Assembly (NCBI GenBank): GCA_024743255.1
Contig: JANSWY010000019.1
Span: 1 to 64,000, forward strand
From: a bacterium
GTDB taxonomy: Bacteria > Bacteroidota > Bacteroidia > Cytophagales > Cyclobacteriaceae
Reading direction: 5' to 3'
Length of the DNA stretch: 64,000 nucleotides
Shown here: piece after piece, positions 1 through 64,000 of the stretch
Numbering within the stretch: position 1 is the stretch's first letter
How the letters are laid out: each line of letters opens with the position of its first letter
Program-made: the position numbers and the translations under genes
The notes under the pieces: model-generated
What the model saw: only the letters and a program-made list of their open reading frames with translations
Databases searched by the model: none
Told to the model about the DNA's origin: nothing

Positions 1-2
1 AC

Positions 3-1962
<1,960 letters not shown>

Positions 1963-2038
1963 ATAATGAATAGTAGATCCATCTATTAAAATGCATCAAA
2001 AATAATGAAATGTCAAGATTTTGATGTTGAATGAGAAT

Positions 2039-2785
2039 TTAGATAGCGCGATCAAGAAAAGACTCAATTCCTGACAATAACGCTTCAGGTTCTTCAAACA
2101 TTCCCATGTGACCAGTATTTTCCAATTCGATGTAATCACAATTATTTGCGATTCCCTTCATTCTACGGCTATTCTCAATTGGAACAGCCCCATCTTTCAC
2201 ACCAGCAACAACAAGTTTTGGCTTCTCTGATTTCAGTAAATCCGAACTGTCAGGCCTGTCTCTCATTGCCTTGGCATAAGCAATTATTGACTCACCCTTA
2301 ATCTGCTTCCCTTCTTGCTGCAAGTCGCCAATCACCTCCTCTATTTGCTGATAAAATAAATTCTGATAAAAATTCTGCAGAAACAATCCAGGCCCTTTTT
2401 CGCTGACAATTTTCACGACCTGATTTCTACCGGCCTTCTTTTCTTCATTATCTTCAAAGGCCGTTGAATGAATCAACCCAAATCCTTTTACACATTTAGG
2501 GTAAAGTTTTTCCATCGCCAGAGCAATGTAGCCCCCGAGTGAATGACCCAATACTATAAATTCAGATACTCCTAATTTAGAAATTAGATCATTCAATGAT
2601 ACCGCAATGTCTTCAAGATTAAAGTCCGAGATCAGATTGCTTTTGCCGAACCCAGGCAAATCCGGTATTATTAGCCTGTACTTAGTTGACAGACTTTCTT
2701 CAACATTTTTCCAGACGCTTCCCGTTTCACAATAACCGTGAAGCAATAGCAATGGAAAACCGGTACCTTTTTCGTAGTAGTGCAA
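2039..2785 (-). CDS. alpha/beta hydrolase fold protein
   Basis: This 248-residue protein has a standard alpha/beta hydrolase layout: oxyanion region LLLLHGYCETGSVW, nucleophile elbow GHSLGG (Ser82), acid Asp198 in AGVKDGAVP and His226 in ENTGHMGMFEEP. It has no signal peptide and is probably cytoplasmic. The best start is TTG, two bases after the dxs stop codon, so the two genes are almost certainly cotranscribed with dxs first. The sequence resembles the generic esterase/MhpC-like group; the substrate cannot be inferred. The dxs linkage may only reflect operon packing rather than an isoprenoid role. Confidence 0.88.
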   Translation of the reverse strand: MHYYEKGTGFPLLLLHGYCETGSVWKNVEESLSTKYRLIIPDLPGFGKSNLISDFNLEDIAVSLNDLISKLGVSEFIVLGHSLGGYIALAMEKLYPKCVKGFGLIHSTAFEDNEEKKAGRNQVVKIVSEKGPGLFLQNFYQNLFYQQIEEVIGDLQQEGKQIKGESIIAYAKAMRDRPDSSDLLKSEKPKLVVAGVKDGAVPIENSRRMKGIANNCDYIELENTGHMGMFEEPEALLSGIESFLDRAI

Positions 2786-2787
2786 GG

Positions 2788-4713
2788 TTACTCAGCAGTT
2801 GTTGGAACTGCATGTAGCATTTTAATCACACTGTTGTAAATCCCTTCTGGTCCGAAATTGCATTCATCATGAAGTTGTCTTTGTTCTCCATGTTCAATTA
2901 CATCATCAGGAATTCCTAGTCTTGTAACCTGTGAGGTATATTGATTATCGGCCATAAATTCCAAAACAGCACTTCCAAATCCACCCTTAAGACATCCGTC
3001 CTCAACAGTAATAACCTTTTTATATTTCTTAAATACTTTATGAAGAAGTTTCTCATCAAGAGGCTTAACAAATCTCATATCATAAAGCCCAACATTAATT
3101 CCTTCTTCCTCAAGTTTCTCTGCTACCGCAACACCGTAGTTACCAATGTGACCGATAGTTAAGATTGCCAGCTCATCCCCTTCTCTTAAAGTTCTTCCAG
3201 TTCCGATTTCAATTTCCTGCATCTGTGTTTTCCACTCTGGCATCACTCCCTGGCCTCTTGGGTATCTAATTGTAAATGCCCCTTCTCCACCTGGAAGCTG
3301 AGCAGTATACATTAGATTTCTTAGTTCTTCTTCATTCATTGGAGCAGAGACGATCATATTTGGAATACATCTCATGTAAGCAATATCATACGCTCCATGG
3401 TGAGTTGGACCATCAGCACCAGCAAAACCTGCTCTATCCAGACAAAGAACAACTCTTAAATTCTGGAGACAAATATCATGAATCACCTGATCATAGGCTC
3501 TTTGCATGAATGTTGAGTAGATATTGCAGTAAGGAACCATCCCCTGAGTTGCCAGACCTGCAGAAAATGTAACCGCATGCTGCTCAGCAATACCTACATC
3601 AAATGCTCTTTCTGGCATTGCTTTCATCATGATATTCATTGATGAACCAGAAGGCATTGCTGGGGTAACCCCCATTATTTTTTCATTTTCTTCTGCAAGC
3701 TCAACCAGTGTATTACCAAATACATCCTGGTACTTTGGTGGTTGAGGTTGATCGAATACTTTTTTCTTAATTTCTCCTGTGATCTTGTCAAACTTACCTG
3801 GTGCGTGCCATTTAGTTTGATCCTTCTCTGCTAAAGCATATCCTTTTCCTTTTACGGTAACACAATGAAGAATTTTTGGCCCAGGAATGTCTTTCAAATC
3901 AGAAAGGACATCAACCAGGTGATTAACATCATGACCGTCAACTGGCCCAAAATATCTTAAGTTAAGAGATTCAAATAAGTTGCTTTGTTTCAATAAGAAA
4001 GACTTCACACTATTCTCCAGTTTAGCAACAATTTCTCTGGCATTCGGTCCGAACTTGCTGATTTTACCAAGAATGTTCCACACCTCATCTCTTACTTTAT
4101 TATAAGCGTGAGATGTAGTGATATCAGTAAGATAATCTTTCAGAGCACCAACATTTGGATCAATTGACATGCAGTTATCATTCAATATGATCAAAAGGTT
4201 TGAATTAGATACTCCCGCATGATTCATAGCTTCAAAGGCCATTCCTCCGGTCATTGAACCATCTCCAATAACTGCTATATGATGTCTGTCTGATTCGTTT
4301 TTGTACTGGGATGCAACTGCCATACCAAGTGCGGCTGAAATAGAAGTGCTGGAGTGGCCTACTCCAAACGTATCATATTCACTCTCTTTCCTTTTCGGGA
4401 AACCTGAGAGCCCCTTATACATTCTATTAGTATGAAAATTATCTCTTCTGCCAGTTAGTATTTTATGCCCATAAGCCTGATGCCCAACATCCCACACCAA
4501 TTGATCATGCGGAGTATTAAATACATAGTGCAGAGCTGTGGTTAATTCCACTACTCCAAGACTAGCTCCAAAGTGACCTCCGTATACGGAAACTACATCA
4601 ACGATATACTGACGTAGATCTTCTGCAACTTTAGCAAGTTCTTTAGGATCAACTTTCTTTAAATCTTCTGGAGAATTAATGTTTTGTAGATACTGTCCTG
4701 GTTCAATGAGCAT
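2788..4713 (-). CDS. dxs: 1-deoxy-D-xylulose-5-phosphate synthase
   Basis: The 641-residue length is typical of DXS. The enzyme condenses pyruvate and glyceraldehyde 3-phosphate, using thiamine diphosphate, in the first step of the non-mevalonate isoprenoid pathway. The ThDP-binding signature is visible as GDGSMTGG (150-157) ending in ILNDN (176-180). Other landmarks are WDVGHQAYGHKILTGR near the N-terminus, the pyrimidine-domain segment VGIAEQHAVTFSAGLA, and DRAGFAGADGPTHHGAYD. The transketolase C-terminal domain follows. ATG start at 4713. It is the first gene of a two-gene unit with the alpha/beta hydrolase. The intergenic region to the divergent scpA is 189 bp; an exact -7-like TAGATTTG lies on the minus strand at 4807-4814 without a clear -33 partner. 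Confidence 0.98.
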   Translation of the reverse strand: MLIEPGQYLQNINSPEDLKKVDPKELAKVAEDLRQYIVDVVSVYGGHFGASLGVVELTTALHYVFNTPHDQLVWDVGHQAYGHKILTGRRDNFHTNRMYKGLSGFPKRKESEYDTFGVGHSSTSISAALGMAVASQYKNESDRHHIAVIGDGSMTGGMAFEAMNHAGVSNSNLLIILNDNCMSIDPNVGALKDYLTDITTSHAYNKVRDEVWNILGKISKFGPNAREIVAKLENSVKSFLLKQSNLFESLNLRYFGPVDGHDVNHLVDVLSDLKDIPGPKILHCVTVKGKGYALAEKDQTKWHAPGKFDKITGEIKKKVFDQPQPPKYQDVFGNTLVELAEENEKIMGVTPAMPSGSSMNIMMKAMPERAFDVGIAEQHAVTFSAGLATQGMVPYCNIYSTFMQRAYDQVIHDICLQNLRVVLCLDRAGFAGADGPTHHGAYDIAYMRCIPNMIVSAPMNEEELRNLMYTAQLPGGEGAFTIRYPRGQGVMPEWKTQMQEIEIGTGRTLREGDELAILTIGHIGNYGVAVAEKLEEEGINVGLYDMRFVKPLDEKLLHKVFKKYKKVITVEDGCLKGGFGSAVLEFMADNQYTSQVTRLGIPDDVIEHGEQRQLHDECNFGPEGIYNSVIKMLHAVPTTAE

Positions 4714-4902
4714 AAGCTAAAAAATCTAATGTTGTAAGGTAAAACTCAGAAATCAATTTTTTGTTTCCTCAATCGATTTTTTCATTTTCCCACAAATTTC
4801 GATTTGCAAATCTACTATTTTTTTAAAATGCATTACATATTCTTTCAATACTAATATCTTTGAGGTTCTCTGAATTAAGTTTCAACTAAATATCCCGGGA
4901 AT

Positions 4903-5655
4903 TTGAGTTTTGAAATAAAGCTTCCACTGTTTGAGGGTCCTTTTGACCTGCTTCTCTTTTTTATTGAAAGAGACGAATTGGATATTTATGATATTCCTAT
5001 CTCAAAAATCACAGATGATTTCCTTCAATATATTGACAATATGGAGGAATTAAATGTTGAGATTGCCAGTGAATTTATTCTTGTTGCAGCAACATTAATG
5101 AGAATAAAAGCTAAAATGCTACTTCCCAGACCAGTTCTGGACGAAGAAGGTAATGAAATTGACCCTAGGGAAGAATTAGTTAAACACCTTCTAGAATATA
5201 AGCGGTACAAATCCGTCATAAAAGAGCTTACTGAGCTGGAAGTAAAGAGACTGGATCAGGAAAAAAGAGGAAACCTTGAGAAAGAAATCAGGGCTCTTTC
5301 TGAAAGTGTCAATGTTGAGTCAGAATTACAGAATATCGATTTATTCAAATTGATGAATGTTTTTCAGAAAGTTTTGCAGCGATATGAGTATGAAAAAAAC
5401 AAACCAATTCATAAGGTTGTTCAATATCCATATTCCATTGGTGGGCAAAAAGAGTTTGTTTTAGAAAAACTGATGAACAAGGACAGGTTGGCTTTCACAG
5501 AGTTAATTGATGAGAAACCAGAGAAAATTTTAGCGATCTACAATTTCCTGGCAATTCTTGAACTTCTACAATTAAAAATGATCACGCTTCATTTGGGAGA
5601 AGGGTTCAATAATTTTTGGATTGAAAAAATAGAGGGAGAGTTAGTTAATGGATAA
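4903..5655 (+). CDS. scpA: segregation and condensation protein A (ScpA)
   Basis: The 250-residue protein begins FEIKLPLFEGPFDLLLFFIE, the kleisin N-terminal signature of ScpA, followed by the conserved segment ASEFILVAATLMRIKAKMLL. ScpA bridges SMC ATPase heads with ScpB to form the bacterial condensin that compacts and segregates chromosomes. The start appears to be TTG, because no ATG lies close upstream in frame and the conserved region begins at once. An exact -7 element TATCTTTG sits at 4855-4862, but no good -33 box is seen. scpB is not adjacent. The last 8 bp overlap the next gene, so translation is probably coupled. Confidence 0.95.
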   Translation: MSFEIKLPLFEGPFDLLLFFIERDELDIYDIPISKITDDFLQYIDNMEELNVEIASEFILVAATLMRIKAKMLLPRPVLDEEGNEIDPREELVKHLLEYKRYKSVIKELTELEVKRLDQEKRGNLEKEIRALSESVNVESELQNIDLFKLMNVFQKVLQRYEYEKNKPIHKVVQYPYSIGGQKEFVLEKLMNKDRLAFTELIDEKPEKILAIYNFLAILELLQLKMITLHLGEGFNNFWIEKIEGELVNG

Positions 5656-6727
5656 TCGAACGCAGAAAGCTCTAAGTGTCCTTAATCCAAACAAAGCCTG
5701 GATTCCAGTCCTGATAGGTTTAGCAATTGTTTTCTTCCTTATTTATTCAGATCCCAACGTAACTTTAGATCAGCTAAAGCTTGTCTTTAAGGCGAGTTTT
5801 CCGATTTTGTTAGTGGGTGTATTGGTGTTGCTAGCACGGGACATTGGTTATGTGTACAGAATCAGAACCTTAACCAATAAAGACCTTACCTGGAAGAACA
5901 GCCTGATAGTTGTCATTCTGTGGGAGTTTGCATCGGCGGTAACTCCATCAGTCGTGGGTGGTACAGCTGTGGCGATTTTCATTCTACTAAAGGAAAAAAT
6001 CTCACTGGGAAGGGCTATTGCTTATGTTACGCTAACAGCCATATTGGATAACATGTATTTTGTGGTTGCAGCTCCAATTGTTTTATTCTTTTCCGGAATT
6101 GACAAGATTTTCCCAAGTGGCTTTGCTTCTACTTTCTTTTGGATCAGCTACTCCCTGATTTTGGTATATACCTTAACAATGATATATGCTGTATACTTTC
6201 AGCCAAGAGCATTTAAGTGGATTTTATACAAACTGACAGCCATTAAGTTTTTGAAAAAGTGGCGAAATGAGGCCTTAATTCAAGGTGATGAAATAATCCT
6301 TGCTTCAAGAGAACTCAAGGGAAAGAAATTTCCATATTGGTTTAGAATCATTGGAGCCACAGTATTTATCTGGACTGCCAGATATCTTTTATTGAACACA
6401 TTGATTTCAGCATTTATTGTTCCCGACTTTTTTGAGCACATTGCGATATTCTCTCGCCAGATCATCATGTGGATTATTATGCTGATTTCTCCTACCCCTG
6501 GTGCTGCAGGAATTGCGGAGGTTTCATTTAAGAATTTCTTTGAAGATTCTTTAGGCGAAGTTAACCTGGCTATTAATCTTCTATGGAGATTTTTCACTTA
6601 CTACTTTTACATCTGTTTGGGAATTTTCGTATTACCTAAATGGATTAGTAGACGATTCAAAGCAAAAAAAAATAGCTCCACAAACATGGAGCTACCTAAA
6701 AATTCTAATGTCGTAACTGAGGTTTAA
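5648..6727 (+). CDS. flippase-like / lysylphosphatidylglycerol-synthase-TM family integral membrane protein
   Basis: This 359-residue protein has about eight hydrophobic segments and no soluble domain. The segment [18 protein letters not shown] and the later [14 protein letters not shown] are typical of the UPF0104/YbhN and MprF N-terminal transmembrane family (PF03706-like). The full-length relative MprF flips lysyl-phosphatidylglycerol; stand-alone members are presumed lipid flippases of unknown substrate. It overlaps scpA by 8 bp at its start, which suggests coupled translation, and overlaps ndk by 4 bp at its end, tail to tail. Nothing in the sequence points to a role in chromosome segregation. 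Confidence 0.85.
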
Positions 6728-7143
6728 ACTCTCTCGAATTGAGAAAAGTAGAAAGAACCTTCAATCTCAGCATTCTCATCTGAATCTGATCCGTGAACAG
6801 CGTTTGCTTCAATTGATGTTGCGAATATTTTTCTGATAGTACCTTCCGCAGCGTCAGCAGGATTAGTAGCACCAATTAATTTTCTAAAATCTTCTACAGC
6901 ATTATCTTTTTCAAGAATTGCCGCGATGATTGGTCCTGAAGACATGTAGTTTACAAGATCATTGTAAAAAGGTCTTTCCTTGTGAACAGCATAGAATGCA
7001 CCTGCTTTCTCAGCAGTTAATTTTGTAAGCTTCATTGCTTTGATTGCGAATCCTGCTTCTTCAATCATCTTTAATATTGCACCAGAATTACCTGCTCCGT
7101 AAGCATCTGGTTTGATCATGGTGAAAGTTCTGTTGCCAGCCAT
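6724..7143 (-). CDS. ndk: nucleoside diphosphate kinase
   Basis: The 139 residues match the family length. NDK moves the gamma phosphate of a nucleoside triphosphate to a nucleoside diphosphate through a phosphohistidine. The catalytic His117 lies in NAVHGSDS, and FTMIKPDA at the N-terminus, HKERPFY and the Kpn-loop region [11 protein letters not shown] are all present. It is monocistronic: the neighbour on one side is convergent (4 bp overlap) and on the other divergent. A near-consensus Bacteroidota promoter lies 40-65 bp upstream. Confidence 0.98.
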
Positions 7144-7180
7144 AATAATAATATGAGTTGTGAATTAATATTTACGGCCG

Positions 7181-7211
7181 CAAATGTAAGTGATTATTAG
7201 CTGTAATAAAA
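7181..7211 (-). promoter_or_regulatory. predicted housekeeping promoter of ndk
   Basis: On the minus strand, TTTT (7211-7208), a 19-bp spacer, then TACATTTG (7188-7181). The -7 element is an exact TAnnTTTG and the -33 element has one mismatch from TTTG. Transcription would start about 30 bases before the ndk ATG. Confidence 0.55.
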
Positions 7212-7305
7212 CAGTTGCGTTCATGTACTTTGATGATGATTCCTTTTGTTTTAAATCTATTTATTCAGAGTTTTGCGAATTATTTTCAATCAAGAGTGCA
7301 CCTTG

Positions 7306-8322
7306 ATGCAAAACCTGGATACATTCAAGGCTTTATTAGCCGAACCTAAGAAAATAGTTATTACCACCCACCAGAACCCCGATGCAGATGCTCTAGGTTC
7401 TTCTTTGGGTCTATATAATTACCTCATCAAATATAACCATGAGGTACAGGTGATAACTCCTACAGACTACCCAGACTTCCTTTTTTGGATGAAAGGAAAT
7501 GATGATGTTATCGCTTACAATGAGCAATTACATGATTCTATAGCCGAGACGGTGGATAAAGCAGACTTAATTTTCTGCCTTGATTTCTCCAGCCTAAATC
7601 GGATCAACGAACTTGGAGTATTAGTGGGTCAATCAAACGCAAAAAAGGTGCTTATTGATCACCACCTGGATCCGGAAGATTTTGCGGAATTTGTGCTTTG
7701 GTCCACTCAGGCCGCTGCTACAGCGGAGTTAATCTACGATCTTATTGAGCTGCTCGACGATCTTGATAGTATAGATCAGGATATTGCAGAATGCCTTTAT
7801 GCGGGAATAATGACTGACACTGGATCATTCAAGCATCCGTCTACTACTGCAAAAGTTCATACCATAGTTGCACAACTTATTGCTCATGGTGCTCAGGTAA
7901 GTAAAGTCAGCAAACTTATTTATGATAATAATAGTGTGAACCGTCTCAAGTTTATTGGGTTCGCACTTTCTGAAAGACTTTATGTTCTCGAAAATATAAA
8001 TGTTGCCTATATACTTCTAAGCAATGAAGATATGGCCAGGTTCAATCTGAAATCGGGAGATACTGAAGGACTGGTTAATTATGCCTTATCAATCAAGGGA
8101 ATAAAGATGGCTGCTATCATTATGGATAAAGGAGATCTGGTTAAGATGTCTTTCAGATCAGTTGGAGAATTCTCTGTGAACGAATTTGCCCAAAACAACT
8201 TCAATGGAGGAGGACATAAAAACGCAGCAGGTGGTGCTTCAAAAATGACATTAAAGGAAACTGAAGATAAATTCTTAAACGAAATCCAAAAACATAAAAA
8301 CCAACTAATTCATGAAAATTAG
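7306..8322 (+). CDS. nrnA: NrnA-type bifunctional oligoribonuclease / pAp phosphatase (DHH family)
   Basis: Starting at ATG 7306, the protein has 338 residues; an in-frame TTG at 7273 would add 11 residues that do not match the family. DHH-family metal-binding motifs are present: THQNPDADALGSS near the N-terminus, LDFSS, LIDHHLDP, and the DHHA1 substrate motif FNGGGHKNAAGG near the C-terminus. NrnA degrades 2-5 nt RNA oligomers and converts 3'-phosphoadenosine 5'-phosphate to AMP. It heads a compact plus-strand operon whose next gene overlaps it by 11 bp. Confidence 0.93.
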   Translation: MQNLDTFKALLAEPKKIVITTHQNPDADALGSSLGLYNYLIKYNHEVQVITPTDYPDFLFWMKGNDDVIAYNEQLHDSIAETVDKADLIFCLDFSSLNRINELGVLVGQSNAKKVLIDHHLDPEDFAEFVLWSTQAAATAELIYDLIELLDDLDSIDQDIAECLYAGIMTDTGSFKHPSTTAKVHTIVAQLIAHGAQVSKVSKLIYDNNSVNRLKFIGFALSERLYVLENINVAYILLSNEDMARFNLKSGDTEGLVNYALSIKGIKMAAIIMDKGDLVKMSFRSVGEFSVNEFAQNNFNGGGHKNAAGGASKMTLKETEDKFLNEIQKHKNQLIHEN

Positions 8323-9160
8323 CATTAACCAATTTATTAACAGAGTTTTCGCTATTGCAATTGTTGCTGCCGCCGTGGGATGTAGCAACCCAAATGTAGT
8401 TGAAACCCCGAGTGGTTTGGAAGTTGAATTTCTTCGAAAAGCAAATGGTGACAAATTTGAAGTTGGTGATGAATTAGAAGTTAATCTGGTTTATGTAACA
8501 GAAGACGGAAGGAAGTTATTCGATACCGATGAAAGAGGTGGTTCTGTCAAAATCCGAATGACCGATCAAGATAAAGGTCTTTTCCACGAAATGATTCAAA
8601 CCCTAACTGTGGGTGATTCTGCAACTTGTGAAATTGTGGTTGAGAATTTATACGAAGAAACTTTTGGCAGACCGGTTCCTGACACCATTAAAAGAGGCAC
8701 CATGTTGAAATTCAATATAGGTATTAAAAGTGCATTGAATTTAAATGAGATTATAGAAGCTCAAAAGAAAGTAGATGCCGTAATAATTGATGACTACCTG
8801 GAAAGAAATAACATTCAGGCTCAAAAAGATAAAACAGGACTGAGATATGTTGTTACTAAAGAAGGTACTGGTGAAAAACCAAATATAGGTGACAGTCTCG
8901 TGGTACATTACTCCGGCAGAATTCTGGAAACAGGCAAACAATTTGACTCTTCATTAGAAAAAGGGAAACCATTTGAATTTGTAGTGGGAAGAGGCGTAAT
9001 TGAAGGATGGAGCAGAGGATTTACTTTACTGAATGAGGGTTCAAAGGCGACATTATATATTCCTAGTGGCATGGGTTACGGACCAATGGGGTATCCAAGG
9101 TTGATTCCACGCAATGCAGTACTTATTTTTGACGTTGAGTTTATAGAAATAAAAAAGTAA
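8312..9160 (+). CDS. FKBP-type peptidyl-prolyl isomerase lipoprotein, two FKBP-like regions
   Basis: The 282-residue exported protein has a signal peptide ending AAVGCSN, a lipobox, so it is probably lipid-anchored. The C-terminal 110 residues are a clear FKBP domain: VHYSGRILETGKQFDSS, a central VIEGW and the terminal PRNAVLIFDVEFIEI. Residues about 30-145 look like a second, diverged FKBP-like domain (VGDELEVNLVYVTEDG). The likely role is proline isomerisation or chaperoning in the cell envelope. It overlaps nrnA by 11 bp and is 19 bp from the next lipoprotein. Confidence 0.9.
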   Translation: MKISINQFINRVFAIAIVAAAVGCSNPNVVETPSGLEVEFLRKANGDKFEVGDELEVNLVYVTEDGRKLFDTDERGGSVKIRMTDQDKGLFHEMIQTLTVGDSATCEIVVENLYEETFGRPVPDTIKRGTMLKFNIGIKSALNLNEIIEAQKKVDAVIIDDYLERNNIQAQKDKTGLRYVVTKEGTGEKPNIGDSLVVHYSGRILETGKQFDSSLEKGKPFEFVVGRGVIEGWSRGFTLLNEGSKATLYIPSGMGYGPMGYPRLIPRNAVLIFDVEFIEIKK

Positions 9161-9179
9161 TTCAAATAAGATAATAGTG

Positions 9180-9776
9180 ATGAAGACAAAGCTTTTTCTT
9201 TTGATTGTGGGGATATCTGGATTATTTATTTCAGGTTGTGAAGATCCAAACATTGTAGTAACCGAGGATCCAATAGTACAGTACCTGGAAGATATTGATT
9301 TAATTAATGATTACTTAGCAGAAAAAGGTTACACCTATGATGACACCACAAATGCTGGTGTAAGGGTAGTTGTTCTTGATGAGGGGACAGGAACCCCGGT
9401 TGAGGAAAACGCAATTCTAAGATTTGATTATACCACCAGACTCCTATTCATAGATTCATTAGGGAATCTATCGGACACTACTCACCTGGCTTCAACTATG
9501 CAAGATGTTGCAGATGAGCACGGGCTAAATCCGGATGATCCTATCAACTATACTTACTCTTCAAATGGATGGACTTTGCTTAGCATTGTTACAGGGGTAG
9601 AATATATCGCTGGCTTCAGAGAAGGTGTAACAAGCATAATGGGATTGATTAATGAGGATGGGTACGGGGAGATTGTAATTCCTTCTGCAAGTGCATATGG
9701 CATAGCTGGAAACAGTAGTGTTAATCCAAACACGGTTCTAATTTTCGAGATATATCTTCGAGATGTAAGACTATGA
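9180..9776 (+). CDS. FKBP-type isomerase-like lipoprotein
   Basis: The protein has 198 residues from ATG 9180 (a GTG just before it is also possible). A hydrophobic signal ending LFISGCED gives a lipobox. The C-terminal half has FKBP landmarks: AILRFDYTTRLLFIDSLGN, VEYIAGFREGV, then VIPSASAYGIAGNSS and PNTVLIFEIYLRDV. It looks like a diverged relative of the gene just upstream; several active-site aromatics of canonical FKBPs are not obvious, so isomerase activity is uncertain. Its TGA stop overlaps the ATG of rdgB (ATGA), which fits translational coupling. Confidence 0.85.
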   Translation: MKTKLFLLIVGISGLFISGCEDPNIVVTEDPIVQYLEDIDLINDYLAEKGYTYDDTTNAGVRVVVLDEGTGTPVEENAILRFDYTTRLLFIDSLGNLSDTTHLASTMQDVADEHGLNPDDPINYTYSSNGWTLLSIVTGVEYIAGFREGVTSIMGLINEDGYGEIVIPSASAYGIAGNSSVNPNTVLIFEIYLRDVRL

Positions 9777-10354
9777 CGATTTGTTTCGCTACCAATAATG
9801 CAAACAAACTTCGGGAAGCCAAAAAACTTCTTCAGGGTCATTTTGAGGTTGTGGGTTTAAAGGATATTGGCTGCACTGAAGATATTCCAGAAACATCAGA
9901 TACAATTGAGGGAAATTCCCTTTTGAAAGCGAACTACGTTTTCGAAAAGTATAACATCCCTTGCTTTGCTGATGATACAGGGTTGGAGGTAGATTCTTTA
10001 AATGGCGAGCCTGGAGTATATTCTGCCAGATACGCTGGAGGGCATCACAATAACGAAGCAAACATGTCGAAGCTTCTAAGAAACCTTGCTCCATTCGATG
10101 ATAGAAGCGCACAGTTCAAAACAGTGATTACATACAAATCTGGAAGTGTAACCAGTCAGTTTGAAGGTATCGTTAAAGGAAAAATTGAAGAATCAGCATC
10201 GGGTACCCAGGGATTCGGATATGATCCAATTTTTACCCCTTCAGGATATGAAAGAACCTTTGCTGAAATGACTTCAGAAGAAAAAAATGCAATTTCTCAT
10301 AGGGGCATTGCTCTAAATAAACTAATTTCTTATCTCAAAAGCCTAAATAATTAA
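9773..10354 (+). CDS. rdgB: non-canonical purine NTP pyrophosphatase (RdgB/HAM1 family)
   Basis: This 193-residue cytoplasmic enzyme opens with CFATNNANKLREAKKLL and has the diagnostic FADDTGLEVDSLNGEPGVYS and ARYAGG segments, with GFGYDPIF and SHRGIAL near the C-terminus. The family hydrolyses ITP, dITP and XTP to monophosphates, keeping deaminated purines out of nucleic acids. It overlaps the upstream lipoprotein gene by 4 bp (ATGA) and is followed 5 bp later by udk. The nrnA, rdgB and udk genes give this operon a nucleotide-metabolism theme. Confidence 0.97.
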   Translation: MTICFATNNANKLREAKKLLQGHFEVVGLKDIGCTEDIPETSDTIEGNSLLKANYVFEKYNIPCFADDTGLEVDSLNGEPGVYSARYAGGHHNNEANMSKLLRNLAPFDDRSAQFKTVITYKSGSVTSQFEGIVKGKIEESASGTQGFGYDPIFTPSGYERTFAEMTSEEKNAISHRGIALNKLISYLKSLNN

Positions 10355-10359
10355 GTCCT

Positions 10360-10980
10360 GTGCAAAAACCATTTTTCATCGGAATTACTGGAGGAAGTGG
10401 GTCCGGTAAAACTCATTTCCTGAATATGTTACTAGACGCATTTGACCCTTCTGAAATATGCGTTATCAGTCAGGACAACTATTATTTTCCCATTGAGGAA
10501 CAGCAAAAAGACCAAAAAGGAATTGAAAATTTTGACAGACCAGAGTCCATTGATTCCAAAAGGTTTGCGAGAGATATCGAAGCGTTAAGGGAAGGCAAAA
10601 CAGTGGAATTGGTAGAATACTTATTCAATAACAACGCAAAGACACCTAAGACATTTGTCCTTAAACCAGCTCCAATCATAATCATTGAAGGAATCTTTAC
10701 TCTTTATTTTGAAGAAGTAGCACAATACATGGACTTGAAAGTCTTTATTGACACTAAAGACATTCTCATGCTTAAAAGAAGGATCATGAGAGATGCTGAG
10801 GAAAGAGGATACGATTTGGCTGATGTGCTCTACCGATATGAGTATCATGTTGAGCCTGCTTTTGAAAAATATATCAGACCATATAAATTCAGAGCTGATC
10901 TCATAATTCCTAACAACCACAATCATTCATTTGATAATGCACTGGAAGTGGTCAAGAACTTCCTGAAAACCAAGCTTTAA
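10360..10980 (+). CDS. udk: uridine kinase family P-loop kinase
   Basis: The 206-residue protein begins near its P-loop GGSGSGKTHF and continues with ISQDNYYFP, the usual uridine-kinase segment after Walker A, and IIIEGIFTLYF. The family phosphorylates uridine and cytidine to UMP and CMP in pyrimidine salvage. The start is GTG at 10360, five bases after the rdgB stop. A phosphoribulokinase-like kinase of the same superfamily is the alternative, but length and motifs favour Udk. It is the last gene of the operon; no clear terminator follows. Confidence 0.9.
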   Translation: MQKPFFIGITGGSGSGKTHFLNMLLDAFDPSEICVISQDNYYFPIEEQQKDQKGIENFDRPESIDSKRFARDIEALREGKTVELVEYLFNNNAKTPKTFVLKPAPIIIIEGIFTLYFEEVAQYMDLKVFIDTKDILMLKRRIMRDAEERGYDLADVLYRYEYHVEPAFEKYIRPYKFRADLIIPNNHNHSFDNALEVVKNFLKTKL

Positions 10981-11008
10981 CGAAATAGCAAAAGATACTA
11001 AAATACTG

Positions 11009-11040
11009 GTTGTCTTTTAAAATCGATTTTTCTACATTTG
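11009..11040 (+). promoter_or_regulatory. predicted promoter with very short leader, upstream of 11051
   Basis: GTTG (11009-11012), a 20-bp spacer, then TACATTTG (11033-11040), an exact TAnnTTTG. The predicted transcription start lies only about 5-8 bases before the ATG at 11051, so the mRNA would be nearly leaderless. Confidence 0.5.
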
Positions 11041-11050
11041 TGTCCGCTAA

Positions 11051-11413
11051 ATGAACAGCAAGACAAACATATCAGGCAAGAACAGACTTCTGGTAATCCT
11101 TTTAGGGTTTACGGTAGCACTGTTTACATTGGCTTCTGGCTATGTGAAAACTGATATTGCTGAGGAGAAAGAGACTAAAGAGGTAGCTCAAACCTCTGAC
11201 AAGAAATCTCCTGAATCACAAGCAACACTTTCCGTTTTTGATGCGATTCCTAACGTTCTTCAAATCAATCTCCCAACATTTCTTGATGTCCTCATCACAG
11301 AAATAGAAATTGTTATTGAGGAAAAACTAGAAATTGATCAAATTCGTGAGAAAGGCACTACAGAATTCTTCCGAACACTTTTCAGAAGGATTATATCCCC
11401 TAATGCACCCTAG
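11051..11413 (+). CDS. small single-pass membrane or secreted protein of unknown function
   Basis: I do not recognise this 120-residue protein. Residues about 13-30 are hydrophobic (LLVILLGFTVALFTLASGY) and could be a signal anchor or signal peptide. A charged Lys/Glu-rich stretch follows (about 36-58), then a more hydrophobic C-terminal part containing FLDVLITEIEIVIEEKL and a basic end with FFRTLFRRII. It has its own promoter-like sequence and lies 86 bp before secDF on the same strand. A link to Sec translocation is only a guess from position. Confidence 0.6.
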   Translation: MNSKTNISGKNRLLVILLGFTVALFTLASGYVKTDIAEEKETKEVAQTSDKKSPESQATLSVFDAIPNVLQINLPTFLDVLITEIEIVIEEKLEIDQIREKGTTEFFRTLFRRIISPNAP

Positions 11414-11499
11414 AAAGGTGTGAAATGGCCTGTTTCCCAGGTCGTATATATTCTACAGAAACAACTTATCACAAATTCATTATTTAATTATTTCATCAA

Positions 11500-14496
11500 A
11501 TGAAAAATAAAAATGGGGTCATTTTATTGACCATCGTAGTATCTGCATTATGTATTTACTACTTATCATTCTCTTTCGTATCAAAGAGAGTACAGACTGA
11601 AGCTGAGGCAGCTGCAACAGTAAACGGTCAAGTAGATAATACTTTGAGACAAAAGTATTTAGACTCAGTGTGGAGTGAGCCAGTATATAACTTATTGGGT
11701 ATTGACTTCACATACGAAGAAATTAAGACTACAGAACTTAATCAGGGACTGGATTTGCAAGGTGGAATGCATGTTACTCTTGAGGTTTCTCCAGTTGAGA
11801 TTATTAAAGGAAAAAGTGGAAACAGCAAAGACTCTAAGTTTTTAGCTGCTATAGATTCTGCAAGAATCAGAGTAAGAGGTACTCAGAATAACTTTGTAGA
11901 TGTATTTTATGATGCATATCAGGAGTTGGCTCCAGGAGAAAAGCTTAGCTACATTTTTGCTAATGCCGCAAACAGAGGGACTATCGAAAGAAAAACTACT
12001 GATGAAGAAATCCTTGAAATCCTGAAAAAGGAAGTTTCTGGAGCTGTTGACAGATCTTTTAATATCCTAAGAACTAGAATAGACAGATTTGGTACTTCTC
12101 AGCCTAACATCCAGAAGTTACAAGGGTCTGATCGAATTCAAATCGAACTTCCAGGTGTAGATAACCCAAGTAGAGTAATAAAGCTTCTTCAAGGAGTGGC
12201 TAAACTGGAGTTCTGGGAAGTGCAGAACTATAACGAATACGGTCTGCTTTGGATACAGATTGACCAATTAGTAAAAGGTGATGAGGATTTAGCAGATGGA
12301 ACTGACTCACTAGCAACTGACGCTGAGGAGGATCTTACTGCTTTACTAACTTCTGATGGTGAAGAGAGTTCGGATAGCACAGAAGTATCAGACGACACAA
12401 CTGCGATAGAAGACGCATTGGAATCTGAGTTGAACGCACAAAATTCTGATTTGATTAATTTAATGGAATCGAGTTTTCTTCAACGATTTGGCATGATTGT
12501 GTATAACTTAAAGGACACATCAAGAATTAATTCGATTCTTAACAGAGATGATGTACAAGCACTTATCCCAAGAGACACAAGATTTTTATGGGAAGTTCAA
12601 GAAGTTGAAGTTCGAGAAGATTTCAATGATATTCCTGGGTTAATTCAATTGCACATTATCAAAGTTCCAAGAGACGGAAAAGCTCCTTTGGAGGGTAGTG
12701 TAATTACTGACGCAAGAGCAGACTTTGATAAAGGTAAACCTATGGTATCAATGTCTATGAACTCAAAAGGTGCTAAAGAGTGGAAAAAGCTTACTGGCGC
12801 TAACGTTAATAGACAAATAGCCATTGTTCTAGACAATTATGTTTACTCCGCTCCAAATGTTCAAGGAGAAATACCAAATGGTCAATCTTCTATTAGTGGT
12901 AATTTCACAGTAGAACAGACTCAAGACCTTGCTAATATTTTGAAAGCTGGTTCTTTACCTGCCCCAACTACAATTGTTGAAAACGTTGTTGTTGGTCCAA
13001 CTCTTGGAGATGTAGCTAGAAAGCAAGGTATCATTTCAATTGTTGCCGGACTTGGAATCGTATTGATCTTCATGATCGCTTACTATGCTAAAGGTGGTCT
13101 AATAGCTAATGCAGCACTTGCATTTAACGTGTTTTTTATTCTTGGAATTTTAGCTCAATATGGTGCTTCGTTAACACTACCAGGTATTGCGGGTATCGTA
13201 TTGACAATCGGTATGTCCATTGATGCGAACGTACTGATATTTGAAAGAATTAAGGAAGAGCTTAGAAACGGCTCAGGGTTAAAGCAGGCGATTTCAGCTG
13301 GTTATAGCAAAGCATTCTCATCAATTGTTGATGCTAACTTAACAACTCTTATCACAGCAATCATCCTTTATGCACTAGGACAAGGACCAATCAAAGGATT
13401 CGCGATTACTTTATTAATCGGTATTATTTGTTCATTCTTCTCTGCAGTATTTATCACAAGAGTAATTGTAGAATTCCTTTCTAAGAAAGGTGACCAAAGC
13501 AAAATTTCCTTTTCTACTCCATTCTCTAAGAACGCTCTTACTAAGTTGAATTTCGACTTTATCAACAAGAGAAGAATTGCATATATGTTCTCTACGATCT
13601 TCATCTCAATTGGAATAATTGCGTTAATCATTAAAGGACTAACAATGGGTGTTGATTTTAAAGGAGGTAGATCATATGTGGTAGTATTCCAGGAAGCAGC
13701 AGAAACTTCAAAAATTGAAGCTGATCTTACTTCTGCATTCGAAAATCAAGGTACAGAAGTTAAAACTTTTGGTGCAGCAAACAGATTGAAAGTAACAACC
13801 AGTTATTTAATTGATAACGATTCGGATGCTGCTGACGAAAAAGTAAAAGCAGCTCTAATCTCTGGATTAACTCAATCTAGCGGCTTACAATATGTCGAGG
13901 ATGACAAGCAATTAGCTGAGGGTATGTTCACTATTGCAAGTTCATCTAAAGTTGGAGCAACAATCGCTGATGACATTAAGAGTTCATCATTGAAATCAGG
14001 AATTTTTGCTCTAGTTGCAATCTTCTTATACATCTTCGTAAGATTTAGAAAATGGCAATTTGGACTTGGTGCATTGATCGCACTTGCACACGATACTTTA
14101 TTTGTAATCTCTGCTTTCGCAATTGCAAATTTACTTGGATACTCTCTGGAAATTGACCAGGTATTTGTAGCTGCAATACTTACTATTATTGGTTACTCAA
14201 TAAATGATACCGTGGTAGTATTTGATAGAATAAGAGAGAATCTTGGTATCAAGAGTGGATCTGAAATGGTTTCAGTATTCAATGAATCTTTGAATAACAC
14301 CATAAGCAGAACACTAATCACTTCTGCTACTACTTTGATTGTGGTATTGATCCTATTTGTATTTGGTGGAGCAGCGCTTGAAGGATTTTCATTCGCTATG
14401 ATAATTGGTATCCTTATTGGTACTTACTCTTCAGTGTTTATTGCAACTCCAATTGTAGTTGATTTCAATAAGAAGCAGGAAACGGCGAATGCCTAA
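11500..14496 (+). CDS. secDF: fused protein translocase subunit SecDF
   Basis: The 998-residue protein is SecD and SecF joined in one chain, as is usual in Bacteroidota. The SecD part has an N-terminal membrane helix, the LNQGLDLQGGMHVTLEV motif, a large periplasmic region and the membrane motif TIGMSIDANVLIFERIKEEL. The SecF part begins around residue 680 (KLNFDFINKRRIAYM) and has VDFKGGRSYVVVF and TIIGYSINDTVVVFDRIREN. SecDF uses the proton gradient to help pull secreted proteins across the inner membrane after SecA-driven translocation. Residues about 260-310 are a strongly acidic Ser/Thr/Asp/Glu-rich insert. A strong terminator follows at once. Confidence 0.97.
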   Translation: MKNKNGVILLTIVVSALCIYYLSFSFVSKRVQTEAEAAATVNGQVDNTLRQKYLDSVWSEPVYNLLGIDFTYEEIKTTELNQGLDLQGGMHVTLEVSPVEIIKGKSGNSKDSKFLAAIDSARIRVRGTQNNFVDVFYDAYQELAPGEKLSYIFANAANRGTIERKTTDEEILEILKKEVSGAVDRSFNILRTRIDRFGTSQPNIQKLQGSDRIQIELPGVDNPSRVIKLLQGVAKLEFWEVQNYNEYGLLWIQIDQLVKGDEDLADGTDSLATDAEEDLTALLTSDGEESSDSTEVSDDTTAIEDALESELNAQNSDLINLMESSFLQRFGMIVYNLKDTSRINSILNRDDVQALIPRDTRFLWEVQEVEVREDFNDIPGLIQLHIIKVPRDGKAPLEGSVITDARADFDKGKPMVSMSMNSKGAKEWKKLTGANVNRQIAIVLDNYVYSAPNVQGEIPNGQSSISGNFTVEQTQDLANILKAGSLPAPTTIVENVVVGPTLGDVARKQGIISIVAGLGIVLIFMIAYYAKGGLIANAALAFNVFFILGILAQYGASLTLPGIAGIVLTIGMSIDANVLIFERIKEELRNGSGLKQAISAGYSKAFSSIVDANLTTLITAIILYALGQGPIKGFAITLLIGIICSFFSAVFITRVIVEFLSKKGDQSKISFSTPFSKNALTKLNFDFINKRRIAYMFSTIFISIGIIALIIKGLTMGVDFKGGRSYVVVFQEAAETSKIEADLTSAFENQGTEVKTFGAANRLKVTTSYLIDNDSDAADEKVKAALISGLTQSSGLQYVEDDKQLAEGMFTIASSSKVGATIADDIKSSSLKSGIFALVAIFLYIFVRFRKWQFGLGALIALAHDTLFVISAFAIANLLGYSLEIDQVFVAAILTIIGYSINDTVVVFDRIRENLGIKSGSEMVSVFNESLNNTISRTLITSATTLIVVLILFVFGGAALEGFSFAMIIGILIGTYSSVFIATPIVVDFNKKQETANA

Positions 14497-14517
14497 CTTC
14501 TGCTATTAAAATACAGT

Positions 14518-14551
14518 ATGCCTCTTCAGTAATGAAGGGGCATATTTTTTT
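14518..14551 (+). terminator. Rho-independent terminator after secDF
   Basis: An 11-bp stem (ATGCCTCTTCA pairs with TGAAGGGGCAT, one G-T pair), loop GTAA, then a run of seven T. It ends 22-55 bp after the secDF stop codon. Confidence 0.9.
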
Positions 14552-14662
14552 AAAGTCTAATGGGTCTGATAGTGGGATTTTCATCAATTGTTAAATCCCA
14601 ATAATCATGACCTAAGTCTGTCATTAAATTGCTATTTTCGCCAAGATTAAAAAATCCGATTC

Positions 14663-17593
14663 ATGAAGGACTATCAGAAAATTAATGTAATCACTGGTTG
14701 GGCCATGTTTGTGGTTTCACTGGTTGTCTACTTACTTACACTAGAACCTACAGCTAGTTTTTGGGATTGTGGGGAATTCATTGCCTCTTCTTACAAGCTG
14801 GAAGTACCTCACCCACCAGGAGCTCCATTCTTTTTATTAATTGGAAGAATGTTTTCTATGTTGGCTTCTGATGTGGATCAGGTAGCCTACTGGGTAAACG
14901 TTTTAAGTGCTTTAAGTGCTGCATTTACCATTCTATTCCTTTTCTGGTCTGTTACTCACCTTGCTAAGAAGGTAGTAAAAGTAGAAGAGGGTGAAGACAA
15001 CACATTCCAAACTATCCTGGTAATGGGTGCTGGAGTTGTTGCAGCTTTAACATGTACATTTTCTGACTCATTCTGGTTCTCAGCTGTTGAGGCCGAAGTA
15101 TATGCTATGTCATCCTTCTTTACAGCTTTCGTATTCTGGGCGATACTTAAGTGGGAAAACATTGAAGATGAAAGCTTTGGTAATAAGTGGCTAATACTTA
15201 TAGCTTATATGATGGGACTTTCTATTGGTGTTCACTTATTGAACCTTGTAGCCATTCCTGCACTGGGTTTAATCTACTACTTCAAAAAGAACGAAGAAGT
15301 TACTACCCCTGGAATCATAAAAACATTAGTGATAAGTGGTGCAATTATCATCCTTATCTTAATTGGGGTAATACCGGGACTTCCAAGTATTGCTGCTTCG
15401 TTTGAGATCTTCTTTGTTAATAGTTTAGGATTACCTTTCTATAGTGGAATCGTATTTTTTGGTTTACTGTTCGTAGGAGCACTAGTTGCTGCTATTATTT
15501 ACTCAATCAAAAAGCAGAACGCCGTTCTTAACACTGCGCTACTTGCATTCGCTTTCGTACTAATTGGATATTCGTCTTACTCTGTAGTACTTGTTAGATC
15601 AAACTACAATCCTCCAATTGATGAGAACGATCCTGAAAACATCCTTACATTCGTATCTTATTTGAAAAGAGAGCAATATGGAAACAGACCTTTATTCAAA
15701 GGACCATATTTCACTGCTTCTAGTCCAAAGACGAAAAAAGGAGCAACCGTTTACATGAAAGGGGAAAATAAATATGTAGTAAAAGACTACAAAATTGAAT
15801 ACGACTACAACCCTAAAGACCTTACTATTCTCCCTAGAATGTACTCCACTCAACCTAGTCACATTCAGAGGTACAGACAATATGCTGAACTTGGCGAAAA
15901 CGAAAAACCCGGAATGTTTGACAATATACGTTTCATGTGGAGGTACCAGATCAAAAAAATGTACCTGAGGTATTTCATGTGGAATTTCAGTGGTAGAGAA
16001 TCTGATGAGAAAGAAGCTAATGCTGAGTTCCTGGGACCGTTATGGACAGAGATGCCAAGTTCAATTGAGAACAATAAGGGTCGTAACATTTATTATGGAA
16101 TCCCTCTAATACTTGGGCTTATTGGCGCTTTCTTCCAATTCAGGAAAGACATGAAGAATTTTGCAGTTACTGGCCTATTATTCTTCTTGACCGGCCTGGC
16201 ACTGGTACTTTACCTAAACTCTCCTCCTTCAGAACCAAGAGAACGTGACTACATATATGCTGGGTCATATTATGTCTTTACCTTCTGGGTAGGTTTTGGA
16301 GTGCTTGGGTTATTTGAATTCCTTGGCGCCTTATTTAAAAACAATAAGGTAGTGGCAGCTGGAATCAGCGTTGTTCTTTCAATGGCAATTCCAACAATCA
16401 TGGTAGCAGAAAACTGGGATGATCATGACAGATCCGACAGGTATTTTTCTGTAGAAGCTGCTAAAAATTACCTCGATAGCTGCGCGCCAAATGCGATACT
16501 ATTTACTGGTGGAGATAATGATACCTTCCCTCTTTGGTATGCACAAGAAGTTGAAGGGCATAGAACTGATGTCAGAGTAATCGTACTTAGTTATTTCAAT
16601 ACAGATTGGTACATTAATCAAATGATGAGAGATGCCTACGAATCAAAAGCAGTACCTTTTACCCTTACTTCTAAGAACTATATTCAGGGTGGTTTCAACG
16701 ATGCAGTGTTAGTGACTGATCAAACGGAGGACTACATAAATACACCTGTTTTCCTTGAAGCATTAAAGAGAGAAGCAAAACAATTACAACTTCAGGCTTC
16801 AAGTTGGAGTACCTACAATACCATCCCTGGAAGAAACATGTTCCTGAATGTAGATGCTGAAAAAGTAAAATCAATGGGTATTGTTCCGGATTCAATGGAA
16901 ATTCTGGATAGAATGGCATGGAGAATCAAAGGGAGAGCTCTTGAAAAGAAAGATCTAGCTATAGTTGACATCATTGCTACTAATAACTGGGAAAGACCGA
17001 TATATTTCAACACCACTTCGTTATCTCAGGTTAATATTGACATCAGCAGATATGCTGTACTGGAAGGACTTACTTACAGGTTGTTACCAATCAGATCAAA
17101 CAGCAGAAATGTGGTAAGTACTGATGTGATGTATGACAATATGATGAATAATTTCCACTGGAAAGGTCTACAAGATTCTACTGTATACTATTCGGAAGAT
17201 TATAGAAACTTCGCGTTGAATCACAGAGCATCGTTTAGTACTCTTTCTGATGCTTTAATTGCTGAAGGTAAGTATGACAAAGCAAGAGATATATTATTAA
17301 AATGCGTTGAAGTCATTCCAGACGCCTCTATTCCTTACGATAACTTTAACGTAGCTCAAATTGGAAACCTTCTGGAAGTTGGCGAAGAAGAAGTAGCAAG
17401 AAATATTGCTGACATCACTGCAAAAAGAGCAGAGGAGACATTGATATATCTTGAAGAATATGAAATTGAGAGCCCTAGGGAAAAACAACTTAGCTATATC
17501 GTGCTTTCTGAACTAACAAATGCATTTAAGTCTGCTGGCGACAATGAAACTGCTAAGAAATACGATGAAATGCTCAAATCGTATTTAAGATAA
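14663..17593 (+). CDS. PF11028/TMEM260-like GT-C fold glycosyltransferase (DUF2723), O-mannosyltransferase candidate
   Basis: This 976-residue protein has about a dozen transmembrane helices in its first 570 residues and a long soluble C-terminal half. After the first helix comes FWDCGEFI (33-40) and then VPHPPGAPFF, the GT-C-like hallmark of the DUF2723 family, where the acidic pair is the likely catalytic or substrate site. Related eukaryotic TMEM260 O-mannosylates plexin and MET receptors (family knowledge), so a lipid-linked-sugar protein glycosyltransferase is a reasonable inference. The C-terminal region (GGDNDTFPLWYAQEVEGHRTDVRVI) and its helical end suggest TPR-like repeats. It stands alone between two terminators. 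Confidence 0.85.
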   Translation: MKDYQKINVITGWAMFVVSLVVYLLTLEPTASFWDCGEFIASSYKLEVPHPPGAPFFLLIGRMFSMLASDVDQVAYWVNVLSALSAAFTILFLFWSVTHLAKKVVKVEEGEDNTFQTILVMGAGVVAALTCTFSDSFWFSAVEAEVYAMSSFFTAFVFWAILKWENIEDESFGNKWLILIAYMMGLSIGVHLLNLVAIPALGLIYYFKKNEEVTTPGIIKTLVISGAIIILILIGVIPGLPSIAASFEIFFVNSLGLPFYSGIVFFGLLFVGALVAAIIYSIKKQNAVLNTALLAFAFVLIGYSSYSVVLVRSNYNPPIDENDPENILTFVSYLKREQYGNRPLFKGPYFTASSPKTKKGATVYMKGENKYVVKDYKIEYDYNPKDLTILPRMYSTQPSHIQRYRQYAELGENEKPGMFDNIRFMWRYQIKKMYLRYFMWNFSGRESDEKEANAEFLGPLWTEMPSSIENNKGRNIYYGIPLILGLIGAFFQFRKDMKNFAVTGLLFFLTGLALVLYLNSPPSEPRERDYIYAGSYYVFTFWVGFGVLGLFEFLGALFKNNKVVAAGISVVLSMAIPTIMVAENWDDHDRSDRYFSVEAAKNYLDSCAPNAILFTGGDNDTFPLWYAQEVEGHRTDVRVIVLSYFNTDWYINQMMRDAYESKAVPFTLTSKNYIQGGFNDAVLVTDQTEDYINTPVFLEALKREAKQLQLQASSWSTYNTIPGRNMFLNVDAEKVKSMGIVPDSMEILDRMAWRIKGRALEKKDLAIVDIIATNNWERPIYFNTTSLSQVNIDISRYAVLEGLTYRLLPIRSNSRNVVSTDVMYDNMMNNFHWKGLQDSTVYYSEDYRNFALNHRASFSTLSDALIAEGKYDKARDILLKCVEVIPDASIPYDNFNVAQIGNLLEVGEEEVARNIADITAKRAEETLIYLEEYEIESPREKQLSYIVLSELTNAFKSAGDNETAKKYDEMLKSYLR

Positions 17594-17614
17594 CTGATAT
17601 AAGAAATTTGACTT

Positions 17615-17647
17615 AAAGCCTTCAATTTGACAATTGAAGGCTTTTTT
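17615..17647 (+). terminator. Rho-independent terminator after the DUF2723 gene
   Basis: A perfect 13-bp stem (AAAGCCTTCAATT with AATTGAAGGCTTT), loop TGAC, followed by a T-run. Confidence 0.92.
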
Positions 17648-17736
17648 ATTGATCTTTAAGTTCTATATCCGAGGCAATTGATTCCAAAAAACGCTAAATT
17701 AATTGCAGCCAAACCTTAATGTAAATGAGCGCTTGG

Positions 17737-17744
17737 TATGTTTG
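17737..17744 (+). promoter_or_regulatory. candidate -7 element for the Rieske/GltS gene
   Basis: An exact TATGTTTG lies 29 bp before the ATG at 17773. No TTTG box is found 19 bp upstream, so this is a weak call. Confidence 0.35.
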
Positions 17745-17772
17745 ATCTATTTTTTAGCTAAACCTTTCATAC

Positions 17773-19413
17773 ATGTCACAGTACAAAAACTTTGAAGACC
17801 TCAACGAACCTGTAGAAGTAGCAAATCTTCAGTCATTGCAAGAAAAAGAACCAACTCACGCCCAGGTGCTGGGGACAGATTTGGTAGTTATCAAATTTGG
17901 TAAAGATGTTTCTGTTCTGTACGGACGATGTTTACATCGAGGAGCTCTCTTGGCAGATGGCTTTATCCGAGGTAATAATTTAATCTGCGGATTGCATGAC
18001 TGGGACTACCGTATGGATACCGGAGTGAGTGAGTATGCTCCTAATGAGAGGCTTCACAAATTTCTACCAGCAATTAGAGACAACAAGTTGTATGTTGATT
18101 TACTGGATGTTGCAGAATTTGAAAAAACTGAAATTCCTCCTCGATTCAACGAACATGAGTATTTGGGTAAGTTTGAAGATACGCACCCAGAAGATACAGA
18201 ACCATACACCCGGTATATTCATTCGTTAGCAAAAAATGGGCTTGAAGAGTTTGGTCACCATGGTCAAACCGAAGCAATGGGTGTTGACAGAAATACTCTA
18301 CCACAATGGAAAGACATTCAGGTATTACCTGCTCAATTAAGCAAGAAACCATTACTCGATGAAGATGAGGTTGAGATGAAAGTGGTAATTGGAAAAAATG
18401 CGAAGAAACCTCTGACTTTGGATTTGCCAATTTTTGTTTCTGATATGTCATTTGGAGCCTTATCAAGGGAAGCTAAACTCGCACTTTCCAAAGGAGCGGA
18501 GCTGGCAGGTACAGGAATATGCTCTGGTGAAGGCGGAATGTTATCTGATGAGCAAGAGAGCAATTCCAAATATTTCTACGAACTAGCGTCTGCAAAATTT
18601 GGGTTTGAATGGGAAAAACTCAAAAAAGTTCAGGCATTTCATTTCAAAGGAGGGCAAGGTGCAAAAACTGGTACAGGAGGGCATCTGCCTGGAGATAAAG
18701 TCAAAGGAGAGATTGCTGAAGTCAGAGGCTTAACACCAGGCACATCAGCTATAAGTCCTGCTACTTTCACAGATATGAAAACTGTCAAAGATTTTCAGGT
18801 ATTTGTAGATACGGTAAGAGATGAAACTGGTGGAATTCCAGTTGGATTCAAAATTGCAGCAAGCAGAATCGAGGAAGATATTGACTTTGCCCTGGAAGTT
18901 GGAGTGGATTACATAATTCTTGACGGCCGAGGTGGTGGAACTGGTGCTGCTCCAATAATTCTTCGAAATCATATTAATGTACCAACAATTCCAGCATTGG
19001 CAAGAGCAAGAAAGCATTTGGATAATGTGGGTTCTTCAGCAGACTTAATTATAACTGGCGGTTTAAGAGTACCAAGTGACTTTGTAAAAGCATTGGCAAT
19101 GGGTGCCGATGCTGTGGCGGTCTCAAATTCTGCTTTACAAGCAATTGGCTGTTTGGGAATGAGAGCTTGTCATACAAATAATTGCCCTGTCGGTATTGCA
19201 ACTCAGAAGGATCATTTAAGATCACGGATGCAAATTGAAAAATCTGCCAAGCGACTTTATAATTTTTTCGATTCTTCCAAATCGTTGATGAAAATATTGG
19301 CGCGAGCCTGTGGTCACGATGATATTAATAAATTTAGTATGGATGATCTTACTACATTCAGTCATGAAATGTATAGATTGACTGGCATCAAATACGCAGG
19401 AGTGAATCCGTAG
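17773..19413 (+). CDS. Rieske [2Fe-2S] + FMN glutamate-synthase-domain oxidoreductase
   Basis: The 546-residue protein joins two domains. Residues about 10-110 are a Rieske ferredoxin-type domain with a Cys53-x-His55 pair (RCLHRGA) and a Cys72-x2-His75 pair (ICGLHDW). Residues about 190-540 match the FMN-binding synthase domain of glutamate synthase: LPIFVSDMSFGALSREAK, FKGGQGAKTGTGGHLPG, and the C-terminal Cys cluster GCLGMRACHTNNCPVGIATQ that can hold a [3Fe-4S] cluster. There is no glutaminase domain, so it probably does not use glutamine directly; it may take ammonia or be a different FMN oxidoreductase. The Rieske centre would feed electrons to FMN. It is monocistronic. Confidence 0.88.
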   Translation: MSQYKNFEDLNEPVEVANLQSLQEKEPTHAQVLGTDLVVIKFGKDVSVLYGRCLHRGALLADGFIRGNNLICGLHDWDYRMDTGVSEYAPNERLHKFLPAIRDNKLYVDLLDVAEFEKTEIPPRFNEHEYLGKFEDTHPEDTEPYTRYIHSLAKNGLEEFGHHGQTEAMGVDRNTLPQWKDIQVLPAQLSKKPLLDEDEVEMKVVIGKNAKKPLTLDLPIFVSDMSFGALSREAKLALSKGAELAGTGICSGEGGMLSDEQESNSKYFYELASAKFGFEWEKLKKVQAFHFKGGQGAKTGTGGHLPGDKVKGEIAEVRGLTPGTSAISPATFTDMKTVKDFQVFVDTVRDETGGIPVGFKIAASRIEEDIDFALEVGVDYIILDGRGGGTGAAPIILRNHINVPTIPALARARKHLDNVGSSADLIITGGLRVPSDFVKALAMGADAVAVSNSALQAIGCLGMRACHTNNCPVGIATQKDHLRSRMQIEKSAKRLYNFFDSSKSLMKILARACGHDDINKFSMDDLTTFSHEMYRLTGIKYAGVNP

Positions 19414-19486
19414 AATAATAGATTTAGAATGCAATTAACACATTAAGATTATCTTCGTAACAACCATTTTTTTGGCACGTTAATTG

Positions 19487-19502
19487 GTTAGTGATAACTA
19501 AC
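19487..19502. promoter_or_regulatory. short inverted repeat upstream of 19525
   Basis: GTTAGT, 4 bases, ACTAAC: a perfect 6-bp inverted repeat 23-38 bp before the start codon. It is in the right place for an operator, but short enough to occur by chance. Confidence 0.2.
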
Positions 19503-19524
19503 TCATTATCACATAAAACTCGCA

Positions 19525-20274
19525 ATGAAAAACTTACTAATCATAGTAGCGCTGCTATTTGGTCTCAGCACGATAAGTGAAGCCCAGGTAGGCAAAGCAA
19601 AAGACAATGCCAGGAAAAGCAAGAGTGGCAGTTCTTCAGGATCCAGTGACGGTGAATCCTGGAGCTCATCAGGTGGAGGTGGAGATGTTGGAGCAGATAT
19701 CGCCTTTTTCTTATTCGAAATGACCTTCAGAGGGGTTGGCCTAATTCAAATGAACATGCTGGATCGAAAAGAAGATGAGCCATGGATTGTATCTTTGGAT
19801 GGCTCTTTAACCGCTGCTGCAGACCCAAATTTCGGAACAGTTTCATTTACACCGACAGTTAGAGGAACATGGGGTTTGTTCTCAACGCAACTAAGAACCA
19901 ACAGACTATTCGACGGTACCGGAACTCTACAAACGATTGATTGGCAGGTTGTTCAATTGAATATTCTATCACAAGAGTATGTAGGTTTGAGATATGGCGT
20001 AGGACTATCTCAAGAAATCACAGAGGACATTAGCCATTTTGAACAATACCTTGGTCTACAGCTTCATTTCAAAGAAAGAATGATAAACCCTGAACTCAAC
20101 GTTCGTTGGTCTGATGATGGAGGTGCCAGACTGGAAATCAATGCACTGGTCGACTGGAAATTTCAATCACGTAAAAAACTTGATATAGGTGTAATCAGTG
20201 GATACAGTTTCCAGCGTTGGTACGGTGTTCCATTTCACATGATACAAACCGGGCTATCCTTCAGAATCGAGTAA
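19525..20274 (+). CDS. secreted or outer-membrane protein of unknown function
   Basis: The 249 residues begin with a clear signal peptide (KNLLIIVALLFGLSTISEAQ). A Ser/Gly-rich low-complexity stretch follows (about 34-58). The rest alternates hydrophobic and polar residues in short strands (LDGSLTAAADPNFGTVSFTP, LEINALVDWKF) and ends in LSFRIE, which suggests a beta-rich, perhaps outer-membrane, protein. I recognise no family. Its last 21 bp overlap the convergent DUF2892 gene. Confidence 0.7.
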   Translation: MKNLLIIVALLFGLSTISEAQVGKAKDNARKSKSGSSSGSSDGESWSSSGGGGDVGADIAFFLFEMTFRGVGLIQMNMLDRKEDEPWIVSLDGSLTAAADPNFGTVSFTPTVRGTWGLFSTQLRTNRLFDGTGTLQTIDWQVVQLNILSQEYVGLRYGVGLSQEITEDISHFEQYLGLQLHFKERMINPELNVRWSDDGGARLEINALVDWKFQSRKKLDIGVISGYSFQRWYGVPFHMIQTGLSFRIE

Positions 20275-20487
20275 TGTTTTATCCGCCTGATTTTTCTTGG
20301 TAGAGATACCCATTCCCTTATAAATTGGGCAGAAACCAACAGCTCCTGTAATTAGAAATATTGCTCCAATAACTCCTAATACAATTATCCAGGCAAGTGG
20401 AAGTAGTTCAAAATAACCTACCATCCCAATTACCAAAGCGATGGTAATTCTGATAATTCCATCTAATTGACTCACATTCTTTTTCAT
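20254..20487 (-). CDS. DUF2892 small inner-membrane protein
   Basis: The start is taken at ATG 20487 (77 residues, KKNVSQLDGIIRI); a longer form to 20523 adds residues not typical of the family. Two membrane helices are followed by GAVGFCPIYKGMGI, matching the DUF2892 signature GxxGFCPxYxxxG, also found at the C-terminus of YgaP-type rhodanese proteins. No rhodanese domain is attached. Function is unknown; roles in sulfur or redox stress have been suggested for relatives. The 3' end overlaps the convergent upstream gene. Confidence 0.8.
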   Translation of the reverse strand: MKKNVSQLDGIIRITIALVIGMVGYFELLPLAWIIVLGVIGAIFLITGAVGFCPIYKGMGISTKKNQADKTLLDSEG

Positions 20488-20582
20488 GGTAGTTACATTT
20501 TTAGGTCTATGTAATTCTACCACCTTAATTCGTGATTAAATCTGATATTGATCAAACCGTTAATTAATAAAAATCAGCTCGA

Positions 20583-21554
20583 CTATCGAAGGTCGAGCAA
20601 TATTTTACCCTTACGGCCGGATTCTTGCGCGTGTATTACGGCTTTCTTTATATCATCCAGTGGATATTTGGCATCTATATCTGCTGATAATTGATTGGTA
20701 GCCAAAAGTGTTAATACTTCTTTAGTAACTTCAATTTTCTCCTCAGTTGAAAGGTTGGTCATCCATGTAGTCAACCAAAAACCCTTCACTGTCAAATTTT
20801 TAAAAATCATCAACCCATTATTCAACATCGAAGGTCTTAAGCTTAGTAAACCAAATACCAACATTGTCCCATTCTGAGCAAGACATTCAATTGCACGAGC
20901 TCCTACATCCCCTCCTACTGCATCAAATATTGCATTTACACCTTTTCCAGATATTTCTTTCACCTGATTGTGCCAACCCTTTTCACTTGTATCCACAACT
21001 GCTGCTGCACCCATATCAAGAAGCATCTGGTTGGCACTACCTTGACGAACAGTGCATATAACATTTATCCCTTTGGCCTTTGCAATTTGTAGAGCAAACT
21101 TCCCAAAAGCCGAGGCACCCGCGGTTATCATTAGCCAATCACCAGACTGTAACCCAGATTCTTTTACCATAGCATAGGCAGTATAAGGATTAACAAAAGC
21201 CTGACAGGCCACCTCATCCGGCATACCCTTAGGTTTCGGAATTACTGTTTTAGCTGGCACGACAACATATTCCTGCCACACACCTATTGCAGTAAAAATC
21301 ACCGAACTTCCTGTATCCATTGGAACTTCTTCTCCCACCTCCTCAATTACACCAGCAGCTTCAAACCCTCCAACTCCTGGAAGAGTAGGTTGAATTCCAT
21401 ACAAACCTTGCACGAACATTATATCCGAAGGATTGATATTACAGCATGAAACTTTTATAAGTACCTCTCCAGGTCCCGGTTTAGGTTTATCTATTGATAC
21501 TACTTCAAGAATATCCTCTGGCTTCCCTAAGGAAGTAAATTGAGCGGCTTTCAT
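20583..21554 (-). CDS. zinc-independent medium-chain reductase (quinone oxidoreductase / enoyl reductase-like)
   Basis: The 323 residues have a GroES-like N-terminal half (KPGPGEVLIKVSCCNINPSD) and a Rossmann half with ITAGASAFGKFALQIAKAKG. The structural zinc cysteine cluster and catalytic zinc ligands of alcohol dehydrogenases are absent, placing it with NADPH:quinone oxidoreductases and mitochondrial-type 2-enoyl thioester reductases (MECR/Etr1). It reduces an alpha,beta-unsaturated or quinone substrate using NADPH; which one cannot be decided from sequence. It is apparently monocistronic. Confidence 0.85.
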   Translation of the reverse strand: MKAAQFTSLGKPEDILEVVSIDKPKPGPGEVLIKVSCCNINPSDIMFVQGLYGIQPTLPGVGGFEAAGVIEEVGEEVPMDTGSSVIFTAIGVWQEYVVVPAKTVIPKPKGMPDEVACQAFVNPYTAYAMVKESGLQSGDWLMITAGASAFGKFALQIAKAKGINVICTVRQGSANQMLLDMGAAAVVDTSEKGWHNQVKEISGKGVNAIFDAVGGDVGARAIECLAQNGTMLVFGLLSLRPSMLNNGLMIFKNLTVKGFWLTTWMTNLSTEEKIEVTKEVLTLLATNQLSADIDAKYPLDDIKKAVIHAQESGRKGKILLDLR

Positions 21555-21772
21555 TGTATTGGGTTTTCTGTTTAGTGAGTGCCAAACTAATTAATTATTC
21601 GATATCACTCAAAAAATATTTTAGCAGAACTTACCACACTTTAGACATGGCCTCTTCTATTTAAGCCCTATTTAATATTAATTGGCCTTCAAAATGAGTA
21701 TATTTAGTAATAGGCATGGAAATTGCTAGTTATTTGGGAACACTTTTTATTAAACCATTAAACACGTCTATT

Positions 21773-22213
21773 ATGAGTACCAACCCGTTTAAAAGTTCAA
21801 TTATGCTACTTACGGCTATATTTTTCCTTGCCGTATCATGCTCAGAACCTTATGAATTACAGCAACCGGATGTTGATGTTCCGGAAATTGATGTCGTCGA
21901 AGAAGTTTACCCTGACTACTTTGTAAGAACCTACGAACCAACCATTGTTGGGGATGTCACCACTTTCTATGGTGAAATTGTTGCACAACTTGGAAGTAGT
22001 GAAATGGAATATGGGTTTATGTGGTATGACCCTGAAGACTTCACCGAAGAAGAGGGGCTAATCATTCAGGAAATAGTAGTTGGGTCCACTACTGAGCTAG
22101 CCATGTTTACTACTGAAGTAGTTGGATTGCCAAATGAAAAAGAACTAATCGTTTGCTCTTTTGTAAGAAGTAGTCAGCAAGAAACCTTCATTGGAGACGA
22201 AGTTCCGTTTTAA
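21773..22213 (+). CDS. small lipoprotein of unknown function
   Basis: The start is set at ATG 21773 (146 residues), because the signal peptide begins just after it (STNPFKSSIMLLTAIFFLAV) and ends at the lipobox AVSCSEP; an earlier ATG at 21716 would add 19 residues. The mature part is acidic (DVDVPEIDVVEEVYPDYF) and probably a small beta-sandwich with segments like YGFMWYDPEDF that recall fibronectin-like modules in Bacteroidota lipoproteins. A terminator follows immediately. Confidence 0.7.
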   Translation: MSTNPFKSSIMLLTAIFFLAVSCSEPYELQQPDVDVPEIDVVEEVYPDYFVRTYEPTIVGDVTTFYGEIVAQLGSSEMEYGFMWYDPEDFTEEEGLIIQEIVVGSTTELAMFTTEVVGLPNEKELIVCSFVRSSQQETFIGDEVPF

Positions 22214-22220
22214 AAACCTC

Positions 22221-22252
22221 AAATCCCAGTCTGTATAGATTGGGATTTTTTG
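22221..22252 (+). terminator. Rho-independent terminator after the small lipoprotein gene
   Basis: Stem AAATCCCAGTCT with AGATTGGGATTT, loop GTAT, then a T-run. It starts 8 bp after the stop codon. Confidence 0.88.
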
Positions 22253-22312
22253 TTTTCATATAACGGAATGTTAAAAAAATTAACATCTTTACAGCCGTAA
22301 CCAAATCATGAA

Positions 22313-22669
22313 ATGCTATTCAAGCCAAGCCTTACACTATTTACCATAATTCTCCTCTCTTTTGCCTGCAAATCTCAAAAGGCAAATCCAATGGAATACT
22401 CTATTATCGTTGAAATGGATCAAGGCATGTCTGTTCAAGAAATTAAATCTCTTGAGGACGTAACAATCCTCAAATTCAATAGAAGTAACCGCACATTAAA
22501 TCAATGGATAGTTCAGGTTTCCGCAACAATCAGTCAGGAAGAGCTTACAGAAAACCTCAAGAAGGAACGTCGCATTATTGATGTGCAGCCAGTTAATCAA
22601 AAACCAAATACTATAACTACAAGTACTAATGAGAAAAAAGTCAAATCCAAACCAACCAAAAACGACTAG
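22313..22669 (+). CDS. small lipoprotein, possible inhibitor-I9-like fold
   Basis: The 118 residues begin with a signal and lipobox (IILLSFACKSQ). The mature part has the pattern strand (YSIIVEMDQGMS) - helix - strand (VTILKFNRSNRTLNQWIVQVS) - helix (EELTENLKKERRIIDVQPV), a ferredoxin-like arrangement like peptidase-inhibitor-I9 prodomains; this fold guess is weak. The C-terminus is Lys/Asn/Thr-rich. It lies 16 bp upstream of the large secreted protein gene and is probably cotranscribed with it, so the two products may work together. Confidence 0.65.
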   Translation: MLFKPSLTLFTIILLSFACKSQKANPMEYSIIVEMDQGMSVQEIKSLEDVTILKFNRSNRTLNQWIVQVSATISQEELTENLKKERRIIDVQPVNQKPNTITTSTNEKKVKSKPTKND

Positions 22670-22685
22670 TGATCGAAGGATAGTC

Positions 22686-25600
22686 ATGAGGATACTTGTC
22701 CTATGCCTGATCACTATTGTTTTAAACAACCAGTCTTTTGCTCAGAAACGTAAGAAAGTTGAGGATTTCAACGTATCAGTAACACATGCCGAACTGCTTG
22801 GTAAAACCAAACCAGTTAGAGATCTTGTAAGAGTTGCTACCACTTCTCAAGAGAAAAAGGCCCAGATTAAAAGAAATAAGAAAGTTCCAGATAACTTCCT
22901 GGGAAGAGGAACAAGTAAAGTAAAATACCCTGAGAAAGAGCATCAGGGCATTGACCCATTGTGGCAGAAAGGAAAAAGCAGATCAGCTAGTAGACCTGCC
23001 GAATCAGTTGTCAATATTGATGGTTTATCAAATAGTTTTGGTTCACCCCATGACCCTACAGGTGAAATAGGTCATAACTATTACGTTCAATCTATTAATC
23101 AAACTGTAGTAGGAGTATATGATAAGGAGGGTAATTTAGTTGAAGAATTCGCCATGAATACGTTATGGTCCGGGCTTGGTGTTTCTTCGCTTGGAGATCC
23201 AATCATTCTATATGATCAAGAAGTTAAAAGATGGGTGATTACGGAATTTGCAAACCCTGCAGAATTGCTTATTGCAGTTTCTGACACTGATGATCCACTA
23301 GGAACTTATAATGCTTATAGATATACTACTCCAAATTTCCCTGATTATCCAAAATATGGTATTTGGTCCAACTCCTATGTTGTTACAACCAACGAACAGG
23401 GACCTGGAGCGTTACACCAATATTTCATTGATAGAGAATCAATGTTGAATGGAGATGCTGATGTGACAATACAAAGAATAGAATTGGATGGAGCAAGTAC
23501 TGAGGCAGGGTTCTATGTCACAACTCCGGCGGATTGGACTGGCGACACTCCTCCTGTAGAAGACTTACCGATTGTTATGAGACTTAATGACTCCTCATGG
23601 GGTGATATAGATGATGATGCAATAGAGGTCTATGAATTTGATATTGATTATGCTGATGAGAATAACACTCAAATATTCAATACTACAATCACAACAACTC
23701 CATATGATGCCAACCCATGTGCTGCAGAAGTTTCTGGAACATTCGCATGTATTCCGCAATTAGATGGACAAGGAATTGATGGTATTCCAGAGGTTATTAT
23801 GAATGTCCCGATTTACAGAAACTTTGGAACTCATGAAGCAATGGTACTTAATTTCATCACTGACGTAACTGACGGAGACAATTTGGCTGGAATAAGATGG
23901 GTTGAATTGAGAAGAAGTGGGGGCGACTGGGAGTTATATCAAGAAGGAACTTTCGCTCCTGATGACGGGCTACATCGATTCATGGGTTCTATCGCTCTTG
24001 ATGGTAATGGTAATATAGGATTAAGCTACAATGTTAGTAGTGAAACTACATATGCTGGCATTAGATTTACAGGTAGAATGGCATCAGATCCTCTTGGGGA
24101 AATGACAGTTGACGAAGTAATCATTGTAGAAGGAACTAACCCAATCAATACATTTAGATTTGGTGATTATGCACATATGACCGTTGACCCATCTGACGAA
24201 CAAACTTTTTGGTATACCTCAGAATATGCTGGAAACGGATCAGACAATTCGCTTACCAGAATACATGCTTTTAAATTACAACAAGACACCATTGATGTTG
24301 GTGTTGCTGCAATTACTTCTCCAGAATCTTCAAGCGGGCTTACAGATGCCGAGACGGTGACTGTGGAGTTCCAGAACTTTGGACTGGATCCAGTAACGGC
24401 ATTTGAGGTTGGTTTAATTTATGAGGGTGCAGTCTTAGAAACTTTTGATTACTCAGGCAATTTGGATTCTGACGAAACCTTTACGCATACATTTAGCACT
24501 GCTATAGATATGTCGGAACTTGGAGATTATGAATTAACAGCATATTCAAATCTAACAGATGATGAAAATGAGCGAAATGACACATTACAGGTAACAATCA
24601 CTAATTATCCAGATCTGGATGCTGTGTTGCTAAATCTTGAAAACTCAGATTTCACATGTGATGCAACTTCATCAATCTCATTTGATATATCAAATAATGG
24701 TTTTGCTACATTGACATCTGCTACTATTGAAGTTTCAGTAAATGGAAATGTTATAGAAACGCTCAATTGGACTGGTTCTTTGGAATTAAATCAAACTGAA
24801 GAAGTTGAAACTACACTTTCTGGACTTACTACAGGAATTAATACAATTAGTGTAACAGTGTCATCACCAAACGGCGGATCAGATGAAGACACTAGTAACA
24901 ACACGGTAACAGGAGAAATAGATTTTATTGACGATCTGGAAGAATACACAGTAAGTATACTTACAGATGATTATCCAGGAGAAATCACTTGGGTAGTTGA
25001 GGACTATGATACCGAAGAATTAATCGCCAGTGGTGGCCCTTATCCATTAATCAGCACATTGTATGAAACTACATTTTGCGTTCCGTCCAATGCTTGCCTT
25101 GTATTCGAAATATTTGATTCGGCAGGTGATGGTATCTGTTGTGCCTATGGTGAAGGAGCTTATGAAATTACAAATTCAAGTGGTGAGGTTGTAGCCTCAG
25201 GTGCGGAATATGGAGGTTCAGAATCTCATTTAATATGCGTGCAGGAGTTTGACCTTGATGCTGCAGTAGAAATATATGTGGAAGATGAAACCTGCTTGAA
25301 TACAACTGTAGTTGAGGTAGAAATAACCAACCTTGGTAATGATGTATTAACAGAAGTTGGAGTCAATATTGAGTCTAATGGTAATGCGGCTGGATCCTCG
25401 ACATGGACAGGAAGTTTAGCGCTTTTTGAAAGCGATATGATAGAAGTTGAAATTGACATTACCAGTGGAGAAAATAATATTGTGGCAACTTTAACGAACC
25501 CCAACGGAGGAACTGATGGAGATGCAAGTAACAACGAGGCATCAGGGACCATTACATATGATGATACTCAAAATGAATTCACGCTGGAAATTGTAACTGA

Positions 25601-26393
25601 TAATTCCCCAGGTGATATTACTTGGGAAGTAACTGAGCTGGGAACCTCAAATGTTGTTGCTTCTGGTGGTCCATATGTGGTTAATGCTACAAAAATTGAG
25701 TCAATGTGTCTTGATATCTCTACTTGCTACACTTTAACATTTTATGATGCCAGCGGAGATGGTATTTGCTGTGGGTCCGGAAATGGCTCTTACGAATTGT
25801 CTGACCCTACTGGCCAGGTTGTAATTGCCAGCGATGGAGAATATGGCAGTCAGGAATCAAATGATTTCTGTGGGGAATCATGCATGTTAACAGCAGATAT
25901 TGAAGTAACACATGCAACTTCTACGAATGACAATGGTGTGATCATGATAACTGCATCTGGAGGAGTGCAGCCATATGCATACAGTATAGATGGAGGAACT
26001 TCCTTCCAAAGCTCCAACATATTTGACGGTTTAGAATCTGGTGAATATGATGTGATAGTTGAAGAAGATGGTGTATGTACTCACTCCGAAACCGTGATTG
26101 TGGATATGGTTACCAGTGCAAATGGTTGGGTAGATGGATCATTAATTGAAATAGCTCCAAATCCAAGTAACGGTGTTTTCCAATTAAGCGTGACTAATCA
26201 TTCCATTGATAAGTATTTCTTGACGGTGCAGATTGTTGACATGAATGGCAGATTAATTCAGGAAAGAAGAATTGGTAAATACGATGATAAATTCACTGGG
26301 CAAATCTCATTGTATGATTATCCTGATGGAATTTACTTCTTACGATTTGTAAGCAAGGATATTCAAACCATTACAAGAATATTAAAGCAATAG
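22686..26393 (+). CDS. large secreted multidomain protein with CARDB-like repeats and type IX sorting domain
   Basis: The start is set at ATG 22686, giving a 1235-residue protein with a clean signal peptide (RILVLCLITIVLNNQSFAQ). An N-terminal region of about 500 residues (NIDGLSNSFGSPHDPTGEIG onward) looks like a beta-propeller or lectin-like surface domain. Next come CARDB-like Ig modules (VAAITSPESSSGLTDAETV; VEIYVEDETCLNTTVVEVEI) alternating with two copies of a Cys-containing module marked GDGICC (DSAGDGICCAYGEG and DASGDGICCGSGNG). A SprB-like module (GGVQPYAYSIDGGTSFQ) precedes the C-terminal sorting domain (IEIAPNPSNGVFQLSV ... DGIYFLRFVSKDIQTITRILK). Such C-termini direct export by the type IX system and cell-surface attachment or release. 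Substrate or partner unknown. Confidence 0.88.
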   Translation: MRILVLCLITIVLNNQSFAQKRKKVEDFNVSVTHAELLGKTKPVRDLVRVATTSQEKKAQIKRNKKVPDNFLGRGTSKVKYPEKEHQGIDPLWQKGKSRSASRPAESVVNIDGLSNSFGSPHDPTGEIGHNYYVQSINQTVVGVYDKEGNLVEEFAMNTLWSGLGVSSLGDPIILYDQEVKRWVITEFANPAELLIAVSDTDDPLGTYNAYRYTTPNFPDYPKYGIWSNSYVVTTNEQGPGALHQYFIDRESMLNGDADVTIQRIELDGASTEAGFYVTTPADWTGDTPPVEDLPIVMRLNDSSWGDIDDDAIEVYEFDIDYADENNTQIFNTTITTTPYDANPCAAEVSGTFACIPQLDGQGIDGIPEVIMNVPIYRNFGTHEAMVLNFITDVTDGDNLAGIRWVELRRSGGDWELYQEGTFAPDDGLHRFMGSIALDGNGNIGLSYNVSSETTYAGIRFTGRMASDPLGEMTVDEVIIVEGTNPINTFRFGDYAHMTVDPSDEQTFWYTSEYAGNGSDNSLTRIHAFKLQQDTIDVGVAAITSPESSSGLTDAETVTVEFQNFGLDPVTAFEVGLIYEGAVLETFDYSGNLDSDETFTHTFSTAIDMSELGDYELTAYSNLTDDENERNDTLQVTITNYPDLDAVLLNLENSDFTCDATSSISFDISNNGFATLTSATIEVSVNGNVIETLNWTGSLELNQTEEVETTLSGLTTGINTISVTVSSPNGGSDEDTSNNTVTGEIDFIDDLEEYTVSILTDDYPGEITWVVEDYDTEELIASGGPYPLISTLYETTFCVPSNACLVFEIFDSAGDGICCAYGEGAYEITNSSGEVVASGAEYGGSESHLICVQEFDLDAAVEIYVEDETCLNTTVVEVEITNLGNDVLTEVGVNIESNGNAAGSSTWTGSLALFESDMIEVEIDITSGENNIVATLTNPNGGTDGDASNNEASGTITYDDTQNEFTLEIVTDNSPGDITWEVTELGTSNVVASGGPYVVNATKIESMCLDISTCYTLTFYDASGDGICCGSGNGSYELSDPTGQVVIASDGEYGSQESNDFCGESCMLTADIEVTHATSTNDNGVIMITASGGVQPYAYSIDGGTSFQSSNIFDGLESGEYDVIVEEDGVCTHSETVIVDMVTSANGWVDGSLIEIAPNPSNGVFQLSVTNHSIDKYFLTVQIVDMNGRLIQERRIGKYDDKFTGQISLYDYPDGIYFLRFVSKDIQTITRILKQ

Positions 26394-26413
26394 TACCAAA
26401 ATAATCAACAACA

Positions 26414-26446
26414 AAAGGCGCAGTATCTCTACTGCGCCTTTTTTTA
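26414..26446 (+). terminator. Rho-independent terminator after the large secreted protein gene
   Basis: A perfect 12-bp stem (AAAGGCGCAGTA with TACTGCGCCTTT), loop TCTC, then T-run. Confidence 0.93.
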
Positions 26447-26540
26447 TAACTGTTTTCATCAACTTGGTTTACAGATTGTAATTAAATGACTTCATGCAAG
26501 AAGTTAAAATTATGGCAGTAGACAGTAGGTGAACACAAAT

Positions 26541-26574
26541 AAAAAAGGCTCTTGAGTTAACCCCAAGAGCCTTT
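26541..26574 (-). terminator. Rho-independent terminator after lpdA
   Basis: Read on the minus strand: stem AAAGGCTCTTG with CAAGAGCCTTT followed by a run of T. It lies about 21 bp after the lpdA stop. Confidence 0.9.
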
Positions 26575-26594
26575 ACAATTTTATGCATTAACCA

Positions 26595-27992
26595 TTATAG
26601 GTGAATAACCTCATCATATGCAGCTGCAGTTGCTTCCATCACCGCCTCAGACATTGTTGGGTGAGGGTGAACCGCTTTAAGAATTTCGTGACCAGTAGTC
26701 TCAAGTTTTCTTGCAGCAACAGCTTCAGCAATCATCTCAGTTACATTTGCTCCAATCATGTGACATCCAAGCCACTCTCCATACTTAGCGTCAAATATAA
26801 CTTTTACAAATCCGTCACTAGCACCAGCAGCTTTTGCTTTACCAGATGCTGAGAATGGGAACTTACCAACTTTGATATCATATCCAGCTTCCTTAGCTGC
26901 TTTCTCTGTGTATCCAACAGAAGCAATCTCCGGAGAGCAGTAAGTACAACCTGGTATATTGTTATAATCCAATGGCTCAGGATTGTGTCCTGCCATTTTT
27001 TCTACACATATAATTCCTTCAGCTGAAGCAACGTGTGCTAATGCCGGACCATGTACAATATCTCCGATTGCATAAACACCGTCAACATTAGTTTTGTAGA
27101 AGTCATCAACTAACACTTTACCTCTTTCAGTCTTTACACCTGTAGCTTCTAATCCTAGATTTTCAAGATTAGTACTGATTCCAACTGCTGAAAGAACAAC
27201 ATCACAATCGATGATTTCTTCTCCCTTCTTAGTCTTAACAGTTACTTTACATCCTTTGCCCTTTGTATCAACTTTAGTAACCTCTGAGTTTGTCATGATT
27301 TTCACACCAGACTTCTTAAGAGTTCTCTCAAGTTGCTTACTTACGTCTTCATCTTCCAAAGGAACGATATTTGGCAAGTACTCAACTACAGTTACTTCAG
27401 TACCAATTGTATGATAGAAATATGCGAACTCAACTCCAATAGCTCCAGAACCTACAACAACCATTTTCTTAGGCTGTTTGTCCATAACCATTGCTTGTCT
27501 GTAACCTATGATCTTCTTACCATCTATCGGCATAGTTGGTAATTCTCTGGATCTACCACCGGTTGCAAGAATAATTCCATTCTTTGCAGTGTAATCCGTT
27601 TTCTTACCATCCTCACCAGTAACTTCAATTGTTTTATTCTTCTTTAGAACACCAGTTCCAGCCAGGATATCTATTTTATTCTTTTTGAAAAGGAACTGAA
27701 TTCCTTTACTCATACCGTTTGCTACCTCTCTACTTCGGTTGATCATACCACCAAAGTTTGCAGAGAATCCCTTTACATCAACACCATAGTCTTTGGAATG
27801 ATTAACATAATCAAATACCTGAGCACTTTTCAACAATGCTTTCGTTGGTATACATCCCCAATTCAGACAAATTCCGCCTAATTCAGCTTTTTCCACCACA
27901 CCTACTTTCATACCTAATTGAGAAGCTCGGATAGCAGCTACGTATCCTCCAGGTCCACTTCCTACTACTATAAGATCATATGTTGTTGCCAT
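26595..27992 (-). CDS. lpdA: dihydrolipoyl dehydrogenase
   Basis: The 465 residues form a complete pyridine-nucleotide disulfide oxidoreductase: FAD motif VGSGPGGYVAAIRA, redox-active disulfide in GGICLNWGCIPTKALL (Cys-x4-Cys), NAD-binding VVVGSGAIGVEFAYFY, second FAD motif VYAIGDIVHGPALAHVA, and C-terminal HPHPTMSEAV with the catalytic His-Glu pair supplied across the dimer. It is the E3 component that reoxidises dihydrolipoamide in pyruvate, 2-oxoglutarate or branched-chain dehydrogenase complexes and the glycine cleavage system. No E1 or E2 gene is adjacent, so it may serve several complexes. Confidence 0.97.
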   Translation of the reverse strand: MATTYDLIVVGSGPGGYVAAIRASQLGMKVGVVEKAELGGICLNWGCIPTKALLKSAQVFDYVNHSKDYGVDVKGFSANFGGMINRSREVANGMSKGIQFLFKKNKIDILAGTGVLKKNKTIEVTGEDGKKTDYTAKNGIILATGGRSRELPTMPIDGKKIIGYRQAMVMDKQPKKMVVVGSGAIGVEFAYFYHTIGTEVTVVEYLPNIVPLEDEDVSKQLERTLKKSGVKIMTNSEVTKVDTKGKGCKVTVKTKKGEEIIDCDVVLSAVGISTNLENLGLEATGVKTERGKVLVDDFYKTNVDGVYAIGDIVHGPALAHVASAEGIICVEKMAGHNPEPLDYNNIPGCTYCSPEIASVGYTEKAAKEAGYDIKVGKFPFSASGKAKAAGASDGFVKVIFDAKYGEWLGCHMIGANVTEMIAEAVAARKLETTGHEILKAVHPHPTMSEAVMEATAAAYDEVIHL

Positions 27993-28240
27993 ATCGTATG
28001 TGTCTTTTTAAATTTTTCCGCAAGATAGTGAACAAGGTCAACTAATTCTAGCCACTCTTCATAATTCCAGACTAATCACGCACAAATTATCTTCTGAAAT
28101 CACATATTTTCAGTTCCAAATCAATGTCATTCTTAATTCATTCATGTTTCAGAGCAAATATTCTTATCTTCGAGCCTAATTTCATGAAAGCCAATTTATT
28201 TGGACTTTCTCATTGACACAAATTGAAAACTGATTTTAAA

Positions 28241-28987
28241 ATGAAACTTTTAGAAGGAAAAACTGCCCTTGTAACAGGTGCTTCAAAAGGTATCGGAAGA
28301 GCTATTGCTTTGACGTATGCAGACCAGGGTGCAAATGTTGCATTTACTTACTTATCAAGTGTTGAAAAAGGTCAGGCATTGGAAGAGGAGTTGACCGCAA
28401 AAGGTGTAAAAGCAAAAGGATTCAGATCTGATGCTTCTAAATACGATGCTGCTCAGGAATTAATTGATGGAGTAGTGAAAGAATTTGGAGGACTAGATAT
28501 CCTTGTTAACAACGCAGGTATCACTCAAGACAATTTGCTGATGAGAATGACTGAGGAAATGTGGGACAGAGTAATGGAGGTGAACTTAAAATCATGCTTC
28601 AATACGGTGAAAGCTTCTTGCAGAACGTTTATGAAGCAAAAAGGTGGTTCTATTATCAACATCACTTCTGTGGTTGGTATCAAAGGAAATGCAGGACAAG
28701 GTAACTATGCTGCTTCTAAAGCTGGAATCATTGGATTTACAAAATCTATTGCGCTTGAACTTGGATCAAGAAACATCCGATCAAACGCAGTTGCTCCAGG
28801 TTTCATTGAGACTGAAATGACTGATCAATTAGATGAAAAAACTGTCCAGGGATGGAGAGATGCTATTCCTTTAAAGAGAGGTGGTCAGCCAGAAGATGTT
28901 GCAAATGCATGCGTTTATCTTGGTTCAGATATGTCTACTTACGTTTCTGGACAAGTAATCCAGGTTGACGGAGGAATGTTAACATAA
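28241..28987 (+). CDS. fabG: 3-oxoacyl-[acyl-carrier-protein] reductase
   Basis: ATG 28241 gives 248 residues, the normal FabG length; an in-frame TTG 18 bp upstream adds six atypical residues. Short-chain dehydrogenase landmarks: cofactor motif TGASKGIGRAIA, NNAGIT, the active-site Ser in NITSVVG and the Tyr-x3-Lys pair in GNYAASKAG, plus the C-terminal GQVIQVDGGM common in FabG. The enzyme makes the NADPH-dependent ketoacyl-ACP reduction in fatty acid elongation. It stands alone rather than in a fab cluster. Confidence 0.95.
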   Translation: MKLLEGKTALVTGASKGIGRAIALTYADQGANVAFTYLSSVEKGQALEEELTAKGVKAKGFRSDASKYDAAQELIDGVVKEFGGLDILVNNAGITQDNLLMRMTEEMWDRVMEVNLKSCFNTVKASCRTFMKQKGGSIINITSVVGIKGNAGQGNYAASKAGIIGFTKSIALELGSRNIRSNAVAPGFIETEMTDQLDEKTVQGWRDAIPLKRGGQPEDVANACVYLGSDMSTYVSGQVIQVDGGMLT

Positions 28988-29064
28988 AATACGATTTGAA
29001 AAACTTATGTTTTGTTTCCATTTAGGAGATAAACATATATATTTCGATAAAACATCTAAAATTA

Positions 29065-29097
29065 AAAATTGCCGTTAGATTGATGACGGCATTTTTA
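29065..29097 (+). terminator. probable terminator after fabG
   Basis: Stem TGCCGT with ACGGCA around a 10-base loop, flanked by A-rich and T-rich tracts that extend the pairing, ending in ATTTTTATTT. Confidence 0.65.
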
Positions 29098-29102
29098 TTT
29101 AT

Positions 29103-31169
29103 ATGAGATTTTCACAACTTGTTTTCAATAATTCCCCATGGTGGATAGTCCTGGCTTTGCTTGCAGGATTAATATACGCATTCATTCTTTACTCCAAAAA
29201 AGGTCCTTGGGGCCCTGGGCTAGAAAAAATCCTTTTTGCTATAAGAACTATAGTTGTAACAATTCTGATATTACTTCTCATCAACCCGCTGATTAAAACA
29301 ATAGAAAACACCACAGTCCCACCTAAAGCGGTGATTGTTGTAGATAATTCTCAATCCCTGACCGAATCTCTAAACCAGTCACAATTAAATGATGGGCTTA
29401 ACAACATTAAACAACTTACTTCTCAACTAACAGATAAAGGTTTTGATGTTGTAGTGAGAGACTTGAACAGTGAAATTGAATTAGACAGCATTAGGTTTAA
29501 CAACCAATCCACGGACATATCTAAAGTCCTGAAAACTATTGAAACAACTTATGATGAGGGAGACTTGTCGCTGTGTTTGCTTTTATCAGATGGCATCTAC
29601 AACCTGGGCAGTTCTCCTGATTACCATAACTATTCCTTCCCGATATACACAATGGGTATAGGAGATTCTATTCCTAAGAAAGATATTATCCTGAAAAATG
29701 TACGATACAATAAAGTAGTTACTAAGGGAAATAAATTTCCGGTTACAGTGGATGTAGTGCACAACGGGTTCGAGAAAACACCAATTACCGTAAATCTTGC
29801 TTTGAATGGCGATAAGATTGATAGCAAAACAATAAGGTTTGATTCCAATTTAAATATTGAAACATTGGAATTCCTGGTTGATGTAGAGGCTTCTGGATTG
29901 AATCGTTTTCAAATAAGCACACCTGTTTTACCAAATGAACAAGTCAATAGCAATAACAGAAAGGACATTTACGTAGACATCATCGATAACAAAGATAAAA
30001 TTCTACTTATTGGCTCAGCGCCTCATCCAGATATTAAAGCGTTGAAGCAAGCAATAGAAAAGAGCAAAAACTTTGAGTTTGTGAACTACATCCCAGGAGT
30101 CACAAAGATTGATGAAGAAGTTTTTGGTGTTGCAATAGCTCACCAGCCGTTTAGCAACAATCGGCAAACAGATCAATTCATTCAAAAACTGATTGAAGCA
30201 AAAACTCCAATCTGGTACATTCTTGGCTCAAGAAGTAACTTGAATACTTTCAACAGAACCAATAACGTTCTTGATGTTCAACAAGTAAGAGGACAATCAG
30301 ACAAGGTTTCTCCAGTACTAAATGAATCCTTCAGCAAATTCAAATTGGCAGACGCTGAGGCAGATGAGTTAGATGATTTCCCTCCAATTAGGGTGCCTTA
30401 TGGAAACTATCAATTCAAAACTCCTAACGAAGTATTGCTAACGCAAAGAATTGGAAGCATTGAAAGCTTAAAGCCATTATTGGTTGTAAGTAATGAATTG
30501 GAAACAAAAGAGGCAGTCCTGCTTGGAACAGGGATTTGGCAATGGCGAATTCAGGAGATTGTAAAAAGTGAAGATTCGAAATCTTTTGACACCTGGGTCT
30601 CCAAATTAATTCAATATCTCAACACTAAAGAAGACAGGAAAAAATTCAGGTTTTACACAAGTTCCGATGAATACAGTGATTCTGAAAGTGTTGTTTTTGA
30701 AACTGAAGCTTACAATAATATCTATGAGAAGATTTATGACGTCCCTGTTGAAATTTCAATTGTAAACGAACTCGGAGAATCCACTAGATATTCTTACGTG
30801 ACCAATGAATCTAATAGCACATACAAATTAGGGGCACTTAAACCTGGAGCCTATACTTATACTGCCACTGCCGTAATAAATGGCAAAAGAGAATCTGTAA
30901 TAGGTGGATTCACGGTAGTCGAATTACAAATAGAAACTGTTAACCTTACGGCTGATTTCAATTTATTAAGAAGGCTATCCAAACAATCCGGAGGAACATT
31001 TAACCTCATCGACAACCCTGGAAATGATCTGGATCAATTGCAGGCACAAGGATTTCTGTTCTCTGAAGAATCTCTGTCACCATTGTATCACTTAAAATGG
31101 ATATTATTTCTCCTGGTAGGATTAGTATCAATAGAATGGTTTAGCAGAAAATATGCTGGGGGCTATTAG
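29103..31169 (+). CDS. membrane protein with von Willebrand factor A-like domain
   Basis: The 688-residue protein has two N-terminal membrane helices (SPWWIVLALLAGLIYAFILY; TIVVTILILLLINPLI), a large soluble region and one C-terminal helix (WILFLLVGLVSIEWFS) just before the end, the layout of BatA/BatB-like or DUF4159-type vWA membrane proteins in Bacteroidota. The vWA-like core begins AVIVVDNSQSL, a MIDAS-like D-x-S-x-S, and LLLSDGIYNLG. A later segment (KILLIGSAPHPDIKALKQAI) resembles a class I glutamine-amidotransferase-like fold. Function unknown; probably an envelope-associated structural or sensing protein. Its last 4 bp overlap the convergent TonB receptor gene. Confidence 0.75.
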   Translation: MRFSQLVFNNSPWWIVLALLAGLIYAFILYSKKGPWGPGLEKILFAIRTIVVTILILLLINPLIKTIENTTVPPKAVIVVDNSQSLTESLNQSQLNDGLNNIKQLTSQLTDKGFDVVVRDLNSEIELDSIRFNNQSTDISKVLKTIETTYDEGDLSLCLLLSDGIYNLGSSPDYHNYSFPIYTMGIGDSIPKKDIILKNVRYNKVVTKGNKFPVTVDVVHNGFEKTPITVNLALNGDKIDSKTIRFDSNLNIETLEFLVDVEASGLNRFQISTPVLPNEQVNSNNRKDIYVDIIDNKDKILLIGSAPHPDIKALKQAIEKSKNFEFVNYIPGVTKIDEEVFGVAIAHQPFSNNRQTDQFIQKLIEAKTPIWYILGSRSNLNTFNRTNNVLDVQQVRGQSDKVSPVLNESFSKFKLADAEADELDDFPPIRVPYGNYQFKTPNEVLLTQRIGSIESLKPLLVVSNELETKEAVLLGTGIWQWRIQEIVKSEDSKSFDTWVSKLIQYLNTKEDRKKFRFYTSSDEYSDSESVVFETEAYNNIYEKIYDVPVEISIVNELGESTRYSYVTNESNSTYKLGALKPGAYTYTATAVINGKRESVIGGFTVVELQIETVNLTADFNLLRRLSKQSGGTFNLIDNPGNDLDQLQAQGFLFSEESLSPLYHLKWILFLLVGLVSIEWFSRKYAGGY

Positions 31170-33256
31170 AAATTGATTACAGCCCCAAAGTAAACAGTCC
31201 TTCTTGAAAAGTACTCTTCCTTCCTGCTAGTATAATCTTGGTTATAAATATGAGTTCTGACATTATCGTGATCTGTTAGGTTATTTGCGCTAGCAAAGGC
31301 AATAATGTTAAAGTCTTCACTCACAAAAAATATCCTACTAATAGCTAACCCCAGACTAAAGTAATCAGTCAATCTCTCAGATTCTTCCGCATATAATGGT
31401 TGAAACACGTTCAAATCCTGATTAAAGAAAGAATTTTGAACAACTGAGTTTACGTTTCCTTCTCTATACAGAACAGAAGAAGTGAATGTCCAGCTATTAT
31501 TGAACTTCCAACTACCATTACCTCTTATGAAATAACCGATATTAGGAATTCCTGAAATAGAATTATTTGGTTGATTCAAGTAGGTGTATGAAATATCAAA
31601 CTGAATCTTATCAGTTATTCTTCTTAATGCATAAAACTCTGCTCCCCAAAAATTAATTGATTCATCGCCATATTCATTTGACTTATGGAAAATCGATGCT
31701 GAGATATTGGATTTTGGAGATTCAAATATCAAATCACTTGAAAGTTGTTCACTTGATATCGAAATACGGCCACTAGAGTTTTCTGAAAGTGCGTCCTTGT
31801 TGTATTTACCAACTCCGATGATCCATTTAAGCTTATCGGTAAATTTGTATTGTAAATTCCCCTGACTGCTCCAATAGGAATCACGATTGAATCGTAAATT
31901 TTTCCTCACTCCGGCTCCCATGACAATCTTTTCACTGAAGAAATACTTAGCATACATAAATACCTCATTTACATTAATATCCTCATCAACTGAATAATCA
32001 ATAAAAGGATGATTTACATCCAGTGCAAATCCGAACTCTGGATAACTACCATCTATTCGCTGTGAACGATTATCAGAGGAAAAACCTGTTTTCAAGTGAA
32101 ACTTCTCTTTCATCAACTGATAATTCACTCCGGCAAACCAATCGGATTTATGTAATTCATTGTCAGACGCACTATAGTTGAAATTCATCTTACTGAAACT
32201 AAGCCCGTTATTCAGACTTATTGTCCCGTGCTTCAGTTGATATTCAAGTTTGGATACTGAGAAATTCCTTTTTTTAGATTGTGAAAAAAGCCCATTGTAT
32301 GAAGGAGACCGGAATTTATAATCATAAGACTCAACAATGGAGTAATTGAAAAGCTTCCAGCTCAGCTTATCTTGCTTAGTATAGAGATAGACACCAAGAT
32401 CCCCAAGATTAAAATCTTTTATGGCTTCTAGTGACTCCTGATTGAATCCCTTAATTAATTCAGATGGCTGATAGTTGGTAAAAAACATCAGACTGGTATT
32501 ATCACTAATTCTTTGTGACCTGCTGTAGCCAAAATTTGCCAGGCTGACATTTAATGTATTTTGATTTTTCTCTAAAATTCTATCATCTGTATTCAGGGAT
32601 ATTAATCCACTTGTAACATTACCATATTCCAACGGTGGGTTACCGGCAAATACGGATAAGTTCTTAACAATCGACGTATTGAAAATACTGAATGTTCCAA
32701 TGCCATTTAACTGTGAAAACCGTACGGCATCATAAATCGGCACATCATTGAAAAAGATACCAGTCTCAATTGGACTGGCACCTCTCAGGCTAATATTAGC
32801 AGACTCATCTGCAGTTGTGGAAGATGGCATTGAGTTAACCGCTAATATTGGATCCGCTTTTGCCGCAGGATTGGTATATATCTCAATCTTATTGATCTTC
32901 TGATATTTAAATTCCTCCGCGATCAATGGGCTGGCTTTGACCACTACTTCCTGGAGCTTATTGTTGATCGGATCCAGGAAAATATCTCTGGAAAATTTAG
33001 CTACTGGAACAATCTTCTCACTAAACCCAATGAAGGAAATCACGAGACTATCTTTCAGGCTTTCCTTCGGAATCTCAAACGTAAATTCTCCATTCAGGCC
33101 AGTGCTTGTTCCCACTCTCCAATTGTTGAGTAAATACACATTGGCTCCTATCAAACCCTCATCATTGGATTTATCCTTTACCACACCGGTCAATTGTTTT
33201 TGCCCAAAAAGGACCGAAGATATAGTTGAAAGTAAAATGATTAATGCCAGTCTCAT
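31166..33256 (-). CDS. TonB-dependent receptor with carboxypeptidase-regulatory-like N-terminus
   Basis: The 696 residues start with a signal peptide and a carboxypeptidase-regulatory-like domain (LTGVVKDKSNDEGLIGANVY), then a plug domain (NISLRGASPIETGIFFNDVP) and a beta-barrel ending RTVYFGAVINF, the expected terminal aromatic strand. Such receptors import ligands across the outer membrane with energy from TonB. It lacks a SusD or DUF4249 neighbour. Instead it follows a TPR-protein gene by 5 bp, and that unit begins just after a winged-helix regulator gene with a palindromic site in between. The ligand is not predictable. Confidence 0.88.
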   Translation of the reverse strand: MRLALIILLSTISSVLFGQKQLTGVVKDKSNDEGLIGANVYLLNNWRVGTSTGLNGEFTFEIPKESLKDSLVISFIGFSEKIVPVAKFSRDIFLDPINNKLQEVVVKASPLIAEEFKYQKINKIEIYTNPAAKADPILAVNSMPSSTTADESANISLRGASPIETGIFFNDVPIYDAVRFSQLNGIGTFSIFNTSIVKNLSVFAGNPPLEYGNVTSGLISLNTDDRILEKNQNTLNVSLANFGYSRSQRISDNTSLMFFTNYQPSELIKGFNQESLEAIKDFNLGDLGVYLYTKQDKLSWKLFNYSIVESYDYKFRSPSYNGLFSQSKKRNFSVSKLEYQLKHGTISLNNGLSFSKMNFNYSASDNELHKSDWFAGVNYQLMKEKFHLKTGFSSDNRSQRIDGSYPEFGFALDVNHPFIDYSVDEDINVNEVFMYAKYFFSEKIVMGAGVRKNLRFNRDSYWSSQGNLQYKFTDKLKWIIGVGKYNKDALSENSSGRISISSEQLSSDLIFESPKSNISASIFHKSNEYGDESINFWGAEFYALRRITDKIQFDISYTYLNQPNNSISGIPNIGYFIRGNGSWKFNNSWTFTSSVLYREGNVNSVVQNSFFNQDLNVFQPLYAEESERLTDYFSLGLAISRIFFVSEDFNIIAFASANNLTDHDNVRTHIYNQDYTSRKEEYFSRRTVYFGAVINF

Positions 33257-33261
33257 GGTTC

Positions 33262-34011
33262 TTATTTTGATGCTAACAATGAAGGAAGTAATGATTTACT
33301 CACCCAGTAGAAGTCAGGTTCTAGTTCAATGGCTTTTCTATAGATCTTTTCTGCATTTTCAGAATCACCATTTTTCTGATAACTAATACCTAAGTGAGCC
33401 AAAGCATCCAGATAAAGCCAATTATTCTGAATATTATCAGGGGTCTCTTCAAATTTCTCAATTGCTTTGATGAATGACTCTTGTGCTTCCTCCGTATCAC
33501 CACCGAACATAGAGGGAGTGTATAACTTAGATCCGGCAAACAGTTTTATTACTAAAGGAGAATCCGGAGCAAATTCTACAGCATCATCCATATTTGAAGA
33601 ACTCTTGTAGCCCAGGTACATTCCTTTCATCGGCGAGTAGGCCATTTCAAGACCCATCACTGATGATAAAACTGCCTGCGGCTCTCCCAATGAATTATCT
33701 TCATCAATGATTTCTTTCAGCAAATCTTTTGTAGCTGATAAATACTTATCAAAAGAGTCTTCATCTTTTGTAGCCATCGTAGCACTAAGTAACCCGTAGT
33801 AAGCCATGGCCAAGTCAAACTTGTTACTGGTGCTTGGATCAGATGCAACTCTCTTCTGTTCTATGCCAACTGCTTTCTCCCAAAGTGTCACACTGCTTTT
33901 CAGGTAGGCTGCATAACTAATTTCTTTAACTTCTGTCTGCGCTTGAGCAACTGTGGCTGCTAATAAACCAATTAGCAACACCACGACGATACAATAATTT
34001 TTCATACTCAT
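33262..34011 (-). CDS. secreted TPR-repeat protein
   Basis: The 249-residue protein has a signal peptide (MKNYCIVVVLLIGLLAATVAQAQ; an ATG two codons upstream is also possible). The C-terminal half contains tetratricopeptide-like helices (ALAHLGISYQKNGDSENAEKIYRKAIELEPDFYWV), a clear TPR unit. It is five bases upstream of the TonB receptor gene and probably forms one operon with it, suggesting a periplasmic partner of the receptor. A palindrome sits 17 bp upstream of the start. Confidence 0.8.
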   Translation of the reverse strand: MSMKNYCIVVVLLIGLLAATVAQAQTEVKEISYAAYLKSSVTLWEKAVGIEQKRVASDPSTSNKFDLAMAYYGLLSATMATKDEDSFDKYLSATKDLLKEIIDEDNSLGEPQAVLSSVMGLEMAYSPMKGMYLGYKSSSNMDDAVEFAPDSPLVIKLFAGSKLYTPSMFGGDTEEAQESFIKAIEKFEETPDNIQNNWLYLDALAHLGISYQKNGDSENAEKIYRKAIELEPDFYWVSKSLLPSLLASK

Positions 34012-34026
34012 ATTTAGTCATAAACT

Positions 34027-34043
34027 GGTTTATATTATAAACC
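34027..34043. promoter_or_regulatory. palindromic operator candidate, copy 1
   Basis: GGTTTATATTATAAACC: a perfect inverted repeat (8-bp arms around one central base) between the winged-helix regulator gene and the TPR/TonB-receptor operon. The 17-base GTTTATATTATAAACCT is repeated exactly at 34954-34970 upstream of the regulator's own operon. It is likely the regulator's binding site. Confidence 0.7.
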
Positions 34044-34059
34044 TTATATTCAAAAAAAT

Positions 34060-34350
34060 TTATTTATTAATATACTGTTTCAAAATGTTCACATAGTTTT
34101 CGAACGCATTGATTCCCTGCTTAGTAATCTTACAGGACGTAACTGGTTTCTTACCCTGGAACTTCTTAGTAATCTCGATATAACCAGCTGTAGACAACTT
34201 ATCCAACTGTACGCTAAGGTTCCCTGCCGTAGCTCCAGTCTTTTCTTTTATAAAGACGAACTCGGCTGATTCCACCCCAATCAACAGTGACATAATTGCC
34301 AATCTTAATTGAGAGTGCAGTAATGGATCAAGATCACTAAACGCTTTCAT
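34060..34350 (-). CDS. winged-helix (MarR/PF13601-like) transcriptional regulator
   Basis: The 96-residue protein is a single winged helix: LLHSQLRLAIMSLLIGVESA, then a recognition-helix region TGATAGNLSVQLDKLSTAGYIE and a wing KKFQGKKPVTSCKITKQG. This matches the small winged-helix DNA-binding family often found in Bacteroidota beside a multi-pass membrane protein. It overlaps that gene by 14 bp. Identical palindromes lie upstream of its own operon and upstream of the next operon, suggesting autoregulation and control of the TPR/TonB receptor pair. No sensor domain is visible, so the membrane partner may provide the signal. Confidence 0.88.
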   Translation of the reverse strand: MKAFSDLDPLLHSQLRLAIMSLLIGVESAEFVFIKEKTGATAGNLSVQLDKLSTAGYIEITKKFQGKKPVTSCKITKQGINAFENYVNILKQYINK

Positions 34351-34924
34351 TCTTAATTTTTGCTCTTAAAAGATATCCAGGGATTAAATAACCAACAACA
34401 ATCGCTGCTGCCCCAACTAAACTTTGCTCTGGTATTTCCACTAAAAAGCCAAGTACAGCAAACAACCAAAAAGCGGCCCCTCCGAACATTAACGGCTTAA
34501 ATCTAATTGCTACTCCTGTAATAAATGTGGGAGTTGCTGTTAATAGCATCACCAAAGGATTAACATAGTAATTAACCTTCACCAAAGCTCCTAACACTAT
34601 TATCAAAGATATTATAAAACACATCCACAAATACCCTATTAAAGTACCCATATGAGTTTTAACTTTGCTTCTTTTACTTCTTCTGGCACTATCAATTCCT
34701 GTGTAAATTCCAGCAGGGATAGATAATATTGGCCATACGATAAACGGGTTTACAACATCTGTAAACTCAATCATGTAGTATACAGATAAATTACTAATAG
34801 CAACAACCCACCCCCATAATAGAAAGTAAGTCTGTTTATCATCGTAATAACCTTTCGCAGAAGAAATCATCTCATTGATGATTTGTAAGCTATCGTGCCC
34901 GGACATTGATTTGTTCTCTTCCAT
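34337..34924 (-). CDS. multi-pass membrane protein paired with the winged-helix regulator
   Basis: The 195-residue protein has about five hydrophobic helices (FLLWGWVVAISNLSVYYMI, LWMCFIISLIIVLGAL, FWLFAVLGFLVEI, IVVGYLIPGYLL) after a short soluble N-terminus that is polar and helical (SGHDSLQIINEMISSAKGYY). I do not recognise a named family. The 14-bp overlap with the regulator gene indicates translational coupling, so this may be a membrane sensor or anchor for it. Confidence 0.72.
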   Translation of the reverse strand: MEENKSMSGHDSLQIINEMISSAKGYYDDKQTYFLLWGWVVAISNLSVYYMIEFTDVVNPFIVWPILSIPAGIYTGIDSARRSKRSKVKTHMGTLIGYLWMCFIISLIIVLGALVKVNYYVNPLVMLLTATPTFITGVAIRFKPLMFGGAAFWLFAVLGFLVEIPEQSLVGAAAIVVGYLIPGYLLRAKIKNESV

Positions 34925-34953
34925 CTTAGTTTGATTTTTGCAATTATAAAGTA

Positions 34954-34968
34954 GTTTATATTATAAAC
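34954..34968. promoter_or_regulatory. palindromic operator candidate, copy 2
   Basis: GTTTATATTATAAAC: a 15-bp inverted repeat identical to the core of copy 1, 30-44 bp upstream of the membrane-protein/regulator operon and probably overlapping its -33 region. Confidence 0.7.
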
Positions 34969-35157
34969 CTAATTATAGATAAATAGGTTGCATTATTCTC
35001 TAAATATTTCTTTGAATGCCTTCATTCCTTATCAAAAACTGATGAAAGTCATGTTTTCATTTTCGACAGCATTCTACTTTTACAATTGATTTACCTGCCA
35101 AATATGTTAAATTGGTGAATTCCTTCACCAAAGTAAGAACTATCAATTCTGACCAAT

Positions 35158-36489
35158 ATGAAAATGATTTTATCCTTGTTCAACCGACTACTCCTTTTAG
35201 GATCTGCATTCGCATTACTATTTCTGGCTTCTTGCTCAGATGATGAAGGTGGTGGAGATGATAATAACTCCACTGAATATGAAATAACAATTGAAGGTAT
35301 GTCTACCTCAAATGAAAGTGATATGGGTGCTGGGTTTAGAATAGTAATTGCTCCTAGTAATAGTACTGGTTCAGATATCACGGTATCGTATGAATTATCC
35401 GGAACAGCTACTGCAGGAATGGACTACCAAAATCCTTCTGGAACAGCAACACTGAGCAATGGTGCGTCTGAGGTTGAGGTTGCTATCCCTTTTATTGACG
35501 ACAGCTCCGATGAAGGAGATGAGACTATCATCATCACTTTGGTTTCTACCGGATTACCTACTGATGTTATGCTGGGATCCAGTAATATTTTAACCATTAC
35601 TATTTCTGATGATGATTCCGGTTCTGGAACATGTGCAAATGATAATTCTATCAATCAAGATAATCATGAGTGTGATTTATCCCCAACTGTTGCCAATACT
35701 TATTCTGAGTCCGTTTCGGGCGACACTAGAACGGTTCAATCCAATGGAATACCAGAGCATGATTATAGAATTCAAATTCCTGATCAGGTTAATGAATTAA
35801 ATAGTATGAACCGTACGTGGGAAATGGACGCTACTCCAAATTTAGGATCATCAACAACAGACATTACCAATGACGGCCAACCAGTATGGAGATTTGGTGT
35901 TGCCAAAAATGGGGTTCCAATTGACCCTGCTCCTGCTCAACCATTCATCTTTGAGAACACCATGACTGGAGAATATAATTTCGACTGGGTATTCGAACCC
36001 AACTGGAATATGGAAGCTGTAGGGCTTGATTGTGCTGTAGCACACGTACAACCTGACGGAACATATCATTACCATGGAGATATGGCTATTTTCGCAGATC
36101 AATTATTGAGCGGATTAGGATCAGGTACCACTACTCCTTCAGAGCCAGTTCAAATAGGTTGGGCAGCTGATGGATTTCCAATATTATACAAATACGGACC
36201 TGGTTCAAACGGTACAATCACTGAACTAATGCCTAGCTATCAACTTAAATCCGGTGAACGTCCTGGTGATGGTGTAAGTGAGCCCTGTGGGGAATACACA
36301 GGTAAATACACGAATGATTTTGAATATGTATCAGGATTAGGTGATTTGGATGAGTGTAATGGAATTGAAAGAAGCATAACAATCGGTGGTGATACATTCA
36401 GCTACTTCTATGTGATTACATCTGATTTCCCTATTATCTCCAGATGTATTTCAGGGCCTCCAAATCAAAGCTTTAGATTGGGAAACTAA
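35158..36489 (+). CDS. YHYH-domain lipoprotein with Calx-beta domain
   Basis: The 443 residues open with a lipoprotein signal (FALLFLASCSDD). An acidic linker precedes a Calx-beta-type domain (about 45-155; SGTATAGMDYQNPSGTATL and DEGDETIIITLVSTG), a calcium-binding surface module. The C-terminal 280 residues form a YHYH domain, with the eponymous TYHYHGDMAIF and GWAADGFPILYKYG segments and several conserved Cys. The function of YHYH proteins is unknown; they are often surface or exported proteins. No clear operon partner; the shared hairpin downstream terminates clpC from the opposite direction. Confidence 0.85.
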   Translation: MKMILSLFNRLLLLGSAFALLFLASCSDDEGGGDDNNSTEYEITIEGMSTSNESDMGAGFRIVIAPSNSTGSDITVSYELSGTATAGMDYQNPSGTATLSNGASEVEVAIPFIDDSSDEGDETIIITLVSTGLPTDVMLGSSNILTITISDDDSGSGTCANDNSINQDNHECDLSPTVANTYSESVSGDTRTVQSNGIPEHDYRIQIPDQVNELNSMNRTWEMDATPNLGSSTTDITNDGQPVWRFGVAKNGVPIDPAPAQPFIFENTMTGEYNFDWVFEPNWNMEAVGLDCAVAHVQPDGTYHYHGDMAIFADQLLSGLGSGTTTPSEPVQIGWAADGFPILYKYGPGSNGTITELMPSYQLKSGERPGDGVSEPCGEYTGKYTNDFEYVSGLGDLDECNGIERSITIGGDTFSYFYVITSDFPIISRCISGPPNQSFRLGN

Positions 36490-36511
36490 GAGTTTTACAA
36501 AAAGCATAAGA

Positions 36512-36541
36512 CAAAAAAAAGGCGCTCATTAGAGCGCCTTT
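36512..36541 (-). terminator. terminator after clpC (possibly bidirectional)
   Basis: A 10-bp stem (AAAGGCGCTC with GAGCGCCTTT), loop ATTA. On the minus strand it is followed by a long T-run and starts 6 bp after the clpC stop; on the plus strand the tail is only partly T-rich. Confidence 0.88.
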
Positions 36542-36546
36542 ACTAT

Positions 36547-39084
36547 TTATCCTTTGTCTTCTTTGACTTTCTGTTTCTTAATCTTGATTTTCAGTTCATC
36601 AGACTTCCCATCATGATCCGCCTGGATGGTATCACCTTCCTGAGCCTCTCCTTTAAGGATTTCTTCTGCTACTGCATCTTCAAGATATTTCTGAATCGCT
36701 CTGTTTAGAGGTCTTGCTCCAAACTGAGGATCATATCCTTTATCTGCAAGGAAATCTTTGGCCTTCTTAGTCAATTCAACTTTGTAACCAAGATCAGTAA
36801 TTCTACTAAACAGTTTTCCTAATGTGATATCGATAATTTGATGGATATGCTCTCTTTCAAGTGAGTTAAACACAATCACATCATCCAATCTATTTAAGAA
36901 TTCAGGACTGAATGCTTTTTTCAGTGCATTCTGAATTGTTGACTTCATCAACTCATCCATGCTATCCTTTTTGCTTTGAGTAGCAAAACCGATACCAGCT
37001 CCGAAATCTTTAAGATCTCTAACACCAATATTTGATGTCATAATGATAATTGTATTTCTGAAATCAACTCTTCTTCCAAGTCCATCTGTTAAAATTCCAT
37101 CGTCAAGAACCTGAAGTAGAATGTTAAATACATCTGGGTGAGCTTTTTCAATCTCATCAAGAAGTACTACGCTGTAAGGCTTTCTTCTTACTTTTTCAGT
37201 AAGCTGACCACCTTCTTCATATCCAACGTATCCTGGAGGCGCTCCAACTAGTCTTGATACAGAGAATTTCTCCATATACTCAGACATATCAATTCTTACC
37301 AGAGAATCTTCTTTATCGAACAGGTAGCTCGAAAGAACTTTCGCCATTTCTGTTTTACCTACTCCAGTTGGACCTAAGAAAATAAATGAACCAATTGGTT
37401 TCTTAGGGTCTTTCAATCCAACTCTTGTTCTTTGAATTGCTTTTACCAATTTCTCAACAGCTTCATCCTGACCGATTACTCTTCCTTTAAGCTCCTCCTT
37501 CATGGTTAGAAGTTTATTGCTTTCTTTCTGAGCAATTCTCTTAGTAGGGATACCAGTCATCATTGCAATTACTTCTGCAACATTTTCCTCGTCAACTAAA
37601 TATCTTTTAGATTTAGTTTCTTCCTCCCACTTTGCTTTCTCAGCATCAAGCTGAGCGATCATTTTCTTTTCTTTATCCCTTAGTTGTGCAGCCTCTTCAT
37701 ACTTCTGGCTTTTTACAACTCTGTTTTTCTCTTTCTTGATGTCCTCAATAGACTCTTCCAACTTCACAATCTCATCTGGAACATTGATATTATTGATGTG
37801 TACTCTTGCCCCAGCCTCATCCATCACGTCAATGGCCTTGTCTGGTAAGTATCTATCACTTATATATCTGTCAGATAAACTCACACATGCATCAACAGCC
37901 TCTTGACTGTAATTCACATGGTGGTGAGATTCATATTTATCCTTGATGTTATTAAGGATTTGAACAGTCTCTTCAGGAGTAGTAGCGTCAACCATTACTA
38001 CCTGGAACCTTCTTGCCAAAGCACCATCTTTCTCGATGTACTGTCTGTACTCATCAAGAGTTGTAGCACCGATGCATTGTATTTCTCCTCTTGCCAATGC
38101 TGGTTTGAACATGTTAGATGCATCAAGCGAACCTGAAGCTCCCCCTGCTCCTACAATAGTGTGGAGCTCATCGATGAACAGAATTACTTCTGGCGATTTC
38201 TCTATTTCATTCATCACCGCTTTCATTCTCTCCTCAAACTGACCTCTGTACTTAGTACCTGCGACAAGTGAAGCAAGATCTAAAGTCACCACTCTCTTGC
38301 CAAATAACACTCTGGAAACTTTCTTTTGAACAATTCTCAAAGCTAATCCTTCAGCAATTGCGGTTTTACCCACACCTGGCTCTCCAATTAGGATTGGGTT
38401 GTTTTTCTTTCTCCTTGAAAGTATCTGCGCAACCCTTTCGATTTCTTTGTCTCTTCCTACAATCGGATCAAGCTTATCTTCTTCTGCTAATTTGGTCAGA
38501 TCTCTTCCGAAGTTATCCAATACTGGAGTTCTTGATTTTTCTCCTGGCTTAGAAGAGGATTCTTTTCCTCCGCCCCCAGAAGATCCACCAAATATTCTTG
38601 ATGAGTCGTCATCACCATCATCAGTATCAGAAGATGCTAATGGATTCTCAGCTTGATATTCCAGTAGTTCTTTCACTACATCATAAGAAACGTCGAATTT
38701 ATTTAGAATCTGGGTTGCCAGATTATCTTCATCTCTAAGGATAGACAGCAGCAGATGTTCAGTACCTATTAATTGGCTCTTGAAAATTTTAGCCTCGAGA
38801 TACGTAATTTTTAAGACTTTCTCTGATTGTCTGGTCAAAGGAATGTTAGCAAGGTTCTTAACATTACTAGTTGCTGTACCTTTTGTTGCTTGTTCTATAG
38901 AAGATCTCAAGTCTTCCATATTAACACCCAACTTTTTCAGTAAACCAACAGCAACGCCTTCACCTTCTCTTATCATTCCAAGAAGCAAATGCTCAGTCCC
39001 AATGTAGTCGTGCCCTAGTCTCAAGGCCTCCTCACGGCTTAGCGATATTACTTCTTTTACTCTATTTGAAAATTTTGCCTCCAT
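36547..39084 (-). CDS. clpC: ATP-dependent Clp protease ATP-binding subunit ClpC
   Basis: ATG 39084 (845 residues) is chosen because the family begins [20 protein letters not shown]; an ATG 15 bp upstream is the alternative. N-terminal Clp repeats (about 5-140) are followed by an AAA+ domain with [13 protein letters not shown] and [16 protein letters not shown], a UVR-type coiled region ([18 protein letters not shown]), then a second AAA+ domain with [14 protein letters not shown] and [15 protein letters not shown], and a ClpB-type C-terminus. A Ser/Gly-rich, Asp-rich linker ([20 protein letters not shown]) between the N-domain and the first ATPase is unusually long. ClpC unfolds proteins for degradation by ClpP; clpP is not in the window. 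Confidence 0.96.
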
Positions 39085-39187
39085 ATCTGGATATTTCATT
39101 CTTAGTAAAAATAAGAGTTTAGGCTCTTATATGCTATTATTAAAACTAATTTTTAAACGTTCTGTTTTCACCTTTCGTTCAACTGCA

Positions 39188-39802
39188 TCAAACTGTCGAC
39201 AAGCCAACAATTGACGAAGCTCCTGGTCCCTCACAGAACAATAAATCTATAATGCTTAAGTTCGGTACAAATTTGTTGCCAAACAATTGCTGGTAAGCGT
39301 ATGGTTGATATATATGGCGCTCACTGGCATTTTGTTTTCTATTTATAAAATTAATGAACTGATTATCAGACTCCTGACTTTCATCCATATATTTTTCAAC
39401 CTTTTTAACAACACTGTCAAATTGTAATAACTTCAGACATAATGACAGCATCTCGTAATTCAAATCAATCAAGTACTTTTCTTTTCTTACGAAAATATCG
39501 TTGAAATAGTCAAAATAATATTCAAAAAAAGGTGCTTTTCCATATGCTGACTGAATTGCTCTTAGATGAACATTCAACCATTTCTGATTATAATCTATTT
39601 GAATATCTTTTGATTGTATCCTTTTATTTCCGTCTTTCACTGGAACTGTAAGCAATTGCGTCTTATTGGCTCCAAGTATGTAACAACGATTTCGGTAAGA
39701 CTGTTTCTGGTAAAACTCCGCAATATCAAATTCTATCTCATCAAACTTTTTCAGCAGAGCAAAATACTCAATATTGGGAAGGTAATGCAGCTCGATTCTC
39801 AT
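39188..39802 (-). CDS. WbqC-like family protein
   Basis: The 204-residue protein matches the WbqC family (PF08889-like): an N-terminal LHYLPNIEYFALL, then QKQSYRNRCYILGANKTQLL and the motif KWLNVHLRAIQSAYGKAPFFEYYFD. WbqC-type proteins lie in some O-antigen clusters and may be nucleotidyl- or glycan-related, but no member here is characterised. No signal peptide or membrane segment. It follows the YciO-like gene by 12 bp on the same strand, so the two are probably cotranscribed; no other polysaccharide genes are close. Confidence 0.85.
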   Translation of the reverse strand: MRIELHYLPNIEYFALLKKFDEIEFDIAEFYQKQSYRNRCYILGANKTQLLTVPVKDGNKRIQSKDIQIDYNQKWLNVHLRAIQSAYGKAPFFEYYFDYFNDIFVRKEKYLIDLNYEMLSLCLKLLQFDSVVKKVEKYMDESQESDNQFINFINRKQNASERHIYQPYAYQQLFGNKFVPNLSIIDLLFCEGPGASSIVGLSTV

Positions 39803-39814
39803 CTATAAACTTTA

Positions 39815-40444
39815 CTACAAGATCAAGTCTGGATCACCTAATCCTTCTCTAACAATTTCCATTTCTCCAGATGTACAATCAATTACTGTACTTGCATCCA
39901 GATGACCCGGTCCACCATCAATAACAATATCAACCAGATTTTCAAACTTCTCATGAATCAAACTTGGATCAGTTGAGTATTCAATAATATCATCGTCTTC
40001 ATGAATAGAAGTTGTGATAATTGGATGTCCAAGAACTCTGACGATTTCACGAGGGATATTATTGTTGGGTATTCTTATTCCTACTGTTTTCTTTTTAACG
40101 TTTAGAATTTTGGGTACCCTACTGCTGGAGTTAAGAATAAAAGTAAAGGGACCTGGCAAAGCTTTTTTCATGGCCTTAAACGTCGAATTGTCCAGACTTT
40201 TCACAAACTCGGAGATATGACTCAGGTCATAACATATGAATGATAAGTTGATATTTTTGGCTTTAGTGCCTTTTATTCTCATCACCTTCTCAATGGCATT
40301 TGTGTTAAACAGATCACAACCCAGACCATACAAAGTATCTGTTGGATAGATGATTACACCTCCATTTTGCAGGACTTTTACAATCTGTTCGATCTTATCC
40401 ATTTCAGGATTTTCCTCGTATAACCTTATGAATTCTGCAGCCAT
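39815..40444 (-). CDS. Sua5/YciO/YrdC family protein, YciO-like
   Basis: ATG 40444 gives 209 residues (AAEFIRLYEENPEMD); a longer form would run into the divergent mltG region and is hydrophobic and unlike the family. Motifs include GGVIIYPTDTLYGLGCD, and the pair LPGPFTFILNSSSRVP / EIVREGLGDPDLIL, which resembles E. coli YciO more than TsaC. Sua5/TsaC enzymes make threonylcarbamoyl-AMP for the t6A base at tRNA position 37; the function of YciO is less clear. The true t6A enzyme may therefore be elsewhere in the genome. It is divergent from mltG, 85 bp apart. Confidence 0.88.
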   Translation of the reverse strand: MAAEFIRLYEENPEMDKIEQIVKVLQNGGVIIYPTDTLYGLGCDLFNTNAIEKVMRIKGTKAKNINLSFICYDLSHISEFVKSLDNSTFKAMKKALPGPFTFILNSSSRVPKILNVKKKTVGIRIPNNNIPREIVRVLGHPIITTSIHEDDDIIEYSTDPSLIHEKFENLVDIVIDGGPGHLDASTVIDCTSGEMEIVREGLGDPDLIL

Positions 40445-40529
40445 ATCATTTATTCTGGTGATAAATATAGAAACTGGACATGTATAAAATGGCGTATTTT
40501 GTGATATTTGCGGGATTAATTTGGAAGGG

Positions 40530-41567
40530 ATGAATAAAAAAAGAAAGATATTAGTCATTATCCTGCTGGTAGGATCAACTCTGTTATCATCATTTGCTTT
40601 TTACAGTTATCAGGTCGTGTATACTGCCAATTTGCAGATCGACAAGGAAGACACCTATTTCTATATTCCTGATGGCTCTGATTTTAAGTATGTCCAAAAC
40701 TCACTTTATGAAGAGAAGATTGTCAATGATCTTGTAGCATTTAGCTTTCTGGCTAAAATGATGGACTATGATTTGGCAGTTAAACCAGGGAGATATAAGA
40801 TTACCAAGGATATGAATAACCTGGAGGCGATTAGAATGTTACGTGCTGGTGATCAGTCTCCTACAACTGTAGCCTTTACATCTGCGAAAAAACTGGACCA
40901 ACTTTCCGCCCAAATCACAAAAAACATACAGATCACTCAATCCGAATTTGACGCATTGATCCTTGACACTGCAACTATGGAGAGCTATGGCTTCAAACCG
41001 GAAACCTTCATCAGTATGTTTGTTCCAAATACTTATGAGGTTTACTGGACGGTGAAACCAAAGGAATTGCTTGATAGATTAAAAAAGGAACACGATAAAT
41101 TCTGGACTCCAGAAAGAATTAAAAAAGCGGAAAATCTGTCTTTCTCTAAGGAAGAAGTAAGCACCCTCGCTTCAATTGTTCAGTCGGAAACTTCAAAAAA
41201 CGATGAAAAGCCTGTGGTTGCTGGACTATACCTAAATCGCTTGAGAAGGGGAATGAAGCTAGAAGCAGATCCGACGCTTATTTTCGCTTTAAATGACTTC
41301 ACAATAAAAAGGGTTCTGGCTAAAGATAAAAATGTAGAAAGCCCATACAATACTTACAAGTATGTGGGTTTACCTCCTGGCCCAATCAGAATGCCTAATA
41401 TTGCTTCATTGGATGCGGTACTAAATTATCAGTCTCACGATTTCATTTTCATGTGTGCAAAAGAGGACTTTTCGGGTTATCACAACTTCGCAAAAACCTA
41501 TAAGCAGCATAGAATAAACGCCAGAAAATACCAAAGAGCTTTAAATAAGGAAAAAGTTTACAGATAA
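40530..41567 (+). CDS. mltG: endolytic murein transglycosylase MltG
   Basis: ATG 40530 (345 residues) is preferred over TTG 40521. One N-terminal membrane helix (ILVIILLVGSTLLSSFAFYSY) anchors a periplasmic YceG-like domain with a LysM-like region (DGSDFKYVQNSLYEEKIV) and the catalytic segment ASIVQSETSKNDEKPVVAGLYLNRL, where Glu in QSE is the catalytic acid; GLPPGPIRMPNIASLDAVL is the other family signature. MltG cuts nascent glycan strands and so helps set peptidoglycan chain length. The next gene starts after 6 bp. Confidence 0.95.
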   Translation: MNKKRKILVIILLVGSTLLSSFAFYSYQVVYTANLQIDKEDTYFYIPDGSDFKYVQNSLYEEKIVNDLVAFSFLAKMMDYDLAVKPGRYKITKDMNNLEAIRMLRAGDQSPTTVAFTSAKKLDQLSAQITKNIQITQSEFDALILDTATMESYGFKPETFISMFVPNTYEVYWTVKPKELLDRLKKEHDKFWTPERIKKAENLSFSKEEVSTLASIVQSETSKNDEKPVVAGLYLNRLRRGMKLEADPTLIFALNDFTIKRVLAKDKNVESPYNTYKYVGLPPGPIRMPNIASLDAVLNYQSHDFIFMCAKEDFSGYHNFAKTYKQHRINARKYQRALNKEKVYR

Positions 41568-41573
41568 TTGCAG

Positions 41574-41981
41574 ATGTTTTCTACTGAAGTCAAGGTGAGA
41601 GTCAGGTATGCTGAAACTGATCAGATGGGGTACGTATATTATGGTAATTATCCCACATATTATGAAGTAGCACGTGTGGAAGCCATGAGATCATTTGGCA
41701 TGAAATACAAAGATCTTGAAGCAAGCGGTGTTATGATGCCTGTATTAGAAAATCATAGCTATTATCTCCTACCTGGAAAATATGATGAAGAATTAACGAT
41801 TAAAGTCTCAATTCCTGAGTTGCCAAAGGTAAAAATCAAATTCCTTTATGATTTCTATAACGAAGAGGGTAAATTGATCCACAAAGGAGAGACAATCTTA
41901 GCATTTATCAACATGGAAACAGGCAGACCAGTGAGAATGCCTAAAGAAATGGAAGAAGTGCTAAGTCCATTTTATCAGTGA
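41574..41981 (+). CDS. acyl-CoA thioesterase, YbgC/4HBT hotdog family
   Basis: From ATG 41574 the protein has 135 residues, the usual size of a single hotdog domain. VRVRYAETDQMGYVYYGNYPTYYEVARVEAMRSFG is the signature (shown in part: AETDQMGYVYYGNY), where Asp in TDQMG is the catalytic residue. YbgC-type enzymes hydrolyse short or branched acyl-CoA or hydroxybenzoyl-CoA, and some associate with envelope proteins. It lies between mltG and a YihY-family gene, overlapping the latter by 4 bp (GTGA). Confidence 0.92.
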   Translation: MFSTEVKVRVRYAETDQMGYVYYGNYPTYYEVARVEAMRSFGMKYKDLEASGVMMPVLENHSYYLLPGKYDEELTIKVSIPELPKVKIKFLYDFYNEEGKLIHKGETILAFINMETGRPVRMPKEMEEVLSPFYQ

Positions 41982-42943
41982 AAAGACGAACTATCCATCG
42001 GCATCTGTACTACTATAAGTGGTACTTAAGGTTAATTCAGTTCTTAAAAAGGGTGAGACTAAGGAACGGAAAGGCTTCTCTTTACCGTATTCTTACGATT
42101 TTTCTGGATAAGATGTATGATGACCATATTATGGAAAGAGGCAGTGGTGTTGCTTTCAATTTTACCTTGTCAATTTTTCCAGCGATTATTTTTTTATTCA
42201 CGCTTATCCCATTCATTCATAATTGGATTCCTACAATAGATAGTACTACCACAATGGCTTTCCTAAAGGATGTGATGCCTGAAAATATGTTTCTTGCAGC
42301 TACTGATACAATATCAGATTTACTATCAAACACACGGGAGGGACTATTATCATTTGGCGCATTATTTTCATTGTATCTGGCCGCCAATGGAATGAGTGCT
42401 CTAATGAGGGCTTTTAACAGCTGTTACAGAACAGTTGAAACAAGAAGTTTCTTTAAGACGAGATTCATAGCGTTAGGACTAACTTTAATTCTGGCATTTG
42501 TCCTTATGATCTCCTTACTTTTTGTAGTGGCCGGAAACTTATTAATTAGCTACACGAATGAACTTGGTTTCTTTAGTGATTCCATTATCTACTACCTCGT
42601 GTTAGCCCTGAGATTCTTGATTGTTTTTCTATCATTTTATGTGGCAATTAGCGCTATTTACTACTTTGCCCCAGCAATCCATGACAGATGGAGATTCTTT
42701 TCGCTAGGCTCATTCATAGCCTCTCTATCCTGTGTTGGCATTTCTTTTCTGTTTTCATTCTATGTCAACAACTTTGCAGCTTATAATAAACTTTACGGTT
42801 CTTTAGGAACTCTCATAGCTTTGATGATTTGGCAATTGATCCTTTCAATTATTCTTTTAACTGGTTTCGAGTTTAATGCCAGCGTTGACCTAGCTGCATC
42901 AGACGAAGTTGTGGATTTGCATCCGGTTCCGCAACAAGTTTAA
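41978..42943 (+). CDS. YihY/virulence factor BrkB family inner-membrane protein
   Basis: The 321 residues start at GTG 41978, overlapping the thioesterase stop. About six membrane helices are present, with GSGVAFNFTLSIFPAIIFLFT and SLGTLIALMIWQLILSIILLTGFEFNA being the conserved ends of the YihY/BrkB (UPF0761) family. Members were once thought to be RNase BN; that activity is now assigned to another protein, and function remains unclear. It is the third gene of the mltG unit. Confidence 0.92.
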   Translation: MKRRTIHRHLYYYKWYLRLIQFLKRVRLRNGKASLYRILTIFLDKMYDDHIMERGSGVAFNFTLSIFPAIIFLFTLIPFIHNWIPTIDSTTTMAFLKDVMPENMFLAATDTISDLLSNTREGLLSFGALFSLYLAANGMSALMRAFNSCYRTVETRSFFKTRFIALGLTLILAFVLMISLLFVVAGNLLISYTNELGFFSDSIIYYLVLALRFLIVFLSFYVAISAIYYFAPAIHDRWRFFSLGSFIASLSCVGISFLFSFYVNNFAAYNKLYGSLGTLIALMIWQLILSIILLTGFEFNASVDLAASDEVVDLHPVPQQV

Positions 42944-43006
42944 CTGGTCCTTTCTGGTAAAAGATGATGTTGCTTTTTATATTTAGTAGGAACTATAAAA
43001 CTATAT

Positions 43007-43363
43007 ATGTCCCTTAAATACATCACACACCAGAGTAAAGAAATCCTGATAGTCTCATTTAGAGATTGCTCCAATACTGAAGAAATGATTGCTTTAGCCA
43101 CCAAGTTAAAAGCCGAAGTGCAAAGCTCCCCTGGAAATCTTAGGATATTAAGTGATTACGAAGGAGTAATGCTTAATGCAGAATACATGTCGAAAGTAAA
43201 AGAAATGGGAAAGGAGGTTCAGGGGAAAGTGACAAAATCTGCGGTTATTGGAGTTGGAGGTGTCAAGAAAATATTGCTTAATGCCTACAACAGATATACC
43301 CGGCGAAACATGGTGGCTTTTGACAGTTATGATCAAGCAATGAGCTATTTAGCCAAGGACTAA
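43007..43363 (+). CDS. STAS/SEC14-like small protein
   Basis: The 118-residue cytoplasmic protein has the beta-alpha alternation of SpoIIAA-like/STAS proteins: KEILIVSFRDC, a helix, then LRILSDYEGVMLNAEYMSKVKEMG and a second helix-turn region (KSAVIGVGGVKKILLNAYNRYT). It resembles in layout the product of the gene at 58132. Such domains usually bind a nucleotide or partner protein in switch systems. There is no kinase or phosphatase gene next to it. Confidence 0.6.
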   Translation: MSLKYITHQSKEILIVSFRDCSNTEEMIALATKLKAEVQSSPGNLRILSDYEGVMLNAEYMSKVKEMGKEVQGKVTKSAVIGVGGVKKILLNAYNRYTRRNMVAFDSYDQAMSYLAKD

Positions 43364-43392
43364 AAAATATTTTCAAATTTTTGCTTACCCGA

Positions 43393-43423
43393 TTTGACAT
43401 TTTTGATAATTGGTATAATTTTG
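43393..43423 (+). promoter_or_regulatory. consensus Bacteroidota promoter of tRNA-Ser
   Basis: TTTG (43393-43396), exactly 19 bp, then TAATTTTG (43416-43423). Both elements match the known Bacteroidota consensus TTTG-N19-TAnnTTTG. Transcription would begin around 43428-43430, some 85 bases before the mature tRNA. Confidence 0.85.
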
Positions 43424-43514
43424 CACACCCGTAAGACAGATGGTTGAACGGAAAATTTAAAGTTCGTAGTTATTTTAGTTAGGATTCTCCTACGCTAAAG
43501 CTCCGGCGAATTAC

Positions 43515-43599
43515 AGAGGAGTGGCAGAGTGGTCGAATGCGGCGGTCTTGAAAACCGTTGTACCGCGAGGTACCGGGGGTTCGAATCCCTCCTCCTCTG
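43515..43599 (+). tRNA. tRNA-Ser (anticodon UGA)
   Basis: An 85-base gene folds as a class II tRNA with long variable arm. The acceptor stem is AGAGGAG paired with CTCCTCT, the anticodon loop is CTTGAAA (anticodon TGA at 43549-43551), the T-arm is GGGGG-TTCGAAT-CCCTC, and the variable arm is GTACCGCGAGGTAC. The CCA end is not encoded. It reads UCA and other UCN codons. A terminator follows 9 bp later. Confidence 0.97.
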
Positions 43600-43607
43600 C
43601 AGAATAG

Positions 43608-43638
43608 AAGCCTTGGTTGTTTAACCAAGGCTTTTTTT
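43608..43638 (+). terminator. terminator after tRNA-Ser
   Basis: A perfect 11-bp stem (AAGCCTTGGTT with AACCAAGGCTT), loop GTTT, then a T-run. Confidence 0.93.
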
Positions 43639-43682
43639 ATACCCAGAAACCAATACACTCTCACCCAACACCAACAACTAAT

Positions 43683-43712
43683 GAATGCACAATTCTTGAA
43701 AACCGTTGTACC
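43683..43712 (+). repeat. decayed partial copy of the tRNA-Ser gene
   Basis: GAATGC, five different bases, then TCTTGAAAACCGTTGTACC matches tRNA-Ser positions 43535-43564 with 25 of 30 bases and identical spacing, exactly 148 bp further on. The changed bases are in the 5' anticodon stem, so it cannot fold; a GGTTC follows where a T-arm might be, but no acceptor stem is left. It may be a tRNA pseudogene or the trace of an old integration event. Confidence 0.6.
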
Positions 43713-43863
43713 ACTAAGGGTAGGTTCCATGGTTCAATTGGGATGCTGTCGCTTCAGTCATATATAGGAAGCTTCAAACATCAATATTCTTGTTTCCGCA
43801 TAATTTTTCTGCATCATTTATTAATTTCATGTGATTTTAACGTCTGAATAAACCGACGTATTA

Positions 43864-46257
43864 ATGCCTCAAATACACTCTAAGCAATTTTGGCTGTGCT
43901 CAAGGATTATCATTATTATAATTTTCTTGACGGTCAGTTTTCTATCAAATGCGCAAACCACCATCTCCGGAAAAGTCGTAGAAAAAGGCTCAAAAGAGCC
44001 ACTTCCATTCGCAAACGTAAGAATCAAAGGAACCTCCACAGGAGTTGCAACCAACATTGACGGATTTTTCAGCCTGATAAACATTGACCCGAATGTCACT
44101 CTTGAAATCAGTTTTGTAGGATACGATTTGGTAGAGGTGAAACTTACTGGTCAGGACTTTTTAGAAATCGAGTTAAAGCCTCTTACAAATGAACTGGCTG
44201 AAGTTGTTGTGGCAGCAACCTCTTACAAAGTATTTGATGCTACAACCGGAACAAGTGCAACAACCCTTTCAACAAAACAAATTAACCTACTGCCAAGTAT
44301 AGGCGAACCAGACATCTTTAGAGCTTTACAGATGTTGCCTGGTGTAAGTAGCACCAGCGAGAGTTCTTCCGGACTCTTTATTAGAGGTGGGACTCCAGAT
44401 CAAAACCTGACTTTATTGGATGGTATGACAGTTTACAAGGTGGATCACTTCTTTGGTTTCTTCAGCGCATTCAATACAAATGCCGTAAAAGACGTGAGAC
44501 TCTTCAGAGGAGCTTTCCCGGCAAGGTATGGGGGCAGAACATCTGGTGTAGTTGAGCTGACCGGAAAAACAGGAAGCTTTGATAAAATACAAGGTGGATT
44601 CAATGCAAGTCTGGTCAGTGTAGGTGGTTATTTTGAAATGCCAATAACTAATAAGCTGTCAATTTTTGTCGCTGGGAGAAGATCGTACTCTGAAATAATC
44701 AAAGGTGGATTGTATAAAGACCTAATAGGCAACCTTAGTAATGAGGACAACTTCGATGGGACATTACTGGAGAATGCCACCAATATTACTACCGAGCCCG
44801 ACTTCTATTTTTACGATTGGAACTCGAAAATATCTTACAAACCATCATCAAGAGATATGATCACCTTTAGTACCTACAATGGCAAAGACTATCTCAATGA
44901 ATCTCAAAACCTGAATGACGATATCGCTGAAGGGATAAATCTCAATTACGCATTGAAAGAACAAACTGATTGGGGCAATAGAGGTGCTTCGACTAAATGG
45001 TCAAGACAATGGACTTCCAGGATCTACACCAATCTACTATTCGCCGGATCTGAATACTTCAGTAATTATGACAGGGATGAAGATGTTTTAGTTCTCGATC
45101 TCGATTCTGTTAGACTAAGTAGAAACCGACGAACTTTCGAAGAAAATAGTGTAATTGACCTAAGCGTGAAAGCTAACCTTGAGTGGCAAATCAACAATAA
45201 CACGAAAGCTGAGTTTGGTATTGCTTTTACGGATAATCAAATTGAGTATGATAACATTAGAGATGATACAGTGGTCCTTCTTTCCAGATCTCAGAGAGCA
45301 TCGTATAGTTCGGTATTTGCCTCTCAGGAAGGTGCATTAGGCTCAAAAATGAAATATACATTAGGAATAAGAGCTTCAAAATATGAGAATGAGGATGACT
45401 TATTAATTGAACCTAGAGTAAATCTTAGTTACGCTCTCAACTCCAGAATAAAACTCAAATCCGCATATGGAATTCATTATCAATTTGTAAATCAGATTGT
45501 GAATCAGAATATCTCTGAAGGTTCTAGAGAGTTTTGGTTGTTGGCTGACAATGATCCAATTGAGCTTAGCAGCGCCACACATTATGTACTAGGTGCAAGC
45601 TACGAGTTAGATAACTGGTTATTTGACGTAGAATCCTACTATAAATCTTTAGATGGCATTACGGAATTCTCTTTACAATTCAGAAGAGGTGTGGACGACT
45701 CGGTCTCTGAGCTTTTTAGGTCCGGCGATGGAGTGGCAAAAGGTGTTGAGTTTTTGATCCAAAAAAAGAAAGGACTTTACACTGGATGGATCTCATACAC
45801 ACTGAGTGATCTCACTAACACATTCCCAGACCTGAATGAAGGATTTGCATTCCGCCCACTACATTACCAAAGACATGAATTTAAAATGGTTAATAGTCTG
45901 GAGCTTGAAGATGGCTGGACCGTGGCATCTAATTTTATATACGGTTCTGGCAAACCTTTCTCTGAACCCAACAACCGATACGAAATAGAGCTCCTGGACG
46001 GAAGAACATTGCAATACATTGGTTTAGGCCCTAGAAACAATAGCTTCAACCCAGCCTATATACGTCTTGATGTATCCGCCAACAAACAATTTAAAATAGG
46101 GAAAACTTCTGCTCAATTAGGTTTATCATTATTCAATTTACTTGGCAGAGAAAATATCTGGTACACAGAATATGACTTTGGTCAATCACCTCCACTGGTC
46201 AATCAAGTCACTTACCTGGGCTTCACTCCTAACCTATTATTCTCAATCAAATTCTAA
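43864..46257 (+). CDS. TonB-dependent receptor with carboxypeptidase-regulatory-like domain
   Basis: The 797 residues have an unusually long N-terminal signal region (a helix from about residue 17), then a carboxypeptidase-regulatory-like domain (ISGKVVEKGSKEPLPFANVR), a plug domain (GLFIRGGTPDQNLTLLDGMT, GGRTSGVVELTG) and an outer-membrane barrel with a FTPNLLFSIKF end. A DUF4249 lipoprotein gene follows after 6 bp, a typical Bacteroidota pairing that takes the place of SusD. The substrate is unknown. Upstream is a short ACGTC/GACGT inverted repeat (43840-43859) of unproven relevance. Confidence 0.92.
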   Translation: MPQIHSKQFWLCSRIIIIIIFLTVSFLSNAQTTISGKVVEKGSKEPLPFANVRIKGTSTGVATNIDGFFSLINIDPNVTLEISFVGYDLVEVKLTGQDFLEIELKPLTNELAEVVVAATSYKVFDATTGTSATTLSTKQINLLPSIGEPDIFRALQMLPGVSSTSESSSGLFIRGGTPDQNLTLLDGMTVYKVDHFFGFFSAFNTNAVKDVRLFRGAFPARYGGRTSGVVELTGKTGSFDKIQGGFNASLVSVGGYFEMPITNKLSIFVAGRRSYSEIIKGGLYKDLIGNLSNEDNFDGTLLENATNITTEPDFYFYDWNSKISYKPSSRDMITFSTYNGKDYLNESQNLNDDIAEGINLNYALKEQTDWGNRGASTKWSRQWTSRIYTNLLFAGSEYFSNYDRDEDVLVLDLDSVRLSRNRRTFEENSVIDLSVKANLEWQINNNTKAEFGIAFTDNQIEYDNIRDDTVVLLSRSQRASYSSVFASQEGALGSKMKYTLGIRASKYENEDDLLIEPRVNLSYALNSRIKLKSAYGIHYQFVNQIVNQNISEGSREFWLLADNDPIELSSATHYVLGASYELDNWLFDVESYYKSLDGITEFSLQFRRGVDDSVSELFRSGDGVAKGVEFLIQKKKGLYTGWISYTLSDLTNTFPDLNEGFAFRPLHYQRHEFKMVNSLELEDGWTVASNFIYGSGKPFSEPNNRYEIELLDGRTLQYIGLGPRNNSFNPAYIRLDVSANKQFKIGKTSAQLGLSLFNLLGRENIWYTEYDFGQSPPLVNQVTYLGFTPNLLFSIKF

Positions 46258-46263
46258 TCAGCA

Positions 46264-47103
46264 ATGAAATCAATATTAAACAGATTATTTCCCTTTATCG
46301 CACTTGGTTTAATTGCATGCGAAGAACTTGAAGTGCCGGAGTTCAATCAATATGTAGTAGAAGCTTTTATCACTGCAGATGAAAACATATACGATATAAA
46401 AATCAAAGAAACTACTTCTATAATCCAGGAGGAAATAATAGATATTCCATTCCCTGATGCTACAGTTACAATCTCAGCCAATCAGGAAAGTATTGAATTA
46501 GTGTATGATGATATTACCGGGAAATACATTGATCCAAGTAATTCTTACGAAATTGAAGTAGGACAAGAATATGAAATTAATATTCAATTAGAAGATATAA
46601 ATGCAACTTCTTCAACTGTAGTCCCAGAAAAACCGACTGGACTTAAATTAACAGATTCAGTTCTGATTGTTCCTGAGTTGCTCCCAACAGTATTTCTAAG
46701 AGATCAGATAACAGAGTTGTTTGATGAAGAAGTGATTACACTGAGTTGGACAAGCGTTCCAGACAGACACTATTTCGTTGTGATCGAATCACAGGTTGAT
46801 TCTATTGACTACATTTTACCACAAGAAATACCAGAAGAAAGTCTTGAATTGCTATCATCATTTAAGTTCATATCAGAACCAACACAAGACACAACTTTCA
46901 ACATCATTGCTGTTGCATTGGAAACATATGGACAACATGTAGCCAAAGTGTATTCTGTAAATCAAGAGTATGTGGATCTATTTAATAGCGCGACACAAGA
47001 TTCCAGAGACCTTAATGAACCTCCGAGCAATGTGGAAAATGCATTGGGGATTTTTACGGCTTTTGCTGTTGATAGTATTGAGTTTACAGTTCGGAAAGAA
47101 TAA
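46264..47103 (+). CDS. DUF4249 family lipoprotein
   Basis: The 279-residue protein has a lipobox signal (LFPFIALGLIACEELEV) and the N-terminal DUF4249 pattern (NQYVVEAFITADENIYDIKI, FPDATVTISANQE). This family almost always follows a TonB-dependent receptor in Bacteroidota and is thought to be its surface partner for ligand capture, by analogy with SusD. It lies 6 bp after the receptor gene. The C-terminal part is short for the family. Confidence 0.88.
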   Translation: MKSILNRLFPFIALGLIACEELEVPEFNQYVVEAFITADENIYDIKIKETTSIIQEEIIDIPFPDATVTISANQESIELVYDDITGKYIDPSNSYEIEVGQEYEINIQLEDINATSSTVVPEKPTGLKLTDSVLIVPELLPTVFLRDQITELFDEEVITLSWTSVPDRHYFVVIESQVDSIDYILPQEIPEESLELLSSFKFISEPTQDTTFNIIAVALETYGQHVAKVYSVNQEYVDLFNSATQDSRDLNEPPSNVENALGIFTAFAVDSIEFTVRKE

Positions 47104-47177
47104 GTGGAATACGAATCCTCATTACTGGTTTGGTAATGAATGATTTATATATTTGCAGCTCAATCAAATGTCAAAAA

Positions 47178-48782
47178 ATGATAGTCAATTTAATTATACT
47201 CATAAGTATTCTGGCAGGCTATATTTTATATAAATACAACCACAGCAGAAACCAGAAAGTCATACTTCAAAGTAAACTTTTCAAATCAAGTCTCTACTCA
47301 TCTATAGCTATAGTTATGGTTATTATTATAATAGAACTGCTGGCTCCCAAAACAACTATAAGTCTCGACAATTTTAAGCTTTATCTGAATATTGGTACCG
47401 GCCATAGTGACAATGCCTTACAGTTAGCATTGTTGGAGCCTCTAAATGTACTAGCCAACCTCAATTTAATTGACTTGTCATCTTCCGTAATAGTAGCTGC
47501 ATTTTGGGCTCTGTTCATCAACAAACTATTAAATCTCAACATTAAATGGACAAAACAGCTAATTTTCATTTTAGGTGGCTGTTTAATGCCTTTTTTAGCA
47601 GTCCCGTTAAGTGTTCTGGCAAGGACTACATTACCTACAGAATTTAGTCAAAGTGGTATTGGATACTTTTTTTATTGGGTGACTCAATACGCTGTAATTT
47701 CTGAACTAATCATTTTACTACCGACTGCTCTAATTATATTATCAAAAAAGAAACTTGAAGGAATAGAGGCATTGCTTTACATTTCATTAACAGCAATCGG
47801 TTATTCCTTTACAGAGACTCTGTATAGACCTGCAAGTGAAATTGGTTTACTTGGTAGTTGGACTTTGCTATTCTCATTTTATCATGTTGCACTTTCCAAT
47901 ATTGCTATATACGGACTCCTGGTATACAAACTTGATCCCAACAGAAGGAATTGGGGTTACACTGTGTTATACTTCGCGCTATCTGCTCTTTTTTCAGGGA
48001 CAATAAATTTCCTATACTCAGAAGGATACGGTGTGATTTTGCCATTTCTATTTGTCCCTTTTTTACTTGGATGGACCATCATTCTAAACAACGTCTACTC
48101 CAATTCTCCAAAAGCAACTTCTGCTCACAAGAGTTCGAAAGACTTAACGATGAGTATAGTTGTTATTTTCGCTACTACACTATTTACGTTCAGCTATTTA
48201 GTTAATAGAATCACAGTACAATCTGCACATACATACGAGCTCGGAATGATTGGTATAACTGTCATTGGTTTTGTTATGGGCTTTATCATATTCGCACTAA
48301 ATGATATTGACATTTTCCCTGGCTCATGGAGGCAATTAAAATTCAACTCCGAAAGCCCGGATGAAGGGAGCTCCATCCTATCTGATTTTATAGATATGAA
48401 TGTGATAGTTCCACAGCATCTGATTGGGCAAATCATACAGCTTCATTGCCCCGGAGGAAACACTCATCTGGCAGAATTCTTTGACTTTGACAAAGGAAAA
48501 GTCGTCAAGAGGTTTATCCTCAAAAAAGAACATACAACGGAATACAATTGGTATTTTGTTAAACTCAAGAACAAAATGAATGTTATTGATGAGTTCCGTG
48601 CTGACTGCATAGCAATTAAATTGAATAACTCATTTGCTTCCATTGTTCATGACACCCACATAAAGTGTCATTTGAGATTAATCAAATCCGAGACTGACTT
48701 AAAGGCGAAAAGAATAAGCAGTGCAAACTTTTTTCCTTACGGCAATATCATGATAAATGGATCAGATTACAGGTACGAGTAG
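47178..48782 (+). CDS. multi-pass membrane protein, possible divergent PrsW-like protease
   Basis: ATG 47178 is preferred (534 residues, starting IVNLIILISILAGYILY); 48 bp upstream is an ATG that would place the start within a promoter-like region. About ten hydrophobic helices are followed by a soluble C-terminal domain (about 390-534). A central region has a helix with Glu (VISELIILLP), then IGYSFTETLYR and a helix with YHVALSNIAIYGLL. These resemble the EExxK-, ENxxY- and His-containing helices of PrsW intramembrane metalloproteases, but the motifs are degenerate. No known neighbour explains it. Membrane protein is certain; PrsW assignment is tentative. Confidence 0.55.
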   Translation: MIVNLIILISILAGYILYKYNHSRNQKVILQSKLFKSSLYSSIAIVMVIIIIELLAPKTTISLDNFKLYLNIGTGHSDNALQLALLEPLNVLANLNLIDLSSSVIVAAFWALFINKLLNLNIKWTKQLIFILGGCLMPFLAVPLSVLARTTLPTEFSQSGIGYFFYWVTQYAVISELIILLPTALIILSKKKLEGIEALLYISLTAIGYSFTETLYRPASEIGLLGSWTLLFSFYHVALSNIAIYGLLVYKLDPNRRNWGYTVLYFALSALFSGTINFLYSEGYGVILPFLFVPFLLGWTIILNNVYSNSPKATSAHKSSKDLTMSIVVIFATTLFTFSYLVNRITVQSAHTYELGMIGITVIGFVMGFIIFALNDIDIFPGSWRQLKFNSESPDEGSSILSDFIDMNVIVPQHLIGQIIQLHCPGGNTHLAEFFDFDKGKVVKRFILKKEHTTEYNWYFVKLKNKMNVIDEFRADCIAIKLNNSFASIVHDTHIKCHLRLIKSETDLKAKRISSANFFPYGNIMINGSDYRYE

Positions 48783-49224
48783 TTCAAACAATTCTAATTC
48801 ACTCAACCCATTCGGCACTCTAGAAAATTCGCCAGATGAAATATGAAAAAAGGCAGTTAAACAAAGAATTCATCTCACTACTGGGTGATTTTTGACCTTA
48901 ACCTGAGAAATTTATGAACTAACGATAGAATTTCTTAACTCAGCGAATAAACAATATCTGTAACCTTCCTATCCCTTATTCTTGTAATGTTAAAAGTTAA
49001 GAATCATTCCATTAAGGGTCCCTTTCGTGCAAAAGGGGCTTTTTTTGTTCTGATAACGATTAACTGCAATATTAGTGACTTCAAAAAAGAAAAATAAAAT
49101 CGCTCACAACCTGGAAATTCTGGGATACCTGGTATTTAGTACAATACTTGCTTCAGGCATTTGGGAGAAGTTTTTATGAAAATCAAAGGCTCCAGCAGAT
49201 CTCTTTTTTGAGAAATAGGTTATC
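48783..49224. other. 442-bp intergenic region between PrsW-like and hybrid kinase genes
   Basis: No convincing gene is seen. It holds one strong terminator hairpin (49017-49046) some 235 bp after the upstream stop, plus AT-rich sequence. Because the terminator is far from any coding end, the piece before it may be a long 3' UTR or a small RNA. The stretch after it (49047-49224) would hold the kinase promoter; only a weak TATCTTGA lies right at the TTG start. Confidence 0.5.
49017..49046 (+). terminator. Rho-independent terminator in the intergenic region
   Basis: Stem GTCCCTTT with AAAGGGGC (one G-T pair), loop CGTGCA, followed by seven T. Confidence 0.85.
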
Positions 49225-52200
49225 TTGAATAACCTAAATCTACCAGCGGTGATAGAACCCGATATTCCTAAAAATGAAGAACAAAGGCTTAATGCCTTAA
49301 AAGAGTACCAGGTACTTGACACTCTTCCAGAGCAACTCTACGATGATATCACCCTCCTTGCATCCCAAATTTGCAATACTCCTATTTCATTAATCAGTTT
49401 AATAGATGACAGCAGGCAATGGTTTAAGTCTCATCATGGTCTGGGTGTAGACCACACTCCCAAAAACATCGCATATTGTGCGCATGCAATCAATGAACCG
49501 GAGAAACTAATGGAGGTTGAGGATGCTCTGAAGGACGAACGGTTTCATGATAACCCATTAGCAACTGGAGAGCCTTTCGTGAGATTTTATGCAGGAATGC
49601 CCCTTGTGGATGAAAATGGTTTTGCCTTAGGTACCCTTTGTGTAATCGATCATAAGCCTAGAAAACTAAATGATTCTCAGAAGGAATCATTAAGAGCTTT
49701 ATCTAGACAGGTTCTTGCTCTATTAAAACTTCGTGTAGAGAGCAACAAAAAACAAGATGCCTTTGATGAATTTATAGGATTAGTTGAGAACCTGGGTGAT
49801 GGAGTATTCGAATTAGATGAACATGGTAAATGTAGCTATGCAAATGCTACCATGCTTAAATTCTTAAATAGAGATATAGATGAAGTCATGCATACCTCAA
49901 TTTGGGATATGATCTATCATGAAGATGTTCCAAGTATGCAGGCATTTTATGCTGATCAATTCAGGAATAAGAGAACAAAGTGCTATTACGAGTACCGCAT
50001 TGCTCCCAAGAACGAAGATCCAATTTGGTTAGCTCAAACCACTACTATGACCTATGAAGGAGATACTATGGTTCGATTGAGATCGATTTCCAGAAATCTT
50101 TCAGAAACAAAGGAACTTGAAATTGAGCTGGAGGAGAAAGACCAATTATATAGACTTGTTAGCGAGAATTCATCAGACCTGATCGCGTTACATGAGCCAA
50201 ATGGCCTTTACAGATTTGTGGCCCCTTCATCCATTGACCTGGTAGGATATAAACCTTCCGAGCTGATTGGGAAAAATCCATATGACTATATACATCCAGA
50301 TGATCGTTCCAGACTGATGTCGGGACCTCATCAAGAAACTTTAAAAGGCGGTAAAGCTTCAAATATTGAATACCGTTTTAAAGCAAAGTCTGGGGAATAT
50401 ATTTGGCTCGAATCCTATACGAAACCAATAATAAATAATAAAGGAGAAGTCACTTCATTTCAGACAAGCTCCAGGGACATTACTGAGAAAAAAAGAGAGT
50501 ATGAAAGAAACCTGCAGTATAGAGTAGGCTTGAAACTTCTGAATGAATTGTCAGCAAGCCCTACAAGTGAACATCTTGTTTCTAAAGCATTGCAGAAAGC
50601 AACGAATCACCTCAGTCTTTCAAACGCATTGATCGTATTGAAGAATCGTGCAGATAAGCTCGAATGGATTTATTTCTTTGGAGGCAGAGATAAAAAAAAG
50701 ATTCAACTTCCTCAAATCGTAGAATCAGAATTAATCTCGGAGATAATTTCCTCCTCATCTATAAGAAGCTATTATTCTCAAAGCCAAATTACACTTCCAT
50801 TTACTAAAACCAAAGTGAAAAAATTAATTGGCTCAAGGATTCTGAGAAGTGGGAAATCTACTGGTGCAGTTTGTATTTGGTCGGATTCTGAAGATGAGGC
50901 ATTCCCAGCCCAGGACAAGGCATTCGCTCTTCTATTCGCAAATTGGTTGGGAGCATCACTGGAAACACTTGAAGATCGTAAACAACTTTTGGAAGCTAAG
51001 GTAATCGCAGAATCCGCTAATGCTGCCAAGTCCGACTTCCTTTCAATGATGTCTCATGAAATCAGAACACCATTGAATGGTATCATTGGAACTACTCATT
51101 TACTATTAAACAAGTCTCCTCAAAAAGAGCTGTTACCATATTTCGACATTCTTCAACAAAGTAGTAATAACCTCTTAGCCATAGTCAATGACATACTTGA
51201 TTTCAATAAAATACAAGAAGGTAAAGTACACCTGGAGTCCATCAATTTTGATTTAAAAAAACTGATTGAAAACATATTGAAGAACTATGTAATTCCAGCA
51301 GAAGAGAAACATTTGAAATTAAACTGTGAGTATGATCAAAACCTCCATAAATTCTATTGGGGAGACTCAGTGAGAATTAGTCAGGTACTACATAACCTGG
51401 TAAGTAATGCAATCAAGTTTACAAGTGAAGGTTCTATCACCATTAAAACCACAGCCGGACAAACTCTAGACTCATTTCAGGAAGTTAGCTTCGAGGTAAT
51501 CGATACTGGAATTGGAATTCCAAAAGATAGACAAAATGAAATTTTTGACAAGTTCACACAGGCTAGCTCAAGCACTTCAAGAGAGTACGGAGGTTCTGGT
51601 TTAGGCTTAACGATTACAAAGAACCTGTTAAGCATGATGGGTTCTGAAATCAAATTATTAAGTGAACCAGGATCTGGATCAGCTTTTTCCTTCACACTTG
51701 TGCTTAAGATCTCCGAGGAAGAAACCATTCAAGAGGAAACTTTCGAAAATCTCCAATTAATGGGAACTGTGTTAATTGTGGAAGATAATGCATTCAATAG
51801 AATCATTGCAAAGGACTTCCTGGAAGCCTGGGGATGTCGGACAATAGAAGCTGAAAATGGTGAAGAATGCCTGGAGGTGTTAAAATCAGAAAAAGCGGAT
51901 TTGATTTTAATGGATTTACAAATGCCAGTACTAGACGGGTTTGAAACATCAAAGGCGATCAGAGCCTCAGATGATCTTCATGAAATTCCAATTGTAGCAC
52001 TTACCGCAGAAGTTATAGGAGATGTTAAAGAGAAAGTTTATGAACACCAAATGAATGATTATATCACCAAACCTTTTCATCCGACAGAATTCTTTAAAAA
52101 AGTGCAAAAGCATTTAAAATTCAAACAGGGCTCAACCAACAATAACTTGGTTTCTGCCGTGCTGAATAAATTGAAGAAAACACTGGGAGACGATCATGAT

Positions 52201-52485
52201 GTAGTTATGAAATATTATGATATCTTTATTAAAGCAACAGAGGAAGAGAAGGACAAACTTGGTGGGCTAATTGACAAGGAAGATATTTCGGCAATACGAT
52301 CCTATGTTCATAAGGTGAAATCGAGTTTTCAGTTGGCTGGACTAAAAGATTTGACACAGGAAGCTCTTGAAATTGAGCGGCTAATTGATGAAGGTGGTGC
52401 TAAAAATATAATTCTGGAACATTTGCTTAGGCATAATGAAAATCTGGGAGCAACATTAGAATTACTAAAGGAATCCAATGAGTGA
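49225..52485 (+). CDS. hybrid histidine kinase: GAF-PAS-PAS-GAF-HisKA-HATPase-REC-HPt
   Basis: The 1086 residues have no membrane helix, so this is a cytoplasmic sensor. Order: GAF domain (about 15-170, opening EEQRLNALKEYQVLDTLP), two PAS domains (about 180-310 and 315-440), a diverged second GAF (about 440-590), HisKA with His611 in SHEIRTPLNGIIG, HATPase (VSNAIKFTSEG; DTGIGIPKDR; GGSGLGLTITKNL), receiver with Asp897 in LILMDLQMPVLDG, and HPt with His1029 in SYVHKVKSSFQ. The signal therefore passes His611 to Asp897 to His1029 to an external receiver, probably the LytTR regulator whose gene overlaps by 8 bp. TTG start. Ligand unknown. Confidence 0.95.
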   Translation: MNNLNLPAVIEPDIPKNEEQRLNALKEYQVLDTLPEQLYDDITLLASQICNTPISLISLIDDSRQWFKSHHGLGVDHTPKNIAYCAHAINEPEKLMEVEDALKDERFHDNPLATGEPFVRFYAGMPLVDENGFALGTLCVIDHKPRKLNDSQKESLRALSRQVLALLKLRVESNKKQDAFDEFIGLVENLGDGVFELDEHGKCSYANATMLKFLNRDIDEVMHTSIWDMIYHEDVPSMQAFYADQFRNKRTKCYYEYRIAPKNEDPIWLAQTTTMTYEGDTMVRLRSISRNLSETKELEIELEEKDQLYRLVSENSSDLIALHEPNGLYRFVAPSSIDLVGYKPSELIGKNPYDYIHPDDRSRLMSGPHQETLKGGKASNIEYRFKAKSGEYIWLESYTKPIINNKGEVTSFQTSSRDITEKKREYERNLQYRVGLKLLNELSASPTSEHLVSKALQKATNHLSLSNALIVLKNRADKLEWIYFFGGRDKKKIQLPQIVESELISEIISSSSIRSYYSQSQITLPFTKTKVKKLIGSRILRSGKSTGAVCIWSDSEDEAFPAQDKAFALLFANWLGASLETLEDRKQLLEAKVIAESANAAKSDFLSMMSHEIRTPLNGIIGTTHLLLNKSPQKELLPYFDILQQSSNNLLAIVNDILDFNKIQEGKVHLESINFDLKKLIENILKNYVIPAEEKHLKLNCEYDQNLHKFYWGDSVRISQVLHNLVSNAIKFTSEGSITIKTTAGQTLDSFQEVSFEVIDTGIGIPKDRQNEIFDKFTQASSSTSREYGGSGLGLTITKNLLSMMGSEIKLLSEPGSGSAFSFTLVLKISEEETIQEETFENLQLMGTVLIVEDNAFNRIIAKDFLEAWGCRTIEAENGEECLEVLKSEKADLILMDLQMPVLDGFETSKAIRASDDLHEIPIVALTAEVIGDVKEKVYEHQMNDYITKPFHPTEFFKKVQKHLKFKQGSTNNNLVSAVLNKLKKTLGDDHDVVMKYYDIFIKATEEEKDKLGGLIDKEDISAIRSYVHKVKSSFQLAGLKDLTQEALEIERLIDEGGAKNIILEHLLRHNENLGATLELLKESNE

Positions 52486-53176
52486 TAAAAAATTGGAAGT
52501 CATTATTGTAGATGACGAAAGGTTTCAATTAGAGGTACTAGCCTCTTTTGTGAAGAAAACAGCATTTCTGGAACTAGTAGGATCTTTTACTAATCCTGTT
52601 GAGGCGCTGGATAATATCATTGGCAATCAACCAGATTTGTTACTTCTTGATGTAGAGATGCCGGAACTAACTGGTTTAGAACTTATAAAATCTCTAAAAA
52701 ACCCTCCAAAAACCATCGTGGTAACTGGCAAAAAGGAATATGCCGTTGAAGCATTTGATCTTGATGTTGTTGATTATCTGGTAAAGCCCGTAGATGATTA
52801 CTCAAGGTTTTTGAAAGCTGTTTCCAAAGTCAAAGAAAGCGTTCCTCCTACTGAAAGAAAAAAGATTTCGGATAGTATATATATTAGAGAAGATTCTTTA
52901 TTGGTCAGTATTAATTTAAGTGACGTTCTTTATTTCGAAGCGTCAGGGGATTATGTGAAAATTGGCACAGACGACAAACTTAGAGTAACCCACTCTACGC
53001 TTTCTAAGATTGAAAAGAAGCTACCAAAAGAATTTTTCAAAGTTCATAGATCTTATATCGTCAACCTTAACAAAATCAAGAACATTGATCAGACCAATTT
53101 ACAGGTTGGAGATAAAATCATACCTATCAGCCAATCTATGAAACCAAAGCTGATGGCGCAAATCGATACATTCTAG
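52478..53176 (+). CDS. LytTR-family response regulator
   Basis: The 232-residue protein has a receiver (VIIVDDERFQLEVL; phospho-acceptor Asp58 in LLLLDVEMPEL; Lys in VDYLVKPV) and a C-terminal LytTR DNA-binding domain (SIYIREDSLLVSINLSDVL; FKVHRSYIVNLNKIKNI). It overlaps the hybrid kinase by 8 bp and is its likely target. LytTR proteins bind paired direct repeats near promoters and usually activate. A second LytTR gene (56577-57302) lies 3.4 kb away in a different operon. Confidence 0.95.
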   Translation: MSDKKLEVIIVDDERFQLEVLASFVKKTAFLELVGSFTNPVEALDNIIGNQPDLLLLDVEMPELTGLELIKSLKNPPKTIVVTGKKEYAVEAFDLDVVDYLVKPVDDYSRFLKAVSKVKESVPPTERKKISDSIYIREDSLLVSINLSDVLYFEASGDYVKIGTDDKLRVTHSTLSKIEKKLPKEFFKVHRSYIVNLNKIKNIDQTNLQVGDKIIPISQSMKPKLMAQIDTF

Positions 53177-53291
53177 TTTCCGTTAAACTTCAGTTATTTA
53201 TAATCCAGCGTCGAATTTCATTAGTCTAGCGAAAGTAGTCTAAACATGACATCCTTATTGAGGATATTACTTAAAACTACTGCGTAAACAC

Positions 53292-53636
53292 TTGAAAACT
53301 CTAAGCTGTCTCATATTAGATCCAAATAACTTCACTTCTGTCCTTTTGGAAGAATTCGTTGAAAAAACTCCGGAATTAGAAATATTAATTGATGACATCA
53401 ATGTTTCCAGACCACATTTGGTATTTGTGGATTCAGAATATTACAATGAGGATATTTTCAGGAAATTCGAAAGCGATTCAATCATTGTCATCTCATCGGA
53501 AGAAGAATTGGTTCGATCTTACTTCAAGAATGATATCCTTGATTTTGTAATGAAAGAAGATTTAAGCTATAATCGCTTTTTGAGCGCTGTGACCAAATAT
53601 AGGTCCAGACAAAAAAATAAGGCAGAGAACCTGTAG
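53292..53636 (+). CDS. degenerate stand-alone receiver, paralogue of the adjacent regulator's receiver
   Basis: The 114 residues align end to end with the receiver of the upstream LytTR regulator, including the tail (SYNRFLSAVTKYR here, DYSRFLKAVSKVK there). The phospho-acceptor Asp47 (LVFVDSEYY) and switch Lys88 (FVMKEDL) are kept, but the acidic pocket pair is reduced to Asp-Pro (LILDPNN), the usual Lys-Pro is Lys-Glu, and about six residues before the phospho-site strand are lost. No output domain follows. TTG start; it is separated by 115 bp from the regulator. It may be a phosphate sink, a pseudo-receiver binding a partner, or a decaying duplicate. Confidence 0.7.
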   Translation: MKTLSCLILDPNNFTSVLLEEFVEKTPELEILIDDINVSRPHLVFVDSEYYNEDIFRKFESDSIIVISSEEELVRSYFKNDILDFVMKEDLSYNRFLSAVTKYRSRQKNKAENL

Positions 53637-53751
53637 CGATCTCAGAGTGCAAAACCCGCTATGAAATGCTCTTCTTTGATCTTGGTTCCCTGCCATCCTT
53701 CCTAACTATGGTCTGGTTAACTCGAAAAACGCCGCTCGTTATTTGTCAAAC

Positions 53752-54564
53752 CTAGGATTGGTTCACATGTACATCCATTTGTGGATATGGAATATTGATT
53801 CCGCTTTCGGTAAATGTTTTAAGGACCTTTTCATTCATATCGAAAAATACTCCCCAATAATCCGGTGCATTAACCCAGGCTCTCACTACAAAGTTTACTG
53901 AGCTGTCAGCCAATTCGGATACCGCAATAAAAACTGCAGGATCTTTTAAAATTCTTTCATCTTGGTCGCAAAGATTTTGCAGGGTGGATTTAGCCTTATC
54001 TACATCATCAGAATAACCAATTCCGAATGTCCAATCTACTCTACGTCTCTCCTCTGTGGAATAGTTAGTCATTGATGAGGTAGAAAGACCTCCGTTTGGA
54101 ATAATAATTGTCTTATTATCCGGTGTTTTCAGGATTGTGTTGAACAATTGGATCTCAGACACACTGCCAATATAACCTTGTGCATCGATCACATCTCCTA
54201 CTTTGAAAGGTCGAAAAATCAAAATCATCACACCCCCTGCAAAATTTTGTAGTGTTCCTGATAAGGCCATACCAATAGCCAAACCAGCTGCTCCCAAAAT
54301 CGCAATAAATGATGTCATCTCTATACCCAGCATTCCAAGTACACTGATTACCAATAGTACTTTCAATAGAGTGCCTACCATTCCTTTAAAGAAAGGCTTT
54401 AAAGACGCATCTGTATTTCTTTTGTCAAGCATTGATCCAAAGGCCCTGGTGATTCCCTTGACAATCCAAAGTCCAATGATCAATACAATAATTGCTCCGA
54501 CTAGTTTCGGTCCATAAGCGAGGATGAACTTCCATCCTTCGTCCATTAGTTTTTCGTAATCCAT
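53752..54564 (-). CDS. small-conductance mechanosensitive channel (MscS family)
   Basis: The 270-residue protein has three membrane helices followed by the MscS beta domain: GAAGLAIGMALSGTLQNFAGG is the pore helix region, FRPFKVGDVIDAQGYIGSV and TPDNKTIIIPNGGLS are the canonical cytoplasmic motifs. Length and layout match E. coli MscS. It opens with membrane tension to release solutes on osmotic downshock. It lies 149 bp downstream of, and in the same direction as, the PG-binding end of the GTPase operon; cotranscription is possible but not shown. Confidence 0.95.
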   Translation of the reverse strand: MDYEKLMDEGWKFILAYGPKLVGAIIVLIIGLWIVKGITRAFGSMLDKRNTDASLKPFFKGMVGTLLKVLLVISVLGMLGIEMTSFIAILGAAGLAIGMALSGTLQNFAGGVMILIFRPFKVGDVIDAQGYIGSVSEIQLFNTILKTPDNKTIIIPNGGLSTSSMTNYSTEERRRVDWTFGIGYSDDVDKAKSTLQNLCDQDERILKDPAVFIAVSELADSSVNFVVRAWVNAPDYWGVFFDMNEKVLKTFTESGINIPYPQMDVHVNQS

Positions 54565-54713
54565 TTGGTGTTTACTTTTTAGAGTTTGGTTAAGTACAAT
54601 GCAAAAATGTGGCTTAATAAGGCTTTAATAAAACTTATTCGGTGACCTACAATTTTTGCAGGGTGAAATATGGCGTATGCCTGTTAAGTTATTTTAACTG
54701 AAATTTTGCGGAA

Positions 54714-55340
54714 TCAGAATAGTTTAGAATAGGTTTCCTCATCTAAAGTTCCACTTGGAAACAATCCATTATCAGTTTGAAATGTTTGTAGAGTAACCTG
54801 GGTATCTATCCTGAAGTTTCCATCCACTGGAGTATCATACCCTTTCTCGTTTAGCTTTTGCTGAAGCTTCCATACATTGGAACTGATGTCTCCAAATTGG
54901 GTCGTCAACATATCTTGCATCTGCTTTCTTCTTTCGTACTCTGTAGCTGAAATTCCACTTTCAATAATTTCCTTGATCACCACATTGTTATACCCCTGTT
55001 TTTTCAGGCTGTAAGAATAATTCAGTTGCTTCTCCAGTTGTTTGGTAACAGCTCTCAAGTTATTAAAATGACTGGTTGCTTTGAGAGACTTTTCGTTTTC
55101 GGATGGATACAAAACATCAATTCCTTCATTCTTCCACATTCTCCGAGCGAAAGCCCCTATTTCGTAAGAGTTTTGATAGTACAATGTCAATGCTTGTTGG
55201 TCATAGAAATTAATGTCAACCGAATCAGATTGCACATAATCATAGCTGTTTGGAGGATTGAATTTCGTCCAATTTACATATTGGAAGTACGCAATAACTG
55301 GTAATGCAATTATGATTACTATGTATAAAAGCCTTTTCAC
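54714..55340 (-). CDS. membrane-anchored peptidoglycan-binding protein
   Basis: The 208-residue protein has an N-terminal helix (LLYIVIIIALPVIAYFQYV) that may be an uncleaved anchor, a helical region (about 60-145), and a C-terminal PG_binding_1-type domain (about 150-208; VWKLQQKLNEKGYDTPVDG and QTFQTDNGLFPSGTLDEETY). Its start overlaps the stop of the Roadblock-like gene (ATGA), so both products should be made in proportion. It is the last gene of the GTPase operon. The design suggests a link between the inner membrane and the cell wall. Confidence 0.75.
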   Translation of the reverse strand: MKRLLYIVIIIALPVIAYFQYVNWTKFNPPNSYDYVQSDSVDINFYDQQALTLYYQNSYEIGAFARRMWKNEGIDVLYPSENEKSLKATSHFNNLRAVTKQLEKQLNYSYSLKKQGYNNVVIKEIIESGISATEYERRKQMQDMLTTQFGDISSNVWKLQQKLNEKGYDTPVDGNFRIDTQVTLQTFQTDNGLFPSGTLDEETYSKLF

Positions 55341-56167
55341 TGCTCTATTTTATTCAGGTTAGCAAAATATTCTTCTAGCTTGTGCTTATATGTTTCTTCA
55401 TTCATGTTATCAGCAGCTTTAATAGTGAGTTCCTTCACAAAGCTCATAATGGTATCATCAAGCTTAGATTTGAACTCTGAGGTAAATACCCCTGAAAGCA
55501 CTACTGCAACATAAAATTTATGGAAATTCTGAATGTAGATTTTGTATAAGTCGTACTCGATTGTCTCAAGAGATTGATTTTCCTTTTCGAATGCTTCACC
55601 CACAAACGACTTGATAGCCGTTAACATTCCAGCAATTATATCCTGGTCCATGGTCTTATTTCTGGAATAGCTCGCAAGCAAAAGACCTGAATCATTCTCA
55701 ATAAGAAATATCTCTTCTATTTGGGGCTCAACCGCATCTCGGATTAATTGTCCACCTGGCTTTTTACCGGTAAATAAAGAGGTGATGTAAGCCTTGATTC
55801 GCTCCCACGAAAAAACCTGATCAAACTGCTGATCAATTCTATCAGAAAGTAATTGAATTTCCTTCTGAATATACTTCTTGATCATTTGACCAATAATTGG
55901 ATAAAGTACCTGTACTACTTCATCCCTTGATTCTTTAATTTGAGTTTGGAGGGTTTTTGTAATGGCAGGGCCAAGTCGTTCTGGCATGATTTCGGTGATA
56001 TGATCCACCAGCTGTTCCACCTCGTCCTCTGGAATTTTAAGGTTCTCAAAGTCATCAGCAACTTTCCCCTGAAATTCCTGAAACTTCTCTTCTAATTGAG
56101 CAAACTTCTTGCTTTCTTCCTCAAAGAGAAGATGCTTTAAAGTATTTATGCCTCCCTCCTGAGACAT
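55337..56167 (-). CDS. helical protein with C-terminal Roadblock/LC7-like domain
   Basis: The 276 residues are soluble. The first 145 are long, charged helices (EEESKKFAQLEEKFQEFQ; IGQMIKKYIQKEIQLLSDR); residues about 150-250 fit a Roadblock/LC7-longin-like pattern: IFLIENDSGLLLASYSRN, a helix MLTAIKSFVGEAFEK, then strands ETIEYDLYKIYI and FYVAVVLSG, then a helix. Roadblock proteins such as MglB act as GAPs or scaffolds for small GTPases, and a Ras-like GTPase is in the same operon. From memory, similar regions may occur fused to OmpA-type domains elsewhere; here the wall-binding part is a separate, overlapping gene. Assignment is tentative. Confidence 0.6.
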   Translation of the reverse strand: MSQEGGINTLKHLLFEEESKKFAQLEEKFQEFQGKVADDFENLKIPEDEVEQLVDHITEIMPERLGPAITKTLQTQIKESRDEVVQVLYPIIGQMIKKYIQKEIQLLSDRIDQQFDQVFSWERIKAYITSLFTGKKPGGQLIRDAVEPQIEEIFLIENDSGLLLASYSRNKTMDQDIIAGMLTAIKSFVGEAFEKENQSLETIEYDLYKIYIQNFHKFYVAVVLSGVFTSEFKSKLDDTIMSFVKELTIKAADNMNEETYKHKLEEYFANLNKIEQ

Positions 56168-56170
56168 CCC

Positions 56171-56545
56171 TTAATTATCTGATTGAAGTTTTCTACCAAT
56201 CTCTTCCAAAAGGGCTCCCAGAGTATGCCGATCGGTTTTTTCATCACGAAGCTGATCAAGTTCCTGATTGACGTCTGAAGTCAAAGAATCCACTCTGGTA
56301 TCAAATTGTTTTCTAAGCTCTTCCACATGATCTTTTAAATCATCCATCTTGGAATCTATCGCTTTTTGGAGCTTTTGAAGATCTTTCTTTTGTTTCTCAT
56401 AGCGATCATCAAGTTCTTTCTTGAGCGTTTCGAACTTGTTCTCGTATTCCTGCATATCAGATCCGAAGATGATATCCCTGATAGCATTAATCTTTTGTAT
56501 TTCGTTGTTTGAGCTTTCTTCTTCTATATTCTCAGCTTTAGCCAT
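56171..56545 (-). CDS. coiled-coil protein of the GTPase operon
   Basis: This 124-residue soluble protein has a short N-terminal helix (EIQKINAIRDIIFGSDMQEY) and then a long charged coiled coil (about 40-108; KKDLQKLQKAIDSKMDDLKD), ending in TLGALLEEIGRKLQ. The C-terminal segment looks like a conserved contact site. It lies 31 bp after the LytTR gene and 3 bp before the Roadblock-like gene. The likely role is assembly or dimer bridging of the switch complex. No enzymatic motif. Confidence 0.65.
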   Translation of the reverse strand: MAKAENIEEESSNNEIQKINAIRDIIFGSDMQEYENKFETLKKELDDRYEKQKKDLQKLQKAIDSKMDDLKDHVEELRKQFDTRVDSLTSDVNQELDQLRDEKTDRHTLGALLEEIGRKLQSDN

Positions 56546-56576
56546 GATCTTTTTGAGATGTGTCCAACTAAAATAA

Positions 56577-57302
56577 TTAATTTAATTTCTTAATCCTCGA
56601 TAATAAGTCCTCTTTGTAGCTAAGACTTATAGGAAGGATGGTATCCTTTATCTGCAGTTTCTGTTGATTTAATGATATGATCTGATCAATTCTAACAATG
56701 TACGATCTGTGAATCCTGACAAAGTCCTTCTGGGGAAGAATGTCTTCCATGCTTCTTAGCTTGGTGTAAGAAACATAAAATTGATCTGCTGTATGAATTT
56801 TGATGTAGTCACCAAACGCTTCAATATATTGGATGTCCTGAGGTTTGAAGTTCAGTAACAGGGAATCAACTTTGATAAAAATGTTTTCAGCTTCTGGAAT
56901 CTTTTTCAAAGCCTCAATTTCTTCATTTTCCTTAGCGATTGCATCCACATTTCTATCCTGCTGTAATTCCAACACCTTTTGGTATTGCGGTGTAAATTCT
57001 TCAACCAGAAATAGTATTGAATCATCGCCTTTATCCTGCTTCACAAAAAAGGTAAAATCGAAGAATCTGCCTGTTCCAAAGTAGTCAATTTGTATACAGT
57101 TGAAGGTTAGATTATCTCTGGTCTTTAATGTTTCAAGGGGTTCTCGGATTGAAGAGAGAAAGGAGATTTCTTCAAATAGATCAACTCCCTTTTCTATTTT
57201 GAGGATTTCATCTGTTGAATCAATCAATTTCCCAGACCTATCAAACTGAATAAGTTGGGTCATATGATCAACTAACTTTATTTTCTCCTCATGCAGACTC
57301 AT
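56577..57302 (-). CDS. LytTR DNA-binding protein with PAS-like N-terminus and no receiver
   Basis: The 241 residues have a PAS-like N-terminus (about 10-105; LIQFDRSGKLIDSTDEIL; RFFDFTFFVKQ), a helical linker (about 106-138) and a LytTR domain (about 141-240; NIFIKVDSLLLNFKPQDIQYIEAF; VRIHRSYIVRIDQIISLNQQ). There is no receiver domain, so it is not controlled by phosphorylation in the normal way. It overlaps the GTPase gene by 4 bp (ATGA), so the GTPase or a PAS ligand may control it. It is the only DNA-binding protein of the operon. Confidence 0.85.
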   Translation of the reverse strand: MSLHEEKIKLVDHMTQLIQFDRSGKLIDSTDEILKIEKGVDLFEEISFLSSIREPLETLKTRDNLTFNCIQIDYFGTGRFFDFTFFVKQDKGDDSILFLVEEFTPQYQKVLELQQDRNVDAIAKENEEIEALKKIPEAENIFIKVDSLLLNFKPQDIQYIEAFGDYIKIHTADQFYVSYTKLRSMEDILPQKDFVRIHRSYIVRIDQIISLNQQKLQIKDTILPISLSYKEDLLSRIKKLN

Positions 57303-57784
57303 TGAAGCATTTCTTTTGTAAGGTTTGTAAAAGCGGTCTCAACATTTTCTCCAGTTTTGGCACTTGTGAAAAGTACTTCTGAGAAGTCCAGCTCTTTTGT
57401 TAAATCTGATTTCATTGATTCAGTTAACATATCGCTTTTATTAGCCAGCTTAACCAAAGGGGCGTCTGGTAAGGTCATTCTCAACTCGGAAATGTGTTGA
57501 TCTAAATCTTTATATGTAGTGGGCCTTGTTACGTCAAATACATATAGTATTCCATGTGCACCAAGCTTATAGGAAGATGGAATTTTTTTCATAGCGTCCT
57601 CACCTGCTATATCCCACAACACTATATTAACTTCTTTCTGATCCACTGTTACTACTTTCTTATCAATCTTGACTCCTATAGTCGTCAGATAACTGTCAGA
57701 AAATTTCTGATGAACAAACTGCCTTACCAGGGAGGTTTTTCCCACCCCGAAATGTCCGACCAGAATAACTTTTTTATTAATCAT
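57299..57784 (-). CDS. Ras/Rab-like small GTPase
   Basis: ATG 57784 gives 161 residues (INKKVILVGHFGVGKTSLVR); an upstream TTG adds seven residues. All five G motifs are present: G1 GHFGVGKT (10-17), G2 Thr35 in LTTIGV, G3 DIAGE (58-62), G4 NKSD (115-118) and G5 TSAKTG (140-145). The order and switch sequences resemble eukaryotic Rab proteins (TIGV; WDIAGE). Two positions that matter in Ras hydrolysis differ: Gly12 is Phe and Gln61 is Glu. It leads an operon with LytTR, coiled-coil, Roadblock-like and wall-binding proteins. It lacks a prenylation motif. Confidence 0.93.
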   Translation of the reverse strand: MINKKVILVGHFGVGKTSLVRQFVHQKFSDSYLTTIGVKIDKKVVTVDQKEVNIVLWDIAGEDAMKKIPSSYKLGAHGILYVFDVTRPTTYKDLDQHISELRMTLPDAPLVKLANKSDMLTESMKSDLTKELDFSEVLFTSAKTGENVETAFTNLTKEMLQ

Positions 57785-58131
57785 AAGGCATGCGTTAATG
57801 AGCAATCGATGTTAATGGGGAGAAGTTAATCAATTAGCTTGAAACTTCTTCCGCAAGCAACGATTTGGTTACGAAAATAGGACCAAAAGTACTTCTATTG
57901 ATTGCAAATTCTTTGAATTCCATCATTCACTCGGTGAAATATGAAAATTGAAGGTTAAGCCATTTTTTGAGGTCTGGTGAACCCCATTTTTTTGACGAAT
58001 TAAGGTGATTTCAATTCAACCGGTAAAATCCTCAACTCACCGAGACCCTTATGCAGACCGCAGAATAGATTTTATAGACATGAATCACTCCTATATCTTG
58101 GCCGTACAAACTCAAACCAAACAATTGAAAT
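57785..58131. other. divergent intergenic region upstream of the GTPase operon
   Basis: About 350 bp with no gene. An exact -7 element (TACTTTTG on the minus strand, 57884-57891) points at the GTPase gene but has no -33 partner; its transcript would have a leader of nearly 100 bases. On the plus strand TATCTTGG lies about 35 bp before the STAS-like gene. I see no clear LytTR-type direct repeats by eye. Confidence 0.4.
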
Positions 58132-58572
58132 ATGGAACTAATGGAGAAACTCGAATATACATTAATCGGCTATGTCAACAGAAGCAAAATTTATGCTGAG
58201 CTAGATACCAAGGTTGTAAAGGTTGTCTGGTACGGTGTTGTAGATGGTCAAACAGCTCGTGAAGTACTCAATCTTGCTGGAGATCTCATTTCAGAAAAGA
58301 TATGTGATAAATTGATCCTCGACAGAACGGATCTAAGAGCATTTACTAAAGATGCCAAGCAGGTGATTAAAAAAGAGTTTTTACTGAACCGTGCTCCAAA
58401 ACTTGCTAAGTACGTCAAAAAAATCGCTACTATAACATCCCGACATAATATGGGCGCTAGTATTGGTGGTAGAATCACCGAATCAATTGCAAACCTGTTC
58501 CCATATCTAAACATTCAAAGATTTGAAACTATAGATACTGCAGACGATTGGATTTTAGATACTTATAGATAA
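58132..58572 (+). CDS. STAS/SpoIIAA-like small protein
   Basis: The 146-residue protein is divergent from the GTPase operon. It has a SpoIIAA-like alternation: VVKVVWYGVVDGQTAREVLN, CDKLILDRTDLRAFTKDAKQ, VKKIATITSR. A short basic N-terminus precedes it. It is similar in layout to the protein at 43007. STAS-type domains act as switches or lipid/nucleotide binders; a role beside the GTPase operon is possible from position only. Two terminators follow. Confidence 0.55.
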   Translation: MELMEKLEYTLIGYVNRSKIYAELDTKVVKVVWYGVVDGQTAREVLNLAGDLISEKICDKLILDRTDLRAFTKDAKQVIKKEFLLNRAPKLAKYVKKIATITSRHNMGASIGGRITESIANLFPYLNIQRFETIDTADDWILDTYR

Positions 58573-58615
58573 GAAATTTTTGCTCAGATTGAGCAATGGG
58601 TGTGTTAAGTGAGTT

Positions 58616-58640
58616 AGTTGCTCCGCCCGGAGCAACTTTT
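58616..58640 (+). terminator. first terminator after the STAS-like gene
   Basis: A perfect 9-bp stem (AGTTGCTCC with GGAGCAACT), loop GCCC, but only four T follow, so termination may be partial. Confidence 0.7.
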
Positions 58641-58661
58641 ATTGAGTTTTTGTAATCAAGA

Positions 58662-58695
58662 AAGCCAGGGTAAAATTTACTCTGGCTTCTTTTTT
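58662..58695 (+). terminator. second terminator after the STAS-like gene
   Basis: A 12-bp stem (AAGCCAGGGTAA with TTACTCTGGCTT, one G-T pair) followed, one C later, by six T. It lies 22 bp after the first hairpin. Confidence 0.85.
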
Positions 58696-58932
58696 GTCTC
58701 AGAAGTATTCCAATAACTCTTGTAAGATGAGACACTATTCCATAGCTACAAATTTCTTTCAGAGTTCCCGATTAACTACTGAAATCTCTACTCAGCTCAC
58801 TCTATGGAATAGCATTAACGTAGTATTTAATCCTTAATATACCTATAATAACAACTTGTTCTATTCAAAATTCGGTCAGTTAAAAAGAATCATCGCTAGA
58901 ATAAGATTTTCTATAGTTAACCCAACATAATG

Positions 58933-58963
58933 AAAAAGGGAAGAGCAATTGCCCTCCCCTTTA
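58933..58963 (-). terminator. terminator after the beta-repeat secreted protein gene
   Basis: On the minus strand, AAAGGGGAGGGC pairs with GCTCTTCCCTTT (three G-T pairs), loop AATT, then five T. Confidence 0.75.
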
Positions 58964-58997
58964 ATCCTCATTGGATTGGTTTGAATCCTAAATATCT

Positions 58998-60299
58998 TTA
59001 TTGCTTTATTATGACTCTCTCATTGAAATGTTTGCCATTGGCCTTGCCAAGTAATGAGTATACACCTTCACTAAGATAACTGCAATCAGCCTTTACAGAT
59101 CCATTTTGAATACTCAACGGCATCTTGTAAACTTTACCATTTAAGCCAATGCATTGCAATTGAATCTGGTTAATCTCTCCGTTTATTTGGATGGTAACGT
59201 CTTGGCCAGAACTAACCATTGTTGGAAATATCTTCAATTGAATATCTTCAATGTTGTATTCTAAAAAAATGGGCGAAAACACTTCAATCGTACCATCGTA
59301 ATCCGTTTGAGATAGGCGATAATAGATAGCTCCATTATAATCTGGGTGATCTTGATATTCATAGTTTAGAGTAGAGCTACTGTTGCCGGCTCCTCGTACT
59401 TCTTCAATTACTTCAAATATGATCCCATCGTACGACCTTTCAATCGTAAAAAAGTCATTATTAATCTCTGAAGCTGTGCTCCAATTTAAGATTACTGAAT
59501 TAGATTTTTGTTCTGCATTGAAACTGATTAATTCAATTGGTAGAATTGCTGTACCAGTATCATTTAAGTTGTCCCCAACGATATTACAATTGTTTCCACA
59601 ACAGTTATTAGTACAGTCTTGATCCAAGTTTCCAGGATCATTATTAACTGTACCTGTAATACTACCAGATTCAACATAAATGGTTCCACCAAGTTCAACA
59701 TCAATTGCTCCTTCACTTACAACCGCATTTGCGGACAATACACCTCCATCCAGGATATCAATACCTTTGGATCCCAAATCAGCTGTGCCTCCTACTGTAA
59801 GACCACCATCAACAGTTGTAGTACCATTACCATTTACCGTAAAGTTCCCACCGACCTGAACAACTCCTCCTGCTTCAATGTTGCCGTTACCTTCATTTAA
59901 GTAGTGGCCACCAATAGTTATTGTCCCACTTATGAAGTCAGAGGTACCATTTCCTCCATTTGTATAATCTGTCCCAACATCCAAAGTACCGCTGTTATTG
60001 ACTTCCACTGTCCCATTGCCAGCATTTTCAAATGAACCAGATACATTTAGCGTTCCACCATCAATCGTGACACTTCCATTTCCCGAATTCAAAAAACTAC
60101 CAGTGACAGTTAAACTTCCTCCGCTTGATATGGTCAGATTCTTACTTGTTAATTCCAAATCTCCTGTAACAGTACATGCTGTTGTTATGGTTACATTCCC
60201 AGCAAATGTTCCTCCACCAGAAGGTGGGCATTGAGCCCTTACCATTGAAAGAGAACCTATAAAAATTGTTATACCTAAAATACCTTTTAAAAAATTCAT
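58998..60299 (-). CDS. secreted beta-repeat protein with type IX sorting domain
   Basis: The 433 residues begin with a signal peptide (GILGITIFIGSLSMVRAQ). Residues about 72-175 hold five repeats of 20-22 residues, each opening with a GNG motif (SGNGS, AGNGT, GGNGT, EGNGN, NGNGT) and containing short strands, suggesting a beta-solenoid. A Cys/Asn-rich stretch (DQDCTNNCCGNNCNI) follows, then LPIELISFNAEQKSNSVIL, a segment usually found just before type IX sorting domains, and the C-terminal sorting domain ending SLLGKANGKHFNERVIIKQ. It is exported and either surface-bound or released. Ligand unknown. It is divergent from the M4 protease gene. Confidence 0.82.
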   Translation of the reverse strand: MNFLKGILGITIFIGSLSMVRAQCPPSGGGTFAGNVTITTACTVTGDLELTSKNLTISSGGSLTVTGSFLNSGNGSVTIDGGTLNVSGSFENAGNGTVEVNNSGTLDVGTDYTNGGNGTSDFISGTITIGGHYLNEGNGNIEAGGVVQVGGNFTVNGNGTTTVDGGLTVGGTADLGSKGIDILDGGVLSANAVVSEGAIDVELGGTIYVESGSITGTVNNDPGNLDQDCTNNCCGNNCNIVGDNLNDTGTAILPIELISFNAEQKSNSVILNWSTASEINNDFFTIERSYDGIIFEVIEEVRGAGNSSSTLNYEYQDHPDYNGAIYYRLSQTDYDGTIEVFSPIFLEYNIEDIQLKIFPTMVSSGQDVTIQINGEINQIQLQCIGLNGKVYKMPLSIQNGSVKADCSYLSEGVYSLLGKANGKHFNERVIIKQ

Positions 60300-60639
60300 A
60301 TTTAACTTTTGTAATTAGTTCATAGCTTGTTTGACACATTACAATAATCATTGATTAGAAAGAGAAATTCAGACTTATTCGCCGAGCTAAGTGTTTTGCC
60401 CGTTGGAGTATATTGATCGCTCTTTGACCCATTTTCAGGGATTGAAAAACCACCAATAAAGCTCAAAAAAAGCCCTTTTCGGATGAACCTTCACAAATCG
60501 TCGATGAATAATCAAGTTTAAAGGTTGAGCTTCAAAAAGAAGGCATCAATAGTATTCAATCTAAATCTTCGCAACCAAACCGTTGTTTGCTAAACAAATT
60601 ATTCCTACATTAAAGACTGCTAACTAAACCTAATATACA
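60300..60639. other. 340-bp divergent intergenic region
   Basis: No gene seen. It must contain the promoters of the two divergent secreted proteins. A TTTG (60588-60591) with a poor -7 (TACATTAA) 16 bp on is the best candidate for the protease gene. Nothing else recognisable. Confidence 0.4.
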
Positions 60640-63585
60640 ATGAAAACGACCCATTGGATAACACTCTTGTTATCCCTAGTCGTTGTGTGCCCTATTGGTG
60701 CGCAACAAAAAGATGAAATTCTCCGAACTGTGAACGGAGATAATGGCACTCCAAATCTTATTATTCTCAAGCAAGAGAGTGCAAGACAAAATCTAAGCAT
60801 GCAGGATTCTAAGGAAATCCTCCAGAGAAATCTCTCAACAAATGCTCAGGATGATTTTAAGTTGATCAAAACAGAATCCGATCAACTGGGATTTGAGCAT
60901 CAGAAGTTTCAACAGATTTACAACGGAATTGAAGTGGAATTTGCGACTTACAAAGTACATGGCAAAAATGGCTTTGCCGAGAAAATGAGTGGGCACTATG
61001 TTCCTATCAGCTCACTCTCTGTTTCTCCGTCATTGGCAAAAGACAATGCTTTAAAGTCGGCAATTGCATTGTCAAAAGTTGATGAAGATGTGGTAGCATC
61101 TCATGGTAAACTGGTTATTTGTGAAAACTTTGTATCTGGCACGATGGAACCTCGCCTGGCTTACAAATTTGAGCTTGAGGGAACAAAAAACCAGGAATAC
61201 TACAAAGCTGACGTTTACATTGATGCAACCAATGGAAACCTTTTACTTGAAAACCTCAGAGTCTACCACCATCATGAACGTGAAGAAGTTCTGAGATCAA
61301 TTTCAACATCAGAATCAAGCAGAAGAACTCCTGGAAATGCTGATACCAGGTATTCTGGATCATTAACAATTGAAGCACAAAGTGTTTCAGGAGGATATCG
61401 ATTATTCGATAATACCAGGGGCGGGGGAGTCCACACCAAAAACGCAAACAACTCCTCCTCCTGGAATTTCAGTAGTGCTACCGAGTTCATTGATAATGAC
61501 AACAATTGGACTGCAGCAGAATGGGATAATGCAGATCTTGATAATGCCGCACTTGACGCTCACTGGGCATCAGAAATGACCTATGACTACTTCTTCCAGA
61601 GACACGGAAGAAACAGTTATGATGGTAATGGGGCTCAGATGAGAAATCTGGTTCATGCTTTGAGCAACTGGTTCAATGCACAATGGAATGGCTCAACTAT
61701 GAGATACGGAGATGGCAATGCTAACAACCCATTAACCACTCTGGATGTAGGTGCACACGAAATGTCTCATGGAGTTACTCAATTCTCAGCTAACCTGATC
61801 TATCAGGGAGAATCAGGTGCTTTAAATGAGGCATTCAGCGATATCTTTGCTGCAACTGTAGAGAACTTCGCAGACAAAGGAAAGCAACTCTGGTTAGTTG
61901 GTGAGGAAATCGGGTACATCAGAAATATGGAAAATCCGAATGACAAAAGTGACCCGGATACTTATCAGGGATCGTTTTGGGCTCCTACTTCTGGGGCTGA
62001 TAACGGTGGAGTCCACACCAATAGTGGTGTTCTGAATCATTGGTTCTATATTCTTAGTGTTGGTAAAAGTGGCACTAATGATAATGGTGACAGCTACAGT
62101 GTGACTGGATTAACTATTGAGGAAGCAGAAAAAATTGCTTACCGCATGTTAACGGTATACTTATCTGCAAGCAGTAACTATAATGCCGCAAGAACTGCTG
62201 GTATTCAGTCTGCAATTGACATCTATGGAGCAGGTTCCAATGAAGAGATCCAGACGACCAATGCGTTTTATGCTGTTGGAGTTGGAGCAGCCTATGATGA
62301 TGGTACACCACCAGATCCTGTTGCTTGTTCAACTACAATCAGTTCATTCCCATACAGTGAAAGCTTCGAATCAGGTACAGGATCTTTCAGCCAGCAAAGT
62401 GGTGATGATCTGGATTGGACAAGAGATTCTGGAGGAACTCCTTCCAATGGAACTGGACCATCATCGGGATCAGACGGTAACTTTTACATGTACATTGAAG
62501 CTTCTGGAAATGGAACTGGTTATCCAACCAAAAATGCGATCTTGAATGCACCTTGTTTCAATACCTCGTCTCTAACTTCTGCTGAACTTTCTTTCTCTTA
62601 CCATATGAATGGAACGGCATTAGGAACATTGATTGTTGAGACCAGCACAGATGGAGGAACATCATGGAGTAATGCCTGGTCCATCTCCGGGTCTCAGGGC
62701 AATAGCTGGAATAGCGTCACAGTTGCCTTGCCATCAAGCAGTGAAGTCAGAGTTAGATTCAACGGAACAACAGGAAGTAGCTGGAGTAGCGACATTGCAA
62801 TTGACGGAGTTTCTGTTGGTGAATCTGGTGGAGACCCAGATCCAGATCCTGTTTGTAATGCACTATCTTTTACAGGTGCGTCACTCATTACTCATAGTGG
62901 ATCAGATGCTGGTAATTATACGATTATTGATGATAGCACTTTACTGGTTGAAGACAATACCTGGAGAGCTCTTAGTATGAATTATACTGTTACAAGTAGC
63001 ACTGTAATCAACTTTGAATTCAGAAGTACAAGTCAGGGTGAGATTCATGGAATTGCTTTTGAAAACAACTCAGGAGCATCATCAGATCTTACCTTTAAAG
63101 TACATGGTACTCAAAACTGGGGTATTACCAATTATGACAATTACAGTGGATCTGATTGGGTGAGTTATAGTATTCCGGTTGGAACTTTCTATACTGGCAA
63201 CTATGACAGACTGGTTTTCTGTAACGACAATGATGGTGGAAGTGGAAACAATTCCTACTTCAGAAATGTAGTAATACATGAAGGTGGATGTGGAACTTCA
63301 GTTACAAGCTTTGGTGACCCGGTTGTCAATCACTTTGATGATGGTGGAGAGAGCCTTGGATTCTCAGTATATCCAATACCGGCTACCAATGAGCTAAAAG
63401 TATCTTTAAACGAAGCAGTTGATATTAACTATAGTATATATTCTGTAACTGGTCAATTGATTCTTTCTGGTAATCTGAAAGAATTAAATAATAAAATTGA
63501 CATCCGTCCACTTGGTACAGGCACCTATTTATTGCAATTGAAAGGAGATGAAATGAAGGAGACCATTAGGTTCACGAAGAATTAA
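60640..63585 (+). CDS. secreted M4 (thermolysin-like) metalloprotease with MAM-like and type IX sorting domains
   Basis: The 981-residue preproenzyme has a signal peptide (HWITLLLSLVVVCPIGAQ), an FTP/PepSY propeptide region (about 50-210), and a peptidase M4 catalytic domain with zinc-binding HEMSH (373-377) and third ligand Glu397 in GALNEAFSD; NGGVHTNSGVLNHWFY carries the other active-site His. After about residue 560 come a MAM-like beta-sandwich (FPYSESFESGTGSFSQQ; IAIDGVSVGE), a second beta domain and a C-terminal type IX sorting domain (LGFSVYPIPATNELKVSL ... TGTYLLQLKGDE). The role is extracellular protein digestion. A strong terminator follows. Confidence 0.95.
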   Translation: MKTTHWITLLLSLVVVCPIGAQQKDEILRTVNGDNGTPNLIILKQESARQNLSMQDSKEILQRNLSTNAQDDFKLIKTESDQLGFEHQKFQQIYNGIEVEFATYKVHGKNGFAEKMSGHYVPISSLSVSPSLAKDNALKSAIALSKVDEDVVASHGKLVICENFVSGTMEPRLAYKFELEGTKNQEYYKADVYIDATNGNLLLENLRVYHHHEREEVLRSISTSESSRRTPGNADTRYSGSLTIEAQSVSGGYRLFDNTRGGGVHTKNANNSSSWNFSSATEFIDNDNNWTAAEWDNADLDNAALDAHWASEMTYDYFFQRHGRNSYDGNGAQMRNLVHALSNWFNAQWNGSTMRYGDGNANNPLTTLDVGAHEMSHGVTQFSANLIYQGESGALNEAFSDIFAATVENFADKGKQLWLVGEEIGYIRNMENPNDKSDPDTYQGSFWAPTSGADNGGVHTNSGVLNHWFYILSVGKSGTNDNGDSYSVTGLTIEEAEKIAYRMLTVYLSASSNYNAARTAGIQSAIDIYGAGSNEEIQTTNAFYAVGVGAAYDDGTPPDPVACSTTISSFPYSESFESGTGSFSQQSGDDLDWTRDSGGTPSNGTGPSSGSDGNFYMYIEASGNGTGYPTKNAILNAPCFNTSSLTSAELSFSYHMNGTALGTLIVETSTDGGTSWSNAWSISGSQGNSWNSVTVALPSSSEVRVRFNGTTGSSWSSDIAIDGVSVGESGGDPDPDPVCNALSFTGASLITHSGSDAGNYTIIDDSTLLVEDNTWRALSMNYTVTSSTVINFEFRSTSQGEIHGIAFENNSGASSDLTFKVHGTQNWGITNYDNYSGSDWVSYSIPVGTFYTGNYDRLVFCNDNDGGSGNNSYFRNVVIHEGGCGTSVTSFGDPVVNHFDDGGESLGFSVYPIPATNELKVSLNEAVDINYSIYSVTGQLILSGNLKELNNKIDIRPLGTGTYLLQLKGDEMKETIRFTKN

Positions 63586-63608
63586 CTTCAGCCTGGTAAC
63601 ACAATTTG

Positions 63609-63636
63609 AGCCCTGTTGAGAGACAGGGCTTTTTTT
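63609..63636 (+). terminator. terminator after the M4 protease gene
   Basis: A perfect 8-bp stem (AGCCCTGT with ACAGGGCT), loop TGAGAG, then a run of T. Confidence 0.93.
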
Positions 63637-63696
63637 ATTGCTTGATTTCCTGAAGGATTTGATTTTTTTATTTTTGCCCCCTAAATAAAATTTCAA

Positions 63697-64000
63697 ATGA
63701 AAACTATCTCATCAATCATTTTAGCAATTCTGATTAGTAACTGTGTTTTTTCTCAAGACCATAAAGATGATCTTCAAAAAGTATTGGATAGGATCGATCA
63801 GATTGGGTCAGCTTCATACATTTATAAATCTGAAAGTAGCACTTTCAAAGATACTATACCTTCAAGCTCCATGAGCGTTTTAGAGACTTTTCTCATTAAT
63901 CCCAAGGATTCAATAATTGGTGCTTTTTTTGGTGAAGGTTCAATCAGTAAAAATAGAAATTTGTTAAACTATGCATATGATGGCAACTACATAGTAAGGT
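63697..64000 (+). CDS. exported protein, N-terminal part (open at the window edge)
   Basis: The first 101 codons are in the window. The protein begins with a signal peptide (KTISSIILAILISNCVFSQ) and continues DHKDDLQKVLDRIDQIGSAS. The start resembles N-termini of Bacteroidota TlpA-like thioredoxin-fold proteins, where a helical or beta N-domain comes before the thioredoxin domain, but the diagnostic Cys pair is outside the window, so this is tentative. An exact -7 element TATTTTTG (63669-63676) lies 20 bp before the ATG, without a -33 match. Confidence 0.7.
   Translation, partial: MKTISSIILAILISNCVFSQDHKDDLQKVLDRIDQIGSASYIYKSESSTFKDTIPSSSMSVLETFLINPKDSIIGAFFGEGSISKNRNLLNYAYDGNYIVR

Follow-up and report, generated by a model that had tools for sequence, protein, structure and literature searches.

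A five-gene operon in the window, the whole 64,000-nucleotide stretch of DNA analyzed here, is by its sequence a Group 1 Rup GTPase system of Bacteroidota type, a kind of system already described in silico, and the unnamed domain of that system (P0004 here) appears from structure modeling to be a predicted longin domain, not a Roadblock/LC7 domain. Beyond PMC4316618, the locus adds this longin identification, a LytTR output with a PAS domain, and the wall-binding half as a separate protein. With moderate confidence, we favor a signaling operon that would run from the envelope through the longin protein and the GTPase to a PAS-LytTR effector.

All five open reading frames lie on the minus strand at 54714 to 57784. 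Their coordinates agree with the co-directional genes and spacings first described, with overlaps or gaps between successive frames, from P0001 to P0005, of −4, 31, 3, and −4 bp, and the Ras-like GTPase, LytTR domain, and peptidoglycan-binding domain named in the initial annotation were recovered by Pfam. The genes and one neighbor are as follows.

57299..57784, minus strand: P0001, Rab/Ras-like small GTPase, 161 aa (Pfam Ras, E = 3.1e-34)
56577..57302, minus strand: P0002, PAS-LytTR effector, 241 aa (Pfam LytTR, E = 1.1e-17, 64.5 bits versus a cut-off of 22.6)
56171..56545, minus strand: P0003, cytoplasmic coiled-coil protein, 124 aa (part of the conserved Group 1 Rup core)
55337..56167, minus strand: P0004, predicted longin-domain protein, 276 aa (AlphaFold2 topology and structure matches)
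54714..55340, minus strand: P0005, membrane-anchored wall-binding protein, 208 aa, GTG start (Pfam PG_binding_1, E = 3.5e-10, above cut-off)
52478..53176, plus strand: neighboring REC-LytTR response regulator (Pfam; tree)

P0005 has an N-terminal hydrophobic stretch, seen in its translation, and a C-terminal PG_binding_1 domain. P0003 gave only coiled-coil-type Pfam matches, under cut-off, in the best 25 of 65 weak families, and P0004 gave no significant Pfam match. Promoter and terminator scans at the operon returned signal at or under shuffle level. Bacteroidota promoters follow a −33/−7 consensus; when this pattern was scanned, the upstream region gave only a lone −7-like site in the window and no site in six relatives.

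Group 1 Rup systems, predicted in silico in 2014, comprise a Rab-like GTPase without the G3 Gln, a coiled coil, an unnamed-domain protein often followed by TM-OmpA, and an output protein whose N-terminal region has an invariant Gln (PMC4316618). P0001 is a single-domain protein of fewer than 240 aa with motifs G1 to G5, the G3 Asp, and no G3 Gln; it is encoded beside a coiled coil, an unnamed-domain protein, and an output protein, in which Gln16 and Gln115 are both candidates for the Gln of that paper. The best matches of P0001 among PDB sequences were Rab1, Rab14, and Sec4 (best E = 2.6e-26). Its Rup kinship rests on pairwise and profile comparison with GTPases from Mesorhizobium (a "Rab family GTPase," 43% identity) and Nostoc (40%), whose loci have the same core plus an OmpA fusion. 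At Ras position 12 P0001 has Phe, and at the position of Gln61 it has Glu (Glu62). Among 95 aligned GTPases, the G3 Asp (Asp58) is present in all, the G4 and G5 residues are also conserved, and Gln occupies the Gln61 position in nine, with another residue in 86. The retained Asp58, and the lack of PF03259 among the listed matches of the operon proteins or at the locus, separate P0001 from MglA, which lacks the G3 Asp of other GTPases (PMC4316618) and has Thr78 (PMC3000849). Rup is described as the group nearest Rab, Rho, Ras, and Ran (PMC4915359); as of the 2014 survey, no Rup GTPase had been characterized and the GAP was unknown (PMC4316618).

P0004 consists of a helical N-terminal part and a predicted longin domain at about residues 147 to 275. 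Its AlphaFold2 model, the best of five (mean pLDDT 65.3; the other four, 53 to 57), has the domain topology bbabbbaa, i.e., the longin topology of five strands and two C-terminal helices (E149-157, E163-168, H175-194, E202-205, E208-214, E218-225, H230-250, H257-268), and the domain blocks have pLDDT values of mostly 71 to 86, with dips to 58 to 65. The model matches a clathrin-adaptor chain (4p6z_S; VIA Z 13.5, 119 aligned, 2.9 Å) as well as Sec22b, TRAPP, and Mon1-Ccz1 chains (VIA Z up to 13.5 overall; 11.6 to 11.8 for the Mon1-Ccz1 entries 5ldd and 9rs7). Ragulator and Rag chains occur among its Foldseek matches, and MglB is not in the best 50 structure matches listed; Roadblock and longin are related folds, alike in their mode of GTPase binding (PMC3521125).

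P0004 had initially been called Roadblock-like. A Roadblock/longin-superfamily protein does stand beside the Ras-like GTPase, but the longin-like model and the sequence speak against its assignment to the Roadblock/LC7 type: PF03259 (Robl_LC7) matched neither P0004 nor any of 41 P0004-family domains at E ≤ 1, and its 8 rows in 20 genomes include none in a P0004-family gene. Where longin models matched among the 41 domains, they always did so below their curated cut-offs, Fuz_longin_1 in 11 (best in L064, E = 7.2e-4, 20.2 bits versus a cut-off of 26.1) and Intu_longin_1 in 5 (best 17.6 bits versus 23.7); P0004 itself has no longin match in Pfam. Altogether, families of longin or Roadblock type (Fuz_longin_1, Intu_longin_1, MAPKK1_Int, or Sybindin, all sub-threshold) are matched at E ≤ 1 by 13 domains, and the other 28 match none at that level. 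MAPKK1_Int, found weakly in one domain (0.025), we take to be a Roadblock-type family, and the type of Sybindin is likewise presumed. Unrelated families score equally in single domains (TRAF_BIRC3_bd, 0.0079; Endonuc-BsobI, 0.0094). Among eight distant domain pieces, two had a longin family on top (L212, Fuz_longin_1, 0.038; L211, Clat_adaptor_s, 0.089) and six did not. Across the 20 genomes, Fuz_longin_1 gave 14 rows, none above cut-off, with 4 in a P0004-family gene and 10 elsewhere; in three of these four the row was the only one of its genome, the rows coming from three genera and so not being independent, and sub-threshold rows also occurred in the E. coli, B. subtilis, and C. glutamicum controls. 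Searched against PDB sequences, neither the whole-family profile (top rows, viral spike stalks matched through coiled coil; AP-4 sigma, 0.29) nor the domain profile (best, a SAM lyase at 0.26) returned a significant longin.

The proposed wall link of the system is supported at other loci, where the longin region and OmpA are joined in one polypeptide in Mesorhizobium (L164, OmpA E = 1.6e-10) and Nostoc (L165, 6.5e-8; L209, 3.5e-8), and weakly in L208. P0005 is the separate-protein counterpart of the TM-OmpA part that is fused to the longin elsewhere.

Of 148 genomes of the family, 18 have a P0004 relative, counting that of the window. In each of the 17 remaining loci the P0004 relative has nearby a GTPase, a coiled-coil protein, and an output protein sharing the N-terminal domain of P0002, and the wall-binding gene is found at 16 (absent in L026); the coiled coil and wall-binding genes of L030 and L033 are 2 to 3 kb away, and the effector reading frames of L025 and L038 are split. 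A scan of genome contigs covered 80 named loci, which partly overlap in genomes with these 17, and found the coiled coil, P0004, GTPase, and N-domain protein together at 76; three of the exceptions had no coiled-coil match and one, on a short contig, no N-domain match. The initial reading of the genes as one conserved module is supported. The wall-binding gene is nearby in 26 of the 80 only, so wall sensing does not belong to the core at every locus. The coiled coil, P0004-type protein, and GTPase stay together, in either of two gene orders, in Bacteroidota, Alphaproteobacteria, and Cyanobacteria, with P0003 relatives also at Mesorhizobium, Nostoc, and Rhizobium loci, and in kinase-type operons the longin gene mostly overlaps or adjoins the GTPase gene.

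P0002 is composed of an N-terminal PAS domain (about residues 1 to 103), a helix (104 to 134), and a C-terminal LytTR domain (about 137 to 235), and its AlphaFold2 model has a mean pLDDT of 93.7. The PAS identity rests on fold matches (PYP, Z 11.2; FixL and LOV also among them), as the N-domain profile found nothing significant among PDB sequences. The LytTR DNA-binding domain of transcription factors is evident in both sequence and fold (3d6w, Z 15.2; AgrA, Z 13.7). A receiver-less LytTR protein had been placed in the effector's position, which is correct for the LytTR domain and incomplete for the conserved PAS domain that precedes it. Gln16 and Gln115 are invariant in 47 of 47 aligned rows, Gln115 within a QxRN motif of the helix. 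In sister operons the same N-domain heads histidine kinases; the output of most relatives is of kinase size rather than LytTR, and the output proteins scanned beside the operon were kinases, or a cyclase in Mesorhizobium. Since the N-domain profile does not recognize the outputs of L164, L165, L166, L208, and L209, Mesorhizobium and Nostoc among them, a common effector domain is established in only some of the family. Nine orphan N-domain proteins, from two genera only, occur in genomes without a GTPase match, so the PAS domain may have independent functions; Gln16 is kept in all nine and QxRN at the helix start in none, L163 having QSKN at residue 163, outside the domain.

We propose that P0005 and the coiled coil would retain the longin protein or let it go, depending on the state of the envelope. 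The longin protein, probably a dimer, would act as platform and exchange factor (GEF) for the GTPase, a role suggested by its fold, the operon, and the precedent of Mon1-Ccz1 and MglB. GTP-bound GTPase would then dock on the effector at its PAS domain and QxRN helix, altering the effector's dimer state and hence DNA binding by the LytTR domain; it is this control, from GTPase through PAS to LytTR, that we infer. The invariant Gln of the effector may complete the active site of a GTPase without its own Gln, in which case the effector would also end the signal, and a trans-Gln from the output protein was first speculated for Group 1 Rup in PMC4316618.

The longin protein might instead be a mere membrane or wall scaffold, with the nucleotide cycle run by the trans-Gln and spontaneous exchange and no GEF involved. 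Such a reading, which we consider somewhat unlikely, would suit the non-Gln residue at the Gln61 position in 86 of 95 GTPases and the invariant Gln115 of the effectors, and the longins of SNAREs and adaptors are not known to be exchange factors; the longin gene's frequent overlap or abutment with the GTPase gene in kinase-type operons suggests a direct partnership, which fits scaffold and GEF alike. It is unlikely that the P0004 domain is simply of the Roadblock/MglB type and that the protein acts as a GAP on the MglAB or conservon plan. The related folds with similar GTPase binding (PMC3521125), the Ragulator/Rag chains, the single MAPKK1_Int match, and MfpD, a CvnB homologue reported as a GAP (PMC13343842), would favor it, but the model has a predicted extra helix (257-268) past the last long helix and longins as top matches, PF03259 matched none of the 41 domains and no such gene in the 20 genomes, and 0 of 121 Rup were coupled to MglB in PMC4316618.

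Signaling in reverse, with the PAS domain sensing a ligand and setting the GTPase, envelope proteins as output, and LytTR as a side branch or autoregulation, is quite unlikely: PAS domains are often ligand sensors (PYP, FixL, and LOV among the matches) and orphan PAS proteins exist without a GTPase match, but the same PAS heads histidine kinases, and Mesorhizobium has a cyclase in the equivalent place, though without a recognizable N-domain. A constant core with changing outputs fits an effector role for the PAS protein. Mere co-inheritance of five genes without a common pathway is very improbable, given the coiled coil, longin protein, and GTPase held together across three bacterial groups in two gene orders and the longin-OmpA fusion, even with regulatory scans no better than shuffles and a wall-binding gene missing near many relatives.

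More tentatively than the operon pathway, but as a serious possibility, we suggest that true bacterial longins are wired with the GTPases nearest Rab, Ras, and Rho in envelope-to-transcription signaling, and that in the LytTR form the two-component step has been cut, placing a Ras-type switch directly on a transcription factor. The pairing of a Rab-type switch with a longin is generally regarded as a trait of eukaryotes and Asgard archaea. If the suggestion is true, the Rab-longin partnership of eukaryotic membrane traffic exists in bacteria and is older than, or independent of, eukaryotes. Eukaryotic longins were proposed in 2012 to derive from prokaryotic MglB-type domains (PMC3521125), and in 2024 Roadblock/longin families were thought archaeal in origin, with predicted longins in Asgard archaea (PMC10933270). 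If a bacterial Rup operon does encode a longin, the Rup switch would gain a candidate regulator and the age of the partnership could be probed in a small, tractable system, and the LytTR form, under the proposed control, would be a one-step GTPase-to-promoter readout for study of the switch.

No match to the MglB-type CvnB family or to DUF742, which we take to be the CvnC domain, was found among the Pfam matches of P0001, P0002, P0004, and P0005 or the best 25 of 65 for P0003. Streptomyces conservons and actinobacterial G protein systems resemble the operon in a small GTPase, a Roadblock/longin-superfamily partner, and a kinase (here in sister operons), but CvnD is MglA-type, CvnB an MglB-type Roadblock, and CvnC a domain of unknown function, and a coiled coil, a wall-binding protein, and a LytTR fusion are all missing from the four core genes in the available descriptions (PMC13343842, PMC4316618). 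MglA-MglB of Myxococcus likewise pairs a Ras-superfamily GTPase with a Roadblock/longin-superfamily regulator, but controls polarity and motility. Mon1-Ccz1, Fuzzy-Inturned, BLOC-3, and TRAPP have longin domains, and several act on Rab GTPases; the sequence models that P0004-family domains match most often, below threshold, describe the first longin of FUZ/MON1/HPS1 and that of INTU/CCZ1/HPS4. Unlike these eukaryotic proteins, P0004 is a single longin with a long helical N-terminal part in a bacterial signaling operon. Group 1 Rup outputs are typically a diguanylate cyclase/phosphodiesterase or a histidine kinase (PMC4316618), whereas here the output is PAS-LytTR, the wall-binding part is separate with PG_binding_1, and the unnamed domain is a proposed longin. 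The GTPase-LytTR system had been thought undescribed; this appears to hold for the LytTR output ("LytTR" occurs 0 times in the main text of PMC4316618) and not for the system, known as Group 1 Rup. In a limited open-literature search, no paper was found joining LytTR with the Ras superfamily, on a longin in Rup or another bacterial operon, or from 2015 on Rup with OmpA and diguanylate cyclase.

The response regulators AgrA and ComE share the LytTR DNA-binding domain, but P0002 has PAS in place of the receiver and no phosphorylation domain. Seven rows with the LytTR layout form one clade (100/99) by GTPase and longin sequence. Their LytTR domains fall on a branch (96/84; 28 of 54 rows) that also holds response regulators from orphan and kinase-type loci, apart from 26 of 29 paralogue rows; in their own tree they form no single branch (2 changes), and one clade is not rejected (AU p 0.31). 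Because the PAS domain is shared with sister kinases and the LytTR domain is kin to their response regulators, this clade seems to have lost the phosphorelay step. The neighboring REC-LytTR regulator of the window (52478..53176) lies on the same LytTR branch as the effector and is possibly a relic of the locus's two-component form.

The initial annotation described five genes on one strand with spacings of −4, 31, 3 and −4 bp, and the open reading frame coordinates bear this out:

57299-57784, minus strand, GTPase (P0001)
56577-57302, minus strand, effector with PAS and LytTR domains (P0002)
56171-56545, minus strand, coiled-coil protein (P0003)
55337-56167, minus strand, predicted longin-like protein (P0004)
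54714-55340, minus strand, membrane-anchored wall-binding protein (P0005)

P0001 is Ras-like, as had been claimed (Pfam Ras, 3.1e-34); the solved structures nearest to it in sequence are those of Rab1, Rab14 and Sec4, and it is the sole match above the Roc cut-off in its own genome. The assignments of LytTR to P0002 (found at its C-terminal end), of a coiled coil to P0003 and of wall binding to P0005 (PG_binding_1 at the C-terminal end, Pfam) were likewise upheld. A Pfam scan gave no significant match for P0004. When the neighborhood was checked in relatives, 17/17 other loci had a GTPase, a coiled coil and an output gene near P0004, and 16/17 had the wall-binding gene there. Overall, the annotated observation was confirmed, and its interpretation was supported in part.

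This neighborhood is that of Group 1 Rup, a Rab-like GTPase system predicted in silico in PMC4316618. In that paper, the domain of the second protein in Group 1 Rup loci is left unnamed, and Rup is coupled to MglB in 0/121 cases. The outputs typical there are a cyclase/phosphodiesterase or a kinase, whereas the window's operon has a LytTR output. The kind of system is already known and the output variant is new; its signalling steps we infer.

P0004 had been called Roadblock-like; its structure matches are of longin/Roadblock type, and longin-like is probably the better description. AlphaFold2 modeled the protein from 18 rows with a mean pLDDT of 65.3, the blocks of residues 151-270 lying mostly at 71-86 with one at 58; the other four P0004 models were of lower confidence. 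In this predicted structure, the elements follow the longin order. Foldseek gave 14 matches with E values of 0.001 or below, each from an adaptor, coatomer, Ragulator/Rag or CPLANE complex, whose matched chains are longin or Roadblock proteins. VIA-align matched the model (Z 11-13.5, ~114-132 residues) to clathrin-adaptor chains, Sec22b, VAMP7, TRAPP, Mon1-Ccz1 and Fuzzy. Independently of the structure model, Fuz_longin_1 and Intu_longin_1 were the most frequent Pfam families among 41 single P0004-family domains; Fuz_longin_1 (FUZ/MON1/HPS1) matched 11 (best 7.2e-4, 20.2 bits; all below the 26.1-bit cut-off) and Intu_longin_1 (INTU/CCZ1/HPS4) matched 5 (best 4.7e-3; all below the 23.7-bit cut-off). 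Robl_LC7 matched 0/41. Longin matches of full-length P0004-family proteins were located on the same domain. A search of 20 whole genomes yielded 14 rows for Fuz_longin_1, of which 4 fall in the P0004-family gene, and 8 rows for Robl_LC7, with 0 in that gene. We propose a longin as the identity of the unnamed Group 1 Rup component; if confirmed, this would constitute a Rab-longin pair in bacteria.

The coiled coil P0003 resembles the N terminus of P0004, as its profile matches the longin proteins of relative loci L212 (1e-6) and L159 (1e-4). Judged from sequence, the two may be paralogous docking segments.

P0004 relatives were found in 18/148 genomes sampled from the family and in 12/395 of a class-level sample, the window's genome being counted in each. 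When named genomes were scanned, at least 463 P0004 relatives were found and 80 loci retained; the core of four was together in 76/80 loci and the wall-binding gene was close by in 26/80; that gene had no profile match in 14 Flavobacteriaceae loci examined for upstream genes. The window's layout (GTPase, effector-LytTR, coiled coil, P0004, wall-binding) also occurs in genomes G048, G060, G035, G164, G184 and G072. The 13 remaining loci of the first set have the order (wall-binding), coiled coil, P0004, GTPase, kinase-sized effector, followed in 8/13 by a REC-LytTR response regulator. Among the named loci, the GTPase comes after P0004 in 77/80, and the window's layout is present in 3/80. The G072 effector (L025:8067-8833) consists of overlapping N-domain and LytTR frames, either a real split or a sequencing error. 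In Flavobacteriaceae, the operons at loci L074, L095 and L109 have a pair of GTPase genes together with an N-domain protein of ~200 aa; in L074, the one scanned, this protein had no Pfam match.

All five effectors scanned from kinase-type operons carry HisKA and HATPase regions (HisKA slightly below cut-off in locus L028), and 4/5 have a receiver. N termini of effectors from 15 loci (3 LytTR, 12 kinase-type) align with the first part of P0002, and a search with this PAS domain (N-domain) matched 47/390 family and 38/390 order genomes, the window's genome counted in both. Judged from open-frame length and neighbors, the LytTR layout is present in 7/47 family genomes, from four genera; an effector frame of 240-280 aa was found in 0/28 N-domain order genomes outside the family. 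For P0002, AlphaFold2 gave a high-confidence model (mean pLDDT 93.7), with a PAS fold (PYP Z 11.2), a helix at 104-134 and LytTR (3d6w Z 15.2; AgrA Z 13.7).

Only Gln16 and Gln115 are invariant in 47 effector rows; within the QxRN motif, R/K117 is present in 47/47 and Asn118 in 46/47. Nine N-domain proteins, two of them matching partially, came from genomes of two genera in which the GTPase profile had no match at 1e-10. Because Gln16 is kept in 9/9 of these and QxRN at the helix start in 0/9, this correlation across few lineages points to Gln115/QxRN as the part of the effector tied to the GTPase. G072 has the GTPase and two extra N-domain copies, one of which retains QxRN; the copy in G118, an incomplete genome (60%), retains Gln115 without QxRN. 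At loci L151 and L156, whose genomes have no GTPase match, the N-domain proteins are of 455 and 421 aa; neither had a Pfam kinase match, that of L156 matching Hpt alone.

The seven LytTR-layout loci grouped in one clade (100/99) when P0004 and the GTPase were combined in a 40-row tree. In a LytTR-domain tree (54 rows), their domains lay on a starred branch (96/84, 28 rows). Its other members are the 8 response regulators that follow kinase effectors, 9 domains from orphan loci, the window's REC-LytTR neighbor, which fills two rows, one of them as a paralogue, and 2 more paralogues. The other 26 of the 29 paralogue rows lay apart; these 29 were taken from the 30 best among 62 LytTR matches in the window's genome. 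The seven were not a single branch in this tree, and one clade was not rejected (AU p 0.31). The straightforward reading is that a pathway from effector kinase to response regulator lost its phosphorelay, and that the effector domain became fused straight to the DNA-binding domain of the regulator.

Converging on the operon from the plus strand (49225-53636) are genes for a hybrid histidine kinase, the REC-LytTR regulator and a protein of 114 aa. Genes similar in kind and size adjoin orphan N-domain proteins in loci L151-L157, the kinase and regulator being Pfam-confirmed for L156 only. By eye, the genome-wide LytTR matches of the window's genome look like a large set.

Among 95 distinct GTPase sequences, Ras position 12 is occupied by F in 82 and by Y in 13; at the Gln61 position, 39 have E, 27 have N and 9 have Q. 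By analogy with Ras, one would expect so bulky a side chain at position 12 to obstruct an arginine finger, which fits a non-standard mechanism of hydrolysis.

Four plasmid records also matched P0004 at 27-33% identity, one from Mesorhizobium, two from Rhizobium and one from Nostoc. The three loci examined, from Mesorhizobium, Rhizobium (L166) and Nostoc, all have the gene order coiled coil, long P0004-like protein, GTPase, output gene (3/3). The Pfam scan, which covered Mesorhizobium and Nostoc, found OmpA in the P0004-like protein of each, a transmembrane stretch being read from the translation; the output was a cyclase in the former and a hybrid kinase in the latter. Long P0004 forms also occur in two loci of the window's class, with OmpA at 3.5e-8 in L209 and weakly in L208 (0.006, below cut-off). 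The N-domain profile matched 0/5 outputs of the three plasmid loci, L208 and L209. Unlike these OmpA-fused forms, the wall-binding half in the window is a separate anchored protein, P0005. Located 149 bp downstream of its gene on the same strand is an MscS-type mechanosensitive channel gene (53752-54564, minus strand); 16 other loci tested gave no match, and an MscS gene also lies within relative locus L030.
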